Positions 1 to 64,000 of a stretch of DNA of 64,000 bases are shown here, in pieces. Both the position numbers and the translations under genes were made by a program. Every line of letters starts with the position of its first letter. The first letter of the stretch is position 1. This DNA is from Candidatus Nitrospira neomarina (GTDB taxonomy: Bacteria > Nitrospirota > Nitrospiria > Nitrospirales > UBA8639). Below the pieces are notes generated by a model. That model ran no database searches and was not told the origin of the DNA. It saw only the letters and a program-made list of their open reading frames with translations. The stretch lies in contig NZ_CP116968.1 in the NCBI RefSeq assembly GCF_032051675.1, positions 868,001 through 932,000 of the forward strand. The letters are read 5' to 3'.

Positions 1-1862
1 AAAATCCAGGCGGGATAGGGTGGAAGCTTGAGAGAGACCTGCTCCACATTCTGAACGGTGAGATTGGAGGGAGCCAGGAGTTCTTCCTGATCGCCGGCGG
101 CGAATGTTCCACTATCCAGGCGGGATTCCCAATTCCCTTTTGGAAGTTTGACTAAGGCTAAAGAGGCCTTGTGGTGAAATCCCAGAAGGACCAGTGCCTC
201 GGGCCCCTGTTTCGCACGGCGATGAATAATCAGCAATTGACTTTTCGCATGTGACCCAATCTGGATTTTGTGGCCTTTCACTCCGGTGCCTAATGCGGGA
301 ATAGATTTTCGCAGGTGAATCAACGCCTGGCACCACCGCGCGTGGGTGTGTTGCTGGGGATTGGTCTCAAGACATGGATGAATGATGGAACGATCGAAGG
401 TTTCTTGAGCATAGGGATCAGGAATGTCCGTCCATCCGAATGCGGCAAATTCCCTGGTTCTCCCTTGTCGGACGGCTTCAATTAACGCAGGATCCCCATG
501 GTCGATGAAATACAAAAAAGGAGCGGTTTCGCCGTATTCTTCTCCCATAAATAAAAGAGGAAGATATGGTGAGAGCAGCACGGTGGCATTGGCGACTTTG
601 AGGGCTTCAAAACTCACCAAGCTACTGAGTCGGTCTCCCTGTGCGCGATTGCCGATTTGATCATGATTTTGGGCGCACACCACAAGTTGTGTTGGTGAGC
701 AGGGTTTAAAGGAATTGCCATGTTTCCGTCGCCGGTGTGGAGAATATTGTCCTGAATAGACCACACCTTCCCGTATAGCCTTACCCAGGTCTTTAAGTTG
801 TCCAAAGTCTTCATAGTAGCCCTTACGCTCATTTGTGAGCAGGGCATGCAGGGCATGATGAAAGTCATCGCTCCATTGCGCGTCCAACCCATATCCCCCT
901 CGTGAGGGAGGCGAAATGATGCGGACATCATTCAAATCACTTTCGGCAATGACCTGAACCTGGCGCTTGAGTCGGTCTCCCTCCGTATGAACCGCTTCCC
1001 CGATGTCCTGAAGAAGATGCTTGGCGCTGAAGTCGAAGATGCCGTGAATCGCATCAAGCCGTAACGCATCAATGTGGTATTCATGAATCCAATAGACCGC
1101 ATTGCTGATCATGAAATGTCTGACAGCATCACTATCGGGTCCATCGTAGTTGAGGGCGCTCCCCCATGGGGTTTTATAGGTGTCGGTAAAGTACGGACCA
1201 AAATCACCAAGGTAATTTCCTTCCGGACCCAGGTGGTTGTAGACCACGTCCATGATCACCGCGAGACCCGCTGCATGACAGGCATTGACCAATCGCTTGA
1301 GGCCATCGGGTCCACCATAGTTGTGTTGCGGAGCAAAGAGAAAGGTTCCATCGTATCCCCAGTTTCTGGCCCCAGGACATTGCGCCACCGGCAAGAGTTC
1401 AATGGCGGTAATGCCAATCTGGTCACGCAAATATGGCAGACGGCTGATGATGGCATCAAAGGTTCCATCCTGGGTGAACGTGCCGGTATGGAGCTCGTAA
1501 ATGATGTATTGATCGAGGGGCAGGCCACGCCAAGCTGTATCCGTCCAGGAAAATGCCAAAGGATTGATAATTTCCGAGGGGCCGTGGACACCGTCCGGTT
1601 GGAATCGGGAAGCCGGATCAGGGCGTTCAATGGAGTGATTTAATACATATTGATAGCGGGTGCCTGGAGAAATGTCTTGCAACGTGCCTTTCCAATATCC
1701 AAAAGGTTCCTGGCTAAGGAGGGTCGCTTCCCCGGTACTTCCCATGATTTTGACGGCCACCGACTGGGCCTTCGGTGCCCACACCCGAAACTCCACAGAT
1801 GAGGTGTCGATATATGAGGCGCCCAGGTCTAATTGCCATTCTACTGGCTCTAATTTTTCCAA
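1..1862 (-). CDS. treZ: Malto-oligosyltrehalose trehalohydrolase (3' end beyond left edge)
   Basis: Hydrolyses maltooligosyl-trehalose to release trehalose, the second step of the TreY/TreZ route from glycogen. One uninterrupted minus-strand frame runs from a TTG start at 1862 (preceded by AAGGAGG about 7 nt upstream) to the left edge, so the stop is outside. About 620 codons are visible, close to the full family length. An N-terminal E-set/CBM48 domain (residues ~1-95, with VWAPKAQSV) precedes a GH13 barrel. Catalytic residues expected for GH13 are visible: Asp270 in LRLDAIHG, Glu307 in IAESDLND and Asp401 in NHDQIGNR. The RNWGYDG motif is typical of TreZ and GlgB relatives. Divergent from glgX, so the 1863-2063 gap probably carries both promoters. 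TreY is not in the window. TreZ is preferred over GlgB because of the short N-terminus and the sequence around NHDQIGNR. Confidence 0.9.
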   Translation of the reverse strand, partial: MEKLEPVEWQLDLGASYIDTSSVEFRVWAPKAQSVAVKIMGSTGEATLLSQEPFGYWKGTLQDISPGTRYQYVLNHSIERPDPASRFQPDGVHGPSEIINPLAFSWTDTAWRGLPLDQYIIYELHTGTFTQDGTFDAIISRLPYLRDQIGITAIELLPVAQCPGARNWGYDGTFLFAPQHNYGGPDGLKRLVNACHAAGLAVIMDVVYNHLGPEGNYLGDFGPYFTDTYKTPWGSALNYDGPDSDAVRHFMISNAVYWIHEYHIDALRLDAIHGIFDFSAKHLLQDIGEAVHTEGDRLKRQVQVIAESDLNDVRIISPPSRGGYGLDAQWSDDFHHALHALLTNERKGYYEDFGQLKDLGKAIREGVVYSGQYSPHRRRKHGNSFKPCSPTQLVVCAQNHDQIGNRAQGDRLSSLVSFEALKVANATVLLSPYLPLLFMGEEYGETAPFLYFIDHGDPALIEAVRQGRTREFAAFGWTDIPDPYAQETFDRSIIHPCLETNPQQHTHARWCQALIHLRKSIPALGTGVKGHKIQIGSHAKSQLLIIHRRAKQGPEALVLLGFHHKASLALVKLPKGNWESRLDSGTFAAGDQEELLAPSNLTVQNVEQVSLKLPPYPAWI

Positions 1863-2063
1863 ACGTGGTGCCTCCTTTTTTGGTATTTTTCGATTGAATT
1901 GTTAGCTGGTGGGGGATGAGTGAAGTTTAACAAAAAAGCTGAAGAGCTGTATATGGAACTGCAGGAGCGTCTGATTAGGTTTGCCCCATTTTGAGATATG
2001 CTGTATTATCGTCCCCCGCTATTCCCGATATCCGGAACCCCATATTCAGGAGAGCAGAATATT

Positions 2064-4199
2064 ATGAGAATTTGGCCAGGTCGATCATACCCGCTCGGTG
2101 CCACATGGGACGGGCAGGGAGTTAATTTTGCACTGTTTTCCGAAAATGCAACCGGTGTGGATCTTTGTCTGTTTGACAATGAACTTCAGGAGCAGGAAAC
2201 CCAACGGATTCCTATTGAGGAACGAACGGATCAAGTCTGGCATGTCTATTTACCTGAGGTGCGTCCTGGCCAACTTTATGGATACCGGGTGCATGGGCCC
2301 TATGATCCAGAGGCGGGGCACCGGTTTAATCCTGCCAAACTTCTGATCGATCCGTATGCGAAATCCTTGACGGGTGTTGTGCGATGGTCCGATTCCATGT
2401 TTGGTTACCGTCTTGGCGATCCGGCAGGTGACCTGTCATTCGATGATCGGAACAATGCGGCAAACATTCCTAAAGGGGTGGTCGTCGACCAGGCCTTTAG
2501 CTGGGGAGGAGACCAACGGCTGAATACTCCATGGGAGCAGACGGTCATCTACGAGGTCCACGTCAAGGGAATGACGATGCGGCATCCGGATGTTCCTGAA
2601 GCATTGCGTGGAACCTATGCGGGCTTGGCGTCTCCGGCGATTCTTGAATATTTTCAATCGTTGGGGATTACCGCAGTGGAATTGTTGCCGGTTCACCATT
2701 TTGTGAATGATCTCTATCTGAAAGAGAAGGGCCTCACGAATTATTGGGGGTACAACTCCATCGGGTATTTTGCACCTGACATCCGGTATTCGGCCTTCCC
2801 CGGTGGAGGAGAAAAGGTCGATGAATTCAAATCCATGGTTAGAAAACTTCACAGTTCCGGCATCGAAGTCATCCTGGATGTCGTCTATAACCATACCGGA
2901 GAAGGGAATCACTTCGGGCCGACGTTATCATTCCGGGGAATTGATAACGCCTCCTATTACCGGGTGTCTCCGGACAATCCACGCTATTACATGGATTACA
3001 CCGGCTGTGGAAATACGTTGAATGTCCGACATCCACGGACCTTGCAGTTGATTATGGACAGTTTGCGGTATTGGGTGAATGATATGCATGTGGATGGTTT
3101 CCGGTTTGACCTGGCATCCGCGCTCGCACGGGAATTACATGATGTGGATCGACTCAGCGCCTTTTTTGACATCATTCACCAGGATCCGGTGTTGTCACAG
3201 GTGAAGCTGATCGCCGAACCCTGGGATCTGGGAGAAGGCGGCTATCAGGTGGGAAATTTTCCTCCTGGGTGGGCCGAGTGGAATGGGAAATACCGCGATT
3301 CCATTCGCCGGTATTGGAAAGGAGATGGTGGATTGCTTGGGGAAATTGCCAATCGTTGGTCCGGGAGTAGCGATCTCTACGGAGAAAGTGGGCGACAACC
3401 CTATGCCAGTATAAATTTTGTGACCGCTCATGACGGATTTACCCTCCAGGATTTGGTGTCGTATGACCACAAGCATAATGAAGACAATCAGGAAGGAAAT
3501 CGGGATGGAACCGATGATAATGATAGTTGGAATTGTGGTGTGGAAGGCCCGACGGAGGATCCCGCGATCCAGGAGTTGCGTGACCGGCAGGTCCGGAATT
3601 TTTTCGCAACCTTACTGTTATCCCAGGGAGTACCGATGATCTGTGGCGGGGATGAATTAGGTCGTACGCAACAGGGGAATAATAACGCCTATTGCCAGGA
3701 TAACGAGTTGAGTTGGCTGAATTGGAACCTGACGCGATCCCAACTCGGATTGCTGGACTTTGTGAAGATGCTCATTGACATTAAAAAAACCCATCCGGTG
3801 TTTCAACGACGAAGGTTTTTTCAAGGGCGCCGGATAGAAGATTCGGAAGTGAAGGATGTGGCGTGGTTCGGATCGCATGGAAAAGAAATGTCGCATGAAG
3901 ATTGGCAGATGGGGCATCGAACATTGGGAATACGATTGGCCGGGGACGCCATCGTAGAGAAAGACAGTCAAGGGCGACCGATTGTGGATGAGACGTTTTT
4001 AGTATTGATAAACGCCCATCATGAGGATGTGGACTTCATACTTCCTGCCCACACCAAGTCGGTGCGGTGGGAGTTGGAGTTCGACACCGCTGTACCGGTT
4101 GACAAGAAAAATCCCAAGCATTCGAAATTATTGAAGGGGGGACAACCCTATCATTTAATTTCTCGAGGGCTGGCCTTGTTCCGAACTCCGAAATCCTGA
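2064..4199 (+). CDS. glgX: Glycogen debranching enzyme GlgX (isoamylase type)
   Basis: Cleaves alpha-1,6 branches of phosphorylase-trimmed glycogen in the cytoplasm. An ATG at 1998 is in frame, but ATG 2064 is preferred: it has AGGAGAG 9 nt upstream and gives the usual GlgX N-terminus [19 protein letters not shown]. This start gives 711 aa, normal for the family. An N-terminal CBM48 domain (residues ~10-150) is followed by a GH13 barrel. The GH13 catalytic set is visible: Asp349 in FRFDLAS, Glu385 in IAEPWDLG and Asp457 in [21 protein letters not shown] and [10 protein letters not shown] are characteristic. Works with TreZ and MalQ nearby and with GlgE products made by the 50-56 kb cluster. 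Confidence 0.95.
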
Positions 4200-4353
4200 C
4201 GAGAGGCACGTCATGGTCACCAACCCTTGGGCCCGATGTAACCCTTAAGCATAGGAATGAATCAACCGCTATGCCCCACGCCACGGCCATATGGCCAAGC
4301 GGTGAGGGAGACATAGGCCTTTATGAGAAAACGGCCCATCTGGCCTCAGTACG

Positions 4354-4581
4354 CTAAACAACAAATTTTTTGCTGCGCTCCACCATGCCGGTGACCGCTT
4401 CTTTGGCATCTTCTGCAAATTCTCCGGCCCGTTCGCTGGCGTCTTCCATCATATTCTTTAATTGACGACGGGTTCGGGATCCCGACTGAGGAGCCATCAA
4501 CAGACCAAGTCCGGTTCCGAGAACCACTCCGACCATAAGAGAAACCCCAGCGAGTAAAACATATCGTGTGTCGTTATCCAT
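4354..4581 (-). CDS. YtxH-domain small membrane protein
   Basis: A 75-aa protein with one N-terminal transmembrane helix (residues ~7-30) followed by GLLMAPQSGSRTRRQL, the glycine/MAP/SG signature of YtxH-type proteins (often named gas vesicle or general stress proteins). The C-terminal half is a charged amphipathic helix (ERAGEFAEDAKEAV). GGAGG lies 9 nt before the ATG. Probably cotranscribed with the DUF2934 gene just upstream on the same strand (about 50 nt gap). Function is unknown; members are often stress induced, but nothing here shows that directly. Confidence 0.8.
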   Translation of the reverse strand: MDNDTRYVLLAGVSLMVGVVLGTGLGLLMAPQSGSRTRRQLKNMMEDASERAGEFAEDAKEAVTGMVERSKKFVV

Positions 4582-4631
4582 GTGAGATGCCCTCCATTAG
4601 TGTGAAGTCAGTGAGTAATCGTGTTCAACAA

Positions 4632-4979
4632 TCAAGGTTCCATTTGTCTACTATGTGGCGGAGGCTGCTTCAAGAGTATCTCACGCTCGGCTTGAAGCCA
4701 ATCTTCCCAATCACTGCCATGTTGGCCTCCGCGACGGTGATGAATTTCATAGGCGCGTCGGGCAATACGTTCCCGCAATTCCTCGGATAGGGCCATTGAA
4801 GGACCAGGATAGGAGACTTCAGGTTCCTTGTGAATCGCCTGAGACGACGTCTGGCGCTTGGTCGTGGCTGGGTTCACAGATTTGCTGCTGGTTTTTTTTG
4901 CGGTCTTGGCTTCAGGTGTCGCTTTTTTTGTGGTGGACGGCTTTTTCTTCGGTTTCTCGTCTGGTGTTTTAGGGGGCAT
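4632..4979 (-). CDS. DUF2934 protein with Lys/Thr/Ser-rich N-terminus
   Basis: The ATG at 4979 is chosen because AAAGGAA lies directly upstream; a longer in-frame start at 5027 has no such support. Residues 1-65 form a low-complexity basic segment (KPKKKPSTTKKATPEAKTAK), probably disordered and possibly nucleic-acid binding. The C-terminal ~45 residues match the DUF2934 pattern: LRERIARRAYEIHHRRGG followed by DWEDWLQAEREI. DUF2934 has no known function and is common in soil and nitrifying bacteria. It sits directly upstream of the ytxH-like gene and may share its transcript. Confidence 0.75.
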   Translation of the reverse strand: MPPKTPDEKPKKKPSTTKKATPEAKTAKKTSSKSVNPATTKRQTSSQAIHKEPEVSYPGPSMALSEELRERIARRAYEIHHRRGGQHGSDWEDWLQAEREILLKQPPPHSRQMEP

Positions 4980-5515
4980 GTTTCCTTTCTCAGCTCCTAT
5001 GCTTGTCTGACCTTTGGGGGACCCCATTCCGACTCATTTATAGCCTTATTGTACCGGAATTTTGGTTCTTCGTCCAAGCTGTTGGGCGAGGTTTTGCTTT
5101 TTTTTCGAGGCTATCGCCGTGTCGTGAAAGAACGAAAAGGCATTCTCCCAGGGAGTGGGTGGAAACGTTCCTATGGAAACAATCAGGTGTGTATAGTACG
5201 TGGCATTTTTTGACGTTTCGGATCGATATTTTCAGGAGTGAACAACGAGGTTTTGCAGAAGACACAAGATTGATCTTCCCTTACAATTACAACGATAAAG
5301 TCTTAAGGGAAGTAAGAGACCGTTGGGAGGGGAGTGATACTCTTTCAGAATGGATGGTTGGGCCAATCTTCTGATACGAAGTGCCGAACAACATATGGTG
5401 GAGCCATGGTGCTTCAGCAAGACACTCTCATGAGCCGGATGCAACCAAACAGGGTATGAGGGATGGTTAGTAACTATGTCCGCAACAGCTGCCATCAAGG
5501 ACCGTATCTTTTTGA
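4980..5515. other. Intergenic region upstream of malQ
   Basis: No supportable gene over 536 bases. The plus-strand ORF at 5003-5374 and the antisense ORFs read as low-complexity shadows with no family features. The region must hold the divergent promoters of the DUF2934 gene (minus) and malQ (plus). I do not see a convincing operator. Confidence 0.5.
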
Positions 5516-7750
5516 ATGACAACCATGAATAACTTTGAACTTGCCACGAAGCCGATTTGGCAGTTAGGCCGGCAGTATGGCATTGAACCGGTTTATGTTG
5601 ATGGTTTAGGTGTTGAGCGGCAGGTTAGGGTGCCTCATCTTCAACAAGTCCTGGCAAGCATGGGGGTGAAGGCCTCATCGAAGAAGGAAATACTTGACTC
5701 GCTTGCTCATGCGGTTTCCCGAACCTGGACACAGGTCATTGATTCAGTTGTGGTGCGGTATCCTTCTGATGCTCCGTTCATGTTGGCTCTGTCCCTTCCT
5801 CTTGGGAACATCAGTTTGGAGAAGATTTCCCTTGTCATCCAGGTGACGGATGAGAAGGGGGGCACCCGGCGTCTATCTCTGCCAGGATCCAGGGGCAAGG
5901 TGACATCCGAGAAGGCGATCCGTGGTGTGAAATATGTCCAGGTTCATTTTCCTCTTTCGGGGAAATTTTCACTTGGATATTTCCGTCTTTCAGTCCGTGT
6001 GAAGCTGCATTCAGAGCGAATAGTGGAGGGACGGGCCCTGCTCATAGTGGCACCCAAGAAATGTTATCTCCCCCCTTCACCCAAACGGGCTTGGGGAATT
6101 TCGCTCCAACTCTATGGTTTACGGTCCCACAGAAACTGGGGAATTGGAGATTTTCGAGATTTAGAAGAGGTCATGAAGGTGGCGGGGACTCGTTGGGGAG
6201 TCGCCACCATCGGGGTCAACCCTCTCCATATCCCGGCGGTGGGATTAACGAGTCCCTATTCTCCGTCCAGCCGTCTCTTTTGGAACCCTGTGTACTTGAA
6301 CCTGGAGGGGGTGGAGGAGTGGCGGACGTCTGCAGGGCTTCGTCAAAAAGCCAAGAGTGCAAAATTCCAGCGTCGCCTCCAACAGTTTCGAGAGAGTCCA
6401 TTGGTCGATTATGAGGCCGTAGGGAAACTGAAATGGACCATTCTCGAAGAACTATTCCGAGTGTTTCGACGACACCATCTCCAGCCTAAGCATCCTACGG
6501 CACGTGGAAAGGCATTTACCAGATTTGTGTACGGGTTCAATCCCCATCTGACCATGTTTTGTACATTTCAGGCTTTGACAGAGCGCCTGGGAACGGTGGC
6601 GTGGCGTACCTGGCCGAACTCCTTCCGGCATCCCCAGTCACCTGATGTGGAAGTGTTTCAACGAGCCCATGCCACTCGGATCCAATTTTATCAATATGTT
6701 CAATGGTTATGTGAGCTGCAATTACAGAACCTCGATCATGTTGCCAAGAAACATGCGTTGTCGTTCCGGCTGTATCACGATCTACCGGTTGGTATTCATC
6801 CCGAGGGAGCCGATGCCTGGGTCTTTCAAGGTCAGCTTGCCTCAGACATCACCGTTGGCGCGCCGCCGGACTCCTTTAATCTGAATGGACAAAGTTGGGG
6901 ACTGGTTGTTCCCAATCCCGTTCGATTGCGGGAAGATGGCTATCGCTTTCTTCGAGAAACCTTTCGGCAAAATATGCGACATGGAGGTGTCCTCAGAATC
7001 GACCATGCCTTGGGGCTGTTTCGAATGTTCTGGGTTCCTCAAGGCGGAACAGGAAAGGATGGCGTGTATGTCAAGAGCTATGTGGATGAAATATTGGCGG
7101 TCCTGGCTTTAGAAAGTGTGCGACGAAAAGTGATGGTGGTTGGGGAAGACCTGGGTGCGGTCACTCCTGTCATTCGGGAAAAATTAGATGCCGCCGGGCT
7201 TCTATCCTACCGCTTGCTATTTTTTGAACGAGAACATGGGGGGGAGATGACCCCTCCACATGCCTATCCTGAGCAGGCGCTTGTGGCCGCAACCACACAT
7301 GATCTTCCTACGCTCAAAGGTTTTTGGGTTGGACGAGATATCATGATCAAGCAAGCAGGGGGGGTATATCTCAGAAAAAAAGATTGCAAGCAAGACCGGC
7401 AGCAGCGGGCGGAAGATCGGAAACAATTATGGGAGGCCTTACATCGGGAGGGCCTCTGTTCTACCGAGCCAATTCCCCCTAACCTTTCTGACGATATGCT
7501 TCAAGCCATGTACCGGTATTTAGCCAGGACACCCTCCCGCCTGCTCATCGTGCAGCTTGAAGATTTGTTGGCGGAGCTTGATACGCCTAATCTGCCTGGA
7601 GCACCGGAATCAGTCTATCCTTCCTGGCGCGTGCGGATCGGGCGAGACTTGACTGCTTGGCTCAATGATCCGGCCATCCTGCGCTTTACTAAGGCCATGC
7701 AGCGTGAACGACGGAAAGGTGGACGTGGCCACCAAATAGGCAGGGAATAG
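5516..7750 (+). CDS. malQ: 4-alpha-glucanotransferase (amylomaltase)
   Basis: Transfers alpha-1,4-glucan segments between maltodextrins (GH77), recycling short chains left by debranching. At 744 aa it is the long form, with an N-terminal extension (~1-190) ahead of the barrel, as in the enterobacterial MalQ type. GH77 landmarks: GLRSHRNWGIGDF (~207-219), LTSPYSPSSRLFWNP, Asp496 in LRIDHALGLFRMFW (nucleophile), Glu544 in VVGEDLG (acid/base) and Asp596 in TTHDLPTL. The start is uncertain: ATG 5516 has only a distant AGGA, and a second ATG lies three codons in. Fits with glgX and treZ upstream as a glucan-processing group. Confidence 0.93.
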   Translation: MTTMNNFELATKPIWQLGRQYGIEPVYVDGLGVERQVRVPHLQQVLASMGVKASSKKEILDSLAHAVSRTWTQVIDSVVVRYPSDAPFMLALSLPLGNISLEKISLVIQVTDEKGGTRRLSLPGSRGKVTSEKAIRGVKYVQVHFPLSGKFSLGYFRLSVRVKLHSERIVEGRALLIVAPKKCYLPPSPKRAWGISLQLYGLRSHRNWGIGDFRDLEEVMKVAGTRWGVATIGVNPLHIPAVGLTSPYSPSSRLFWNPVYLNLEGVEEWRTSAGLRQKAKSAKFQRRLQQFRESPLVDYEAVGKLKWTILEELFRVFRRHHLQPKHPTARGKAFTRFVYGFNPHLTMFCTFQALTERLGTVAWRTWPNSFRHPQSPDVEVFQRAHATRIQFYQYVQWLCELQLQNLDHVAKKHALSFRLYHDLPVGIHPEGADAWVFQGQLASDITVGAPPDSFNLNGQSWGLVVPNPVRLREDGYRFLRETFRQNMRHGGVLRIDHALGLFRMFWVPQGGTGKDGVYVKSYVDEILAVLALESVRRKVMVVGEDLGAVTPVIREKLDAAGLLSYRLLFFEREHGGEMTPPHAYPEQALVAATTHDLPTLKGFWVGRDIMIKQAGGVYLRKKDCKQDRQQRAEDRKQLWEALHREGLCSTEPIPPNLSDDMLQAMYRYLARTPSRLLIVQLEDLLAELDTPNLPGAPESVYPSWRVRIGRDLTAWLNDPAILRFTKAMQRERRKGGRGHQIGRE

Positions 7751-7855
7751 GCTTTGGGAGCGTTTAAGAGTAAGGATGGACAGCCAGATGGTCTCCCATG
7801 AGTCAAATACGGTGTCTCGCCGGAATGTCAGTTGCGTGATGTGTAGGAGGATACT

Positions 7856-7927
7856 ATGATCAACGATTGGCGTGGTCCGATGCCCATCGGGTCTGATGGG
7901 GAAAACGAGGCGTTTCGTCTAAGTTAG
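7856..7927 (+). CDS. Putative 23-aa micro-ORF (possible leader)
   Basis: A short ORF beginning MINDWRGPMPIG, with a strong AGGAGG 5 nt before its ATG and ending 30 nt before the downstream channel gene. Nothing in it is recognisable. It could be a leader peptide, a small protein or a chance ORF after a Shine-Dalgarno-like run. The main reason to list it is that its ribosome site is much better than that of the gene that follows. Confidence 0.25.
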   Translation: MINDWRGPMPIGSDGENEAFRLS

Positions 7928-7957
7928 GTCGATACCGAAGAGAGGACGATCCTTCAT

Positions 7958-8806
7958 ATGCAAGAGAAAAAGTTGACGATGGCCGGGTGGGTGGATGGCT
8001 TAACCGACGCGGTTACCGCGAGCCTGGCTCAAATTATTGCTTATTTGCCAACCCTGATTTTGGCGTGCATGTTGTTGGGACTTGGTTATGTGTTGGCCAG
8101 GCTGGTTTGTGTCGTGGTGACCCGCTTGTTGCAATTGATGGGGTTTGACCGTTTGCTGAGTCGAACTGCGGTGCAAACCTTATTGGAGCGATCAGGAACC
8201 AAGCAGAAAAGTTCTGAAATTTTGGGGATGATTGGTTTTTGGATTATTTTCCTGGTTTTTCTCATACAAGCGTCCGACACCCTCAGCTTGACGATGGTCT
8301 CGGATGCCTTGACGAGTATTGCCTATTATATTCCCAAAGTCGGGATTGCGGTGTTGGTGCTGGTTTTGGGTTTAATTGCCGCGAATTTTGTTCGTGAGTT
8401 GATTACCATGACGTGTAGTTCGGCAGGAATTACCCACGGGACCATGGTGGCCCAAGCCGTCTATGTGGCGGTCGTGTTGTTGATTGTGGTGACGGCCATT
8501 GACGCACTCGGCATTAATACGGAATTGTTGAACAATACCATTGTCATCCTCTTAGCAGGATTGATTGGGGGTGCGGCATTGTCGTTTGGGTTAGGGTCAC
8601 GAACCGCTGTGGCCAATCTCATTGCCGCCCATTATTTAGGATCAATGGTTCGAGTGGGCATGACCGTAAAAATTGGAGAGAACCAAGGAACCGTGGTTGC
8701 GGTCACACCAATTTCGGTCGTGTTAGAAACCCGGGAAGGCCGGGTCATCGTTCCTGCGACTCAGGTGACCGAATCCACAGCCGTCATTACCCATCCCGAG
8801 CATTAG
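7958..8806 (+). CDS. MscS-like small-conductance channel with conserved TM-helix repeats
   Basis: A 282-aa inner-membrane protein. Four or five hydrophobic helices are visible (residues ~25-55, ~85-110, ~125-150, ~165-190, ~195-225). The pore-lining and beta-domain signature of MscS relatives follows: GGAALSFGLGSRTAVANLIA, then MVRVGMTVKIGENQGTVVAVTPISVVLETREG. The GLGSRTAVANLIA helix resembles the CmpX/YbdG-like branch rather than canonical MscS. An alternative start is ATG 7979. It is three bases upstream of the MgtE-N/CBS gene, so it probably leads an operon with the magnesium genes. Likely role: relief of osmotic stress or ion-linked signalling. Gating has not been shown. Confidence 0.8.
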   Translation: MQEKKLTMAGWVDGLTDAVTASLAQIIAYLPTLILACMLLGLGYVLARLVCVVVTRLLQLMGFDRLLSRTAVQTLLERSGTKQKSSEILGMIGFWIIFLVFLIQASDTLSLTMVSDALTSIAYYIPKVGIAVLVLVLGLIAANFVRELITMTCSSAGITHGTMVAQAVYVAVVLLIVVTAIDALGINTELLNNTIVILLAGLIGGAALSFGLGSRTAVANLIAAHYLGSMVRVGMTVKIGENQGTVVAVTPISVVLETREGRVIVPATQVTESTAVITHPEH

Positions 8807-8809
8807 CAT

Positions 8810-9646
8810 ATGGAACTCGAACATCGGTTGACTCTGGGGTATTTGCAGGCCCATCCCGTGGAAGCGGCTCGTCATTTGGAATCGCTGGATCCTCATGAAG
8901 CGGCTTCGCTCCTGGAGACCTTACCTGGGGAAGAAATCGCTGGTGTGTTAGAGCATTGTTTGCCGGTGTCCACGGGCAAAATCATCGAAGAGCTTTCGAA
9001 AGATCTTGGAGCAAATGTCTTAGGCGCCATGAATGCCACATCGGCAATCGGGGTTCTTCGACAATTTGAGGAACCTGTTCGTCAGGACATATTGGACCGG
9101 TTAGATAATCCAATGGGAGCGACCCTTCGCCGTGCTTTGCGGTATTCACCCAACACGGCCGGAAGTTTAGCGGATCCTCAGGTGTTTACCCTCCCACCTG
9201 ATATTGCTGTCGAAGAGGCCATCGACCGTATTCGTACCTATGGCCAGAAAGCCATGTACTATGTCTACGTCATCGATCGCGATAGTAAATTGGAAGGTGT
9301 CATCACATTGAGGCAACTGCTCATTGATCGGTCTGATCATTTAGTCGGAACATTGATGGAGACTCAGATCACCACCTTATCAGCAGAAGCCAATCTGGAA
9401 GAAATCCTCAAACATTCTGAGTGGAGCCGGTTTCATACCCTGCCGGTGGTGGATCGGTGGGGAACATTTTTTGGAGCTCTGCGATATCGGATGTTACGAA
9501 GGATTGAGAAAGATGTCGGAGGCAAGGCCCCGTTGGGATCGGTGAGTGATTCGCTCATGCAACTTTGGGAAGTCTATTCGTTAACGGGCATTCGCTTAAT
9601 GACCGATGTGGCGGAGACGCTACAGGAACGGAACAAAATAGGGTGA
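8810..9646 (+). CDS. Soluble MgtE-N and CBS-pair protein
   Basis: A 278-aa protein without transmembrane segments. Residues ~1-125 form the alpha-helical superhelix of MgtE N-domains (HPVEAARHLESLDPHEAASLL), and ~130-250 form a CBS pair (YYVYVIDRDSKLEGVITLR, RFHTLPVVDRWGTFFGALR). This is the cytosolic half of an Mg2+-gated MgtE channel without its pore. It starts three bases after the MscS-like gene, and its TGA overlaps the GTG start of full-length mgtE, so the two are translationally coupled. It may be a regulatory subunit or sensor for the channel. The CBS pair may bind Mg2+ or an adenine nucleotide, which cannot be read from the sequence. Confidence 0.85.
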   Translation: MELEHRLTLGYLQAHPVEAARHLESLDPHEAASLLETLPGEEIAGVLEHCLPVSTGKIIEELSKDLGANVLGAMNATSAIGVLRQFEEPVRQDILDRLDNPMGATLRRALRYSPNTAGSLADPQVFTLPPDIAVEEAIDRIRTYGQKAMYYVYVIDRDSKLEGVITLRQLLIDRSDHLVGTLMETQITTLSAEANLEEILKHSEWSRFHTLPVVDRWGTFFGALRYRMLRRIEKDVGGKAPLGSVSDSLMQLWEVYSLTGIRLMTDVAETLQERNKIG

Positions 9647-10977
9647 GGGATCTGACCACGCAGAGGAGTACGAAGGTTCGGGGAAGGGGGCATCTCCTCA
9701 ATGAGGCATTTTTTCAGAACCATCATGAGGAAGCCGCACGAATTCTGGAAGGGTATCCGGTGGAGGATATTCTGCGAGTCTTACAAGGAACCAGTCCGAA
9801 CAATGCGGCGAATCTTCTGGCCTGTATTACTCCTCCCGTGGCTGCGGATACGTTGGCGATCATGCCCACCGATTTGCTGAAACAGGTTGTGCCGCATCTC
9901 TCGCCGTCATTAGCGGCATCTCTGTTTCAACGGTTGGACGACGATCTGCAACGGGCCATTCTTTTCAGAGTTCCTGAACGGTATGCCCAGGAAATCCGGT
10001 CCTATATGACCTACCCCGAGGAATCCGTCGGTCGAATCATGGATCCAAAATTTTTTGTGTTGCAGGAAGAAAGCACGGTTCGAGAAGCCATGGTCCAGGT
10101 GCGGATCAGGGCGCAGAAAGATGTCCATGATGTCTATGTTATTGATCGAACCCAAAAGCTCGTGGGCCGGATTTCCGTCCGTGACTTGTTGCTGGTGGAT
10201 CCCCAAGAAAAATTACAGTCGGTGATGGTTCAGGATCTTCCCACCATTCATCCTCTGGAGTCGCGTGAAGAGATTGTCGAACTCTTTGGTGAACGACATT
10301 TTTTTACGATTCCGGTTGTGGATCTGGACGAACGGCTCTTAGGCGTGGTCCGGAACGAAGCCATTATTAAGGCCAGTCAGGAAGATGCCAGTGCAGACCT
10401 GCTTACAATGGTGGGTGCCAATAAAGATGAGCGTGCGCTTTCTCCCGTATGGTTTTCCGTCCGAAAACGATTGCCGTGGTTGCAACTGAATCTGTTAACG
10501 GCATTCCTGGCCGCATTCGTCGTGGGCATGTTTGAAGGGACCATTGCGAAATTTACCGCTCTGGCTGTTTTACTCCCGATTGTCGCCGGGCAGTCAGGCA
10601 ATACCGGGGCCCAATCCCTCGCCGTGGTCATTCGGGGGTTGGCCCTGCGGGATATTCGACCATCCCAATGGCTCAGGGTCAGCGGGAAGGAAGTCTATGT
10701 CGCATTTTTAAATGGCCTGGCTGTTTCTGCGACAGCCTGTCTCGCCGTGGGATTGTGGAGCCGGTCGTTGGGATTGGTTTTCATCATCGGCTTGTCCATG
10801 ATTATTTCGATGGTCATTGCCGGGTTATCCGGTGCCATCATTCCCATCGCCTTGAAAGCACTCAAACAGGATCCGGCCCAATCCTCCTCCATTGTGTTAA
10901 CCACGGTGACCGATATAGTCGGGTTTTTCAGTTTCTTGGGGCTTGCTACCTTGCTTTCAAGTTTATTGGAAACCTGA
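9643..10977 (+). CDS. mgtE: Magnesium transporter MgtE
   Basis: Mg2+-selective channel of the inner membrane. The GTG at 9643 is chosen over an upstream in-frame ATG (9565) because it overlaps the previous stop as GTGA and gives 444 aa, the usual family length. Order: N-domain (~1-130), CBS pair (~135-260), connecting helix, then five transmembrane helices (~285-444). The pore signature PIVAGQSGNTGAQSLAVVIR is present, as is TTVTDIVGFFSFLG, whose Asp matches the conserved pore aspartate of the last helix. KQDPAQSS, between helices four and five, is also typical. Coupled to the soluble MgtE-N/CBS gene. Confidence 0.95.
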   Translation: MRDLTTQRSTKVRGRGHLLNEAFFQNHHEEAARILEGYPVEDILRVLQGTSPNNAANLLACITPPVAADTLAIMPTDLLKQVVPHLSPSLAASLFQRLDDDLQRAILFRVPERYAQEIRSYMTYPEESVGRIMDPKFFVLQEESTVREAMVQVRIRAQKDVHDVYVIDRTQKLVGRISVRDLLLVDPQEKLQSVMVQDLPTIHPLESREEIVELFGERHFFTIPVVDLDERLLGVVRNEAIIKASQEDASADLLTMVGANKDERALSPVWFSVRKRLPWLQLNLLTAFLAAFVVGMFEGTIAKFTALAVLLPIVAGQSGNTGAQSLAVVIRGLALRDIRPSQWLRVSGKEVYVAFLNGLAVSATACLAVGLWSRSLGLVFIIGLSMIISMVIAGLSGAIIPIALKALKQDPAQSSSIVLTTVTDIVGFFSFLGLATLLSSLLET

Positions 10978-11150
10978 GCGTTGATCGATTTGTGGGCAGG
11001 ATCCTCTTCCTGTCCGCAACCCCCCGCTCCCATGCCCCTCGTGGGCTCATTTTCCTTCCGAGAAAATTTCTGATTGCCTACTCATTGATGGTAGGGTAGT
11101 ATCGTTTTTGCTCTCATTTTTATCGTATGTCATTGAGGAAAGGAGGCTCT

Positions 11151-11918
11151 ATGGGATCACAGAAGATGTCTAAAACGGATCGGGTGGGGACATTGGATCA
11201 GGATGTTTCCCGGATACGCCAACAGTTAGAAATTTTGAAAAAATTTCTGATAGATGAGCCTTCCATGGGCGCTTTAAACGAATTTGATTCCGCTACAGAA
11301 GAGATTCTCGAGGATGCGTTTGGCGGTTCCTCTGCGCTCTTAGATACCTATGATTATGCCCAACTTGGAGAGGCAGCGGGGCTGATGAATCTTTCTGAAG
11401 AGGCACCGGAAGGCACCACCCATCACTCACAGCGGGAAACGATCCGGCAACGGCAGCGAGTGCTGGAAAGCGCGATTGCAGATCTGGAGGCCAGGCGAGC
11501 CTCCCTCTCGCAGGAATCGAAGAAACGGAAAGCGTCCGGGCCGACCGTCTCCGATTATATGGCAAAAACTGTGCGATCTGTGTCGCTCGATGCCACCCTG
11601 CAGGAAGTCGGACAGTGCCTTCAAAAATGGAAAATTGGGTCGGTGTTAATTCAAGGCGGAGATGAGTACTTGGGGTATATCACCGAAACCGAATTGACTC
11701 GAGAGGTCGTCGCGTCCGGAACAGACCCCCTTACCACCACGGTGAAGACCTGCATGCGCGAACCGTTAGTCACGGTTGAGACGAGTGATCCAATTGTCGA
11801 AGCCGTGCGTCTCATGAAAGAAAAAGGCACCAGACACCTTGCGGTCACAGAAAGTAACAGGATCGTCGGTGTGGTCTCCGTTTCAGATATCATCCGATAT
11901 TATTCCGGGGTTGTGTAA
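11151..11918 (+). CDS. CBS-domain protein with N-terminal helical region
   Basis: ATG 11151 is preferred over 11127 because AAAGGAGG lies just upstream of it. The 255-aa soluble product has an N-terminal predicted helical segment (~10-130, with IRQQLEILKKFL and ETIRQRQRVLESAIADLEARRASL, likely coiled coil). A C-terminal CBS pair follows (~135-255: VSDYMAKTVRSVSLDATLQEV, CMREPLVTVETSDPIVEAVRLM, HLAVTESNRIVGVVSVSDI). Stand-alone CBS pairs sense adenylates or related ligands and act on partner proteins. The partner is unknown; the location behind mgtE suggests ion or energy homeostasis. Confidence 0.8.
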   Translation: MGSQKMSKTDRVGTLDQDVSRIRQQLEILKKFLIDEPSMGALNEFDSATEEILEDAFGGSSALLDTYDYAQLGEAAGLMNLSEEAPEGTTHHSQRETIRQRQRVLESAIADLEARRASLSQESKKRKASGPTVSDYMAKTVRSVSLDATLQEVGQCLQKWKIGSVLIQGGDEYLGYITETELTREVVASGTDPLTTTVKTCMREPLVTVETSDPIVEAVRLMKEKGTRHLAVTESNRIVGVVSVSDIIRYYSGVV

Positions 11919-12189
11919 AGATTAGTCTTCTGAGAAATTGTCACTCGCCTTCTAGCATCGGGCTACCAGGCTCTCTTCCTCGGGAACACACGCAGGTTTT
12001 TCGTGGTCGTGTTTCTCGAGGAAGGTTCCACATTTTTCCATAAAATATTTGATCCGCCATTGTCATGAAGCTTTCGGAGGCAGCGAACGTAAGCAGAGAA
12101 AAATCTGCCTGATAGATCTCTGGTAACATTCGTATTTAGTCAATCGCATAATCTTTCCGAGATCGCAGACCTTCCATCACGAACCAATT

Positions 12190-13692
12190 ATGGGGATAAA
12201 AATGGGTAATAGGACATGCAAGGTAACGCGTCACTTTCCCAGACGTATGGCGATCGTGAGTTCCGTCCTGGCCATGTGGATCGGTTGTGGCGGTGTGGTT
12301 GTGCTGATTACTGGAATGGACAGAGATGCCGGATGGGCAGCTGAATCCTCAGAGTCCTCTCAGGAACGAATGGAGGAAAAAACATTTAAGCAAGCAGGAT
12401 TTGCGGACGTGGCTCAGGCCGTGACCCCGGCAGTGGTAAATATCACGGCAACCGTTGATATTGTCGAATCCCGGGGAGGAGGCGTTCCACTTCCGTTTAA
12501 AGGTTTTGGTGAGAGCCAACCGCCACGGGGTATACCCAAACGTCAAAAAGGTTCAGGATCAGGCGTCATCCTGTCTACCGACGGATATATTATGACCAAT
12601 AATCATGTGATTGCCCAAAGCCGTGATCTTCTTGTCACTCTTCCCGATGCACGTGAATTTCCAGCCAAGGTTGTCGGGGCGGATCCCGAGACGGATTTGG
12701 CGGTTATCAAAATTCAGGCAGACAACCTTCCTGTGATTCCCTGGGGAAATTCCGCATCGTTAGCCGTTGGCCAATATGTATTGGCTATTGGCAATCCGTT
12801 TGGTCTGAATTCCACGGTGACGCTCGGTATCGTCAGCGCTCTTGATCGAGGAGGGATGGGGTTAGCCCGTTTTGAGGATTTCATTCAGACCGATGCGGCA
12901 ATTAACCCAGGAAATTCAGGTGGGGCGTTGGTGAACACCCGAGGACAATTAGTTGGCATCAATACAGCAATAGCCTCTCAAAGTGGAGGGTATCAAGGAG
13001 TGGGATTCGCGGTGCCTTCTTCATTGGCAAGGCCGGTATTAGAGGAATTGATCAAACATGGCAAGATTGTCAGGGGATATTTAGGGCTGGGGGTACAGGA
13101 AATGACGACGGAACTCGCTCCGTGGTTTGGCCTGAAAAGCGGGGAAGGGGCCCTAGTAACCGATGTGGTTCCTGGTGGGCCGGCCGATAAAGCCGGAATA
13201 CACCGAGGAGAGGTGATTCTTGAATACCAAGGGAAAAATGTGAAAGATGGACAAATGTTGCTGGAACACGTGACACGTGCCCCTATTGGAGAACAGATTG
13301 AACTGGGTACGATCGAAAATGGAAAAGAACGTCAGGTAAGAGCGGTCATCCGTGAGCAACCACCGATCCCTCATGCCCGGCGTACTCGAACGCCTCGCGT
13401 GGACCATCCTCTTGCCGGGGTGGAAGTGGCTGATGTCGATGAGGCGGCCATTCAAGAATATGGGCTGAATCCTGTCATCAAAGGAGCGGTGGTCGCATTC
13501 CTTGAGGAAGGATGTGCCGCTGAATTAGCGGGGATCGTAGAAGGAGATGTCATTATTGAATTGAATAAGCATCCCGTGGAATCCGTCAGGGAGTATTCCT
13601 CATGGTTTAAACGGCTTAAGAAGGAACAAGCGGTACTGGTGGTGCTTATCCGTTCCTCACGTCATTTGTATGTGGTGGTGAAATCTTCCTGA
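12190..13692 (+). CDS. HtrA/Deg-type periplasmic serine protease (copy 1)
   Basis: Periplasmic ATP-independent protease/chaperone. An N-terminal hydrophobic stretch (residues ~19-38) acts as signal peptide or anchor. The trypsin-like domain (~60-290) has the full triad: His139 (TNNHVIAQ), Asp169 (ETDLAVIKI) and Ser243 (NPGNSGGALV). Two PDZ domains follow (~290-390 and ~405-495), the second in degenerate form. At 500 aa it is normal for DegP/DegQ. The start is uncertain (ATG 12190 or 12199; neither has a clear ribosome site). It is a paralogue of the protease at 15987. The linker after residue 90 lacks the Met/Pro-rich stretch of copy 2. Confidence 0.93.
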   Translation: MGIKMGNRTCKVTRHFPRRMAIVSSVLAMWIGCGGVVVLITGMDRDAGWAAESSESSQERMEEKTFKQAGFADVAQAVTPAVVNITATVDIVESRGGGVPLPFKGFGESQPPRGIPKRQKGSGSGVILSTDGYIMTNNHVIAQSRDLLVTLPDAREFPAKVVGADPETDLAVIKIQADNLPVIPWGNSASLAVGQYVLAIGNPFGLNSTVTLGIVSALDRGGMGLARFEDFIQTDAAINPGNSGGALVNTRGQLVGINTAIASQSGGYQGVGFAVPSSLARPVLEELIKHGKIVRGYLGLGVQEMTTELAPWFGLKSGEGALVTDVVPGGPADKAGIHRGEVILEYQGKNVKDGQMLLEHVTRAPIGEQIELGTIENGKERQVRAVIREQPPIPHARRTRTPRVDHPLAGVEVADVDEAAIQEYGLNPVIKGAVVAFLEEGCAAELAGIVEGDVIIELNKHPVESVREYSSWFKRLKKEQAVLVVLIRSSRHLYVVVKSS

Positions 13693-13844
13693 AGGAGTCA
13701 GGATGAGAAGGGTTTCCGGTGATTCACGGATTTATCAAAAGAGCTTTTGTCTGCGGTATTTAAATTCTTTGTCCAATGGTTCTTTATTTTTCTCAAGGGG
13801 CCGTGGATGTTTGAAAGTTCTTGATTGAAAATAAGAGCACCAGA

Positions 13845-14444
13845 TCAAAATGGCGCGATCAAATCGGTAAACTCGAAGTCGAAAAAGAACAAGATGGTAT
13901 ATTCGTTGAAGTAGGTTGACCCTTGAAACCAGGGAGTGGAGCGAACAAACTGTCCCGTCTCCGTTTCGTAAATATCCAGGCGGAATCTGGTATATCCTGA
14001 CAATTTTTGAGAAGCGTATATCGCAATCTCGGGCAAGGCAATTGGGAGGAGGGCACTCTGTATAGGTGGTAACCCAAACAAGGAGGACCGTTGCTCGACT
14101 CCTAGACCCTGAACAAGGATGTGGATCCGGTACTTGGCTTTAGCTGGATCCAAGACGATTTTCAGCCCGCTTTCTCCAAGCCAACCCCCAATTGCACCCT
14201 TAAAAAAACCTTGGGCAACGGTCAACCCATCTTCAACGTGCAATCCAGAAATATCGAGACTTACGGTATCACCAGAGGTTAAGAGAATGGACCTGGTGTT
14301 CTCTCCATGCAGGCTTCGCTCCACGGCTTGAGCCATGAGGAGTTGTTGGACTGCAGTTGGTGATTCGGGAAGGGGTATGGCATTCATGGCACCGCAGCCG
14401 GTCAGTATTCCCACTAACAGGAGAACTTGTAGAATATTGATCAT
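13845..14444 (-). CDS. Outer-membrane or periplasmic lipoprotein of unknown function
   Basis: The 199-aa product from ATG 14444 has a type II signal peptide with lipobox LTGC (Cys17). A TTG start four codons upstream is possible but poorly supported. After the lipobox comes a helical region and a mixed alpha/beta body (SGDTVSLDISGLHVEDGLTV, AKYRIHILVQGLGVEQ) of a kind seen in uncharacterised cell-envelope lipoproteins. I do not recognise the family. It lies in a minus-strand group between two plus-strand HtrA genes, so it may be an envelope component. Confidence 0.7.
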   Translation of the reverse strand: MINILQVLLLVGILTGCGAMNAIPLPESPTAVQQLLMAQAVERSLHGENTRSILLTSGDTVSLDISGLHVEDGLTVAQGFFKGAIGGWLGESGLKIVLDPAKAKYRIHILVQGLGVEQRSSLFGLPPIQSALLPIALPEIAIYASQKLSGYTRFRLDIYETETGQFVRSTPWFQGSTYFNEYTILFFFDFEFTDLIAPF

Positions 14445-14563
14445 GGACTTATTCAACCCTTGCTTCGAGTAACCAAACCACTTTCACCTCTTTTGTTGAT
14501 AAGACCAGGGAGGTACGTGACTCAACTTCATGGAGAATAGCTCTTTGATACTGCCTCGTTAGT

Positions 14564-15004
14564 TTAGAGTGCAGATCCTGGCGAATCAATCATTGAGCCG
14601 GATTCCTTTGTCGATGCGGATGGAATGGACGGATTTGGAGGTGCCGGAAGAGCAGGGTTCATCTCCTTGTGTTTGGTAACCCGAAGCAATGTGGGGTCGT
14701 GAATAAAAGGTACGTATTTCGGCACGTCTAATGTCACCAGATCACGTTCCTCAATGAGGAGGTCGATCTCAGGCACCTGCTGTTGAAAGGTGGCTAAAAT
14801 GCTTCCGTCTTGAGTCGTCATGGTGACCAGTAAACGATCCTCTTGGCGTTGTTTGTGCGTCCCCGATCCCTCAAGTGGATGCATGGCGTCCTTCAAAAAA
14901 GCGGGAAGATAGGAATCCAAATACCGTGAGGCTAACATCGGGCTGCTAAAGCCAAGGCCAAATCCTAGAAAAAATACCGTAGCCGGTATGACCCATGGTC
15001 TCAT
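14564..15004 (-). CDS. Membrane-anchored periplasmic protein, unknown
   Basis: A 146-aa protein with one N-terminal hydrophobic helix (residues ~3-25) that may be a signal peptide. It has a soluble domain (RLLVTMTTQDGSILATFQQQ, LIEERDLVTLDVPKYVPFI) and a Pro/Ser-rich tail. Its ATG overlaps the stop of the gene upstream (ATGA at 15001-15004), so the two are translationally coupled. Family not recognised. Confidence 0.65.
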   Translation of the reverse strand: MRPWVIPATVFFLGFGLGFSSPMLASRYLDSYLPAFLKDAMHPLEGSGTHKQRQEDRLLVTMTTQDGSILATFQQQVPEIDLLIEERDLVTLDVPKYVPFIHDPTLLRVTKHKEMNPALPAPPNPSIPSASTKESGSMIDSPGSAL

Positions 15005-15381
15005 GGTTTCTGTTCCGTGGTTGGAGGGTCGTTTATTGGTTTTTCCGATTCTTTTGAAGGAAAGATCTGCTGTGTGGTTGGAGGTTCGTCTAGTGGTTTT
15101 TCCGGTTCGGTTGGAGGAAACGTCTGCTGTGTGCTTGGTGGTTCGTCTTCCAGGAGTTCTTGCTGCACTGGAGAAGGTTTCTGCTGTCCACGAATAAAGG
15201 TTTCCAGGCGACTGAGGGCATCAGCAGTCATGTCGCGGGCCCCCTTGGTCGCATGTTCGGATTTTTCGGTAAGGTCTTCTATTCGTCGGCGGAGATCCCG
15301 CATCCCCCCGCCGGTTCGTTGAAATGCCATGATCGCAATCACTAAGGCGGCGATAGCGATCACTAGAGTCAAGATTTCCAT
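15001..15381 (-). CDS. Single-pass membrane protein with Pro-rich tandem-repeat tail
   Basis: 126 aa. Residues 2-20 form a transmembrane helix, followed by a basic stretch and a coiled-coil-like segment (MRDLRRRIEDLTEKSEHATKG). The C-terminal third is made of about 2.5 copies of a 19-residue repeat (DEPPTTQQIFPSKESEKPI). Translationally coupled to the following gene through ATGA. The pairing of an anchor with an extended Pro/Glu repeat suggests a scaffold or spacer in the envelope; no family was recognised. Confidence 0.65.
   Translation of the reverse strand: MEILTLVIAIAALVIAIMAFQRTGGGMRDLRRRIEDLTEKSEHATKGARDMTADALSRLETFIRGQQKPSPVQQELLEDEPPSTQQTFPPTEPEKPLDEPPTTQQIFPSKESEKPINDPPTTEQKP
15004..15147 (-). 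repeat. 57-nt tandem repeat inside the membrane-protein gene
   Basis: Two full units and one partial unit of 57 nt encode the 19-residue Pro/Gln/Glu repeat at the C-terminus of the 15001-15381 product. Units differ by a few substitutions, so copy number may vary among strains. Confidence 0.75.
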
Positions 15382-15412
15382 AATGTCCTCCTGTTCCGGT
15401 CAAGCCGTCCTT

Positions 15413-15780
15413 TTAGAATGTGAACAGCGTTGGGGTCTTGTCAGTACCAATTGCAGATTGAGGCACATTTACTGAAATAACCGTCCTCTTGTCCTTCCGG
15501 ATTCCAGTTCTTTCTGCCCTTCTTTTATTATTGTGACAGGTCATGCATTGGGAATCTACCGTGAACATGCTTTTGTCTGTACACGGACATCTTGTAAAGT
15601 CGATGTTGACCTTTCTCATGAATGTGTCCAAGGTCGAATCTGGCGGCATGCCCTGTTTGCTCAATCGGGGAAAACTGGGTGCCCTCGGCCTCCGGATGAC
15701 ATAAGGCGCAGTCGCCTTTCTTTTGGTTTGCGATTGGGTTGTTGCCGGCATGTGATTTCTTAGTGGAGAAATGCGTCTGG
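15413..15780 (-). pseudogene. Frameshifted c-type cytochrome-like remnant
   Basis: Two haem c-binding motifs lie on the same strand but in different frames. CALCH (15696-15710) is in a frame reading HFSTKKSHAGNN, GDCALCHPEAEGTQF and then SPIEQTGHAARFD, ending at a stop at 15528. CMTCH (15533-15547) is in the frame of the 112-codon ORF 15413-15751, within FTVDSQCMTCHNN. Joining them with one frame change near 15640 gives a plausible short dihaem cytochrome. Neither frame alone makes a good protein. It may be a decayed gene, a sequencing indel, or coincidence. No clear start or ribosome site was found. Confidence 0.45.
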
Positions 15781-15986
15781 ATTACCTGTGGTGTTGATGT
15801 GCGTGTTGTCCTTATCTCACAGAGGAGCTCCTTGAGGCTGCGAACCTATTGACCGACTCATCAAATGGGTTGTGTGAAAATTAATCAAAATTAATAGTCA
15901 ATTAATCCTCAGCTTATACTGAATAGATAGGATGTCGATACGAAATATCTCAGCGTCGGCAATCTTACTATCAAGGAGGAATATCA

Positions 15987-17531
15987 ATGGGTACAAACAA
16001 TCGTGGTTCTCGTAGTTGGCGGTTCCAATGGCCTTTGTCCTTTACCGGAATGAATGCCGGGAAGGCGGGACTGGCCGGCATCGGTTTTTTGGCTGGAGTC
16101 CTTCTGCTCGGGTCATGGAATATGCCGTTTCATTCTCAAGCAGCCGTTTCCCAAGCGGCAGATCCTGCATCCGTGGGTTCTCCCCCCAATATGGATAAAG
16201 GAGGATTTGCTGACATTGCCCAGGCGGTGACCCCCGCAGTGGTCAATATTACGGTTCGAAAAGAAGCGCCGGTCCCCATGTCGGGAATGCCGTCTGATCC
16301 GATGAGAGAGTTTTTCGGTCTGCCCGGAATGCCGGAGATGCCAGGAATGCCGAACCGGCCCAATGGTCCTCCTGCTCCGGAAGGGCAGGGAGCTGGTTCC
16401 GGTGTCATTATTTCTAGTGATGGATATGTGTTGACCAATGATCATGTGGTCGACGGGGCCAAGGAAATCATGGTGACGCTTCCGGATAATCGGGAATTCA
16501 CGGGAAAAGTGATCGGCCTTGATCCTCAGACTGATTTAGCGGTCATTAAAATTGACGGGAAGGATCTCCCGTATGTTCCATGGGGAAATTCCGGCGAGCT
16601 TCGAGTCGGAGAATATGTCCTGGCGGTCGGCAATCCATTTGGACTGAATTCCACCGTCACGCTGGGGATTGTCAGCGCATTGGGTCGAGGAGGCATGGGC
16701 ATTACCCAGTATGAAGATTTCATTCAGACCGATGCCGCGATCAATCCGGGGAATTCCGGTGGTGCGTTGGTGAATACGCGAGGCCAACTGGTCGGCATTA
16801 ATACCGCAATCTTTTCCCAATCCGGCGGGTACCAAGGCGTGGGATTTGCGGTTCCCACCAATCTTGCCAAACCGGTGTATGACAGTTTGGTCAGTACCGG
16901 AAAAGTTGTGCGAGGATTTTTGGGGGTCGGTATACAAGCCGTCACGACGGATCTCGCAGACTCCTTTAAATTGGATCAATCCAAAGGAGCGCTGGTCACG
17001 AACGTTGTTCCCGGAAGTCCTGCGGACAAGGCGGGCCTCAAACGGGGTGATGTGATTGTCGAATATCAGGGCAAACCCGTATTGGATCCGCGTAGTCTTC
17101 AGCATCATGTCATCAGGACTACTATCGGAACGGAAGTGAAGATGGTGGTGATCCGGGATGGTCAGAAGCATACTTTGAATGCGGAGATTCGTGAACAAGA
17201 TAAGCCTGTTCAAGTGGCACAAGCAGGCCAGATGGGCACGACGGAAGGACCGCTTGCCGGGGTGGCTGTTCAGAATCTCAACCCTGGTATGGCCGAGCAA
17301 TTAGGGGTGGAAGAACATGTGAACGGGGTGGTAGTTATGGATGTCGCTCCGGGAAGTTATGCCGCACGGGCAGGACTGGCTCAGGGCGATGTGATCAGCG
17401 AAATCAACCGTAACCCGGTTCGCTCGGAGGAGGATTTCAGGCAAGTGACCTCAGGCTTGAAGGACAAGTCCTCCGCCTTAATCTTTATCCATAGGGGTCA
17501 AGGAGCCTTGTATCTGACTGTAAAAGTGTAA
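15987..17531 (+). CDS. HtrA/Deg-type periplasmic serine protease (copy 2)
   Basis: 514 aa, with AAGGAGG a few bases before ATG 15987. An N-terminal hydrophobic helix (~26-45) serves as signal or anchor. The protease domain (~70-305) has His153 (TNDHVVDG), Asp183 (QTDLAVIKI) and Ser257 (NPGNSGGALV). Two PDZ domains follow (~305-400 and ~425-512). A Met/Pro/Gly-rich linker near residues 95-130 (MPEMPGMPNRPNGPPAPEG) is typical of DegP-like proteins. Similar in order and motifs to the 12190 gene, so it is a local paralogue. A strong terminator follows at 17562. Confidence 0.95.
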   Translation: MGTNNRGSRSWRFQWPLSFTGMNAGKAGLAGIGFLAGVLLLGSWNMPFHSQAAVSQAADPASVGSPPNMDKGGFADIAQAVTPAVVNITVRKEAPVPMSGMPSDPMREFFGLPGMPEMPGMPNRPNGPPAPEGQGAGSGVIISSDGYVLTNDHVVDGAKEIMVTLPDNREFTGKVIGLDPQTDLAVIKIDGKDLPYVPWGNSGELRVGEYVLAVGNPFGLNSTVTLGIVSALGRGGMGITQYEDFIQTDAAINPGNSGGALVNTRGQLVGINTAIFSQSGGYQGVGFAVPTNLAKPVYDSLVSTGKVVRGFLGVGIQAVTTDLADSFKLDQSKGALVTNVVPGSPADKAGLKRGDVIVEYQGKPVLDPRSLQHHVIRTTIGTEVKMVVIRDGQKHTLNAEIREQDKPVQVAQAGQMGTTEGPLAGVAVQNLNPGMAEQLGVEEHVNGVVVMDVAPGSYAARAGLAQGDVISEINRNPVRSEEDFRQVTSGLKDKSSALIFIHRGQGALYLTVKV

Positions 17532-17561
17532 TAGACCGAAAAAATAAACGGTAAGTCGTAG

Positions 17562-17611
17562 CGGGATACCATACTTCCTGAACAAAAAGGAGCGGTGTGG
17601 TATCCCGTTTT
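17562..17611 (+). terminator. Rho-independent terminator after HtrA copy 2
   Basis: A perfect 10-bp stem, CGGGATACCA (17562-17571) with TGGTATCCCG (17598-17607), is followed by TTTT. The loop contains a further short TCCT/AGGA pairing. It lies 30 bp after the stop of the protease gene. Confidence 0.85.
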
Positions 17612-17718
17612 GGTTCAGGAGTGGATTAGATCATGAGCCGAGATGAGGGGAGTGTTGAATAATAATAATTTCCAAAGGCATATTGACCCACAGACACGTT
17701 GCATATCTGAGGCCTCGG

Positions 17719-17836
17719 GGCGGTTCAAAAAAGTTCGTCCAGCAAGGCCGCAGTCATTTATGCGCGCAGAGCGTACTTCCAGTACGTGAGCACGAAAAAA
17801 TGGCGAGAACGCCGCTGGCGGCTTTTTTCAACGGCC
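17719..17836. repeat. Palindromic MITE/REP-like element (Nitrospira-type)
   Basis: The outer arms are imperfect inverted repeats: GGCGGTTCAAAAAAG at the left, and the complement of GGCTTTTTTCAACGGCC at the right. Inner arms GTCCAGCAAGGCCGC and GCCGCTGGC also pair partly. The centre holds a perfect short hairpin, CGTAC-ttcca-GTACG (17772-17786). From memory this layout resembles a dispersed intergenic repeat abundant in Nitrospira genomes. Only one copy is in this window, so dispersal cannot be shown here. Confidence 0.6.
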
Positions 17837-17996
17837 CCATGAGTGATTCAATTGGACATGAAGCAGATGGGGGTTAGGAACCTTGCCCAATGATGAACGA
17901 ATCGTGCAAATAAAATGATGGATTCACGTTATCATCCTTCTGGAAGCCGGGGCACCTGGTCCTAAATATTCTTCAAACACTCTCCTGACCTGCGGG

Positions 17997-18018
17997 CGCC
18001 GGGAACGGCGTTTTTTTT
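17997..18018 (+). terminator. Terminator-like hairpin with T8 tract
   Basis: CGCCG-GGAA-CGGCG is followed by eight T residues. It points along the plus strand although no plus-strand gene directly precedes it. It could back up the 17562 terminator or end a small RNA. Confidence 0.6.
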
Positions 18019-18124
18019 GGAAACTATTGCATTATTCCGGAAAGAGATTTGTCCGATCGGCAGAGAGGTATGGGGTGGGGCACATGACTTTGGGAAAGGA
18101 CTTGCCGGAAACGCGCCGGTGTGT

Positions 18125-19768
18125 TCATCGTTGACCCTCTGGCATTGAGGGAAGAGTACCGAGTCTTTGGGTGAGGAGTATATTCTCGGAAGCATCGACC
18201 GGGCAGTCGATGATTGAAAGGGTATTAGAGGTCAACGCTTTTCGCAGCACGGGTGCCAGTTCCTTTGCCGATGCGATGCGATACCCTTTCGCACCAAAGC
18301 TTTCCGCGTATTTCACGATATCCATATTGTGAAATTCCACGTATGTCGATCTGCCGAATTGCTGCATTTGTTTCCAGCGAATCAGGCCGAGACCACCATC
18401 GTTGAAAATGAGCACCACAAAGGGGGTAGCCATGCGTACGGCGGTCTCCAATTCCTGGGAGTTCATCAGGAACCCTCCATCACCGGTGACCGCCACGACA
18501 CGGCGGTCCGGGTGTGCCAATTTGGCCGCCACCGCGCCGGGCAAGGCAATGCCCATGGCGGCGAATCCGTTCGAGATGATGCAGGTGTTGGGAAGAAAGC
18601 ATGGGAAGAGGCGCCCCAGCCAGACTTTGTGCGCGCCGACGTCCGAGATCACGATATCATCGTGGGCAAGCGACGCACGCAGGTCCGCGAGGATTCTTTG
18701 CGGCTTAAGAGGAAATGACGTGTTCTGACCGCCTTGTGCCAATTCCTCGTGAAGCATGTGGCGGAATCGTGAGGCCCGCGTTGTGGCGGGCGCGTGGACC
18801 TGATCCGTCAGCGCTTCAAGTGACGAAGCGATCGTACCCACGACCCCGACCTCGATGATGTACGACGCGTCAACCTCGGCGGGCGACAGGTCCACGTGCA
18901 CAATTTTCTTGTCGCGGTTGGGGTTCCAGGCATGGGGAGCATATTCCACGATGTCATATCCAATCGCGATCACGACGTCCGCGTCCAGAAATTCGCAGTT
19001 CACATAGTCCATGGTCTCCAGTCCAATGGCACCGAGCGAGAGCGGGTGGGTATCGGGAATGGTGCCTTTGGCCATAAAGGTTGTGGCAACCGGAATGTTC
19101 AGCGTTTCCGCAAAGCGCACCAGCGCTTCGGAGGCATGTCCGCGAATGACGCCATTGCCCGCGAGCACGATCGGATGTCTGGCCTCCCCGATGATACGTT
19201 GGGCCTTGTCGAGTTGTTCGGGTGCGGCCCCCCCGGGGTGAACCGATTGCACGAGCAGGGGGTGGCCCTCGGTTTCCCTCGAAGCGATGTCTTCGGGAAT
19301 TTCGATGTGTGTGGCGCCGGGTTTTTCGGCCTGCGCGAGCTTAAAGGCTTTCCGAAAGACTTCAGGAATGATGTCGGGAATGGGCAAGGTGGCATTCCAC
19401 TTGGTCACAGGACGAAACAGGGAAACGATGTCAAGGTGCTGATGGGATTCCTTATGCAGCCGGTCCCGGTCAGCTTGGCCGGTCAGGGCAACAAGTGGCG
19501 CACGATCCATGGTGGCATCGGCCACGCCACTGATAAGATTCGTTGCGCCTGGCCCCAGCGTGGCGAGGCACACGCCGGCGTTACCGGTCAACCGGCCGTA
19601 TACGTCGGCCATGAAGGCCGCCCCCTGCTCATGGCGGGTCATGACAAAGCAGATAGAAGAACCGATCATCGCATCAAGAAGATCCATATTCTCCTCGCCC
19701 GGCACACCGAAGATATATTTCACGCCTTCGTTCTCCAGGCATTGTACGATGAGTGTGGCGGCTTTCAT
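18125..19768 (-). CDS. Acetolactate synthase-type TPP enzyme (large subunit, stand-alone)
   Basis: Condenses two pyruvates to 2-acetolactate with loss of CO2; other TPP decarboxylases share the fold. 547 aa with the three-domain order: Pyr domain (~1-165) with catalytic Glu47 in RHEQGAAFMADVYGR, central domain (~185-325), and PP domain (~360-530) with the TPP/Mg2+ motif beginning GDGGFLMNSQE (Asp430) and ending IFNDGG. No regulatory small subunit (IlvH) or ilvC lies nearby, and the neighbours are sugar-phosphate and redox genes. A catabolic AlsS-like role as a pyruvate overflow outlet is therefore more likely than branched-chain amino acid synthesis. That role is inferred from context. Confidence 0.85.
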   Translation of the reverse strand: MKAATLIVQCLENEGVKYIFGVPGEENMDLLDAMIGSSICFVMTRHEQGAAFMADVYGRLTGNAGVCLATLGPGATNLISGVADATMDRAPLVALTGQADRDRLHKESHQHLDIVSLFRPVTKWNATLPIPDIIPEVFRKAFKLAQAEKPGATHIEIPEDIASRETEGHPLLVQSVHPGGAAPEQLDKAQRIIGEARHPIVLAGNGVIRGHASEALVRFAETLNIPVATTFMAKGTIPDTHPLSLGAIGLETMDYVNCEFLDADVVIAIGYDIVEYAPHAWNPNRDKKIVHVDLSPAEVDASYIIEVGVVGTIASSLEALTDQVHAPATTRASRFRHMLHEELAQGGQNTSFPLKPQRILADLRASLAHDDIVISDVGAHKVWLGRLFPCFLPNTCIISNGFAAMGIALPGAVAAKLAHPDRRVVAVTGDGGFLMNSQELETAVRMATPFVVLIFNDGGLGLIRWKQMQQFGRSTYVEFHNMDIVKYAESFGAKGYRIASAKELAPVLRKALTSNTLSIIDCPVDASENILLTQRLGTLPSMPEGQR

Positions 19769-19944
19769 GCGTGCTTTCCGGATTCAATATTCTTGAAAAA
19801 TTTAATTAACGCTGGCAGAGAATGTGAGCTTTTTCCAGTCCCTACTCACGCGCGCCGTATAATCCATTGCCGGGCGAGCCGCGACACTGCCGCGCGGTAG
19901 ACATGCCTGCCGACCGATCAGGCCAGTTGACGGATGTGATCCAT

Positions 19945-21609
19945 TCAGGGAGGACTGTTCTTAAAGCGGCGGTAGCGACGGATGAGCGCGTTGGTTGAAC
20001 TGTCATGCTTGAGCTGCGGCTCATCAGGGCTCTCCAGTTCTGCAAGCGTCCGTTTTGCCAGCACCTTGCCCAGTTCAACGCCCCATTGGTCGAATGAATC
20101 GATATCCCAGATCGTCCCTTGCGTGAAGACGCTGTGTTCGTAGAGCGCGATCAACGCCCCGAGCGTTTCCGGCGTCAGACGCTCGGCAAGAATGGTGTTG
20201 GTCGGGCGATTGCCGTCAAACACGCGGTGCGGCACCAGCCAGCTTGGTATGCCGTCGGCTTTGACTTCCTCGGCGGTCTTCCCGAAGGCCAACGCCTCAG
20301 TCTGTGCAAACAGATTTGCCATCAGCATGTCATGCTGATGGCCGATCGAATTCAGGGTTTGGGAAAAACCGATACAATCGCAGGGGATTAACTTTGTTCC
20401 CTGGTGGATCAGCTGGTAGAAGGAGTGTTGGCCGTTTGTGCCTGGTTCGCCCCAATAGATCGGAGCTGTCTGATACCCAACGCCTGCTCCTCCGAGTGTG
20501 ACATGCTTGCCATTGCTCTCCATCGTCAACTGCTGGAGATAGGCTGGAAAGCGCTTGAGGTAGTGGTCGTAGGGTAAGACCGCGACCGTCTCTGTCTTGA
20601 AGAAATTGTTATACCAGATGGTGAGGAGTCCCATGAGCACGGGCAGGTTGCGGTCGAATGGAGCCGTGCGGAAATGTTCATCCATCGCGTGAAAACCGTC
20701 CAGCATCGCCCGAAAGTGATCGGGGCCGACGGCGAGCATGGTCGAGAGGCCGATGGCGGAATCCATCGAATATCTCCCGCCGACCCAGTCCCAGAACTCG
20801 AACATGTTTGCCGTGTCGATCCCAAACTTTGAAACCTCTTCGGCATTGGTTGACACGGCCACAAAGTGCTTGCGCACGGCTTCCTCGTGTCCGATCTGTC
20901 CCACACTCCACGCGCGCGCGGTGTGGGCGTTCGTCAGGGTTTCCAGCGTCGTAAAGGTCTTCGAACAGATGATGAAGAGCGTTTCTTCCGGGTTGAGGTT
21001 GCGTGTGGTTTCGGCAAAGTCGGTGCCGTCGACGTTCGAGATGAAGTGGAAGGTCATGTCGCGCTGGCTGTAATGACGCAGGGCTTCATAGGCCATCACC
21101 GGACCGAGGTCAGAGCCGCCGATGCCGATATTGACCACGTGGCGTATCCGCTTGCCGGTGTGTCCCCGCCATAAACCGTTGCGGACCTGGTGTGAGAATT
21201 CCGCCATGCGGTCGAGAACTCCATGCACCTCAGGAACGATATTGACACCATTAACGAGAATTCGTTTGGTCTCAGGCACGCGCAGAGCGGTGTGCAGAAC
21301 GGCGCGTCCTTCTGTCACGTTGATCTCCTCACCACAGAACATGGCCCCGATGCGCTCACGCAGACCGCAGTCTTCGGCAAGCTGAAGGAGAAGGCCTAGA
21401 GTTTCGTCGGTGATGCGATTTTTCGAATAGTCAAGGTAAATGCCGGCGGCTTCGGCAGTCAGGCGCTCGCCCCGGTCGGGATCGTCGGCAAAAAGCTGGC
21501 GCAAATGCAGACCGTGGATCGTCTTATAATGCGCGGCCAACGCTTTCCATGCGGGCCGCTTGGTCAACACCGGGCGAGCCCTGTGAGTGGTTGATTTCAC
21601 GCGGCTCAT
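19945..21609 (-). CDS. pgi: Glucose-6-phosphate isomerase
   Basis: Interconverts glucose-6-P and fructose-6-P. 554 aa, full length for the classical (non-cupin) PGI. Seen: [19 protein letters not shown] (SIS domain 1), the signature [18 protein letters not shown] near residues 270-287, [12 protein letters not shown], and [11 protein letters not shown] near the C-terminus. The start ATG overlaps the stop of a 45-aa ORF (ATGA at 21606-21609), suggesting translational coupling. It lies upstream of the acetolactate synthase on the same strand (176-nt gap). Confidence 0.96.
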
Positions 21610-21743
21610 GCTGATGCGACCTTTATCATCGTGGTGATTTTGGCGGGAATCTTGTCCATCAGATCATGCCAGGACGTGGCTAAGGCTGCCGTCCGTTCAC
21701 GTTGGAGGTTTCGTGCAGGTGTCTCATTTTCATCTTCCGACAT
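21606..21743 (-). CDS. Putative 45-aa ORF coupled to pgi
   Basis: Reads [16 protein letters not shown] and continues to [13 protein letters not shown]. It ends with TGA overlapping the pgi ATG by four bases (ATGA). The acidic N-terminus and amphipathic C-terminal half look protein-like. The ribosome site is weak (TAGGA about 14 nt upstream). No family is recognised. It may be a genuine small protein, a leader that couples pgi translation, or a remnant. Confidence 0.45.
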
Positions 21744-22149
21744 GATCACTCATTGGTCCTAACATCGTGGATGTTGAGCGTACCAGGAAACAAAGATTCT
21801 GAAAAGGGATCCTTCACAAGAAAAGGAGTCGATACTCACATTTTTTTAAGTTTGGGCATATGGCTTATGAAATGCATAGGATGTGCCAAGAAGAATTGTG
21901 TGGCCCTCTGACGGTTCATCCTAAAGGGTCCATGATTCAAAACAGGATTGGTATGGGGGTTCATTTCCATGTTACCTTCGGGGGGATCCTGAATTATCGG
22001 AAGGGTGAGTAGATGAATAGATTCCCATGGATGAAACCACGATTGTCTACATTTGAGACCAACGCTTTAATTTGGGATGTAACGAAATTCCACAGATTCT
22101 ACATTTCCTTTCGATAACCCTGACATGATCTTCACCTTCAGGGCGTCTC
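21744..22149. other. Intergenic region upstream of pgi
   Basis: About 400 bases with no supported gene. It likely contains the promoter of the small ORF/pgi unit on the minus strand. No clear terminator follows the HAD gene. Confidence 0.5.
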
Positions 22150-22845
22150 CTATTCCGTATGGCCGGTATCGACCAGGCCCATCAAGGCGGGAAGGTCATA
22201 TGTGACCAGGTCGCCAATGCGCTCAACCGTAAGGTCGGCCGGGGGGTAGGCCTTGACGTTATTTTGATCCAGCGCGTAATGGCCCTGGCGGGGAAAGATC
22301 GTTCTCAGACGATCGCCCCAAACCTGTTTCATGGCTCCAAGAATGCGAAGCTTGTCGTCTATCATGATGTAATGTCGAGCTGGGTAACGTCGCTCAACAT
22401 CCGCGAGCATGTGTTCCTTGTGCACGTAAATGAGCACCCGACCCTCGACGGCGTCCCACAATCCCGAGCGTTGGATCTTGCGGGGCTGAAAGACCACATC
22501 ACCATCCGAGAGGATGACCGTTCGGCCCCAATGATCAAGATGAGCGAGAAGGTCGAGCGCGCCAGGATAGAGGCGTTCTGCAAACGGATAGTCAACCAGA
22601 AATGAAGACATCATCAGCAACCTCGGGTCATTCATGGTTTCGACACGGTAGCGTTGCAAAGCTCCCAGATAGTCCGCATAACCGAGCTCCTTTCTCAACG
22701 CCTCAAAAATGTCCCAGTATCGATCCCGGTTTTTCTCGCCAAACTCTTGCGCAAGATGATGGCTGAGGTCGGTGCCGATGTGGTCGTTATCCAATAGCGT
22801 ATTATCTACATCCAATAAAAAGACCACTTCTTCCGGGATGGTCAT
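22150..22845 (-). CDS. HAD-superfamily hydrolase
   Basis: ATG 22845 is preferred over 22911 because AAAGGA lies just upstream and the product then begins MTIPEEVVFLLDVDNTLLD. 231 aa. HAD motif I is DVDNT (Asp12, Asp14), motif II is ILSDGD, motif III the Lys in PRKIQRSG, and motif IV is IMIDDK. A helical cap lies between motifs I and II (~20-95). A phosphatase acting on a small phosphorylated metabolite is likely; the substrate cannot be told from sequence. Neighbours (pgi, als, cydAB) hint at sugar phosphates. Confidence 0.85.
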   Translation of the reverse strand: MTIPEEVVFLLDVDNTLLDNDHIGTDLSHHLAQEFGEKNRDRYWDIFEALRKELGYADYLGALQRYRVETMNDPRLLMMSSFLVDYPFAERLYPGALDLLAHLDHWGRTVILSDGDVVFQPRKIQRSGLWDAVEGRVLIYVHKEHMLADVERRYPARHYIMIDDKLRILGAMKQVWGDRLRTIFPRQGHYALDQNNVKAYPPADLTVERIGDLVTYDLPALMGLVDTGHTE

Positions 22846-23172
22846 GTTCTTATCCTTTCCGGTACGTCCGGCATGGATTATGCCAATCTCCGTCTGTTTC
22901 GATGAGCACATCTGCCTCTGACAGTTTCTTCCCTCGTCAACAAGATCCTACAATTCCTCTGCGAAGACTGTCCAACCATCAGCACAGTGGATTGGACAAC
23001 GTTCAGAGAGGACGCAGATCGATGATAGGCAGTTGCTTGGCCAATCCTTCCATCTGTAGATTCCGGTGACTCTCGGGAAACGCCTAGATGGCGGGTTTCC
23101 GCTCAGAGGCCTGTCGTCGAAAGATCCTGGTCGTGAATCCGGTGTGGAGACGAACTTCCAGAATGGACAGAT
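22846..23172. other. Intergenic region between cydB and the HAD gene
   Basis: No gene seen in 327 bases. It contains an imperfect inverted repeat, GGAAACGCC-tagat-GGCGGGTTTCC (23076-23100), without a T-run. This may help end cydAB transcription but is not a convincing intrinsic terminator. Confidence 0.45.
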
Positions 23173-24207
23173 TCAGTGTGCCCCGAGTTTGACCTTCCCC
23201 CGGAAGGCCTGATGCGCGCAAGCTTGATACGCAATGAGCAGAATGAATCCGATCAAAAACCACCAGAGGCCGATCTGCAGGCCATAGACGCCGGCGGTGG
23301 CGTTGGTTACGGTCAAGCTATTGGCCGGATCGTTGGTCGCAATCAGGATGTTCGGGTATGACCCCCAGGCCGTGCTGGCCAGCATTGTCAGAATCAAGAG
23401 ACTCGTGGCGGAAAATGCTCCCGCATCCCAATCGCGCCTTCGTATCATGAGAGCCGCTACCAGCGTCGCTATACTGAGAACCGGGAAGATGTATCCCATG
23501 GGATGGGCGGCATAGTTGAGGAAGAACAAGGGTTGGACAAAGGGAACGGCGGTCAGGGCCAGCCCGACCAGAATAACCACGGCCGATCCACTCAGCCAGG
23601 CCGCTCGTCGTGCCCGGTTCCGCAACTGGCCCTCCGTTTTCATGGCCAGGAAATTGGCGCCGTGCATGGCGAGGATCGCTGCGCTTGTGGCTCCGAAGAG
23701 AACGGTAAACCAATCCAGTATGCCCGGCTCCGGTCCGGTCATGAAATTTGTCCAGAGGGCCACGAAGAAATAGCCTTCGGGATTCAAGGGCACGCCGCGA
23801 ATAAGGTTGCCCAGGGCCACGCCGAACACGACAGCCAGTAAGAGACTCGCTCCGGCAAACGCCACGTCCCAAAACTGCCGCCACAGTGCGTGATCCACGT
23901 GCGAACGGAGTTCGAGTGCGAGGCCACGGGCAATCAGCAGCCACAAGACCAGATGTAAGGCCAGATAAAAACCGCTGAACCCTGCCGAGTAGGCCTTGGG
24001 AAAGGCAAAGAATAACAGTCCTCCTGCAGCGATCAGCCACACTTCGTTGCCGTTCCAGATGGGGCCGATGGCGGCCAACGCCGCACGTCGGTCCGCTTCA
24101 TTTTTCGCGACAAAGGCATAGACAATGCCCAGGCCGAAGTCGAAGCCGTCAAGGACCACAAAGACAGCCAGCATTAATGTGACAGCAACATACCAGAAAG
24201 TTTCCAT
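23173..24207 (-). CDS. cydB: Cytochrome bd ubiquinol oxidase subunit II
   Basis: 344 aa, about eight or nine membrane helices. CydB landmarks: FVVLDGFDFGLGIVYAFVA near the N-terminus, IGPIWNGNEVWLIAAGGLLF (~46-65), and GLWWFLIGFILLIAYQA at the C-terminus. Partner of CydA, which it follows by 11 nt. The oxidase reduces O2 to water with quinol electrons and does not pump protons, and is usually used at low oxygen or under stress. Confidence 0.95.
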   Translation of the reverse strand: METFWYVAVTLMLAVFVVLDGFDFGLGIVYAFVAKNEADRRAALAAIGPIWNGNEVWLIAAGGLLFFAFPKAYSAGFSGFYLALHLVLWLLIARGLALELRSHVDHALWRQFWDVAFAGASLLLAVVFGVALGNLIRGVPLNPEGYFFVALWTNFMTGPEPGILDWFTVLFGATSAAILAMHGANFLAMKTEGQLRNRARRAAWLSGSAVVILVGLALTAVPFVQPLFFLNYAAHPMGYIFPVLSIATLVAALMIRRRDWDAGAFSATSLLILTMLASTAWGSYPNILIATNDPANSLTVTNATAGVYGLQIGLWWFLIGFILLIAYQACAHQAFRGKVKLGAH

Positions 24208-24218
24208 CGTACCGGTTC

Positions 24219-25562
24219 CTATGGGTTTGCAGACTCAGGGAATGAGCCCGCCGGGCCCTGCCGTATTATTTCAGCCATTAGGAAAAGGAAAAGCAGTCCC
24301 AATACAAGATAGATGCCGAGATACCCGAGTAACGTAAACAGTGCGTTTCCCGAATGGACCATCGGTGAGGCACCATCAGCGGTGCGGAGCAGGCCATATA
24401 CCAGCCACGGTTGGCGGCCGAGTTCGGCGGTCATCCAGCCGGCCGTTGTTGCCAGATAGGGAAACGGGACGGAAAGCATAAGCAGCCAAAGCAGCCAGTT
24501 CGCGGTAAACAATCGTCCCTGCCATAGCCAAAACAGCGCCAGACCCATGATCGATACAAGAATGGTTCCAAGCAAGGCCATCACATGATAGGCATAGTAG
24601 AGCAGCGCTACATTGTCCGGCCACTCTGCACGTGGAAATGCCTCGAGCCCTCTCACCGTGGCATAGAGTTCGTCAAAGAGCAGTAGACTCAAGGCGTCCG
24701 GCACGACGAGCGGATTGTCGATCGTCATGGTTTCGAGGTTCGGTTGGCCGATAAGCACCATCCCCGCGCCACGCTCGGTCTTGAAGAGGCCTTCGAATGC
24801 GGCACCTTTGACCGGTTGGTGTTCAAAAACCTGTCTGGCATTTTCGTGGCCGGTCGGAAAGATCATCAGCGCCGTCGCGATGGCGCCTGCCACGACGCCG
24901 GTACGGAGGAACGTCTTCGCATATTTCACGTGCAGACCGGATAGGAGATAGAACGAACCGACTGCGGCCACCACGAATGAGGCGGTCACGACCGCGGCCG
25001 TCATGTTGTGGGCGAATTGCCAGACTAGCCAAGGATTTGTGAGCAGACCGGAAAGACTGTCGACAAACAACCGTCCGTCCGGAGCCACCGTATAGGCAAC
25101 CGGATGTTGCATCCAGGCATTTGTCGCCAGAATGAAATAGCCGGAAAGCCAGGATCCGAGAAACAGCATCAGCGAGGCGGCCCATTGCACCCGCTGACTG
25201 AATCGCCCCTCGCCGAACAGCAAGATACCGAGAAACGAGGATTCCAGAAAAAACGCAAACAGGCCTTCCATGGCCAGTGTCTGGCCAATCACCCCGCCGG
25301 CGAAGTTCGAAAATTTCGCCCAATTGGTGCCGAATTGAAATTCCAAGGGAATGCCGGTCACGACACCAAAGGCAAAACTCAAGGCAAAGATCTTTGTCCA
25401 GAATCGGGCAACCTGATTGTAGTGGTCGTCGCCGGAAACGAGCGCACGGCTTCGCAGGTAAAGCAGCAGTAAGGCCAACCCTATCGTCAATTGCGGAAAG
25501 AGATAATGAAACGTGACAGTGAAGGCAAATTGCAGGCGGTCGTAAAGTAGCGCGCTGGCCAT
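24219..25562 (-). CDS. cydA: Cytochrome bd ubiquinol oxidase subunit I (short Q-loop)
   Basis: 447 aa, with haem ligand His19 (TFHYLFP) and the conserved acidic pair Glu99/Glu107 in MEGLFAFFLESSF, at the same positions as in the E. coli protein. Quinol-site GRQPW is at ~382-386 (AELGRQPWLVYGLLRT). The protein is shorter than the ~520-aa E. coli form mainly because the Q-loop insertion is lacking, which is the short (CIO/Geobacillus-like) type. First gene of cydAB. The upstream 400 bases should hold its promoter. No cydDC or cydX was seen here. Confidence 0.95.
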   Translation of the reverse strand: MASALLYDRLQFAFTVTFHYLFPQLTIGLALLLLYLRSRALVSGDDHYNQVARFWTKIFALSFAFGVVTGIPLEFQFGTNWAKFSNFAGGVIGQTLAMEGLFAFFLESSFLGILLFGEGRFSQRVQWAASLMLFLGSWLSGYFILATNAWMQHPVAYTVAPDGRLFVDSLSGLLTNPWLVWQFAHNMTAAVVTASFVVAAVGSFYLLSGLHVKYAKTFLRTGVVAGAIATALMIFPTGHENARQVFEHQPVKGAAFEGLFKTERGAGMVLIGQPNLETMTIDNPLVVPDALSLLLFDELYATVRGLEAFPRAEWPDNVALLYYAYHVMALLGTILVSIMGLALFWLWQGRLFTANWLLWLLMLSVPFPYLATTAGWMTAELGRQPWLVYGLLRTADGASPMVHSGNALFTLLGYLGIYLVLGLLFLFLMAEIIRQGPAGSFPESANP

Positions 25563-25965
25563 AGAAATCTTTCGAACTGAACAGTGACGCCCCTGAACGA
25601 GGATCGTCCGGCTAAAGAACTTCTTTTAGCAGGCGGGTCTCTCCCTCAACCGTGTTGTCGGTGTAACACATTCAACAGGTAGGGTGGAGTGACCCCGTCC
25701 ACTCCATACACAAACAGTTGGCCAAGAATTAAGCAGTCTCTCCCGACTAAGATACTGACCGTCGTCTTATCTGGAACATTTACCATGAATCCACATTGAG
25801 CCTCTCAAAGAATGCCCCTCTGATTTCTACGGGTGAAGATACCTGTGCATGATGGTGGGTGGAAAACTTGTGTGATGGTTGGGAAGGGTTCAGACGACAA
25901 CCTTCCAATGTGAAATAAATAAAGACCAGTATGCGTTGACGATCCATCAACGTCGTTTTAGGGTG
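25563..25965. other. Intergenic region upstream of cydA
   Basis: About 400 bases without a supported gene. It lies between the end of sthA (minus) and the start of cydA (minus). I do not see an obvious FNR (TTGAT-N4-ATCAA) site. Confidence 0.5.
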
Positions 25966-27372
25966 CTATCCTATACGTGAAAGTTTATTAAACGCATTTA
26001 AAGCGGCTACCTTGTAACATTCCGCAAGAGTCGGATAATTGAAGATACGGTCAAGAAAATAGTCCAGACCTCCCCCTAATTCCAGCACCGCTTGTCCGAT
26101 ATGGATGAGCTCCGTCGCACCAGTGCCAATCACATGGACGCCGAGGAGCTTTCGGGTCTCACGATGAAACAGCATTTTGAGCAAACCACTGTCATCTCCC
26201 ATAATTTGCCCGCGAGCGATTTCCTTATATCGGGCAACACCGGTTTCATAAGGGATTTTTTTTTCGGTCAGCTCATGTTCATGCGCGCCGATCATGGAAA
26301 TCTCAGGAATGGCATAGATGCCGAAGGGAAAGTGTGTATCCATGGGACCCGCACTGACCCCGAAGGCATGGCAGGCAGCCCGTCGACCTTGCGCGGCGGA
26401 GGTAGAGGCGAGACTGGGGAACCCGATCACGTCCCCGGCGGCGAAGATATGGGGGATCTGCGTTCGAAAAGCTTGATCCACCGCAATGCGTCCACGATTA
26501 TCCGCCGTCAGGCCCGCACCAGCTAGATTTAATCGATCGGTTGCGCCGATTCTCCCAGCGGAATACAGAACCATGTCGGACACAAGTCGCTTCCCTGACT
26601 CCAGTTCTATCACAGCTTGTTTGGGAGGACCTTCAGCGATGGTCAATTTTTCCACGGTTTCTCCCAATCGGAAGGTCACATCCCGGTTTCTCATTTGATG
26701 AATGAGTTCCTCAACGATTTCGTTGTCCAGGAAATCTAGCAAACGCTCCCGTTTATCCACCACGGTCACGTCGATTTCGAGTGCGGCAAACATTGACGCA
26801 TACTCCATCCCGATCACGCCCCCGCCGACCACCACTAATCTTTTGGGCAAGGATGTGAGGTGGACCATCTCGTCACTGGTGACAATGATTTCACCATCCA
26901 CGCCGGTTCCAGGTGGCGGGGCGGCTACGGTTCCGACGGCAAGCAGAATATTCTCAGCCGTGACAGTTTTCGTCTCGTGTTCTGTGTGAATAACAAGGGT
27001 ATGGGCGTCGGTGAAGGAGGCTTCGCCGGAAATGAGTTCGATATCATTCCTCCAGAGCTGGTCCTCCACGATGTCGACTTCGCGGTTTCTGACGAGTTGC
27101 ACACGAGAAAATAATTGTTCCGCTGTGGGACGGTGCCGTTCCCGGTTTCTTGTCTGTTGGACAAACGGATGGTTGGTAGCCATGAAGGATAACACGGCCT
27201 CGCGCAGAGTTTTGCTGGGGATGGTCCCGAGTTCGATACACACGCCGCCTGCGCATTGCTGACGCTCAACCACTCCAACCCGCTTCCTGAATTTGGCGGC
27301 TTGAATCGCCGCTCGTTGGCCTGCCGGGCCGCTGCCGATGCATAAGAGATCAAATTCGAATTGGTCACTCAT
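25966..27372 (-). CDS. sthA: Soluble pyridine nucleotide transhydrogenase
   Basis: FAD flavoprotein that moves reducing equivalents between NADPH and NAD+. ATG 27372 is chosen because the N-terminal FAD site (IGSGPAG, residues 12-18) then begins properly; the longer ORF to 27477 adds a non-conserved leader. 468 aa. It belongs to the pyridine nucleotide-disulphide reductase fold, but the redox pair is incomplete (GGVCIELGTIPSKTLREA; the second Cys is replaced), as in SthA. A second dinucleotide motif is VVVGGGVIGMEYASMF, and AAGDVIGFPSLAS follows. It fits next to pentose phosphate and respiratory genes as an NADPH/NADH balancer. Confidence 0.88.
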   Translation of the reverse strand: MSDQFEFDLLCIGSGPAGQRAAIQAAKFRKRVGVVERQQCAGGVCIELGTIPSKTLREAVLSFMATNHPFVQQTRNRERHRPTAEQLFSRVQLVRNREVDIVEDQLWRNDIELISGEASFTDAHTLVIHTEHETKTVTAENILLAVGTVAAPPPGTGVDGEIIVTSDEMVHLTSLPKRLVVVGGGVIGMEYASMFAALEIDVTVVDKRERLLDFLDNEIVEELIHQMRNRDVTFRLGETVEKLTIAEGPPKQAVIELESGKRLVSDMVLYSAGRIGATDRLNLAGAGLTADNRGRIAVDQAFRTQIPHIFAAGDVIGFPSLASTSAAQGRRAACHAFGVSAGPMDTHFPFGIYAIPEISMIGAHEHELTEKKIPYETGVARYKEIARGQIMGDDSGLLKMLFHRETRKLLGVHVIGTGATELIHIGQAVLELGGGLDYFLDRIFNYPTLAECYKVAALNAFNKLSRIG

Positions 27373-27778
27373 CTGAATCCAAAATATATCAAAACATATT
27401 TGATGCCAGGTGCAGGGATCAGGTCTGGATGTTATGGGGCATCCCCGATGTAAACACACAATAGGGCAGAGTCTCAAGCATTTTCACTGTCCCGTTCCCC
27501 TCAATGCGACAACAATGATTCCTCCCGTCAGGCTGATGACGGTTGTACCCATATCGATCGGCTGGGAATTCTGTCCACGCCTCTTTGGTTTATGCAGGTA
27601 TTGGTTCCCATCAAGGCCAGGAACATAACATTTCTGTAATTTTCCCTTCAATCCATGAGGTTTAGTACCCTCATGATCCGTATATCGTATCGCGAACTCG
27701 GGTACTGACGTGACGGTAAACCATGCGGGAGTGCCGCTCTAACATACCCCATGCCAGCTGACCAGGGGTGAGCGTGGG
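27373..27778. other. Intergenic region upstream of sthA
   Basis: About 400 bases. It would include the sthA promoter and the end of the first RND operon. No clear terminator hairpin with a T-run and no gene seen. Confidence 0.45.
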
Positions 27779-29422
27779 TCAAGGAGTGGGTGGTTTGGTC
27801 AAATCATTATTCACCCCGTTATTGTCCGCGTTGACATCGATTCCCCCGGCTGATGGTGGTTTATCAAGATCGACATATTGGAACGTATCGAAGGGCTGAA
27901 TCTGTTCATCGGCGGGCAATTGGTTGCGGTTCCAGCCCCCGCCCAGCGCGCGAATGAGGGCCACGGAAGATTTCAGCAGATTAGCCTTAATTGCTACGGA
28001 GTCGATACGCGCCGCTAGCGTGTTGACCTCGGCGTAAATGAGCTCAAGACTGGAGGCGAGTCCGCCAAAATAGAGGCTAGAGGTCAGGTCTTGCGTTTTG
28101 AGATAGGCCCCGACGGCGGCGTCCTGCCGTTTGGCCGCAGTGGTGAGCTGGTTGGTCAGACTCAAATTGTTCTCGACTTCGCGAAAGGCGTTGAGCACCG
28201 TCGAACGGTATCGGTCCTCCGTCTCGCGATAAACCGACCAGGACTGCTGCAATTGGGCGCGGCGAAATCCACCCTGGAAAAGCGGGAGCTCAATGGCGGA
28301 CCCGTAGGACCAGAAACTATTGGCAAGCTTGATCAAATCGAAGCCGGTATCTTCGAACCCCCCTCCGGCCCGGAACGTCACATTAGGATAAAAGGCTGCG
28401 CGAGCGATGCCGATGGCACGATTGGCCTGGGCCATCCGTCGCTCCATCGCTGCGATGTCGGGGCGACGCTCCAATAAGGTTGATGGAATGGTCTGGGGCA
28501 CCTCGAAATTTTCCACACGGAGGTCGGCGACCGGTTCGATCGTGAAACTGGCCGGTGCCCGATTGAGGAGGATGGCAATCGCCTGTTCAGTCACCTGGCG
28601 TTGGCCTCGAATTTCGGCCTCCTTCGTCTCAGTGCTGAACAACAGAGATTCCACGCGGGCAATGTCCAGCATGGACGCGATCCCGACCGTAAACTGCTCA
28701 TTAATCAAATTGAGTGAACCTCTATAGAGGTCGATTGATTGGGTATAAATCGCCAGTTGCGCGTCGAGGCCACGAAGGGTGAAATAGTTCGCCGCAATTT
28801 CCGCCTGCAAACTGAGGCGTGCAAGCCCATATTCAGCCGCACGCTCTTCGGCCCGGTACATCTCTACACGCGTGGCGTTGCGAATTGCCGACCAGAAATC
28901 CGGCTCCCATGATGCAATCCCTCCGACGGAAACCGTCGAGGCCGTATCCGAAATATCAGGATCGCGAAACAGACGATTTTCTGATTGTCTGTTGTCGGAG
29001 GCGCCGAACCCCAGACCGGCATGTGGGATACGCCGTGAACGGGCTTTCATCATCATATCGCGGGCCTGGACAAAGCGCTCAGCAGCCGCTTGGAGATCCG
29101 GATTAGCACCCATAGCCTGTTCTTCAAGGTTGTTCAATACCGGATCGTTATAGAGTGTCCACCAATCTTGTCGTAATTCACCATCCGAGGGTTTCGCTTC
29201 GACGAAGGGACTGGAACCGTGCCATGAAACGGGGACGACGAATTCGGCCGGTTGATAATCCGGCGCGAGATCCACGTGTGGCAAACATGCCGATACATGA
29301 AGGGCAATCATCAACACACTGCTACGCCATACCCAAGTCAACAACCTACATGGCATCTCTGTTGGTGGTCGCAAACCTTCCTTTAACATGTTTCGACGGC
29401 CATTATTTTGATGATTGGTCAT
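27779..29422 (-). CDS. RND outer-membrane factor (TolC/NodT family), system 1
   Basis: 547-aa outer-membrane lipoprotein channel. The N-terminal signal has a lipobox ending VSAC (Cys46). Two outer-membrane-efflux repeats follow (~90-275 and ~300-490), with NPDLQAAAERFVQARDMMM, LLERRPDIAAMERRMAQANR and STVLNAFREVENNL. Its start overlaps the end of the membrane fusion protein gene by 20 nt; an internal ATG at 29389 is the alternative. Closely related to the 35179 gene, sharing the unusual tail GIDVNADNNGVNNDLTKP. Confidence 0.9.
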   Translation of the reverse strand: MTNHQNNGRRNMLKEGLRPPTEMPCRLLTWVWRSSVLMIALHVSACLPHVDLAPDYQPAEFVVPVSWHGSSPFVEAKPSDGELRQDWWTLYNDPVLNNLEEQAMGANPDLQAAAERFVQARDMMMKARSRRIPHAGLGFGASDNRQSENRLFRDPDISDTASTVSVGGIASWEPDFWSAIRNATRVEMYRAEERAAEYGLARLSLQAEIAANYFTLRGLDAQLAIYTQSIDLYRGSLNLINEQFTVGIASMLDIARVESLLFSTETKEAEIRGQRQVTEQAIAILLNRAPASFTIEPVADLRVENFEVPQTIPSTLLERRPDIAAMERRMAQANRAIGIARAAFYPNVTFRAGGGFEDTGFDLIKLANSFWSYGSAIELPLFQGGFRRAQLQQSWSVYRETEDRYRSTVLNAFREVENNLSLTNQLTTAAKRQDAAVGAYLKTQDLTSSLYFGGLASSLELIYAEVNTLAARIDSVAIKANLLKSSVALIRALGGGWNRNQLPADEQIQPFDTFQYVDLDKPPSAGGIDVNADNNGVNNDLTKPPTP

Positions 29423-30683
29423 TTGCTATAGGTGCGTCGGTTTGGTCCTTTGCCACAGGTGTATCGGCCTGGCCCGATGATATTGATGCGTCAATCTGGG
29501 CTTTGGGCATCGGTGCGTCGGTGTTAAGACGATTATATCCCGGCGCTGGGGTGACGATGCGGACCTGGTCGTTTTCGAGCAATGCCGCGCTGGGATTATT
29601 CACAATGCGGTCGGTAGGGGTAATTCCCTCTGTGACCTCGACCGTGGCGTCAAGAATTTTCCCCACGGTGATCGATTTAAAATGAACGCGATCGTCATCC
29701 GTCAGCACGGCGACTTCGGTGCCGTTTTCCTGGAAGACCATCGCGCTGGTTGGAATCGTGAGAAAATCCGAATTCACCGACGTTGTGAGTTGTACTTTGG
29801 CGAAGGAACCGGGCCAGAGGGCCCTATCCTCGTTGTCCAGCACGAATTCGGTAACCGCGGTGCGCGTGCTCACATCGAATGCACTCGCGACGGTGAGGAA
29901 TTTTGCCGTGAAACGACGACTGGGCAATTGCGGCACGGTTACCTCAGCCGTCAGACCCGGCTTGAGAAAGGCCCCGAAAGATTCCGGAACCGAGACAAAG
30001 AGGCGCATTTTGCTGACGACAGCCACAGTAAAAAGGTTGCTGATGGCATTTGGATCACTGATCGTGCCTTCTTTGTTGACATAGTCACCGACATTGATAT
30101 TGCGGTCGATGACCACACCATCGAAGGGCGCCACGATCGTTTTGAAGCGAATCAGCGCCTCGAAATTCCTGACTTGCTGTTCCGCCGCGTTGACCTTTGC
30201 CGCTTGGGCCTTGGCCTCTGCCACCTTCACGGAAATCGATTGAGCGGAGACCGCATGTTTTTCGCGGAGTGCTAGATAGCGCTTGGCCGTCAATTGGGCA
30301 AGACCATATAGAGCGCGCTCGGACGCCAGATCCGCCTTGGCCTGCCGATATTGAGCGTCGAGAGTCGGCACGTTGATTGTGGCGAGAATATCGCCCTTCT
30401 TCACCTTCGCTCCGTAATCCGTGTACCACATTTTCACATAGCCCGAGACCTGGGCATAGATCGGTGCCTCATACCAACCCCGGAAATTGCCTGGGAGAGT
30501 AATGGTCTCGGTAGGCGGTAGCGGTTTGGGATTGATGATGGAAACAGTGGGGATAGCCCCGGCAAGTGTCTCCTCGCGTAGTGTTGCGGCGCCGCTGTTG
30601 TGTGCGTAAATTCGATAGCCCATGTATAGAATACAAAGTAGGATCACGAAGATCGCAAGGCCTTTTCCACGTAGGACCTTCAT
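29403..30683 (-). CDS. RND membrane fusion protein, system 1
   Basis: Periplasmic adaptor linking the RND pump to the outer-membrane channel. ATG 30683 is chosen: it lies one base after the permease stop with AGGGG just upstream, implying translational coupling. 426 aa. N-terminal transmembrane anchor (~8-25); lipoyl/barrel-sandwich halves around APIYAQVSGYVKMWYTDYG and TIVAPFDGVVIDRNINVGDYV; a helical hairpin between them (~110-170); then beta-barrel and membrane-proximal domains (~200-370). The tail is a Asp/Ala/Pro-rich low-complexity stretch. Confidence 0.93.
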   Translation of the reverse strand: MKVLRGKGLAIFVILLCILYMGYRIYAHNSGAATLREETLAGAIPTVSIINPKPLPPTETITLPGNFRGWYEAPIYAQVSGYVKMWYTDYGAKVKKGDILATINVPTLDAQYRQAKADLASERALYGLAQLTAKRYLALREKHAVSAQSISVKVAEAKAQAAKVNAAEQQVRNFEALIRFKTIVAPFDGVVIDRNINVGDYVNKEGTISDPNAISNLFTVAVVSKMRLFVSVPESFGAFLKPGLTAEVTVPQLPSRRFTAKFLTVASAFDVSTRTAVTEFVLDNEDRALWPGSFAKVQLTTSVNSDFLTIPTSAMVFQENGTEVAVLTDDDRVHFKSITVGKILDATVEVTEGITPTDRIVNNPSAALLENDQVRIVTPAPGYNRLNTDAPMPKAQIDASISSGQADTPVAKDQTDAPIANDQSSK

Positions 30684-30684
30684 A

Positions 30685-33600
30685 TTACCCCTGATTCGTT
30701 TGGCGAGTCGCTCGCCTGTTGTAAATGATGGCATAGACGCAGGGCACGAAAAACAGGGTAAACAACGTCGCGACCATCAGTCCGCCGATGACCGCGCGAC
30801 CCAAAGGCGCATTCGGTGAGTTGCCCATCGACATCGGCAGCATCCCGATAATCATGGCCGAAGCCGTCATGAGTACCGGGCGAATTCTGGCTTTCCCGGC
30901 TTCGACAGCAGCGAGGAGTGCGTCACCGTGCATTTCAAGGCGTTCACGGGCGTAGGAGACAATAAGAATTGAATTGGCGGTTGCCGTGCCCATCGTCATA
31001 ATGGCACCCGTTAACGCCGGCACGGAAATATTGGTATGTGTCAGGAACAATGCCCAGGCAATACCCGCCAACGCACCGGGTAATGCCGTAATGATGATAA
31101 AGGGATCAAGCCAGGATTGGAAGTTCACGACAATCAGAAGATACACCAACACGACGGCAAAGAGGAGACCGACAATCAATTCGACATATGCCTCGTACAT
31201 GGTTTCGGCCTGCCCATGGATTTCGAGTGCCGCACTGCGTGGCAACTCGTCCTCCAGGCTTTTGGCAACCTTCTCGACATCCGCCAGAACGCCTCCGAGG
31301 TCACGCCCTTCGGCAGACACATAGATATTGAATAGCGGCATGATGTTCGCGTGCGAGATCAGGCCCGGCGTTCCGATCATTGAATGTGTGGTCACATTCC
31401 CAAGTAGCTGTACGTTATCTTTCGAGGAGTCGAGATTGTTTTGATCGACAGGGACCGTCATGAGATTTTTAATGCTCGTGAGCTGCGGTTGGGGCGTATA
31501 GATGTTAATCTGATAGGAAATGCCGGTTTTGTGATTGAGCCAATATTGCTGGTCGATCTGTTGGCTGCCAGAGGTGGACAACAGCAGATTGTCGGCAATT
31601 TCCCCTTCGCTCAGGTTTGTGCCGAGACCGAACGTGCGTTGACCTTCGACGAAAAGTGTCGGCGTGCGCATCGTCTGCTGTATCGTCACGTCGCTGGCCC
31701 CAGGAATCTTGCGCAGCTCCCCTGCCAGTTTTCGTGCGAATTCATAGTTGGCGTACATCTCCATACCGTTAATCTGCACATCGATCGGCGCAGGCGAGCC
31801 AAAATTGAGAATTTTGGCGGTCAGGTCAGCCGGTTGGAACGTGAATTCGGTACCAGGATACCGCTCCCTCAGGCCTTTGCGAAGAATTTGCCGATACTCC
31901 CAAACCGGTGACTTTTCATTCTTCAAGTCGATGGTGAGGTCGCAATCCTGCGACCCGATCGTCGGCGTCGGAATAAAGGCGAGGTTATGTGGTCCGACCG
32001 GCAGCCCGCAATTGCTGACGACGCCTTCGACCTGCCCGGGAAGCAATCGTGCGATGTCTTTCGAAACGAGGGAGGCGACGCGAGCTGAGACCTCTATACG
32101 CGTGCCGAGTGGTGCCCGCATATGCATCTGCATGGTTCCAGACTTGACCTCGGGGAAGAAGTCCCGTCCGTTAAAGAAAAACAGGCTGAGAGAAGCAAGT
32201 GCTAGCGCAAGAGCGATGACGACGAACGTGCGTCGATGGGCGATAGCATGTTCGAGGCGGGCATTGTAACGCTCACGAAATCGATCGAAACTGCGTTCGA
32301 AACTCTGCTGGAAGCGGACGAAGAAGTTCTGAGGTTTTTCCGGTTCGCTCCCTCTACCGTCTTCAGGGGACTGCGATTCGTGGTGATTCGCGAGGATAAA
32401 TTTCGCCATGGTCGGCACCAGTGTGCGCGACAAGATGAAAGATGAGAGCATGGCGAAAATGATTGCCTTGGCCATGGGTGCGAAGAGCCAGCCGGATACG
32501 CCGCTGAGCTCGAAGAGCGGGAGCCAGACGATGGCGATGCTTAACGTGGCAACCAAGGTGGGGACGATGATCTGATTGGCGGCGTCGACGATGGCATCAT
32601 CGAGAGGCTTTCCCATGGCGAGATGCGTGTCGATGTTCTCAATCATCACCGTGGCGTCGTCAACGAGTATGCCGACGGCCAGCGCTAACCCACCTAGTGT
32701 CATAAGATTTAGCGACTCTCCGGTTAAGTTTAAGCAGATGAGTGCGGACAGGATGGAGAGCGGAATTGAGGTGGCGATGATAACGGTTGGTCGCCATGAT
32801 CCAAGCAACAACAAGACGATCAGGGCAACCAGGGCGGAAGCCGTTGCCATTTCTTTCACGACGTCCGCAATCGATTCCTTCACGAAGAGCGAGGCGTCGT
32901 TGAGAATTTTAACCTCCACGCCCTTGGGCACAATCTTTTCGATGCGCGGAATCGCCTTCTTGACCCCATCAACTACTTCCAGGGTCGAAGCCTCACCACT
33001 CTTCATGACGACGAGGGTGACGGCTTGTTTGCCTTCCACCAGCACGGCATTCGTTTGTGGCGGGCCGGCGAGGGTCACGTTGGCGACATCACGCATATAA
33101 ATGAAGGCGTTTCCGTCTCTCTTAATTGGAATATTGTTAAAATCTTCGACCTGCAGCGGCATCGCATTTGTCTGGACCATCCAGTCGGTAGTTTTGATCT
33201 TTTGGTCGCCTGCCGGGAGCACTTTGTTCTGCCTATCGAAAGCATGGAAAATATCTGCCGGGGTGAGGTGACGGGCGAGTAATTTCTGTTGATCGAGCGA
33301 GACCAGGAGCTGTTTCGGTTGTCCCCCGTATGGATGCGGCAGGATCGCCCCGGGAATGGTCACGAGCAGGGGACGAATTTGGGTAAAGGCAAGGTTATAG
33401 AGCTCTGCGGGCGTCAAGGTGTCGGAGGTGACTTGCAGCATGGCCACCGGCACTGAGGACGCTTCGAGACGCATGATCATGGGGGGAGAAATATCCGGGG
33501 GCAGCGCTTTCACAACTGTCTGCGAAATCGCCGCAACCTCGGCTTCGGCACCGGCAAGGTTGACTCCCTCCTGGAGAAAGATATTGATAATACTGATGCC

Positions 33601-33864
33601 GAAATAGGATTTGCTATCGATCTTCTTGATGCCTTCCACCGTTGAGGTCAAGGCGCGTTCGAAGTAAAACGTGATACGCCCGGACACATCACTCGGTAGC
33701 AAGCCTGCATAGGACCAAACCACGGAGATGACGGGAATCCTGATATTCGGAAAGACATCGGTCGGTGTCTGAAGCACCGACTTCGTCCCGAATATCACGA
33801 TGAGAATGGCAAGAACAACGAAGGTTAAAGGCCTTCGCAACGCAATGAGAACAAGCTGATTCAT
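30685..33864 (-). CDS. RND efflux permease, system 1 (AcrB/MexF-like)
   Basis: Proton-driven inner-membrane pump. About 1059 aa from ATG 33864 (a TTG two codons upstream is less likely, because the paralogue also starts MNQ). Twelve transmembrane helices are expected: TM1 ~10-30, large periplasmic loop ~40-330, TM2-6 ~335-480, TM7 ~530, second loop ~560-855, TM8-12 ~860-1040. The TM4 relay motif LALAVGILVDDATVMIENI contains the paired Asp. It heads an operon with the fusion protein and outer-membrane factor. HAE-type or heavy-metal specificity cannot be set, though the TPTDVFPNIRIPV start looks HAE-like. Confidence 0.93.
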   Translation of the reverse strand: MNQLVLIALRRPLTFVVLAILIVIFGTKSVLQTPTDVFPNIRIPVISVVWSYAGLLPSDVSGRITFYFERALTSTVEGIKKIDSKSYFGISIINIFLQEGVNLAGAEAEVAAISQTVVKALPPDISPPMIMRLEASSVPVAMLQVTSDTLTPAELYNLAFTQIRPLLVTIPGAILPHPYGGQPKQLLVSLDQQKLLARHLTPADIFHAFDRQNKVLPAGDQKIKTTDWMVQTNAMPLQVEDFNNIPIKRDGNAFIYMRDVANVTLAGPPQTNAVLVEGKQAVTLVVMKSGEASTLEVVDGVKKAIPRIEKIVPKGVEVKILNDASLFVKESIADVVKEMATASALVALIVLLLLGSWRPTVIIATSIPLSILSALICLNLTGESLNLMTLGGLALAVGILVDDATVMIENIDTHLAMGKPLDDAIVDAANQIIVPTLVATLSIAIVWLPLFELSGVSGWLFAPMAKAIIFAMLSSFILSRTLVPTMAKFILANHHESQSPEDGRGSEPEKPQNFFVRFQQSFERSFDRFRERYNARLEHAIAHRRTFVVIALALALASLSLFFFNGRDFFPEVKSGTMQMHMRAPLGTRIEVSARVASLVSKDIARLLPGQVEGVVSNCGLPVGPHNLAFIPTPTIGSQDCDLTIDLKNEKSPVWEYRQILRKGLRERYPGTEFTFQPADLTAKILNFGSPAPIDVQINGMEMYANYEFARKLAGELRKIPGASDVTIQQTMRTPTLFVEGQRTFGLGTNLSEGEIADNLLLSTSGSQQIDQQYWLNHKTGISYQINIYTPQPQLTSIKNLMTVPVDQNNLDSSKDNVQLLGNVTTHSMIGTPGLISHANIMPLFNIYVSAEGRDLGGVLADVEKVAKSLEDELPRSAALEIHGQAETMYEAYVELIVGLLFAVVLVYLLIVVNFQSWLDPFIIITALPGALAGIAWALFLTHTNISVPALTGAIMTMGTATANSILIVSYARERLEMHGDALLAAVEAGKARIRPVLMTASAMIIGMLPMSMGNSPNAPLGRAVIGGLMVATLFTLFFVPCVYAIIYNRRATRQTNQG

Positions 33865-35178
33865 GCGCAATCTCTGTTAAATGCGGCTATAGGCGGGTTG
33901 AGGTTTTGTCATTTTGACACTGCGTACCTCATGAACCGTATTAGATACCTCCCTTGACTCAAGCATCTTTTCTGGCGAACAGCAGAACAATTACCAAATT
34001 GATTACCGAATAGCAAAACAATCCTCAGTTTGGATGCTCTCGATATCCGGGTCAGTAAGAGCAGGAGGTGCTCACCTGTATGGGTTCCATCTGTTCAATT
34101 GGAATGTTTTATACAGCAACATTTGGCAAATATTGAGTGCATTTTTAGCAAGGCGGGCATCACGCGGAATTTTCTAATCCCACACCCCCCCAAGTTGGGT
34201 AATTCGACAAAAAATCATGGAGAAATTGTCAGAAACGTGGGATTGAAGCAGTTTTTCTTTATGGGGTCACACGTATGTATTCTCCATTGTCATGGAACTT
34301 GCTTTGCCTAGTAAAAAAGGTAGGTTGATGTGGTTTTTCTGAATGTTTGAGGAAGTTGGGAAATCACAAAAGAAGCGACAGACTCTCAATGACGAGCGAC
34401 GGATCTTCGTCCTGGCAGCCTTTCTGCCTGTGCCTATTATTTGAATAACCGCTCCTCAGAATACATACGTCGATCCAGGTAGGACAGCCATGGTCTGAAG
34501 TTTTGAGAAGCGGACTTTAGTAGTGGGAAAGAATTGTTTATTTCATGCCGGGCAATCGCACCAAAAACTGTTGCTCAGATGTGCTTTGGAGCCCGTCTCA
34601 GCACGGGGTGACCGCTTGGCGTTCAAAATATTGGGCATGAGTAGGATTTTTCCCAATCCCTGGCCTTTCTCCTCTAGATTAATCCGCTGAATGGGAGAAA
34701 AAGAACTGACAACGATGATTCTATTCCAAGGTCCTTGCTGAATCCGTTGCTAGATTGGATGACAGCATAGAAAGAATACATCCTCCTCGGGAATGATCAG
34801 AGGGGCGTATAGGAATCGATTCATGAGCGGGATCTGCAAAACGATGGGTTCCGATTGTCGACCGCTTCACCCGTCCATGCAAAAAATATCGAACTCCGAC
34901 AAGTTCCAATGCGCAAACAATTCGAACATGGAGGTTGAGATTAGGAACGGAGGGTTAGACGGGTGCCATGAGAATCATGGTAAAATCAAAAATCTTTTGA
35001 GCCTTTGACTGATCATTTCCTATGAATATGGGGAGTAACGGCTCCAATGAGTATCTCGATGAGCAGGATTCCACCTGTTTGCAGGGTTGAGGATTGAAAT
35101 TTCGCTCGATTCCCCTATGTTTATCTGCTTCGATTAAACGGGCTCATTTTTGATTATTATTGCACAGTGAAGGATTCT
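33865..35178. other. Long intergenic region between the two RND operons
   Basis: About 1.3 kb. The first ~140 bases hold the promoter side of RND operon 1, including the element at 33991. The short ORFs at 34030-34311, 34721-34909 and 34793-35008 have no ribosome sites, no family features and unlike composition, so I do not call them. It may be remains of the duplication that made the two operons. Confidence 0.5.
33991..34002 (-). promoter_or_regulatory. Shared upstream element of RND operon 1
   Basis: TCAATTTGGTAA (minus-strand reading) lies 127 bp upstream of the permease start. The identical 12-mer is found 133 bp upstream of the second RND permease at 41402. Surroundings are only partly similar, so the element may be a conserved operator or promoter part. 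Confidence 0.4.
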
Positions 35179-36813
35179 TCAAGGAACGGACGGTTTGGTC
35201 AAATCATTATTCACTCCATTATTGACCGCATTCACATCGATGCCTCCGGCAGGTGGTGGTTTGTCGAGATCAACATATTGGAACGTATCGAATGGTTGGA
35301 TCTCTTCGTCGGCGGGCAATTGGTTGCGGTTCCAGCCTCCGCCGAGGGCGCGGACGAGCGCAACCGAAGCTCTCAGCAGTTCAGCTTTGATAGCCACCAA
35401 GTCGATACGCGCCTCGAGTGTACCGACCTGCGCATAGATAAGTTCAAGACTAGAAGCCAGCCCTCCCTTATAGAGTTCCGTCGTCAGATTTTGCGTCTTG
35501 AGTGTGGCTCCGACTGCGGCACTCTGCCGATTGGTTGCCAGGGTCAGCCGGTTGGTCAGGCTCAAATTGTTTTCGACTTCGCGAAAGGCGTTCAGCACGG
35601 TTGCACGGTAGCGATCTTCCGTTTCGCGATAGGCCGACCAGGCCTGCTGCAATTGGGCGCGGCGATATCCACCCTGGAAAAGCGGCAGCGAAACAGTGGA
35701 CCCGTAGGACCAAAAACTACTGGCGAGCTTGATCAAACTGAAACCGGTATCTTCGAACCCGCCGCCTGCCGAGAACCGCACATCGGGAAAAAAAGCGGCG
35801 CGGGCGATGCCGATGACGCGGTTCGCTTGTGCCATCTGACGTTCCATCCCGGCTATGTCGGGCCGCCTCTCCAGCAAGGTGGAAGGGATGGTTCTGGGAA
35901 TGGCAAAACTCTCTACCCGAAGGTCATCCACCGGCTCGATCGTGAAGCTGCTCGGCGCCCTGTTGACGAGAATGGCGATCGCCTGTTCCGTCACTTGGCG
36001 TTGGCCTTGAATCTGGGCTAATTTCGTCTCGGTACTGAACAGCAGAGATTCGACGCGGGCGACGTCGAGCGCCGATGCGATCGCGCCGGCGAACTGTGCA
36101 TTGACGAGGTTCAGCACGTTTCGATAGAGGTCGATCGATTGGGTATAGATCGCCGTCTGCGCGTCGTATCCGCGGAGTGTAAAATAGTTCGCCCCAATTT
36201 CCGCCTGCAGGCTGAGTCGCGCCAGGCCATAATCCGCGGCTCGCTCCTCGGCGCGGTAGAGTTCGGCCGCCGTGGCATTGCGAAGTGCGGACCAAAAATC
36301 GGGCTCCCATGATGCGAGACCCCCGGTAGAAATGGACACTTCCCGGTTGTCTTCGCCGAAGCCGCGAAACAGACTATTGTTGGATTGCCTATTATTCGAG
36401 GCGTCGAATCCCAGACCGGCGTGAGGCAGGTACTGTGATCGGGCCCTCATCATCATATCGCGAGCCTGAACGAATCGTTCGGCGGCGGCCTGCAGATCCG
36501 GATTGGCTGCCATGGCCTGTTCTTCAAGACGATTCAGAATTGGATCGTTAAAAAGTTTCCACCAATCCGGGCGTAATTCATCATCTGACGGCTTCGCTTC
36601 GACGAAGGGACTTGCCCCTTTCCATGAGGCCGGGACGACATATTGCGGCGGTTCATAGCTAGGCGCCAAATCGACGGCCGGGAACCAATTGCAAGCCGGT
36701 AGATGGAGTGTCAGCAGGAACAAGCCGTAGCGCCACGCACGGGGCAGAAAGATACGCCATACTTCCAGTTTCAGAGGTAAACGTTCCTCCATCACGGGTA
36801 TAGCGACTCTCAT
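35179..36813 (-). CDS. RND outer-membrane factor (TolC/NodT family), system 2
   Basis: 544-aa lipoprotein channel, a clear paralogue of the 27779 gene. The signal ends in a lipobox LPAC (Cys41). Two efflux repeats are visible, including LLERRPDIAGMERQMAQANR and VQARDMMMRARSQYLPHAG, and the same C-terminal tail (PPAGGIDVNAVNNGVNNDL). Its ATG overlaps the stop of the fusion protein gene (ATGA, 36810-36813). Confidence 0.92.
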   Translation of the reverse strand: MRVAIPVMEERLPLKLEVWRIFLPRAWRYGLFLLTLHLPACNWFPAVDLAPSYEPPQYVVPASWKGASPFVEAKPSDDELRPDWWKLFNDPILNRLEEQAMAANPDLQAAAERFVQARDMMMRARSQYLPHAGLGFDASNNRQSNNSLFRGFGEDNREVSISTGGLASWEPDFWSALRNATAAELYRAEERAADYGLARLSLQAEIGANYFTLRGYDAQTAIYTQSIDLYRNVLNLVNAQFAGAIASALDVARVESLLFSTETKLAQIQGQRQVTEQAIAILVNRAPSSFTIEPVDDLRVESFAIPRTIPSTLLERRPDIAGMERQMAQANRVIGIARAAFFPDVRFSAGGGFEDTGFSLIKLASSFWSYGSTVSLPLFQGGYRRAQLQQAWSAYRETEDRYRATVLNAFREVENNLSLTNRLTLATNRQSAAVGATLKTQNLTTELYKGGLASSLELIYAQVGTLEARIDLVAIKAELLRASVALVRALGGGWNRNQLPADEEIQPFDTFQYVDLDKPPPAGGIDVNAVNNGVNNDLTKPSVP

Positions 36814-38093
36814 GGTGAAATGTGTTCCTTTGATGTCGGTGACTCATTCGGCGTCGGTGCGCCTGTTGGCAGCGGTCCGCCGGTTGGCGCGGGCGCGTCG
36901 GTCGGTGCGGGTGCGTCGGTATTGGTAAGGTCATAACCGGGGGCCGGCGTCACGATGCGCACTGTGTCTCCTTCCAGCAATCCGGCGCTGGGGTTGTTCA
37001 CGATGCGGTCAGTGGTGGAAATTCCTTCGGCTATTTCGACGGCATTGTCGAGAAGTTTGCTCACAGTAATGTGGTTAAAGTGCACCCGGTCGTCCTCTGC
37101 CACCACCGCCACTTGCGTGCCGCGCTCCTGGAACACCAATGCGGTGGATGGAATCGTGAACACTTTCCGGTCAACCGGCGCTGTGAGGTGGACCTGGGCG
37201 TAGGAGCCCGGCCAGAGAGCCCTGTCCTCGTTTTCAATCGTGAAGACGGTAATTGCAGTACGTGTGCTGACGTCGAATCCACGGGCCACGGTCAGGAATT
37301 TGGCGGTGAAATGACGATCGGGCAATTGTGGGACTGTCACGTCGGCCGTGAGTCCTGGCTGGAGGAAGGGTCCGAACGACTCCGGCACGGAGACAAAGAG
37401 GCGCAGCAGACTCACGTCGGCCACCGTAAAGAGATTGCTGACCGAGCCGGGGGAACTGATCGTCCCCTCCTTATTGACGTAGTCGCCGACATTGATGTTG
37501 CGGACGGTTACCACCCCGTCATAGGGTGCGACAATGGTTTTGAAGCGAATGAGGGCCTCGAAGTTCCTGACGTTCTGCTCCGCTGCTCTGACCTTTGCCA
37601 ATTCAGCTTTCGCTTCCGCTACCTTCACTGAAATCGACTGCTCGGAGACCGCATGGTTTTTGCGTAGCGCAAGCCAGCGCTTGGCTGTGATTTCGGCGAG
37701 GGAATAGATGGCGCGCACCGACTCCAGATCCGCTTTGGCTTGGTGATATTGGGCGTCGAGAGCAGGCGCATTGATTTCGGCGAGGATATCGCCTTTTTTC
37801 ACTAGCGCACCGTAGTCCTTGTACCACATCTTCACATAGCCCGAGACCTGTGCGTAGATTGGAGCCTGAAACCAAGCCTCAACAGTGCCGGGGAGCGTAA
37901 TGGTTTCGGTCGGCGGTACCGGCTTGGCATTAATGACCGCCACGGTGGAGACGGCGTTTTCGTGCGTCTTCTTGCGCAGCAGAGAGGCGTCGCTTTTGCT
38001 CTCATAAACCCGATAGCCGAGGTAGAAGATAACCAGGAGGGCTACCGAGATGACCATGAATCTTCCACGAAAAATCTTACGCATGGTATGCAT
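36810..38093 (-). CDS. RND membrane fusion protein, system 2
   Basis: 427 aa with an N-terminal transmembrane anchor (~10-28), lipoyl halves around APIYAQVSGYVKMWYKDYG and TIVAPYDGVVTVRNINVGDYV, a helical hairpin, beta-barrel, and a Pro/Ala/Thr-rich tail with short repeats (TDAPAPTDAPAPTGGPLPTG). It overlaps the permease C-half gene by 17 nt at its start and the outer-membrane factor by four bases at its end. All parts of the operon are tightly packed. The start could also be the ATG three codons downstream. Confidence 0.92.
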   Translation of the reverse strand: MHTMRKIFRGRFMVISVALLVIFYLGYRVYESKSDASLLRKKTHENAVSTVAVINAKPVPPTETITLPGTVEAWFQAPIYAQVSGYVKMWYKDYGALVKKGDILAEINAPALDAQYHQAKADLESVRAIYSLAEITAKRWLALRKNHAVSEQSISVKVAEAKAELAKVRAAEQNVRNFEALIRFKTIVAPYDGVVTVRNINVGDYVNKEGTISSPGSVSNLFTVADVSLLRLFVSVPESFGPFLQPGLTADVTVPQLPDRHFTAKFLTVARGFDVSTRTAITVFTIENEDRALWPGSYAQVHLTAPVDRKVFTIPSTALVFQERGTQVAVVAEDDRVHFNHITVSKLLDNAVEIAEGISTTDRIVNNPSAGLLEGDTVRIVTPAPGYDLTNTDAPAPTDAPAPTGGPLPTGAPTPNESPTSKEHISP

Positions 38094-39786
38094 GGTCCTT
38101 CTGGCGAGCCGCTCGCCTGTTATAGATCATCGCGTAAACGCAGGGCACAAACAGTAGGGTAAAAACGGTGGCAACAAGTAAGCCGCCGATGACGGCGCGT
38201 CCCAGAGGCGCATTCGTGGAATACCCTGTCGCCATAGGGACCATCCCGAAAATCATGGCTGAGGCCGTCATGAGCACGGGTCGGAAGCGGGTCACTCCGG
38301 CTTCCATTGCGGCCTGCAATGCATCGCCATGATCTTTGAGCCTGTCGCGCGCATAGGATACGACAAGGATTGAATTGGCGGTTGCTGTGCCCATGGTCAT
38401 AATGGCGCCCGTGAGGGCGGGCTCCGAAAGCCGCGTATGGGTCAGGAACAAGGCCCAGGCAATGCCCGCCAGCGCGCCGGGGAGAGCTGTAATAATAATG
38501 AAAGGATCCAGCCAGGATTGGAAGTTGACGACAATCAGCAGATAGATCAGCATGACCGCTGCGAGAAGTCCGAGGATCAGTTCGAAATACGCGTCGTGCA
38601 TCAGTGATGCCTGGCCGTGGATTTCAAGCTCAGCGGTGCGTGGCTTCTCGTCTTCCATGCTTTTGGCGACCTTCTGGACATCCGCCAATACACCGCCGAG
38701 GTCTCGTCCTTCGGCGGATATATAGATGTTGAACAGCGGCATAATGTTCCCGTGCGTGATCACGCCCGGCGTGCCCGTCGCGGTAATATCGGCCAAATTT
38801 CCGAGGAGCTGCACTTCCTGCCCCTTCGGATCTTTCGAGTCGCTCGCGGACTCGACCGGGATAGTCTTGAGACTGTTGACACTGTTGATCTGTGGTTGCG
38901 GCGTATAGACATTAATCAGGTACGACATGCCGGTACTGGGATCGAGCCAATAGATCTGATCGGTTTGTTGGCTTCCGGCGGTCGTCATGAGCAGATTGTC
39001 CGCCATTTCCTTGAGGGACCTGTTGACCCCGAGTCCGAACGTGCGATTGCCTTCGACCATGAGAGTTGGCGTGCGCATCGTCTGCTGGATCACCACGTCT
39101 GCGGCACCGGGAATCTCGCGAAACTTGCCCACCAATTGACGGGCGAACTCATAATTGGGGTACATGTCGGGGCCGTTGATTTGCACATCGATCGGCGCAG
39201 GCGCCCCAAAATTAAGAATTTTTGCAGTCAGATCGGACGGTTGGAAGGTGAATTCGGTTCCAGGATAGCGCTCCCTCAAGCCCTTGCGGAGAATTTGCCG
39301 ATAATCCCAGACCGGGGATTTTTCATCATTCAGGAGGATCGTCAAGTCACAATCCTGTGAGCCGATCGTTGGCGTCGGAATGAAAGCGAGGTTATGCGGT
39401 CCGACCGGCAGGCCGCAATTACTGACGATGTTTTCAACTTTACCGGGCAACAACTCCTGGATGGTGTTGGAGACAAGAGTGGCAATGCGTCCTGATACCT
39501 CAATGCGTGTTCCGAGAGGTGCCCGCATATGCATCGTCATGACGCTCGACCTGATCTCGGGAAAGTAATCCCGCCCGAGAAAGAAAAAGAGGGACATGGA
39601 AGCCACGGCGATGGCCAGAGAGGTCGCGACGAAGACCTGCCGGTTGGCAATCACCTGTTCAAGTAGCGCACTATAGCGCCCGCGGAACCGGTTGAAGCCC
39701 CGTTCGAACCCGTTCTGAAAGCGGACGAAGATGTTGGCCGATGATTCCGTTCCGTTCTCTCCGTGGGGTTCATGCGGCTGCGACAT
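38077..39786 (-). CDS. RND permease system 2, C-terminal half (split gene)
   Basis: 569 aa equal to residues ~500-1061 of the system 1 permease: cytosolic linker, TM7, second periplasmic loop (~70-360) and TM8-12 (~370-560). It starts MSQPHEPHGENGTESSANIF, with AAGGA five bases before the ATG. The start lies within the last codons of the N-half (17-nt overlap, different frame). The break falls in the cytosolic loop between TM6 and TM7, where two halves could still assemble. One base change in frame would fuse them into a 1060-residue pump matching the paralogue. Confidence 0.88.
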   Translation of the reverse strand: MSQPHEPHGENGTESSANIFVRFQNGFERGFNRFRGRYSALLEQVIANRQVFVATSLAIAVASMSLFFFLGRDYFPEIRSSVMTMHMRAPLGTRIEVSGRIATLVSNTIQELLPGKVENIVSNCGLPVGPHNLAFIPTPTIGSQDCDLTILLNDEKSPVWDYRQILRKGLRERYPGTEFTFQPSDLTAKILNFGAPAPIDVQINGPDMYPNYEFARQLVGKFREIPGAADVVIQQTMRTPTLMVEGNRTFGLGVNRSLKEMADNLLMTTAGSQQTDQIYWLDPSTGMSYLINVYTPQPQINSVNSLKTIPVESASDSKDPKGQEVQLLGNLADITATGTPGVITHGNIMPLFNIYISAEGRDLGGVLADVQKVAKSMEDEKPRTAELEIHGQASLMHDAYFELILGLLAAVMLIYLLIVVNFQSWLDPFIIITALPGALAGIAWALFLTHTRLSEPALTGAIMTMGTATANSILVVSYARDRLKDHGDALQAAMEAGVTRFRPVLMTASAMIFGMVPMATGYSTNAPLGRAVIGGLLVATVFTLLFVPCVYAMIYNRRAARQKDHAYHA

Positions 39787-41269
39787 GGTGATCCTTCAGC
39801 ATATATTTTGCCATGGTCGGCACGAGTGTTCGTGACAGGATAAAGGACGCCAGCATTGCAATGATGACCGCTTCCGCCATGGGTTTGAACAGGTAACCGG
39901 CGACGCCGCCAAGCTGGAAGAGCGGGAGCCAGACGATTGCGATGCAGAGGGTGGCGACGAGGGTCGGGACGACGATCTCGTTGGCGGCATCGATGATGGC
40001 TTGTTCGAGGGGTTTGCCCATTTCGATATGGCGATCGATATTCTCGATCATCACGGTTGCATCGTCGACCAGAATGCCGACGGCCAGTGCCAAACCGCCC
40101 AAGGTCATAACATTGATCGTTTCTTCGAGCAGATGCAGCCCGATAATGGCGGTCAGAATAGACAGCGGGATCGAGGTCCAGACGATGACCGTGGCGCGCC
40201 ATGAACCAAGCAGCAACAGCACGATGATGCCGACCAGCCCACCGGCCATGAGCATTTCATGCAAGACATCCGAAATCGAATCTTTCACGAACGTCGAGGC
40301 ATCGTCGATGAGCTTGATCTCCACCCCCTCCGGAGAAATCTGCTCGGCGCGCGGGATCATCTTCTTGATGCCATCGACGACGTCAAGAGTCGAGGCTTCG
40401 GTGCTCTTCATCGCGACGAGGATGACGGTCTGTTTGCCCTTCACCAGTACCGCGTTTTGTTGGACACGACCCATGAGGCGCACCGTGGCTACGTCGCGCA
40501 GGTAGACGAATGCGTTGCCTTCACGCTTGATCGGGAAATCGGCGAAATCCTCAATCTTCAACGGTGAGGCGTTTGTGAGGACGATCCAGTCGGTCTCCTT
40601 GATCTTGATGTCGCCGGACGGTAGCACGAGGTATTGTTGCATGAGCGCTTTGTGAATGTCCGCCGGAGTGAGTTGACGGGCGAGCAATTTCTGCTGATCG
40701 AGGTTGACCATAACCTGCATATCCTGGCCGCCGTATGGGTGTGGCAGGACAATCCCCGGTACCGTCACGAGCAGGGGGCGGATTCGCATGTAGACGAGAT
40801 TATAGAGTTCGGCCGGCGTCAGGTGATCGGAGCTGATTTGGAGCATGGCCACCGGAATAGAGGAGGGGGCAAGACGCATAACCATGGGCGGCGAAATATC
40901 GGGTGGGAGCGCATTGACGACGTTCTGTGCAATACCCACGATATCCGCTTCAGCCCTGCCCACGTCGACTCCATCCTGGAGGAAAATATTCGTGATGCTG
41001 CTGCCGAAGTAAGAATGGCTATGGATATACTTGATGCCTTCCACCGTCGAAGTCAGGAAGCGTTCGAACAGATACGTGATGCGCCCTTCTACCTGCTGCG
41101 GAAGCATGCCGGAATAGATCCAGACTACAGAGGTGACGGGAATCGTGATATCCGGAAAGATGTCGGTGGGCATGTGGCGCACCGTCATAACCCCCAAGAG
41201 CACGATGAGGATGGTCATAACCACGAAGGTGTACGGGCGTCGCAGAGCAATGAGGACGATCTGGTTCAT
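39770..41269 (-). CDS. RND permease system 2, N-terminal half (split gene)
   Basis: 499 aa covering TM1 (~10-30), the first periplasmic loop and TM2-6, including the TM4 relay motif LALAVGILVDDATVMIENI. It ends KDHHVAAA, just after the TM6-equivalent SFILSRTLVPTMAKYML. In system 1 the matching site reads ANHHESQSPEDGRG and continues. It overlaps the C-half by 17 nt. First gene of the operon. Confidence 0.88.
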   Translation of the reverse strand: MNQIVLIALRRPYTFVVMTILIVLLGVMTVRHMPTDIFPDITIPVTSVVWIYSGMLPQQVEGRITYLFERFLTSTVEGIKYIHSHSYFGSSITNIFLQDGVDVGRAEADIVGIAQNVVNALPPDISPPMVMRLAPSSIPVAMLQISSDHLTPAELYNLVYMRIRPLLVTVPGIVLPHPYGGQDMQVMVNLDQQKLLARQLTPADIHKALMQQYLVLPSGDIKIKETDWIVLTNASPLKIEDFADFPIKREGNAFVYLRDVATVRLMGRVQQNAVLVKGKQTVILVAMKSTEASTLDVVDGIKKMIPRAEQISPEGVEIKLIDDASTFVKDSISDVLHEMLMAGGLVGIIVLLLLGSWRATVIVWTSIPLSILTAIIGLHLLEETINVMTLGGLALAVGILVDDATVMIENIDRHIEMGKPLEQAIIDAANEIVVPTLVATLCIAIVWLPLFQLGGVAGYLFKPMAEAVIIAMLASFILSRTLVPTMAKYMLKDHHVAAA

Positions 41270-41938
41270 GCACGTAGCCTCCCAAAAACAGATTGAGTTT
41301 CTGTCATGTTAATCATCACTGAGCTAAATGACCTCTTTGGTTTCTGTGATCCGGGTATCATCCACTGATCAAAGCCTTTCCTCTAGCGCCAAGCAAAATC
41401 CTTACCAAATTGAATTGCCTGGATATCACAGGTCATTCACGGCAGCTTGCTCGCACGTTATCGTCGCCATCAGCTCTACGTCGAAAGTTTTGAACAGCAC
41501 TGGTTGAAGAATGCGGAAGGGTTTTTGCACTGAGCGCAATGTGCGGAATCTCACATGGTAGAACGCTCGCCATAGGCGATTAGAGTGAACAACATAGAGA
41601 TTTCTTTAAAAATTTTAAGGTGAACCGAGTTTCTTTATTCCATCTTCTGGATCCGACAATGGGTATTGATTTTGCTATTACTCCAAGTTAGTTCATTCAA
41701 CTATCAAAAAGTCGAAGGGCATGATAACAGGCTGAGATGTTTTGCTGGGACCTAATCGTTCTTGTGTAATGGGGAGATTAGATGCGCGCAAGATGCGATG
41801 CATGGAGGGGTCCATATGGGGATGCAAATGCACACGCAGAAATCATCCCTTCAGATCTCTCTGATTGAGAATTGATTCAGCCTCATTTATTCATTCTTTG
41901 GTAAGACCCCTGATGAGAGGGTTAGAAAGTGGAGAATC
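41270..41938. other. Intergenic region between RND operon 2 and the ModA-like gene
   Basis: About 670 bases holding the divergent promoters of RND operon 2 (minus) and the ModA-like gene (plus). The RND side shares the element at 41402 with operon 1. No gene seen. Confidence 0.5.
41402..41413 (-). promoter_or_regulatory. Shared upstream element of RND operon 2
   Basis: The same TCAATTTGGTAA as at 33991, 133 bp upstream of the permease N-half start. Flanking sequence (gcg..agca.aa to the left, ttgcc or ttacc to the right) is also partly conserved between the two sites. Confidence 0.4.
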
Positions 41939-42742
41939 ATGATGGGAAGTCGGAAATTTGGTATGGCGATAGCCCTGATAGGGAGCATCTTCGGTGTCGT
42001 GGCAACTGGAGCGAGTGTTCAGGCTGAAGCTCTGACGATTGGGGCTGCTCCAAGCTTGAGGTCGGCATTACAGGAAATTGTGCCGATGTTTGAGAAAGAA
42101 TATGGTGCGGCCGTCAAGGTCGTGTACGGTCCGTCGCAAACAATGCGCAAACAAATTGAACAGGGAGCGGCGATCGATCTGTTCCTCCCTGCGGCGGTAG
42201 AGGAGGTTGAAAAACTCCAACACAAGGGGCTGACTCTCAACGGAGGGCCTCGGATCTATGCACAGACCAGTCTCGTACTTGTCATGTCGGCGACCTCACG
42301 CGTTATCCCGGTCGCCTTTCACGAGGCTCAGCCCGATGGAGCCACCCGTATGGTCTTGGGAAATCCAAAAACTTCGTCGTTGGGGGAAATCACGGTCCGG
42401 GCACTCACTAAATCCGATCCTGCGTATAAGAGTCGGTTCAAGCTTCTACAAGCAGACCACGCTGGGGATATCATGAACTTGATTCACACGGGGAGGGCAG
42501 ACCTGGGCATCGTCTATCGGGTAGATGCGATCAACAATCCGGACGTGCGCATCATTGATGAAAATCCGGGCAGCACGCCCATACCGGTCCGCTTAGGGGA
42601 AGCGGTGGTGTGGACTTGTCGGAAAGCATCCTTGAATGTGGCAAAAGAATTTTTTGATTACATCATGAGTCCTCGCGTACAAAAGCTCCTACTCAAATAT
42701 GGCTTTGATCATAGTTTCGATTCCGTGTCATCGAATGGGTGA
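41939..42742 (+). CDS. ModA-like periplasmic substrate-binding protein (orphan)
   Basis: 267 aa with a Sec signal peptide ending near VQAEA (~residue 30). ModA features: IGAAPSLRSALQEI, YGPSQTMRKQIEQGAAIDLFL, GNPKTSSLGEITVRAL and a late ADLGIVYRVDA. ModA binds molybdate or tungstate for ModBC import, but no modB or modC is adjacent. It may serve a distant transporter or another oxyanion. GGAGAA precedes ATG 41939 (a second ATG follows directly). Confidence 0.82.
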   Translation: MMGSRKFGMAIALIGSIFGVVATGASVQAEALTIGAAPSLRSALQEIVPMFEKEYGAAVKVVYGPSQTMRKQIEQGAAIDLFLPAAVEEVEKLQHKGLTLNGGPRIYAQTSLVLVMSATSRVIPVAFHEAQPDGATRMVLGNPKTSSLGEITVRALTKSDPAYKSRFKLLQADHAGDIMNLIHTGRADLGIVYRVDAINNPDVRIIDENPGSTPIPVRLGEAVVWTCRKASLNVAKEFFDYIMSPRVQKLLLKYGFDHSFDSVSSNG

Positions 42743-42826
42743 CGCCGAGGGCCAGAACTCATCCAAGAAATTTTCGGAGCAGGTTCAAGTGAGCCCGACG
42801 TTCCACGAGGGATGAAGGCAGACTCG

Positions 42827-43501
42827 TTATGCTTGCAGCATGACGGGATTATGCCAACCTCCGTCGGTTTGGATGAGCTCGTTCGCTTCTTTCGGCCCCC
42901 AGCTGCCGCGCTTGTAGGGACAGAAACGAATTGGCGAAGCGAAAATAGAGGATATTCATGATCTCTTCTTTCCCAAGGAAGTGGTCGATACGGAAGATCG
43001 AGTTCTCCGGGAATGCAGATCGTGCGATGCGGTTGGGGCTGCGTGCTGAGGCCCGATCACGCCCGAACGGCTTTTCAACGATTATCCGCGCCTGATCGGG
43101 AAGACCTGCGGCATTGAGCCTTTTGATTACGGTCGCGAATAAGTCTGGTGGAATGGCGAGTTAATGCGCCGGGCGTAGGGCATGGCCTAGTGCCTGCTTG
43201 AGCGCGAGGAAGGTCGCCGGGTCATTGTAAACGCCCCCACGTACTGCATGTGAGAAAGCAAGTGACTGAGGGCGATACGGTCATCAATTTTGCCGGCCTG
43301 CTTGATGCTCTCCCTCGGGTGTTTACGTAATTGCGCCAGGCTCCAGTGTGGGACCGCGACGCCGATCAGTGGCACCGTCAGTGTCTTGTGTTTCGCCATT
43401 GCATAGAGCGCAGGAAAAATCTTTTTATGCGCCAGATCGCCCGATATTCCGAAGAACACCAGTGCGTCAGATCGCGTGCCATCGCCTGTGGTCCTGTTCA
43501 T
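42827..43501 (-). pseudogene. zwf: Broken glucose-6-phosphate dehydrogenase
   Basis: Three kinds of damage are visible. The start (ATG 43501, with GAGGAA upstream) reads DALVFFGISGDLAHKKIFPA, the NADP-binding N-terminus. The frame shifts in a G-run near 43235, after SHMQYVG. The continuing frame reads VYNDPATFLALKQALGHALR, then meets an in-frame TAA at 43161-43163 (where Tyr is expected in AHYLAIPP). It goes on through VEKPFGRD and FRIDHFLGKEEIMNILYFRF, with the active-site RIDHxLGK motif. At about 42915 a deletion joins it, in yet another frame, to the natural C-terminus WGPKEANELIQTDGGWHNP. About half of the ~500-aa enzyme is missing. Third gene of tkt-gnd-zwf. Confidence 0.92.
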
Positions 43502-43511
43502 CTCTGATTCC

Positions 43512-44525
43512 TCATTCCTTCTTTTCATCATGCCCGCCGAACTGTTTCCGCATGGCGGAGAGGAGTCGGTTGGCATAGTCGGCCTCACCCCTGGATTCAA
43601 ATCGCCCGAAGAGCGCTGCGTTGATCACCGGCGTCGGCACGCCCTCGTCAATCGCAGCCAGCGCCGTCCAGCGCCCTTCGCCGGAATCCGAGACCTGCCC
43701 TGAAAAGCCGGTCAGCTCCGAATCATCAACCAACGCGGCCGCAGTCAAATCGAGCAGCCAGGAGGACACCACACTGCCCCGACGCCATACCTCGGCGACC
43801 TGACCCACGTCGATCTGGTACTGATAGGCCTCCGGGTCACGCAGCGGAGTCGTCTCGGCATCCTGCGCCCGGGGATGTAACCCGACGTCGGCGTGCTTGA
43901 GGATGTTGAGGCCTTCGGCATAGGCCGCCATGATGCCATACTCTATTCCGTTGTGGACCATCTTCACGAAGTGTCCTGCACCGGGCGGGCCGCAGTGCAA
44001 ATAGCCCTCTTCCGCGGGAATTGAGGCACCGTTCCTTCCGGGGGTGCGAGGCGCCGACTTGATCCCCGGCGCAATCGTTTTGAAAATCGGATCCAGGTGC
44101 TTAACGACATCTTCCTCTCCGCCGATCATCAGACAGTAGCCGCGCTCAAGTCCGAAGACTCCTCCGCTGGTGCCGCAGTCGACATAGTGAATGCCGCGGA
44201 TTTTGAGAGCCTTCGCTCGCTCAAGATCGTCGCGGTAATACGTGTTGCCGCCGTCAATGATGATATCGCCTGCCTCCATGCGCGAGGCTAGTTCCTGTAC
44301 TGTCTCGCCAGCCACTGCGGCGGGTACCATCACCCAGGCGGCGCGCGGCTTGGAAAGTTTGGCGATGAATTCGTCAAGCGAGGCGGTGCCCTGTACACCT
44401 CGGCCCTCAAGCTCTTTCACGACAGCGCGGTTTCTATCGTAGACCACACAGGTATGGCCATTGTTTGTCAGGCGTCGGACCAGGTTCGCGCCCATTCGTC
44501 CAAGACCGATCATGCCAAGTTGCAT
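43512..44525 (-). CDS. gnd: 6-phosphogluconate dehydrogenase (decarboxylating, short type)
   Basis: Converts 6-phosphogluconate to ribulose-5-P, CO2 and NAD(P)H. ATG 44525 is chosen (GGAGAG upstream; the N-terminus MQLGMIGLGRMG starts at once with the Rossmann GxGxxG); the in-frame extension to 44882 is antisense to tkt coding sequence and is rejected. 337 aa, the short bacterial type. VDCGTSGGVFGLERGYCLMIGG (in part) and HFVKMVHNGIEYG carry the catalytic Lys region. Followed 10 nt later by the broken zwf. Confidence 0.93.
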   Translation of the reverse strand: MQLGMIGLGRMGANLVRRLTNNGHTCVVYDRNRAVVKELEGRGVQGTASLDEFIAKLSKPRAAWVMVPAAVAGETVQELASRMEAGDIIIDGGNTYYRDDLERAKALKIRGIHYVDCGTSGGVFGLERGYCLMIGGEEDVVKHLDPIFKTIAPGIKSAPRTPGRNGASIPAEEGYLHCGPPGAGHFVKMVHNGIEYGIMAAYAEGLNILKHADVGLHPRAQDAETTPLRDPEAYQYQIDVGQVAEVWRRGSVVSSWLLDLTAAALVDDSELTGFSGQVSDSGEGRWTALAAIDEGVPTPVINAALFGRFESRGEADYANRLLSAMRKQFGGHDEKKE

Positions 44526-44568
44526 CGTGTCTCTCCTTCCTAAAATGGGTATTCGTGTCTTCCGATCT

Positions 44569-46653
44569 TCAACGTGTCGTTTCCAGTAGAGCCAGAGCCC
44601 TTCTGCATACATTGGCGACAGTGAAGCCATACTCTCGCATGACAATTGCGCCGGGGGCCGATGCACCAAAATGATCCACGGCGAGCACGTCACCATGGTT
44701 GCCGACATAGCGGGACCAACCCTGAGACACTCCGGCTTCGACCGCAAGTCTTGCGCCGACTGCCCCCGGCAATACCGTGTTACGGTATTCCTGGGACTGG
44801 GCTTCAAACAGTTCCCAACTCGGCATCGAGACGAGGCGCACCTGGTATTGTTGTTCCTGAAGTTTCTGTCGCGCTTCCACAATCAGCGGAACTTCAGACC
44901 CGCTGGCGATCAGAATGAGATCAGGATTTCCCTTCGGGGCATCGGCCAGGATATATCCACCGCGCTGCAGGCCAGCTGCAGCGGAAAACTCTGTGCGGTC
45001 GAGCGTCGGCACCGATTGTCGCGTCAGGATTAAAGCCACCGGGCGATCCCGTGTTTCGATGGCAACGCGCCAAGCCACCGCCGTCTCGTTGGCGTCGCCG
45101 GGACGGATCACGATCAGATTCGGAATCGCCCGAAGGCTGGCGACCTGTTCCACGGATTGGTGGGTTGGGCCGTCTTCACCTAGTGCGAGGCTGTCATGCG
45201 TGAACACATAGACCACCTGTAACCCCATCAGCGCGGCGAGTCGGATCGGCGGCCGCATGTAATCGGAGAAGGTCAGAAATGTGGCCCCGAATGGGAGGGT
45301 GCCTCCGTGCGTGGCCATGCCGTTCATGATGGCACCCATTGCATGCTCCCGAACCCCGAACTGGAGATTACGGCCGGCATAACTCCATCCGCCGCCTGCC
45401 GATCCTTGTAGATCACCGACTGCCATGGACGAATGCCCAAAATTGCCGGCTTCGGTTAATTCCGTGAACGTGGAAGGATTCAAGTCAGCCGAGCCTCCGA
45501 TCAGGCCAGGGAGTGTCCTGCTGATTTCGTCCATTATTTTTCCCGAGGCGACGCGGGTGGCTAAGCCTTTGGCATCGACGGGAAATTGCGGGATGTTCGC
45601 GTCCCAGCCCTGGGGTAATTCGCCCTGGATGAGTAAGCGAAGTTCTTGGGCAAGGTCCGGATATTCTTTTTCATATGCCGCAAACGTCGCATGCCATTCC
45701 GATTCCGTTTGGCGACCCTGGTCAATGGCCTGGCGGCAATGCTGCTCGACTGCATCCGGAACAAGAAATGGCGGGTCGACAGGCCAGCCGAGCTTCTGCT
45801 TTGTTAGTCTCACTTCCTCCTCGCCTAGTGGGGAACCATGCGCGTGAAAGGTGTCTTGTTTGTTGGGGGAACCATAGCCAATATGCGTTCGCACGAGGAT
45901 CAGTGAGGGTCGTGCTGTGTCCTGACGCGCCGCATGGAAAGCGCGGTCGATAGCGTTGACGTCGTTGCCGTCCTCGACCGTTTGCGTGTGCCAGCCATAC
46001 GCCGCAAATCGTTTGGCGCGGTCCTCGGTGAACGTGAGTTCTGTGGACGCGGCGAGGGTGATCCGATTATCGTCGTATAGATAGATCAGCTTGTCCAGTT
46101 TCAAATGACCCGCAAGCGATGCTGTTTCGGCCGCCACGCCTTCCATCAGGTCACCGTCGCTGACCAGCCCGTAGGTGTAATGATGTATGATCTCGAATCC
46201 GGGTCGATTGTAACGGCCGGCGAGATACGCTTCGGCGATGGCCATGCCCACTCCATTGCCGAATCCCTGACCGAGCGGGCCTGTGGTAGTTTCAACGCCG
46301 GGGGTTACCCCTCGCTCGGGATGACCCGGCGTGAGGCTGCCCCATTGGCGAAACTGTTTGATCTGATCGAGCGGCAAATCATAACCGGTGAGATAGAGCA
46401 AGCTGTACAACAGCATCGACCCGTGTCCGGCCGACAGAACGAATCGGTCTCGATTGAACCAGTGAGGGTTGGAGGGGTTATGTTGAAGAAATCGTGTCCA
46501 CAGGACATAGGCCATCGGGGCCGCGCCCAGTGGGAGGCCCGGGTGACCACTGTTGGCCTTTTGCACGGCATCCACCGACAAAAAACGAATCGTATTGATC
46601 GACAATTGCTCCAATTGTGCCGGACTGAGAGTGGTTGCTTCTGTGGTATTCAT
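44569..46653 (-). CDS. tkt: Transketolase
   Basis: TPP-dependent transfer of two-carbon units in the non-oxidative pentose phosphate pathway. 694 aa with the full domain order. SGHPGLPLG (His37) and [14 protein letters not shown] (His77) bind substrate and cofactor. The TPP motif is SDGDLMEG (GDG 167-169) to YDDN (Asn196). Also present: [14 protein letters not shown] with catalytic Glu, and [23 protein letters not shown] precedes ATG 46653. First gene of a tkt-gnd-zwf unit. Confidence 0.96.
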
Positions 46654-48033
46654 CGTACGTTTTCCTTGCAGGCTTCGTGTGATGGCCCCACCTCGATGAA
46701 TTCATGAGGGGCAAGACCATCCATTAAGGTGAGAGAATTTTTTGAGATTTTTTCCTTCAGTGTCTTCTTTACCGATCGCTATCGGATATCTCGACTGTGA
46801 ATGACTTCCAGGACATCGCTAAACAATTCTGACAAGTGGGTTTGCTCCTATCTGTACTCATGACAAGGAGGATTGCGTCAGGCGACCCCCGACAACTCAG
46901 CCGTTTTAATCTGTCCACTCGTTAGGATGCCCTGCTCATGTTGAAAATCCTCGTCCTTCAATCATTGTCCTATTTAACCGATGATCAAACGGAAGATCAA
47001 ATTTGTCACGGTAGTGCCGCGATTGTCCTGTCGGTCACTTTTTGGAAACATTCATATTCCATTCCGCGGGTGGTTGGCCCGATGCGTACCGGCCGGTCGA
47101 AGTCAGAGGACCCGTGAGCCCAGCTCTAAAGGCCAATGTGGAAAGGACCTTCTCCTCTCTGAACAGTCAAATCATGTTTGGGATTCACCAACTTTCCCGG
47201 GAGGATTCACAAGAAACGAACGATGTCGGTCGCGCTGGGAACTTTTAGCAAATTCCATTACGTATGCACTATCTTGCGGCCATCCTCTGAAAAGCAACGA
47301 AATGAACGGAAAAAGATGGCTGGCTAGACACAGGCAACAGGTCTCTTCGCGTCCTTCATGGCAGACTCGTCAAGGAAAATGAGTGCTCATGCATTCAATG
47401 ACGAACGCTGTGTTTATTCATATTTGATTCAATGAGAAAACCATTTAACTCTTCCCGGCGTAAGGTCATTTGATAGAAAAAAAGCCCGCCGGGAAGCCTC
47501 ATTAGGCTTCACGGGGTGTACGAATTCGAGTAAAACTGGATTGAATGGGACCGGTTACTTGAGGCCTGGTCGTAGAAAAGAAAAATGCTATGAGTGGTGC
47601 AGGAAAGAATCGCTTATTTTTTATTGTTGATTCCGACTTAGCGCACATGCCTACAGAGGGAATTGGGCGAGACAGGGAGAGAGCTGATAGAAAACCAGTT
47701 GGACAGGAAGATTAAGATGGCGGCAGTAGAGACGCCATCTCCGACGATTCCGGCAAATTATTGTGTGGCGTGAGAGATCATTGCGATGACGAGTGAGACT
47801 TCAGCGGTATTTGTCCTAAAAGGATCGGTCGTTCCCCGTGCACGGAAGTTCTCGAAGAGCACCCATGTCCATGAAAACTATTCCATCATGCCTCGGAGTT
47901 CTTGAGATGAACCGGAGAGAAAAAGTGTGATCCTTTTCACCCGAAATCAGGCTGAATACCCGGAGGTAGGGTGGTGGATGTCCCTCATGACATTTACCTG
48001 GCCAATTGGTCGGATGTTGCCATGCGTCTCATC
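46654..48033. other. Long intergenic region between trkH and tkt
   Basis: About 1.4 kb without a supported gene. It contains the tkt promoter region and a strong minus-strand terminator at 47477-47516. ORFs at 46981-47382 and 47042-47248 have no ribosome site or family features. A small RNA between trkH and the terminator is possible but not shown. Confidence 0.5.
47477..47516 (-). terminator. Terminator-like hairpin with overlapping alternative stem
   Basis: On the minus strand GAAGCC-taatga-GGCTTC (47493-47510) extends outward with a few more pairs and is followed by CGGCGGGC and T7. A second perfect 10-bp inverted repeat, CTTCCCGGCG (47451-47460) with CGCCGGGAAG (47487-47496), uses the same bases, so the two hairpins cannot form together. 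It is about 520 nt beyond the trkH stop. Confidence 0.6.
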
Positions 48034-49449
48034 TTACCCTATCGCAACTTTGGCCTGAGGAAAACGATAGAGCATGCGGACGGGTGGAGTGAGAGAGACA
48101 AGACCGACCAGGAGAGGTCCGAATCTCCCGAGAAGCATACTGCAAAGAATAATGACCTTTCCAAAATCAGTGAGTATCGCGGAGAGACTGAGCACGCCTC
48201 CGTTTCCGACGGAAAACCCAACCGTACCCAATGCGGAGGCCACTTCAAACATGAGAGCCAAAAACGGCTTATTTTCAATTAAGGCGAGAAAAAAGGTTAA
48301 CGTGGTGACCGCTCCAATGGCCAGGAACATAATTGCCAGAGCTTGCAAGACGAGATGGAGAGGCATCCGTCGGTAGTGAAACTCCACATCCAGTCGTTTC
48401 CGGAAGACGGCCCAGACTGATAAACACACAATGCCGAACGTGGTGGTTTTAATCCCTCCAGCGGTCCCTCCCGGTGATCCCCCGATGATCATCAGCAAAA
48501 TCAACATATATAACGTGCTGGGTCGGAGGAGGCTCAGGTCCAGCGTATTGAATCCTGCTGTCCGGGCGGCTCCCGAATGAAAGGCGGCGGCCATGGCTCC
48601 CGATGCAGGAGCTTGCGAGCCAAGCGTGGCCGGACTATGCATTTCCAATAAATAAAATCCTATCGTTCCAATCACCCATAAGCTTACCGAAACGAGTAAG
48701 GCCAGCCTCGTATGGGTTTGAATTCGATACCGTTCTTTTTGGTAATAACTCAGCAGGTCGCGAAAGACGATAAACCCAATGCCGCCCAGAACGAAAAGGA
48801 GAGTAATGGAAACATTGACCAGGATATCGTCACAATAGGGGATCAGATTTTGAGAAAACGTCGAAAATCCCGCATTGTTAAAGGCGGAAACGGCATGAAA
48901 AATACCATGCCAGCAGGCTTCAAAAAAGGGCATTTCCTGGGAAAACCGCGCGGCGAGTATGGATGCACCCACGCCTTCAAAGGTAAAGGTGATGATCAAA
49001 ATGGTTTTGACAAAACGGATCGATCCCGCTAAATCCACTGAACTGAGCGCCTCCGCCACCATCATGCGGTTTCGTAGTCCGATGCGTTGTCCCACGGCGA
49101 TGAGAATGACGGTCGCGAGCATCGCGTACCCCAACCCTCCCAATTGGATGAGGGTCAAAATGACGATCTGTCCGAATAAGGTGAAATCTTTTTCCGTGTC
49201 CGCCACAATTAGGCCGGTGACCGTTACTGCCGAAGTTGCCGTAAAGAGGGCGTTGAGAAAACTTAATGATTGACCTGGGCGGGTGGCCCATGGGGTTTTC
49301 AGTAGGAACGTTCCTATAGTGATCAAGGCCATGCCGCCTAGGGTGACGAGTTGGCCGGCTGATAGTTGGCCGTGAGGAAAAAATCGACCAATCGTGGTGG
49401 TTGGGTACCACGGGCATGGACGAGTAGGAAATGGTAATGAAGGCAGCAT
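48034..49449 (-). CDS. TrkH/KtrB-type potassium uptake channel
   Basis: 471-aa inner-membrane K+ translocation subunit. The four pore-loop filters of the SKT family are visible: TSAVTVTGL (~70-78), SAFNNAGFS, GAARTAGFN and SALGTVGFSVGN. The ~470-aa length without extra N-terminal helices suits KtrB or a short TrkH. No trkA/ktrA nucleotide-binding partner is adjacent. Role: K+ accumulation in osmotic adaptation, fitting with MscS and trehalose genes nearby. The ribosome site is weak; the first ~30 residues are hydrophilic. Confidence 0.9.
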   Translation of the reverse strand: MLPSLPFPTRPCPWYPTTTIGRFFPHGQLSAGQLVTLGGMALITIGTFLLKTPWATRPGQSLSFLNALFTATSAVTVTGLIVADTEKDFTLFGQIVILTLIQLGGLGYAMLATVILIAVGQRIGLRNRMMVAEALSSVDLAGSIRFVKTILIITFTFEGVGASILAARFSQEMPFFEACWHGIFHAVSAFNNAGFSTFSQNLIPYCDDILVNVSITLLFVLGGIGFIVFRDLLSYYQKERYRIQTHTRLALLVSVSLWVIGTIGFYLLEMHSPATLGSQAPASGAMAAAFHSGAARTAGFNTLDLSLLRPSTLYMLILLMIIGGSPGGTAGGIKTTTFGIVCLSVWAVFRKRLDVEFHYRRMPLHLVLQALAIMFLAIGAVTTLTFFLALIENKPFLALMFEVASALGTVGFSVGNGGVLSLSAILTDFGKVIILCSMLLGRFGPLLVGLVSLTPPVRMLYRFPQAKVAIG

Positions 49450-49678
49450 GAAGGCTAAGGAAGGAAAACTCCTACCTTCTCACCTGCAGGTCCGAAAAAC
49501 AATCGACATCCAAAGCCGCTCAGCTGTGTCAATGGGATGAGAATCCTCCATTAAAACTCTGCTTCATGGCAGTCTCCTAGAGGGGAAAACCAGAGGAAGG
49601 AGCGAAACGATGGGGCATCTGCCTGCCAACCGTGTTTGATGAGAGCTCCTCCTGTCAAAACGGTCCGCATCAGGCCGC

Positions 49679-50152
49679 TTAAGTGGATAATCCTTGTTCA
49701 AGGAGATGGACGAGTTCCCCGTGGTGATAAGGCTTGGCCAGGATCGCAAAGGCCCCTGCATTCATGCCCAGGTGCTGGAGCTGATCTGACCAACTCGCCG
49801 TGATCAGTATAAACGGGATATTTCGATTCTTGGGGTCTTGCCGAAGGACGTGAAGCAGTTGCAGCCCATTCATTTCCGGCATCAGGTAATCGGACAGGAT
49901 CAGACGAATGGAGGGGTGCTGCTGAATAAGGGCCAACGCTTCTCTACCATTGGCCGCTTCCAGGCACGTGTACCCGTTTATTTCAAGTCTACGTTTCAGT
50001 AGCCATCGGAGGTCAGATTGATCCTCCACCAGGATTATGGTTTGGTTCTTGGGTAGGATGTGATCGGAGACCGATGAGTTCGGTGCCTCAAAATCCTTCC
50101 AAGATGAAATTGTCATTTGCATGACAGCAGAGGAATGCAAGGAACATTCCAT
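49679..50152 (-). CDS. Single-domain response regulator (CheY-like)
   Basis: 157 aa. A ~35-residue N-terminal extension precedes one receiver domain: acidic pair Glu43-Asp44, phospho-acceptor Asp88 (ILSDYLMPEMNG), Thr118 (ITAS) and Lys140 (AKPYHHGE). There is no output domain, so it must act by protein contact. GAGGA lies 8 nt before ATG 50152. It stands alone between trkH and glgE; no histidine kinase is in the window. Confidence 0.9.
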   Translation of the reverse strand: MECSLHSSAVMQMTISSWKDFEAPNSSVSDHILPKNQTIILVEDQSDLRWLLKRRLEINGYTCLEAANGREALALIQQHPSIRLILSDYLMPEMNGLQLLHVLRQDPKNRNIPFILITASWSDQLQHLGMNAGAFAILAKPYHHGELVHLLEQGLST

Positions 50153-50577
50153 GAATATTCCTCAGAGTCGCCTTCGGTGGGTTAAGAGGCCTCCCTAATT
50201 ACTGAGTATTTAAAGGCATATTCAGAAATGTCAAAAACGGGTCCGAGAAGAGAATGTGACTGGCTTTAAATGAGAGAAACATTGTCTCAAAAGGAGACAA
50301 ACTGTCTCTTCTGTTGCTGGGATTTTTGTACTTGAGATGACCTAATGGTGAGGGTTTGGGTTTTTCTGTTTCTCAATTTCCTTGCGGATGAGTCGCGGGG
50401 ATCAATCTGATGTGCGGCAAATACAAATGCGTGCCGCAATTCGTCGGTTATGTGTGAGTTGAGGTGCTCGTTGAACATTGCGCTCATGACGTCTCCGTTG
50501 AAGGTCAGACCCCTGCCAAGAATTGGCAGAGGCCGATTTTTCATTGTGGGGTACGAAAACCTGCGGATCGTTCCCTG
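50153..50577. other. Intergenic region downstream of glgE
   Basis: About 425 bases. It contains a perfect hairpin CTGCCAA-gaa-TTGGCAG near 50512-50528 with no T-run. An 85-codon minus-strand ORF (50287-50544) shows no family features and is not called. Confidence 0.45.
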
Positions 50578-52566
50578 TTACATGAAATAGTCAAAGTCGC
50601 TTTCACGACGAGTCCGGCGGCGGAGTGCGAAAATCGCGGCCGGTTCGTCGTTAGGATCCAATCGAATGGTGTAGTCACCTCCCACGACTTGATGGCGATA
50701 ATCTTGAATGAGTTCATGCAATTGATAGGTGTCCTGTTCACCAATGCCGCATGCTTCAATCGGAATTCGCAGGCGAGCCTCATGGATGGTATAGGGATCC
50801 ATATTGATCGCGAACAGAAGAATGTCTGTCTTGTCGGCATTCATTTTTCCATAGAAAAGAATGTGGTCGTTGTCGGATGGGAAAAATTGCAGATTGGTGA
50901 AGGTGTGTAGGGCAGGGTGATCCCGTCGGATCTGGTTGATGCGGGTGATATAGTCACGGATGTTTCCAGGACGATCCCAATCCCAGTGGCGGATTTCATA
51001 TTTTTCCGAATCCTGATATTCCTCGGTTCCGGGAATCGCCTTATTTTCACAGAGTTCATAGCTATTGTAGATCCCGTAGGTCGGGGAGAGCGTGGCGGCC
51101 AGCACGAGCCGGAATTTAAAGGCCGGCCGACCTCCCTGTTGGAGAATTTCCGGCAGGATGTCCGGTGTATTGGCGAAAAAGTTCGGACGGAAATACTCTT
51201 GCATTTGTGTCCGGGTTAATTCGGTCAGGTATTCGGTCATTTCTCCTTTTGAATTTCGCCACGTAAAATACGTGTACGATTGGGTATAGCCGGCTTTGGC
51301 CAGGACCCGCATCATTTTTGGACGGGTGAAGGCTTCCGCTAGAAACAACACATCAGGATGCTCCAACTGAATTTCCCGAATGAGCCATTCCCAAAAGATC
51401 ACGGGTTTGGTGTGGGGATTATCCACTCGAAAAATTTTGACTCCATGCTCAATCCAAAAGAGGAGGACCCGCTTCATTTCCTGCCAGATGTCCTGCCAGG
51501 CTTCGGTATAAAAATCAAATCCATAAATGTCTTCATACTTTTTGGGAGGGTTCTCGGCGTATTTGATCGTCCCGTCCGGGCGTTGCTTGAACCAGTCCGG
51601 ATGTTGTGTCACGTAGGGATGATCCGGGGTGGCATTGATGGCGAAATCTATGGCGACTTCCATTCCGTGGTTTTTGACGGCTTGTTGAAAATGGTCAAAA
51701 TCGTTCATCGTGCCGAGAGCCGGTTCGACCGCATCATGTCCTCCATGTCGACTTCCGATGGCCCAGGGACTGCCCGGATCGCCCGGCTTGGCCTTTAAAC
51801 TGTTGTTGCGGCCCTTGCGGTTGGTCTCTCCGATGGGATGAATAGGGGTGAGATAGAGGACATCGAATCCCATATCCCGGATGGCCGGAAGGCGTTGTTC
51901 ACAATCTTTAAATGTTCCCCCCTTTCCCGGCACGGTTCCTTCTGACCGAGGGAAGATTTCATACCAGGCGCCATACCGGGCACGCTCACGGTCGACAATC
52001 ACTTCCAATTCCTTCTCATAAGTGGACCAGGCAGCCCGCTGTTCGTGTCGGTCGACGAGTGTGGCCACAATCGGATCCAGGGCGATGGCGATCCGGGCTT
52101 CCTGGTCGGAAGCCGACTTCCACTTTTCCAACCAGAGTTTCAGCTCGGACTTATCGGGACCTTTTGCTTTGGTCATCGCCTCTTTGACTTGGGCTTCCCC
52201 CTCCAATAATTCACTGGAAAGGTCCGGAAGCACCCCATGTTTCTTGGTCAGTTCAATTCTCCAGGTTTCAAAACTCCTGACATAGGCTCCCACGGAATAC
52301 AGATACCGGGTATTTTCTGCAAGGAGAAATGATCCAGCCCACCGGTCATTATCGACGTGATGCATGGGGGTTTCCGACCATTCCTTCTGCCCCAGCACTT
52401 TGTAACGAAGTACGGCCCCGATGGTGTCGTGTCCTTCCTTGAAGACGTCCGCTGTGACCTCCAGGTTCTCCCCGACGATCCGTTTGACCGGATAGCGTCC
52501 CCCATCCAGTTCAGGCTCGACATGTTCAATGATTAGGGTTTGTAAGGTTTTGGGAATAGTAGACAT
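50578..52566 (-). CDS. glgE: Alpha-1,4-glucan:maltose-1-phosphate maltosyltransferase
   Basis: Extends alpha-1,4-glucan using maltose-1-phosphate. 662 aa: an N-terminal beta domain (~1-100), a helical dimerisation insert (~105-190), then a GH13_3 barrel with YGAWYEIFPRSEG, LYLTPIHPIGETNRKG, nucleophile Asp382 (FRVDNPHTKP) and acid/base Glu411 (FLAEAFTRP). Maltose-1-phosphate specificity is supported by NPHTKP and by its partner. AAGGAG precedes the ATG. It lies directly downstream of the TreS-maltokinase gene, giving the complete trehalose-to-glucan route. Confidence 0.95.
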   Translation of the reverse strand: MSTIPKTLQTLIIEHVEPELDGGRYPVKRIVGENLEVTADVFKEGHDTIGAVLRYKVLGQKEWSETPMHHVDNDRWAGSFLLAENTRYLYSVGAYVRSFETWRIELTKKHGVLPDLSSELLEGEAQVKEAMTKAKGPDKSELKLWLEKWKSASDQEARIAIALDPIVATLVDRHEQRAAWSTYEKELEVIVDRERARYGAWYEIFPRSEGTVPGKGGTFKDCEQRLPAIRDMGFDVLYLTPIHPIGETNRKGRNNSLKAKPGDPGSPWAIGSRHGGHDAVEPALGTMNDFDHFQQAVKNHGMEVAIDFAINATPDHPYVTQHPDWFKQRPDGTIKYAENPPKKYEDIYGFDFYTEAWQDIWQEMKRVLLFWIEHGVKIFRVDNPHTKPVIFWEWLIREIQLEHPDVLFLAEAFTRPKMMRVLAKAGYTQSYTYFTWRNSKGEMTEYLTELTRTQMQEYFRPNFFANTPDILPEILQQGGRPAFKFRLVLAATLSPTYGIYNSYELCENKAIPGTEEYQDSEKYEIRHWDWDRPGNIRDYITRINQIRRDHPALHTFTNLQFFPSDNDHILFYGKMNADKTDILLFAINMDPYTIHEARLRIPIEACGIGEQDTYQLHELIQDYRHQVVGGDYTIRLDPNDEPAAIFALRRRTRRESDFDYFM

Positions 52567-52709
52567 GACGCACTCCTTCGTGTGTGGCTCTTCGAATATC
52601 CGTGTAGATGACGATTAGCGATTTTTTCTCCCGGCAAGAAGATTGGACATGTTTAAGCGATCGCCATGAGTCAGCCGGAATCCCGGTTCAAGGCTCAGTT
52701 TGAGAAACA

Positions 52710-55700
52710 TCAGTCCACTTCTAAAATTTGGAGTATGCCATCCAGGGGGATACGCACCCAATCGGGACGGTTATTGAGTTCATAGCCGAGTTCATAGATC
52801 GCTTTTTGGAGTAAATATCCATTCAGCAAAACTTGGATGTCATCCGATGACGGAGGGAGAATGTCGCGGACTTCTTTGATGGAGAGGTACGCCTTGAGAT
52901 AGCTGACGCTGACCCATAGTTGCCAATAGCGGGCCCAAGGTTCAAGCAAAGAAAAGTCTTCCGGTCGAACACCCTCGACCAATCCAATAGAGGAGGCATG
53001 CGCCGCGTAATGAAAGGATCGCAGCATGCCCGCGACGTCGCGCAGGGGGGATTCCTTCAGTCGTCTCACATTCAAGGGCCTGGCTGGTTCGCCTTCAAAA
53101 TCGATGATGATGAAATCTTTTCCGGTATAAAGCACCTGGCCGAGATGGTAGTCGCCATGGCACCGGATGCGGGTGCAGGTGAGTTTCCGGTCACGTATGG
53201 TTAACAGACGTTTGCGTAATCGGCCTTCTCCTTCCAATACGTTTTTTGCGAGAGATTGCACCGGGTCCTGAAGCCCTTTGACCTGAGTGCGAAGAAGAGG
53301 AAAGTTCATGTTGACCGTTCCCAGCATGCTCTGATACAGACCACGCCGGTAAAAATCGGTGAACGGTTCTGGTTTAAACTCCGGATCTTCGGAATCGGAG
53401 GCGAGCGCGGCGTGCAGTTCTCCTGTTCGAAGGCCCAACAACCGGGCCTCTTCCAGATACGGACCAATCCATTCGCGGGCGCCACTCGGGATCTCCTCGT
53501 CGACCAAGGCCATCAGCGATTTCTGGGGAATGGACGAGGTCGTAATGGCTGTGGGGTGGGTCAGCGCTTCTTCCAGATATCGACTGAGTTCATCCAACGT
53601 GTATTTCCAGGCGTCTCCTTCGTTTTGTATAAATTTTTGTAGGATACCAAAAGTCAGGAGGTCGCCATTGTCCCGTTGATATTCAATGGATCCTGCCAGG
53701 GGGGCGATGTGCGGAAACCCTTTATTGGTTAAAAACCGTCCAATTTCAAAGTCAGGATTCACGCCGACTTCGGCCCTGCGGTAGATTTTTAAAATAAAGT
53801 CATGTCCAAACAAGACCGAGGAGTTGCTTTGTTCACCCTTTAACAATGTTGGTTCAAGGGTAGGAACCTCTTTCTGTAGCTGGCGTCTGAAGATTTTCGT
53901 GGCTTGAGTGGCCAGATCCCCCGCCGGACCATTAAACCGGCGGTTTCGGGAAATACTCTCCATCAGCATTTTTTGAAACTCCCGATCCCAAATCGCATCG
54001 ATAAGCAGGCCTTCCTGCTCACCGTCTTTCATTTTAACTCGCACGCGTGCAATGGCTGCCGGAGAGTCTACGAGTGAGGCCATGCGATCGGCCGGGAGAT
54101 ACTGCAAGGGTAAGAGGTACATCTCCGGTTCTCCCTCGGTGTATTCCACGCGGATGAGCGCGAGGACGGCCAATGGATTTTCCTGCGGGAGAGGAATCGT
54201 TTCCGTGATTTCCACGAATTGCATGATGCGGGCTTTGCCGCCAAACCACCGTCGGCCTTGTAGGTACTGGGGTAACACATTTTCAAGTTTGACCTTTTCC
54301 CGTTTATGGATGAGGTTATCCCAATCTTTGGAGATCGTGATGGTGGGTAGGCCGTGTTCCGTCTTTCCCTGAGCCTCAAGTTGTTTGGATTCAACCGGGT
54401 CCAAGGCAAACCAGTAAAAGGCGTGTCCGCTCAGCGTGAGCAGATAAGGCAAATCGCCAATGGCTGGAAATTTACTCCGTCCGAACAAGGTCATTGGACG
54501 TCGTCCTTTGAATTCAGCGAGATCAAGTTCCACCCATTGGGCATGGCGGGATAAGTTCACGGCCACCAGAATCGTTTCGTCCTGATACCGCCGGAGGAAG
54601 ACCAGGACTTTCCGATTGGACGGATGAAGAAATTCAATGGATCCTCGTCCAAAGACCTTATAGCGTTTACGCAAGGAGACAATGCGTTTCATCCACCAGA
54701 GGGGAGACTGTGCGTTATTTTGTTGGAGTTCGACGTTAACGGCTTCGTAATGATATTCCGGGTCAATGATAATGGGCAGATAGAGTTTTTGCGGATTACC
54801 ATAGGAAAATCCGGCATTGCGGTCGGCACTCCATTGCATGGGAGTCCGAACTCCGTTCCGGTCCCCTAAATAAAAATTATCCCCCATCCCGATTTCTTCC
54901 CCGTAATAGATGACCGGTGTACCCGGCATCGAGAATAACAGGCTGTACATCAGTTCAATCTTTTTCCGGTCATTGCCCAGAAGCGGTGTCAAGCGCCGCC
55001 GGATTCCCAGATTGATCCTGGCCTGCTTATCATGGGCAAAGACGCGGTACATATAATCCCGTTCTTCATCCGTGACCATTTCAAGTGTGAGTTCATCGTG
55101 ATTGCGTAAAAAAAGTCCCCATTGGCAGGCTTCCGGAATGGCGGGAGTCTGGTCCAAAATGTCGATAATTGGAAACCGATCTTCCATTTGCATCGACATG
55201 AATAGGCGGGGCATCAAGGGAAAATGAAAGTTCATATGACATTCATCGCCCTTTCCGAAATAGGCCGCGGCGTCTTCCGGCCATTGATTGGCTTCCGCCA
55301 GAAAGAAACGGTTTTTGAATTTTTTATCGACGTGCGTTCTCAGTGTTTTGAGAAAGGCATGCGTTTCCGGGAGGTTTTCACAATTGGTCCCTTCCCGCTC
55401 GAAGAGATAGGGCACGGCATCCAGTCGCAAGCCGTCCACACCCAGTTCCAGCCAGAAATCCAGGACCTCAAAGATCGCCTTTTGCACCTCAGGGTTGTCG
55501 TAATTGAGGTCCGGTTGATGAGAAAAAAAACGATGCCAGAAATACGCCTTGGCCACGGGGTCCCAGGCCCAATTCGAATGTTCGGTATCTTTAAAAATGA
55601 TGCGGGTGTCGGAATAGAGATCCGGGGTCTCACTCCACACGTACCAATTCCGCCATTTGCTGCCGGGCGGGGCTTTCCGCGCGCGCTGAAACCAGGGGTG

Positions 55701-56042
55701 TTGATCCGAGGTGTGATTCACCACTAATTCAGTAATCACGCGTAACCCGCGACGATGGGCCTCCCGCACAAAGGCCTGAAAATCTCGCCTGGTTCCATAA
55801 TGTGGATGAATGTTGGTGTAGTCGGAAATGTCATAGCCATCGTCCCGGAGGGGAGAGGAACAAAAGGGTAGCAGCCAGATCGCGGTCACACCCAGATCCT
55901 GGAGATAATCGAGTTTTTGGGTAAGTCCTTTGAAATCGCCTATGCCATCGGCGTTACTATCGCAAAACGCCCGAACATGGAGTTCATAAATAATGGCGTC
56001 TTTGTACCAGAGGGGATCATTCTCGAGTATGTCGACAATCAT
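52710..56042 (-). CDS. treS: Trehalose synthase-maltokinase fusion (TreS-Mak)
   Basis: 1110 aa. Residues ~10-560 are the GH13 trehalose synthase (maltose/trehalose isomerase): DGIGDFKGL, Asp208 in GLRLDAVPYL and Glu250 in FLAEANQWP. Residues ~600-1105 are an aminoglycoside-phosphotransferase-like maltokinase: an N-terminal cap with LPQYLQGRRWFGGKAR and catalytic Asp964 in CHGDYHLGQ, then IIIDFEGEPARP. The fusion channels trehalose to maltose to maltose-1-phosphate for GlgE, whose gene follows by 140 nt. AGGAAAGG precedes ATG 56042. Confidence 0.95.
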   Translation of the reverse strand: MIVDILENDPLWYKDAIIYELHVRAFCDSNADGIGDFKGLTQKLDYLQDLGVTAIWLLPFCSSPLRDDGYDISDYTNIHPHYGTRRDFQAFVREAHRRGLRVITELVVNHTSDQHPWFQRARKAPPGSKWRNWYVWSETPDLYSDTRIIFKDTEHSNWAWDPVAKAYFWHRFFSHQPDLNYDNPEVQKAIFEVLDFWLELGVDGLRLDAVPYLFEREGTNCENLPETHAFLKTLRTHVDKKFKNRFFLAEANQWPEDAAAYFGKGDECHMNFHFPLMPRLFMSMQMEDRFPIIDILDQTPAIPEACQWGLFLRNHDELTLEMVTDEERDYMYRVFAHDKQARINLGIRRRLTPLLGNDRKKIELMYSLLFSMPGTPVIYYGEEIGMGDNFYLGDRNGVRTPMQWSADRNAGFSYGNPQKLYLPIIIDPEYHYEAVNVELQQNNAQSPLWWMKRIVSLRKRYKVFGRGSIEFLHPSNRKVLVFLRRYQDETILVAVNLSRHAQWVELDLAEFKGRRPMTLFGRSKFPAIGDLPYLLTLSGHAFYWFALDPVESKQLEAQGKTEHGLPTITISKDWDNLIHKREKVKLENVLPQYLQGRRWFGGKARIMQFVEITETIPLPQENPLAVLALIRVEYTEGEPEMYLLPLQYLPADRMASLVDSPAAIARVRVKMKDGEQEGLLIDAIWDREFQKMLMESISRNRRFNGPAGDLATQATKIFRRQLQKEVPTLEPTLLKGEQSNSSVLFGHDFILKIYRRAEVGVNPDFEIGRFLTNKGFPHIAPLAGSIEYQRDNGDLLTFGILQKFIQNEGDAWKYTLDELSRYLEEALTHPTAITTSSIPQKSLMALVDEEIPSGAREWIGPYLEEARLLGLRTGELHAALASDSEDPEFKPEPFTDFYRRGLYQSMLGTVNMNFPLLRTQVKGLQDPVQSLAKNVLEGEGRLRKRLLTIRDRKLTCTRIRCHGDYHLGQVLYTGKDFIIIDFEGEPARPLNVRRLKESPLRDVAGMLRSFHYAAHASSIGLVEGVRPEDFSLLEPWARYWQLWVSVSYLKAYLSIKEVRDILPPSSDDIQVLLNGYLLQKAIYELGYELNNRPDWVRIPLDGILQILEVD

Positions 56043-56225
56043 GGAGGTGCCTTTCCTGAATCGGTATATTCACTGCTTGTCCTCGGCCCTACCCGGTGAG
56101 TAGGCCCTCGATGTGAATCGTGGAATTGGCAATTTCTGGATTGATGGCTGTTCAGCGAGGATACTGAACTATAAAAACGAGTGACATGATTTACCATAAA
56201 AAGCGGTGGAAAGGCTAATTCACTG

Positions 56226-57089
56226 TTAATGTGAAGAATGAGATTCTTGTATAACCAGGCGGGGTGCAAAGGAAAATTCAGCAAGAAATTTTCGAAGGAT
56301 CGCTTGTTCCAGGCGTGAGGGATATTGAGTCGGACAGGGCACGCGGAGTAATAAATTAATGCGGCCTGGCTCAGGCAACTGAATGGTGACCCGTGGTTCA
56401 ACGGAGGGGGCATCCAACCACAGCTTGCCTTCGAGTTTTTTGAGATAGGTCCTCGCCTCATTGATAAACGGGGCGGCCTCTTCTTCTCCGGCCTGCAGCA
56501 GGAGACGTTCGGCAGTTTTCCAATCATCATCAGTACTTAAGGGGACGGTCACAATATGGAGGCGGTATTTTTTTGTATAGGTTTCATTGGTTAAGGGGTG
56601 ATCGAAAATAAAGCTGTTGGGAATGACCATGGCCCGGCCGGTATATTGATGAGAGGTCTGGCCTGGTCCGATTTCCAAAACCGTGGTGGTCAGGGCGTTG
56701 TGGTCGACCACGTTTCCCCGAATGCCCCCGATTTCGATGCGATCCCCCAACGAATAGGCTTTGGTCAGCACCCGGAGTCCTGATCCGCTCAAGCAGTCAA
56801 TGATTTCTTTGGTGGCGAGGACAAAGGCGACGGCGACGGCAAACACGGAGACGGCAAAAGTCTGGAGTTGCGGCGCCCAAATGAAAATCATCCCGAGGAT
56901 GAACAGAAAGAGCAGGCCATTTCTGAGATTGACCGCCCACCGTCTCCGTGTTTCCACGGAAAGTTCGGTTGACCGGAAGAGACTGTGGTGGATCCCCATC
57001 CTGACGATCAGAATGATTAAAAAGAGAAAGAAGGTACTCAGGCCGTACCGAATGAGCATGTCGCCGGTCGTACCTACAATAGGTTCCAC
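56226..57089 (-). CDS. MscS-family mechanosensitive channel
   Basis: 287 aa from a GTG at 57089 with GAGGAG seven bases upstream. Three transmembrane helices (~12-30, ~52-72, ~75-100), the third amphipathic. The beta domain begins SLGDRIEIGGIRGNVVDHNALT; VIPNSF and a C-terminal alpha/beta domain follow. The pore helix (FAVAVAFVLATKEIIDCLSG) is less Gly/Ala rich than E. coli MscS. It lies upstream of treS-glgE on the same strand, linking osmotic release and trehalose turnover. Confidence 0.88.
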   Translation of the reverse strand: MEPIVGTTGDMLIRYGLSTFFLFLIILIVRMGIHHSLFRSTELSVETRRRWAVNLRNGLLFLFILGMIFIWAPQLQTFAVSVFAVAVAFVLATKEIIDCLSGSGLRVLTKAYSLGDRIEIGGIRGNVVDHNALTTTVLEIGPGQTSHQYTGRAMVIPNSFIFDHPLTNETYTKKYRLHIVTVPLSTDDDWKTAERLLLQAGEEEAAPFINEARTYLKKLEGKLWLDAPSVEPRVTIQLPEPGRINLLLRVPCPTQYPSRLEQAILRKFLAEFSFAPRLVIQESHSSH

Positions 57090-57361
57090 GTGTAACTCCT
57101 CATGACCATGGTGTGAATGGAAGGCGCTGAGATCCCCAGGAGAACCATGAGAGACTCAGTTATCATTCGGAATCTGACCGATTGAGAAAAAGGCGTATGG
57201 CCAGGAATTGGCAGATGAACGAAAAAGAGGATCACAATCCCACGGTTCAGGGTGAAAACGAATGAGCAAGGGTCGTCAATAGACAGATCAGTTCAGAAAT
57301 GACAACCAAACTTCTCAAATCATACTGTATTTGTTCTCCTAATCAAAGGGGTTGGCAGGAC

Positions 57362-57856
57362 TCACGGAGCTTGAGGACCATTTCTCCTTTCGCGGTTCTT
57401 GAAGAAAAGGCCCCCATTGGTCAGTCGAAGCTCTTCGAGGTAGCTGTGAACTGAAAGAAGCAGTGGAGAATCTCTGTCTGACATCGAAGATTTCTGTTTT
57501 TCTTCCTGGGCCAGTGAGAGGGCTTGCTGGGCATCCGTTTGTGCCAACATGATTAATCGGGTGGCCATAGAATAATCTCGAGCCCAGAACATTTTTCTGG
57601 ATTGTTCATGAAATTCTTCTTCTCCGATCGTCAGTTCACTTTCCGCTAAACTGTAGAGATCAGGTGCGAAGGTCAAGGCTCCTTCCCTCCTGGCATGTTC
57701 CACCGCTTGACGGGCTTTCTGTAATTCGTGAATTGGCGGATCCTGACAGCCGGTCATCAGGACACTCAAGCAGAAGAAGGCCATATATATTCCCGCGGGG
57801 GAACGCCTCTGAGTCCTCGCCACGAGTTGCTTTATCGGGGGTTGCTCTTCTTCCAA
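57362..57856 (-). CDS. DUF4398-like lipoprotein
   Basis: A 164-aa protein with a lipoprotein signal ending in LMTGC (Cys37 from the TTG start at 57856; the first ATG is at 57784 and would leave a 12-residue signal with no basic n-region, so TTG is favoured). The mature part is helical with ELQKARQAVEHARREGALTF, APDLYSLAESEL and a further helix pair, the pattern of DUF4398 envelope proteins. Role unknown, perhaps an adaptor at the outer membrane. Confidence 0.7.
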   Translation of the reverse strand: MEEEQPPIKQLVARTQRRSPAGIYMAFFCLSVLMTGCQDPPIHELQKARQAVEHARREGALTFAPDLYSLAESELTIGEEEFHEQSRKMFWARDYSMATRLIMLAQTDAQQALSLAQEEKQKSSMSDRDSPLLLSVHSYLEELRLTNGGLFFKNRERRNGPQAP

Positions 57857-58399
57857 AATGGGACCTTGATCTAGAAATTTTCCGGGGGAAGGACGGTCGC
57901 GCTTCTCCTTGGACTCTCAATGGCTGATGTAGCAAATCCTACGCCAATATCGAATGGGAATGGCTGTTGATAGATACCGGATTTTCAACTATTTTTGCTG
58001 AAGGGGCCCCGATGCGGGGGACAGTTTGGCCCGTGGTTGGACCCTTTGTCCCGATCTGGTTAGTGAAGGAGAAGAGGCCACAGGGTGGAGTGGTGATCAT
58101 TCGCCGGGGAGAGCCGGTTTTCCCTAGGGACCGTGTGCGAGGAGAAGGTTGAGGTGACCCGAGATGTCCGAGCCCCGGCGTCTTGGAATTTCCCGCAGAT
58201 GGTGAAATTGTCTCACAAGATGGTGGGGTGCGGGCGATGAGCGCCTATCAGATTTGTTCTAACCCAAGACCTTGAGGCATCGATTCAGTAAATGTATTGA
58301 TCAGATAATGGCAATTGTGGAAAAATGCCTTGCATTAACTGGCTTCTAGTCCAAATCCCCCCCCTCCCTCTGACTCGGGCCTTTCAAAGGAGATAGCCT
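57857..58399. other. Intergenic region upstream of the Crp/Fnr gene
   Basis: About 540 bases, divergent promoters for the lipoprotein (minus) and the regulator (plus). The 61-codon ORF at 57967-58152 has no supporting features. No copy of the 19-bp motif lies here. Confidence 0.5.
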
Positions 58400-59053
58400 A
58401 TGCCACGCAGGTCGGCATCGCCGTTTAACCTCCAGAAGTTCCTGGCTCAGGACGGTAGCGGCAAAAAAATTCTGACGTTCCCTAAAAAGCAGAATCTCTT
58501 TTCGCAAGGTGATGTGGCGGATGCCGTGTTCTATATTCAGTCAGGCCAGGTCAAACTTTCGGTGGTCTCCAAGCAGGGGAAGGAAGCTGTCTTCGGGATT
58601 GTGGAACAAGGGGGGTTTGTAGGGGAAGGGTGTTTGGCTGGACAGCGGGTGTGCATGGCCACGGCGACAACCCTGGAAGACTCCACTCTGGTCCGAATTG
58701 ACAAGCAGGCGATGATCCGGGTGCTTCACGAGGAACCCACCTTCTCGACGATGTTCATGGAATATCTCCTGGCTCGTAACGTTCGCATCCAAGAAGATTT
58801 GGTGGATCAGCTGTTTAATTCGGCTGAGAAGCGGCTCGCGCGGGTGCTGCTCCTCATGGCTCATTTTGGCAAAGAGGGCAAGCCGGAACCGGTCCTTGCG
58901 AAGATTAGTCAGGAAACGCTTGCCGAGATGATCGGGACCACGCGGTCCCGGGTCAGTTTCTTCATGAATAGGTTCAGGAAATTGGGCTTCATCGAGTACA
59001 ACGGCGGGTTGCACGTGCACAGCTCCCTCCTCAATGTCGTCCTCCACGACTAA
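58400..59053 (+). CDS. Crp/Fnr-family transcriptional regulator
   Basis: 217 aa with AAAGGAG before ATG 58400. A cyclic-nucleotide-binding-type beta barrel (~20-130: ILTFPKKQNLFSQGDVADAV, VEQGGFVGEGCLAGQ), a dimer helix (~130-155) and a winged helix-turn-helix (SQETLAEMIGTTRSRVSFFM). No Cys cluster for Fe-S is apparent, so it is not a classical FNR; the ligand is unknown. It is the first gene of the right-end stress group and the closest regulator to the five 19-bp palindromes. That it binds them is a hypothesis only. Confidence 0.92.
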   Translation: MPRRSASPFNLQKFLAQDGSGKKILTFPKKQNLFSQGDVADAVFYIQSGQVKLSVVSKQGKEAVFGIVEQGGFVGEGCLAGQRVCMATATTLEDSTLVRIDKQAMIRVLHEEPTFSTMFMEYLLARNVRIQEDLVDQLFNSAEKRLARVLLLMAHFGKEGKPEPVLAKISQETLAEMIGTTRSRVSFFMNRFRKLGFIEYNGGLHVHSSLLNVVLHD

Positions 59054-59140
59054 ATTCCTCCATTCGTTCTTACTACTTAGCGGATAGACACTTTACTAAC
59101 CATTGGGTCAACCTCGTAACTATTCCCCTCCCTTGTCCAC

Positions 59141-59159
59141 TGAGCAATATTGAACAGAC
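59141..59159. promoter_or_regulatory. 19-bp palindromic motif, copy 1
   Basis: TGAGCAATATTGAACAGAC. The core TGNNCAAT-ATTGNNCA is a perfect inverted repeat at the fixed positions. It lies 80 bp before the micro-ORF at 59239. Confidence 0.65.
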
Positions 59160-59238
59160 AACTCGCGGTGTTTCGTTTACTGTGAACGCTGAAAATGCGG
59201 CTCACCGGCATGACGATGGGCGAGAAGGAGGTGACCCC

Positions 59239-59307
59239 ATGAGCGGTCGAGTGACACGATTTATCCCCAGAATGATCCAAAAGTTGAGAGATTCTTGTTG
59301 TAAGTGA
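59239..59307 (+). CDS. Putative 22-aa micro-ORF with ideal ribosome site
   Basis: MSGRVTRFIPRM continues to a short basic tail with two adjacent Cys. AAGGAGGTGA lies five bases before the ATG, close to a perfect anti-16S match, and a copy of the shared palindrome lies 80 bp upstream. A Cys pair and basic charge could mean a small metal-binding or membrane-active peptide. No homologue is recognised, and it may be a leader. Confidence 0.4.
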   Translation: MSGRVTRFIPRMIQKLRDSCCK

Positions 59308-59641
59308 GGTCCGGCTGATCGAAATGTAGTTCTAATATCCAGCACCTTGGGTCCGCATTTGTGCCACAGGTGGGCCCCATCCGTACTTAAAGGGAGAGTG
59401 ACAAAGGGATTGTCCTGTAAGCGAGTAGGCTGAGAAAGGCTACTTGGAGATCATTTTCAGGAACCTCAACGCACAGGTGAGGTTCCAGCTCGGGATCAAG
59501 GTTGAGAAGTTCAGACAAACGGTGGAAGGGCATCGGCCACGAGCTCCTCAGAGTTGAGGGATCCACGAGCGACCTAAAGGTGACGGCAGTACTGAAACCT
59601 ACATCGTTTGTTTATCCCTATGAGAGTGTGAGGTGAGCATC
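59308..59641. other. Gap with an 8-bp inverted repeat
   Basis: About 330 bases. It contains GGAACCTC (59460-59467) and GAGGTTCC (59479-59486). The surrounding frame reads VRFQLGIKVEKFRQ and may be a gene remnant, but no start or family is supported. Confidence 0.4.
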
Positions 59642-59890
59642 ATGGCACAAACGCACACAAGAAAAAGACAGGACTTTATCCGGGTTCCTTCTGTGGTTCA
59701 TCCTGCTCGTGATTCCTCTTTCACCTGCCCCAGATGTCAGGGACTGTTCGTTCGAGTATTTTGCATGGACATATACGACGGCACTGGAGAAAATGGGTTT
59801 TGGGCCCTTCGGTGTCTTCAGTGTGGAGAACTTATTGACCCCCGGATTCTCCAACATCGTATCTTGATACCCCCGTCAGTCCAAAGGTGA
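59642..59890 (+). CDS. Small zinc-ribbon protein
   Basis: 82 aa from ATG 59642 (GAGGTGA six bases upstream; an in-frame GTG at 59633 is less likely). Two CxxC pairs, Cys29/Cys32 (CPRC) and Cys58/Cys61 (CLQC), are separated by about 25 residues and form a likely Zn knuckle (SFTCPRCQGLFV, LRCLQCGELIDP). I recall many similar short proteins in Nitrospira, none with known role. Possibly a stress-linked regulator or nucleic-acid binder. Confidence 0.75.
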   Translation: MAQTHTRKRQDFIRVPSVVHPARDSSFTCPRCQGLFVRVFCMDIYDGTGENGFWALRCLQCGELIDPRILQHRILIPPSVQR

Positions 59891-60313
59891 CGTTCCCATC
59901 AGCAACCCCCCATGCCCCTGTCCTAATCAGCAACATTCGAGGCTTTGTTTTACACAATCCGAGGGCCGAACGCATTGTGCATGGATGCGACGGAAGATCA
60001 TCCTGAATGTCGGCAACGACGAGCCCACCACCACTTAATGTGGTTAAACGACTTCCCGGTCGATGAGGACAAACATGCAACAGATCTTGGCGTTCCGCTG
60101 AAAGAGGTCGGCTCAAAATCCGATTCCCGTCGTGGAAGCGGATAGGCTGCGCCAAGCGGTTTCCGGATCAATTTTTCAAGCTGAGCAATTTTGACCAGAC
60201 CGGTGCCGGTCTTCACGCCATAATAATCAATCCCCGGGAGAAGATAAGATACCAGGATGTAATTTCGGAATGACAACTGAACGATCATTCTTTCACACGG
60301 CGGGGAGAAACCC
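59891..60313. other. Gap holding motif copy 4
   Basis: About 420 bases with no gene I can support. Overlapping ORFs on both strands (59945-60145 plus, 59998-60330 minus) lack family features. It includes the shared palindrome copy at 60182. Confidence 0.45.
60182..60200. promoter_or_regulatory. 19-bp palindromic motif, copy 4
   Basis: TGAGCAATTTTGACCAGAC. It lies 114 bp before the micro-ORF at 60314 and about 210 bp before the broken superoxide dismutase. Confidence 0.6.
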
Positions 60314-60385
60314 ATGCACCCAGGATCCACTGAAAGAGCAATGGATGCCGCGACGGATGATCGGATTCAACGAGTGCAGGCATAA
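60314..60385 (+). CDS. Putative 23-aa micro-ORF
   Basis: MHPGSTERAMDAATDDRIQ and four more residues. GGGGAGAAA lies a few bases upstream of ATG 60314. It ends 26 bp before the broken superoxide dismutase. Unknown, but it repeats the pattern of motif then micro-ORF. Confidence 0.3.
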   Translation: MHPGSTERAMDAATDDRIQRVQA

Positions 60386-60411
60386 CTCACAGGCACCATA
60401 AAGGAGATACC

Positions 60412-60685
60412 ATGATCATGGCCCCGGAAACGCTTAAGCCACGCGTCTGGAACGCACGGACCGTGCGGGATATCCGACCGCTCCCTGAACATGCATATGG
60501 TCCTGTGGGAGGGGTATGTCAGCGCCACCAATGCCTTGAATGAACATCTTTTCGATCTCATAAATGATGGCAAGCTGGTTCATGAAGAAATGCCGGCCTA
60601 TTCCGAACTGGCCAGACGGCTGGGCGGAGTGCAACCTGAACTCGGTGAGTCCACGTTTTTCCAAGCGTTGGATGAGTCATCATGA
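60412..60685 (+). pseudogene. Frameshifted Fe/Mn superoxide dismutase-family remnant
   Basis: AAAGGAGA precedes ATG 60412. The first frame reads MIMAPETLKPRVWNARTV and stops at 60543. The next frame reads GISDRSLNMHMVLWEGYV, SATNALNEHLFDL and AYSELARRLGG, which aligns with the N-terminal helical hairpin of Fe/Mn SOD-like proteins (pattern GFSDxLLxNHFTLYxGYVxNTN); the His of NMH fits the first metal ligand. It then ends at a stop (60685) after ESTFFQAL, where the family has LHELYFENL. The second half of the enzyme is missing or scrambled. Family recognition is by eye. Confidence 0.6.
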
Positions 60686-60915
60686 ACATGGGGCGGTGGC
60701 GGGGTTCATTTCGATCCTCGTCATGGATGGGTGGGGAACGCCTAACTTCTCGATTGCCAGATTTCCGAAAGAGGGTCCATAACCGAGTGTTGGCCTAATA
60801 TCGATTGACAGTTAATGGAGAAGCGGTTGCAGCATTGTGGGAGGATGAAAAAAGGCCTTGGGGGACATGTACCCGGTAGAAGAGAACCGTCGGCACGCCC
60901 CGAAAGGAGGAATCC

Positions 60916-61500
60916 GTGGAAAAGGATGGAATCGGGAAAGAAACTATCGGGCTGACTGAGATGAAGACGCCCCGGGCTCGGGAACGAAAAGGGCTTAAAA
61001 ATAGCACCATAACATCTGGATTTAAGGACAAGGCGAACATGGTGGTCAAGTTGCTCAATGAAGCACTCGCCACAGAGATCGTTTGCGTCCTTCGCTATAA
61101 GCGCCATTATTTTATGGCAGCCGGGATTAGTTCATTCAGCGCGAAGGCTGAGTTTCTCCAACACGCCCTGGAGGAACAAGCCCATGCCGATCAATTGGCC
61201 GAACGCATTGTTCAAATCGGGGGAGAACCGAACCTGGCTCCCGAAGGGTTCCTGAACCGGAGTTACCCGGAATATGTCGAAGGAGAGTCATTGAGGGAGA
61301 TGATCACGAAAGACCTAATAGCCAAACGGATGGCAATCAACAGCTATCGGGCTTGGGTCGCCTCTATCGGCGCTTATGATCCCACGACCTGCAAAATATT
61401 GGAAGGGATCCTTGCCCAAGAAGAAGAACATGCAGAGGACAGGGCGAGTCTCCTGAAGATATTGGGCCCTGAAGTGATGTCTCATCGACCGACCCGCTAA
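60916..61500 (+). CDS. Ferritin-like (bacterioferritin-type) protein
   Basis: 194 aa from a GTG at 60916 (AAAGGAGG five bases upstream). After a ~40-residue extension comes a four-helix bundle: MVVKLLNEALATEIVCVLRY (Glu54), LEEQAHADQLAERI (Glu87, His90), a third helix DLIAKRMAINSYRAW, and ILAQEEEHAEDRASLL. These give the ferroxidase-type ExxH pairs. Likely role: iron storage and detoxification or peroxide protection. The haem-binding Met of classical Bfr was not identified. Downstream of the broken SOD, so an oxidative-stress unit is implied. Confidence 0.85.
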   Translation: MEKDGIGKETIGLTEMKTPRARERKGLKNSTITSGFKDKANMVVKLLNEALATEIVCVLRYKRHYFMAAGISSFSAKAEFLQHALEEQAHADQLAERIVQIGGEPNLAPEGFLNRSYPEYVEGESLREMITKDLIAKRMAINSYRAWVASIGAYDPTTCKILEGILAQEEEHAEDRASLLKILGPEVMSHRPTR

Positions 61501-62538
61501 GCCGGCAGGAGAACACGGTTCATGAGGGGAAATGGTTCTCGTACTACGCAGATGGCAGGGAAACCGGAGTACGAAGGCCTCAGAGTTGGGAAGCCTGGCT
61601 AGCATGGAAACGAGCTTTAAAGCCAAGACCGGTACCATCAAAACACAAAGGGATTTATTTTCAATTTTTCTTACCTGCCTGAAGGGAGGCCTATTTGCAA
61701 ACGTGTACCCTTCCAGTCAATGGTGTGATTTCGAATCCGGAGGACTTTAAGGAATGTATTTCGGCCAATTTCTCATTTTTTCTGGGACGTTCATCCAGCC
61801 TTATCCGACGAATTTTACAAGAACTAGGCCAATGGACCCACAATACTGGACATGAAAAATTGCTTCTCAGACTGTCTTTTGAGCTGGTTGACGGTTCATT
61901 GAGTATTGCCCATCTCAATTGCCATGCCGGCCATCCTTGTTGTTGGATGGCTTTATTTCGGAATTCTTTGGAAGGTCCCAGGAAATAAAACCCTCTGCGG
62001 CTTCCAATCCCATCATGTAAGCCCTTAACCATACCACGCCAACCCTGCGTCGGTTCACCTTCCATACACACCTGCGGAATGAGTACCTCGTGCTGGTCCC
62101 CCTTCTGCAGTTCTGTGCCCAGGATCTTGCGGAATTTCAGGACCTGGACATGACACAAAAATTGGGCGTTCTCGCCAAGATCCAATCTACCCTCGAGTCG
62201 GGCGGTCCCGACTGATACGCGGCTAAGTTCATCGTTGACTCTTCCATGACACAAGGACGTCTCCTTGAGTTGGTAGACAAGCCTTTGCGGGACTCTCCGG
62301 ATATCTGAAGCTTCGATAGAGAAGCGTAGCGAGGGACGAGGCAAGATATGTAGTAAGCCAAACTACTTGTGTTGTCCAGAATGAAAGCTCGCCGATTTCA
62401 AGTTGAGTGAGACTAAGCCGGCTGCGGAAAGAATTTCCCCCATGTGAGCAATTTGGAACAGACGGCGAGCGGTCGCTGGTTTATCATGCAAGTGATTGCC
62501 ATGGAATCCGTGGCAGAGCGAACGTGGCTGGTTTAACA
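61501..62538. other. Degraded-looking region between ferritin and zinc-ribbon genes
   Basis: About 1 kb. Plus-strand fragments look protein-like: 61695-61988 (LLLRLSFELVDGSLSIAH) and 62021-62215 (FTFHTHLRNEYLVLVPLLQF, then FQDLDMTQKLGVLAKIQSTL), the latter without a start. These may be pieces of one or two decayed genes I cannot name. The longer minus-strand ORF 61691-62344 is judged a shadow. Motif copy 2 lies at the right end. Confidence 0.4.
62445..62463. promoter_or_regulatory. 19-bp palindromic motif, copy 2
   Basis: TGAGCAATTTGGAACAGAC. It lies 75 bp before the start proposed for the zinc-ribbon gene at 62539. Confidence 0.6.
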
Positions 62539-62721
62539 ATGAATAAATCTTTGGAGGCCTACGACAGAACCCTAATGACGATTATGTTCAAGCAATGTTA
62601 TCGCTGTCGGCTCATCTATGACCACGAGGAAGCCCCAACGCCATCAGGCAATATCAGTCATGGGCTCTGCGGGCGTTGCCTTCCAAAAGAAAGGGAACGC
62701 CTTGGTCTCCAGATCAAGTAG
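62539..62721 (+). CDS. Small CxxC zinc-ribbon protein
   Basis: 60 aa with Cys20/Cys23 (CYRC) and Cys44/Cys47 (CGRC) around SHGLCGRC. The pattern CxxC...SHGxCxxC resembles a zinc-binding module found at the ends of some signalling proteins and as stand-alone small proteins. The start is uncertain (ATG 62539, 62575 or 62584; none has a strong ribosome site). The in-frame extension upstream to 62407 crosses motif copy 2 and is not favoured. Confidence 0.6.
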   Translation: MNKSLEAYDRTLMTIMFKQCYRCRLIYDHEEAPTPSGNISHGLCGRCLPKERERLGLQIK

Positions 62722-62834
62722 GAGTTGGGTTTGCCCTTAGGTCTCTCATAAGAAGCAACCATGGAGCTGATGCACCCAACGCACGCTTCTCGGATCACCG
62801 AGCACAGTTGACGGGACATGAAATCTGCGATCTG

Positions 62835-62853
62835 TGTGCAATATTGACCAGAC
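62835..62853. promoter_or_regulatory. 19-bp palindromic motif, copy 5
   Basis: TGTGCAATATTGACCAGAC, also with a perfect TGNNCAAT-ATTGNNCA core. It lies 125 bp before the secreted-protein gene at 62979. Confidence 0.6.
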
Positions 62854-62906
62854 GACACATCATGTAGGTGTTAACGTTAAGAAGTTCGGGAAGGAGAATT
62901 ATTTAC

Positions 62907-62928
62907 CAAGCAGAACATGTTCTGCTTG
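62907..62928. promoter_or_regulatory. Perfect 22-bp palindrome in the 5' leader
   Basis: Two exact 11-bp halves, CAAGCAGAACA and its reverse complement, with no spacer. It lies 50 bp before ATG 62979 and 53 bp after motif copy 5. It could be an operator or a leader-RNA hairpin. It does not fit the GAAC-N4-GTTC LexA box. Confidence 0.55.
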
Positions 62929-62978
62929 CGCATGAGGTGCTTGAGGCGCCGATGCATGCATTTCAAAGGAGGTTCGTG

Positions 62979-63404
62979 ATGAACGTCTGTAAAGTACTTG
63001 GTGGAGTCGCATGTGTGAGTTTGTTGCTGGGAACGGGAGCCTTGGCTGAGATGGTGGGGGGTGAGCCTGGAACATCGATCAATCCCAAAGAGAATGTGCC
63101 AAATGAGATTCAACGATCCACTCCGAGTGGAGGAGACTTTGGAAAGAGCGGCTCAGGTCCCGGTGATCGAAGTGACGCCCTATCAGGCATGGAAAGGGAG
63201 AAGGCTGTGGATGTCACTGAACAAGGGTTGGAACAAAACGCCGAAAAGACTCATGAGGGTGGAGCCGCGGTGGCCGCCGAAGAACTTCAAGAGAAGGGCG
63301 ATCAATCAGACAAAGATATTGCTGCTCAAAGCTCTCATAAAGACATGAAGAAAAAGCTCCCAAAGAAAGAGCTGGAACAGGCCGATCCTTCCGTGAAGGA
63401 GTAA
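62979..63404 (+). CDS. Secreted acidic low-complexity protein
   Basis: 141 aa from ATG 62979 (AAAGGAGG six bases upstream; the ORF can be extended to 62868 but without support). A Sec signal peptide (MNVCKVLGGVACVSLLLGTG) is followed by cleavage near ALAEM. The mature protein is Gly/Ser/Glu/Lys-rich and hydrophilic (EELQEKGDQSDKDIAAQ), with no clear fold, like hydrophilin or desiccation-type proteins. Motif copy 5 and a 22-bp palindrome lie in its upstream region. Confidence 0.7.
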   Translation: MNVCKVLGGVACVSLLLGTGALAEMVGGEPGTSINPKENVPNEIQRSTPSGGDFGKSGSGPGDRSDALSGMEREKAVDVTEQGLEQNAEKTHEGGAAVAAEELQEKGDQSDKDIAAQSSHKDMKKKLPKKELEQADPSVKE

Positions 63405-63913
63405 AGCGGGCTGGAAGTCAAAATGAACGCCTACGCCAGCCTGCCTGTCAATCGGGCAGGTTGGGCTATCTGCCGACAATCAGTTGGCGATCCATAAATC
63501 ACCTCCAGGATGCGACATCCCGGCCATTTCGGTTGTGTCAACTAGTGCCAGCACTTCCTCTCAGAATGTAGTCCGAACGCCCTCTTTCCGTGACCTCGGG
63601 GACCTGCTTCAAAAAGTTGGTTGGCGACCGTCCCTCCTCCACACTTCTAACATGTAAAATGGCGTGGGCGCTCCTATGTCGGTGCCCTTCTTGATCCTTT
63701 CTGCCGCGATCCATTCCCCAGTCTCCACTGGTTACCCAAGATTTTGGCTGGAGGCCTGCCATCTCTTTTGTGTTGAACACGGATGGACCCAGGATCCTGA
63801 TTCTTCACCGTGAGCAATAGTGAACAGACAAAAAGAGCTGGGGTTGATAGGGTTCCGGCCGTTCGTGGCATGTATCATACGCAGTTAACCATCATTGGAA
63901 AACGGAGGTGCAC
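63405..63913. other. Gap between secreted-protein gene and DUF3309 gene
   Basis: About 500 bases. It includes a hairpin CCTGCC...GGCAGG just after the preceding gene (near 63440-63462) without a T-run, and motif copy 3 at 63811. Minus-strand ORFs at 63538-63780 and 63674-63871 lack support. Confidence 0.45.
63811..63829. promoter_or_regulatory. 19-bp palindromic motif, copy 3
   Basis: TGAGCAATAGTGAACAGAC. It lies 84 bp before the DUF3309 gene. Confidence 0.6.
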
Positions 63914-64000
63914 ATGAACACCATACTCCTCGTTATCCTGATCCTACTCCTTCTTGGCGCGTTGCCGACCTGGCCTCATAGTGCGAACTGGGGTTATGGC
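63914..64000 (+). CDS. DUF3309 small hydrophobic protein (3' end beyond right edge)
   Basis: The first 29 codons read MNTILLVILILLLLGALPTW and continue with a His/Ser/Gly/Tyr segment. This fits DUF3309, a ~50-aa family with two hydrophobic helices around a WPxS-x-WGYGPSG-like turn. GGAGG lies five bases before the ATG. Truncated by the window edge. Possibly stress induced; function unknown. Confidence 0.75.
   Translation, partial: MNTILLVILILLLLGALPTWPHSANWGYG

Follow-up and report, generated by a model that had tools for sequence, protein, structure and literature searches.

The window analysed, a stretch of 64,000 nucleotides from Candidatus Nitrospira neomarina, carries near its end a gene for a Crp/Fnr-family regulator, followed on the same strand by five copies of a 19-bp repeat that lie before a series of short genes. 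The initial annotation had placed these repeats at 59141, 60182, 62445, 62835 and 63811 on the plus strand; positions, strand and sequences were all confirmed in the window sequence, and the start codons proposed behind them (59239, 60314, 62539, 62979 and 63914) are all present. The features, in window coordinates, are as follows.

58400-59053, plus strand: Crp/Fnr-family regulator, 217 aa (PF00027, E 8.6e-20; PF13545, E 2.6e-11)
59141-59159, plus strand: operator 1 (predicted), 16-bp palindrome at 59141-59156 and start of the -35
59155-59160, plus strand: -35-like hexamer CAGACA of operator 1, 17 bp before the -10; GAC/-10 coupling
59178-59183, plus strand: -10 box TACTGT of operator 1
59239-59307, plus strand: micro-ORF, 22 aa, with ribosome-binding site; conservation not detectable; possible leader
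59642-59890, plus strand: Zn-ribbon-like small protein; weak Pfam zinc-finger matches; kept in relatives
60182-60200, plus strand: operator 2 (predicted)
60219-60224, plus strand: -10 box CATAAT of operator 2
60916-61500, plus strand: ferritin-like protein (PF00210, E 3.2e-23); conserved
62445-62463, plus strand: operator 3 (predicted)
62482-62487, plus strand: -10 box TATCAT of operator 3
62539-62721, plus strand: small CxxC protein (ORF, no Pfam match), putative target of operator 3
62835-62853, plus strand: operator 4 (predicted); orthologous promoter in relative locus L187 at 2110, with near-identical spacer
62872-62877, plus strand: -10 box TAACGT of operator 4
62979-63404, plus strand: secreted acidic protein with signal-like N-terminus, putative target of operator 4; conserved in L187
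63811-63829, plus strand: operator 5 (predicted); orthologous degenerate site in L187 at 3086
63848-63853, plus strand: -10 box TAGGGT of operator 5
63914-64000, continuing beyond the window end, plus strand: DUF3309 small membrane protein (PF11752, E 8.1e-15), putative target of operator 5

Repeats and promoter geometry

The five repeats are the sole matches in the window at up to three mismatches, as the initial annotation had judged by eye; 0.27 would be expected, and none of 100 shuffles reached five. The set is larger in the whole genome, where pattern matching with allowed mismatches found nine sites with at most one mismatch, the four outside the window lying at genome coordinates 932907, 935104, 2056199 and 2403925. 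Seven of the nine follow the Crp/Fnr gene at 58400 at distances of no more than 8 kb, and genome matches ranking below the top nine behave as chance would predict. Rather than being scattered inside coding sequence, none of the nine lies in a credible gene, and they form a sharp set with a -10 box at a fixed distance. In fact, YANNNT occurs exactly 37 nt from the site start in eight of the nine, the ninth having AAGAAT, and 0 of 15 weaker genome matches (two or three mismatches) have a -10 box at this offset. Of 48 Nitrospirota sites collected without requiring a -10 box, 41 show YANNNT at offset 37; counts at the remaining offsets are mostly 0-5 and never exceed 7.

The inverted repeat described earlier is real and spans 16 bp (TGNNCAAT/ATTGNNCA), but the GAC extension assigned to it belongs to the -35 region, in a promoter layout of CAGACN (-35), 17 bp and TANNNT (-10) in which GAC ends the -35 hexamer. 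A -10 box accompanies 46 of 50 palindromes with GAC versus 24 of 87 without it. Because the -10 box at a fixed offset puts the palindrome centre 41.5 bp before the predicted transcription start, overlapping the -35, the layout reads as the geometry of a class II Crp/Fnr activator, -41.5 being the class II position known for CRP and FNR. A generic sigma-70 and terminator scan gave matches not above chance, and does pick CAGACA-17-TATTAT behind the second crp gene. Searches of the island found no Rfam family, and those of the island region no tRNA.

Overlap with the -35 would suit a repressor too, in which case the Crp/Fnr protein would block polymerase there, and in Acidobacteriota palindromes without the promoter part lie near regulator genes. 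Repression is nevertheless unlikely, given the weak -35, the centre at exactly the activator position and the placement of the sites, which does not vary as repressor sites tolerate. The mode of action in Acidobacteriota may differ, since the -10 offset is seen in only 2 of 8 sites and many palindromes lack the promoter part. Hardly any credence can be given to the reading of the sites as copies, devoid of regulatory meaning, of some duplicated or mobile element that travels with crp genes. Three of the nine sites (genome 927141, 935104 and 2403925) do have a common flank, one site lies behind a 3' fossil of crp (translation LRVHSFLLDVVPHD-stop), and the subfamily protein is patchily distributed and also found on plasmids. 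That common flank, however, is the tail of the preceding Crp gene only, and the other six sites have none, which already contradicts this reading; furthermore, conservation ends at the operator and resumes exactly at the -10, and site position is kept in relatives despite diverged genes.

The regulator and its predicted operator

The protein at 58400 combines a cNMP-binding-type beta-roll sensor with a following Crp-type helix-turn-helix (Pfam), which places it in the Crp/Fnr superfamily. Its recognition helix is GTTRSRVSFFMNRFRKLGFI, that of its subfamily TTRSRVSFFMNKFRKLGFI. A paralogue at genome 934362, 70% identical and with the same recognition helix, must also count as a candidate regulator. 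The earlier guess naming the 58400 protein as the regulator has strong support from co-occurrence and from the palindromes beside the genes of relatives in three phyla. Among 296 Nitrospirota genomes the motif was found in 31 and the subfamily in 37, all 31 falling within the 37 (p 2.4e-36); motif genomes carry the regulator in 18 of 18 cases within one genus (40 genomes, p 1.7e-10) and in 7 of 7 in Acidobacteriota (247 genomes, p 2.6e-7), these Fisher values overstating independence because the genomes share ancestry. The reversed-pattern control gave 0 in every genome. Six regulator-bearing Nitrospirota genomes are without the exact motif, and two of the six have near-matches.

Where loci were chosen by the regulator gene only, 26 from Nitrospirota contained 20 copies of the palindrome and 29 from Acidobacteriota likewise 20; 14 scrambled control palindromes gave 0-2 each, known Crp, FNR and NtcA operators 0, and the DNR type 1. 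Across 102 regulator loci, some of them picked via the motif, 101 palindromes were counted versus 0.8 expected, none inside the regulator gene; their frequency peaks about 75-97 bp downstream of it. An assumption-free scan around subfamily genes ranked TGNNCA-N4-TGNNCA first, in 41 of 124 flanks, the next reaching 9. Methylocapsa, one of the Alphaproteobacteria, has the palindrome in the space separating the regulator gene from a divergently oriented CsbD gene; of the 337 alphaproteobacterial genomes sampled just 5 have the subfamily, a number too small for testing co-occurrence. The operator is an inverted repeat accompanying the subfamily gene, for which binding by a dimer is predicted, and the protein and its putative DNA code occur jointly in no fewer than three bacterial phyla.

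It is very unlikely that the conserved block is instead the recognition sequence (an extended -35) of an alternative sigma factor. A constant distance to a -10-like box, seen in Nitrospirota, and a stress-type cargo, usual for such factors, would agree with it; yet the conserved part is a 16-bp inverted repeat, it occurs also without a -10 beside subfamily genes, its presence tracks one Crp/Fnr subfamily, and the -10 resembles that of ordinary sigma-70 with a 17-bp spacer. Linked genes are inseparable by co-occurrence alone, and a different DNA-binding protein co-inherited with the island might bind the sites; this is highly improbable, as in three phyla palindromes are found on the flanks of the regulator gene, whose neighbours otherwise differ, and as a reading of its sequence shows no DNA-binding domain in the recurrent companion (a single receiver-domain protein).

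The five repeats are best explained as real switch sites before short stress-type genes, namely operators of class II activator promoters bound by the 58400 dimer, which would switch on a small regulon of nine promoters (probability about 0.87). The sites, their geometry, their conservation and their co-occurrence with the regulator are established from sequence; binding by this protein, activation rather than repression, and stress as the occasion are what we infer. The dimer would bind the 16-bp palindrome TGNNCAAT-ATTGNNCA centred at -41.5 (predicted binding sequence TGAGCAATATTGAACA), and the paralogue probably binds the same palindrome, the candidate sequence for both being TGAGCAATATTGAACAGAC. 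Once bound, the dimer would touch RNA polymerase over the weak -35 (CAGACN), 17 bp from the TANNNT -10, and turn on the nine promoters, of which seven form a cluster behind the two regulator genes. Their predicted products are proteins of general-stress type (CsbD, ferritin-like, DUF3309, DUF1499, Zn-ribbons, secreted proteins), together with a PAS histidine kinase.

Comparison with known regulators

The system resembles class II activation by Escherichia coli CRP in its two-domain architecture, a 16-bp-type palindrome at -41.5 over the -35 and a sigma-70-like -10. The half-site, however, is TGNNCAAT versus TGTGA, the CRP operator TGTGA-N6-TCACA was found 0 times near subfamily genes, and the recognition helix has R182-S183-R184 where CRP has R180-E181-T182. 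Over 128 subfamily members, E76, compared with the phosphate-binding E72 of CRP, is kept in 99%; the position matching CRP Arg (R82) is R in 83% and Cys85 in the window protein. The cAMP-pocket serine and adenine contacts (S83, T127, S128) are not kept in the alignment, the S83-type position being M/L/T. The 58400 protein reached about 45 bits against CRP in a PDB search; with the CRP equivalog model, whose cut-off is 266, it scored 53.5. CRP proper, the cAMP-activated protein, was rejected on its contact residues and TGTGA operator.

FNR, FixK, DNR and NnrR share the superfamily, class II activation and palindromic operators, whereas none or almost none of the FNR/FixK/DNR-type operators (TTGAT-N4-ATCAA or TTGAC) are found near subfamily genes, and the protein falls far short of the model cut-offs for FNR, FnrL and FixK. 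Cysteine column 78 is common in the subfamily (74%) and 95 partly so. FNR/FixK/DNR were rejected on operator counts (FNR/FixK 0, DNR 1) and on one common Cys column versus the cysteine-ligated Fe-S cluster of FNR. The best solved-structure relative by sequence is Mycobacterium tuberculosis CRP (Rv3676; 3h3u, 3d0s; E 8.9e-16), which has the same domain order, a recognition helix of GASRETV versus GTTRSRV here, and a different operator.

The general stress regulons of SigB, RpoS and EcfG carry similar cargo types (CsbD, small stress proteins), a likeness drawn by Pfam names only; they use alternative sigma factors and are induced by many kinds of stress, whereas a putative Crp/Fnr activator with a sigma-70-like promoter is proposed here. 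RedB of Rhodobacter capsulatus likewise represents a previously uncharacterised, broadly spread CRP/FNR subgroup, with a non-palindromic AT-rich 12-mer as its ChIP-seq motif and energy metabolism as its regulon (PMC9603854); the comparison with RedB covers motif and regulon. Among the papers searched, no description of the operator or the subfamily was found, an absence weakly tested in that searches by family name matched next to nothing, and operator strings led to no bacterial regulator of such kind.

Probable target genes and the wider subfamily

The genes behind the sites had been called small and stress-like. Pfam confirms the ferritin-like and DUF3309 proteins; the zinc ribbon has only weak zinc-finger matches, and the supposed broken SOD was not borne out, since neither ORF concerned (60412, 60491) has a Pfam match. 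Sister loci contain no detectable relative of the micro-ORF at 59239 or of the short ORFs within 60270-60685, which may therefore be leaders and not target genes. The probable conserved targets lie further on: for operator 1 the Zn-ribbon gene at 59642 comes first, and for operator 2 it is the ferritin-like gene at 60916. General-stress types behind the sites comprise CsbD, BON, ferritin-like, YflT, PRC-barrel, DUF3309 and GlsB, and these gene and Pfam names suggest stress as the occasion for the regulon. Since 54 unrelated downstream proteins gave mostly single Pfam matches, recurrence was judged by clustering instead; random stretches taken as a control come from those loci too, overlap the sites and are hardly informative.

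Crp/Fnr genes annotated by family name alone abound in Nitrospirota and in soil Acidobacteriota, and the subfamily is a widespread but unstudied branch of that family. For it, sequence now yields a concrete predicted operator, a rule for its promoters and a list of targets. Regulons would become predictable in uncultured nitrifiers and testable in cultured Acidobacteriota or Bradyrhizobium; in one study of a nitrifier community, the operator matrices had to be taken over from other Crp/Fnr proteins (PMC8510549). A more tentative proposal, held at somewhat under even odds, is that the TTRSRVSFFMNKFRKLGFI-helix subfamily acts as master activator in a general stress response that works without any alternative sigma factor; it would read a code of its own, TGNNCAAT-ATTGNNCA, spread with its target island and enlarge its regulon by duplication of a crp-tail-plus-operator unit. 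A regulator tree, with Nitrospirota and Acidobacteriota rows separate and two label changes, adds little. The subfamily is often multi-copy in Nitrospirota, Acidobacteriota and some Alphaproteobacteria, with up to 13 copies in the genomes searched outside Nitrospira.

Sites and promoter arrangement

A pattern scan of the whole window with TGWGCAATWKKGAMCAGAC returned five matches, all on the plus strand and exactly where the initial annotation had placed its five repeats; allowing up to 3 mismatches, shuffled sequence yielded 0.27 matches. A search of the genome (4.80 Mb, one contig, in which the window covers 868001-932000) found nine sites that differ from the pattern at one position or none, 7 of them within 8 kb behind the window's Crp/Fnr gene. 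The remaining matches comprise one with 2 mismatches and others with 3. That the sites might be pieces of one larger duplicated element had been named as a possible refutation, and the check was run: 6 of the 9 share no flank with another, which excludes duplication as the general cause.

Features of the proposed regulon (genes in window coordinates unless marked genome)
Genome 927141, 928182, 930445, 930835, 931811, 932907, 935104, 2056199, 2403925, same strand: sites with at most 1 mismatch
58400-59053: Crp/Fnr gene, product with cNMP domain and Crp-HTH
59642: Zn-ribbon gene, behind an unconserved micro-ORF
60916: ferritin-like gene
62539: CxxC small protein gene
62979: secreted acidic protein gene
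63914: DUF3309 gene
Genome 933007: CsbD gene
Genome about 935410: second Zn-ribbon gene
Genome about 2056370: LTA-synthase-like sulfatase gene
Genome 2404045: PAS histidine kinase gene

YANNNT begins exactly 37 nt from the site start in all but one of the nine sites, which has AAGAAT in its place, and none of 15 weaker matches (2-3 mismatches) shows it there (Fisher p 1e-5). Among 48 Nitrospirota sites gathered without requiring a -10, 41 carry YANNNT at offset 37, and the other offsets between 24 and 59 mostly gave 0-5, with a maximum of 7. Orthologues of promoters 62835 and 63811 are found in G047, a sister genome, where spacer and -10 are preserved. Placing the palindrome centre at -41.5 brings the -10 into its proper position, and CAGACN forms a -35-like hexamer 17 bp before it, ending in GAC. 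This right extension, described earlier as part of the motif, is present but tracks the -10 rather than the palindrome, since a -10 accompanies 46 of 50 palindromes with GAC and 24 of 87 without (some being read on both strands). Class II promoters activated by CRP and FNR have this geometry, and the arrangement is that of a class II Crp/Fnr-activated promoter; that the sites act in repression is improbable.

In relatives, the recurrent first genes behind sites encode CsbD, BON-domain, ferritin-like, Zn-ribbon, YflT, PRC-barrel, GlsB/YeaQ and DUF1328 proteins and response regulators. Judged by family names, the targets would be stress genes. The zinc ribbon, secreted acidic protein, DUF3309 and ferritin pointed out initially are among the proposed targets, their stress role being read from those names, but the broken SOD was not upheld: the two short ORFs at 60412-60685 hit no Pfam family and are without relatives in sister loci.

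Palindromes and the Crp/Fnr subfamily

Loci picked by regulator gene, with the motif disregarded, comprised 26 from Nitrospirota and 29 from Acidobacteriota; the palindrome TGNNCAAT/ATTGNNCA has 20 occurrences in each of the two groups. In the same loci 14 scrambled palindromes occurred 0-2 times, operators of CRP, FNR and NtcA not at all, and the DNR type once. Over 102 regulator loci, including some reached via the motif, 101 palindromes were counted where dinucleotide shuffles predict 0.8. The regulator gene itself contains none; the 600 bp upstream of it hold 25 and the 400 bp downstream 41, the latter peaking at about 75-97 bp. When all gapped inverted repeats XXnnXXn4 were ranked with no assumed sequence, TG..CA came first (41 of 124 flanks; runner-up 9). 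Such palindromes also adjoin the subfamily gene in two Alphaproteobacteria, Methylocapsa polymorpha and Bradyrhizobium japonicum; in Methylocapsa they separate it from a divergent CsbD gene. A sigma-factor recognition sequence is unlikely because the palindrome occurs alone near regulator genes.

Near-perfect palindromes such as TGCTCAATATTGCTCA lie close to regulator genes in Acidobacteriota loci (e.g. L254, L259, L285, L288) without the GAC/-10 part, perhaps reflecting autoregulation or another promoter geometry. A second tgagcaNtActgaac-like element comes after some of the Acidobacteriota sites.

In a family-level set of 49 genomes, all 7 with the exact motif are among the 10 with the subfamily protein. 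All 31 motif genomes of 296 Nitrospirota fall within the 37 encoding the protein (E up to 1e-40; p 2.4e-36), as do all 7 of 247 Acidobacteriota within 31 (p 2.6e-7), both p-values being too small because genomes share ancestry. The reversed pattern occurred in none of the 296. Within one genus of 40 genomes, 18 have the motif, 19 the protein and 18 both, a patchy spread that suggests repeated joint gain or loss. Outside Nitrospira, the protein is present in 29 of 34 genomes with motif matches, chance or true; an Alistipes and a Bacillus, two protein-less motif genomes, are expected as chance among 85,000 genomes. Co-occurrence (31 of 31, 7 of 7) and the palindromes near subfamily genes argue strongly for the regulator at 58400 proposed initially, which would bind the sites. 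For a different DNA-binding protein to be responsible, it would always have to be inherited with the subfamily protein.

Literature searches with operator strings gave nothing relevant, most subscription journals being outside coverage. In the nearest study by topic (PMC8510549), an NnrR matrix was used to scan a Nitrospira MAG, and the RedB motif (PMC9603854) differs from the present operator. The operator/subfamily link is likely new, though not proved so, because literature coverage and searchability of the family name are limited.

Recognition helix, ligand and mobility

The recognition helix GTTRSRV is 95-100% invariant over 128 subfamily members. Ser and Arg stand at the positions of Glu181 and Thr182 of E. 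coli CRP; Glu181 touches the CRP operator, so that with its replacement an operator unlike CRP's is expected. The phosphate-binding Glu is retained (E76, 99%), and an Arg is found in 83% of the subfamily, the window protein having Cys at that position; CRP's serine and adenine contacts are not conserved, and a cyclic nucleotide may or may not be the ligand. No NCBIfam equivalog reaches its cut-off. A paralogue 70% identical to the window protein (genome 934362-935018) is followed by site 935104. Four genomes (G351, G330, G346, G338) each hold 8-13 copies of this Crp/Fnr subfamily with its single recognition helix.

Directly before site 2403925 lies a fossil crp 3' end, LRVHSFLLDVVPHD-stop (locus L027:3810-3857, genome about 2403810); crp tail and operator appear to have been duplicated there as a unit, which then acquired a new target, the PAS histidine kinase. 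The product of the gene upstream of the fossil (L027:724-3285) is a hybrid histidine kinase. It has a receiver and, judging by its sequence, a class III nucleotide cyclase-like domain, which might point to a cyclic nucleotide signal.

The subfamily gene is also carried on large plasmids of Bradyrhizobium, Methylocystis, Methylocapsa, Granulicella and Acidisarcina, in some cases with CsbD, PRC-barrel or RsbRD-domain genes next to it, and 4 of 9 such plasmid records are predicted conjugative.
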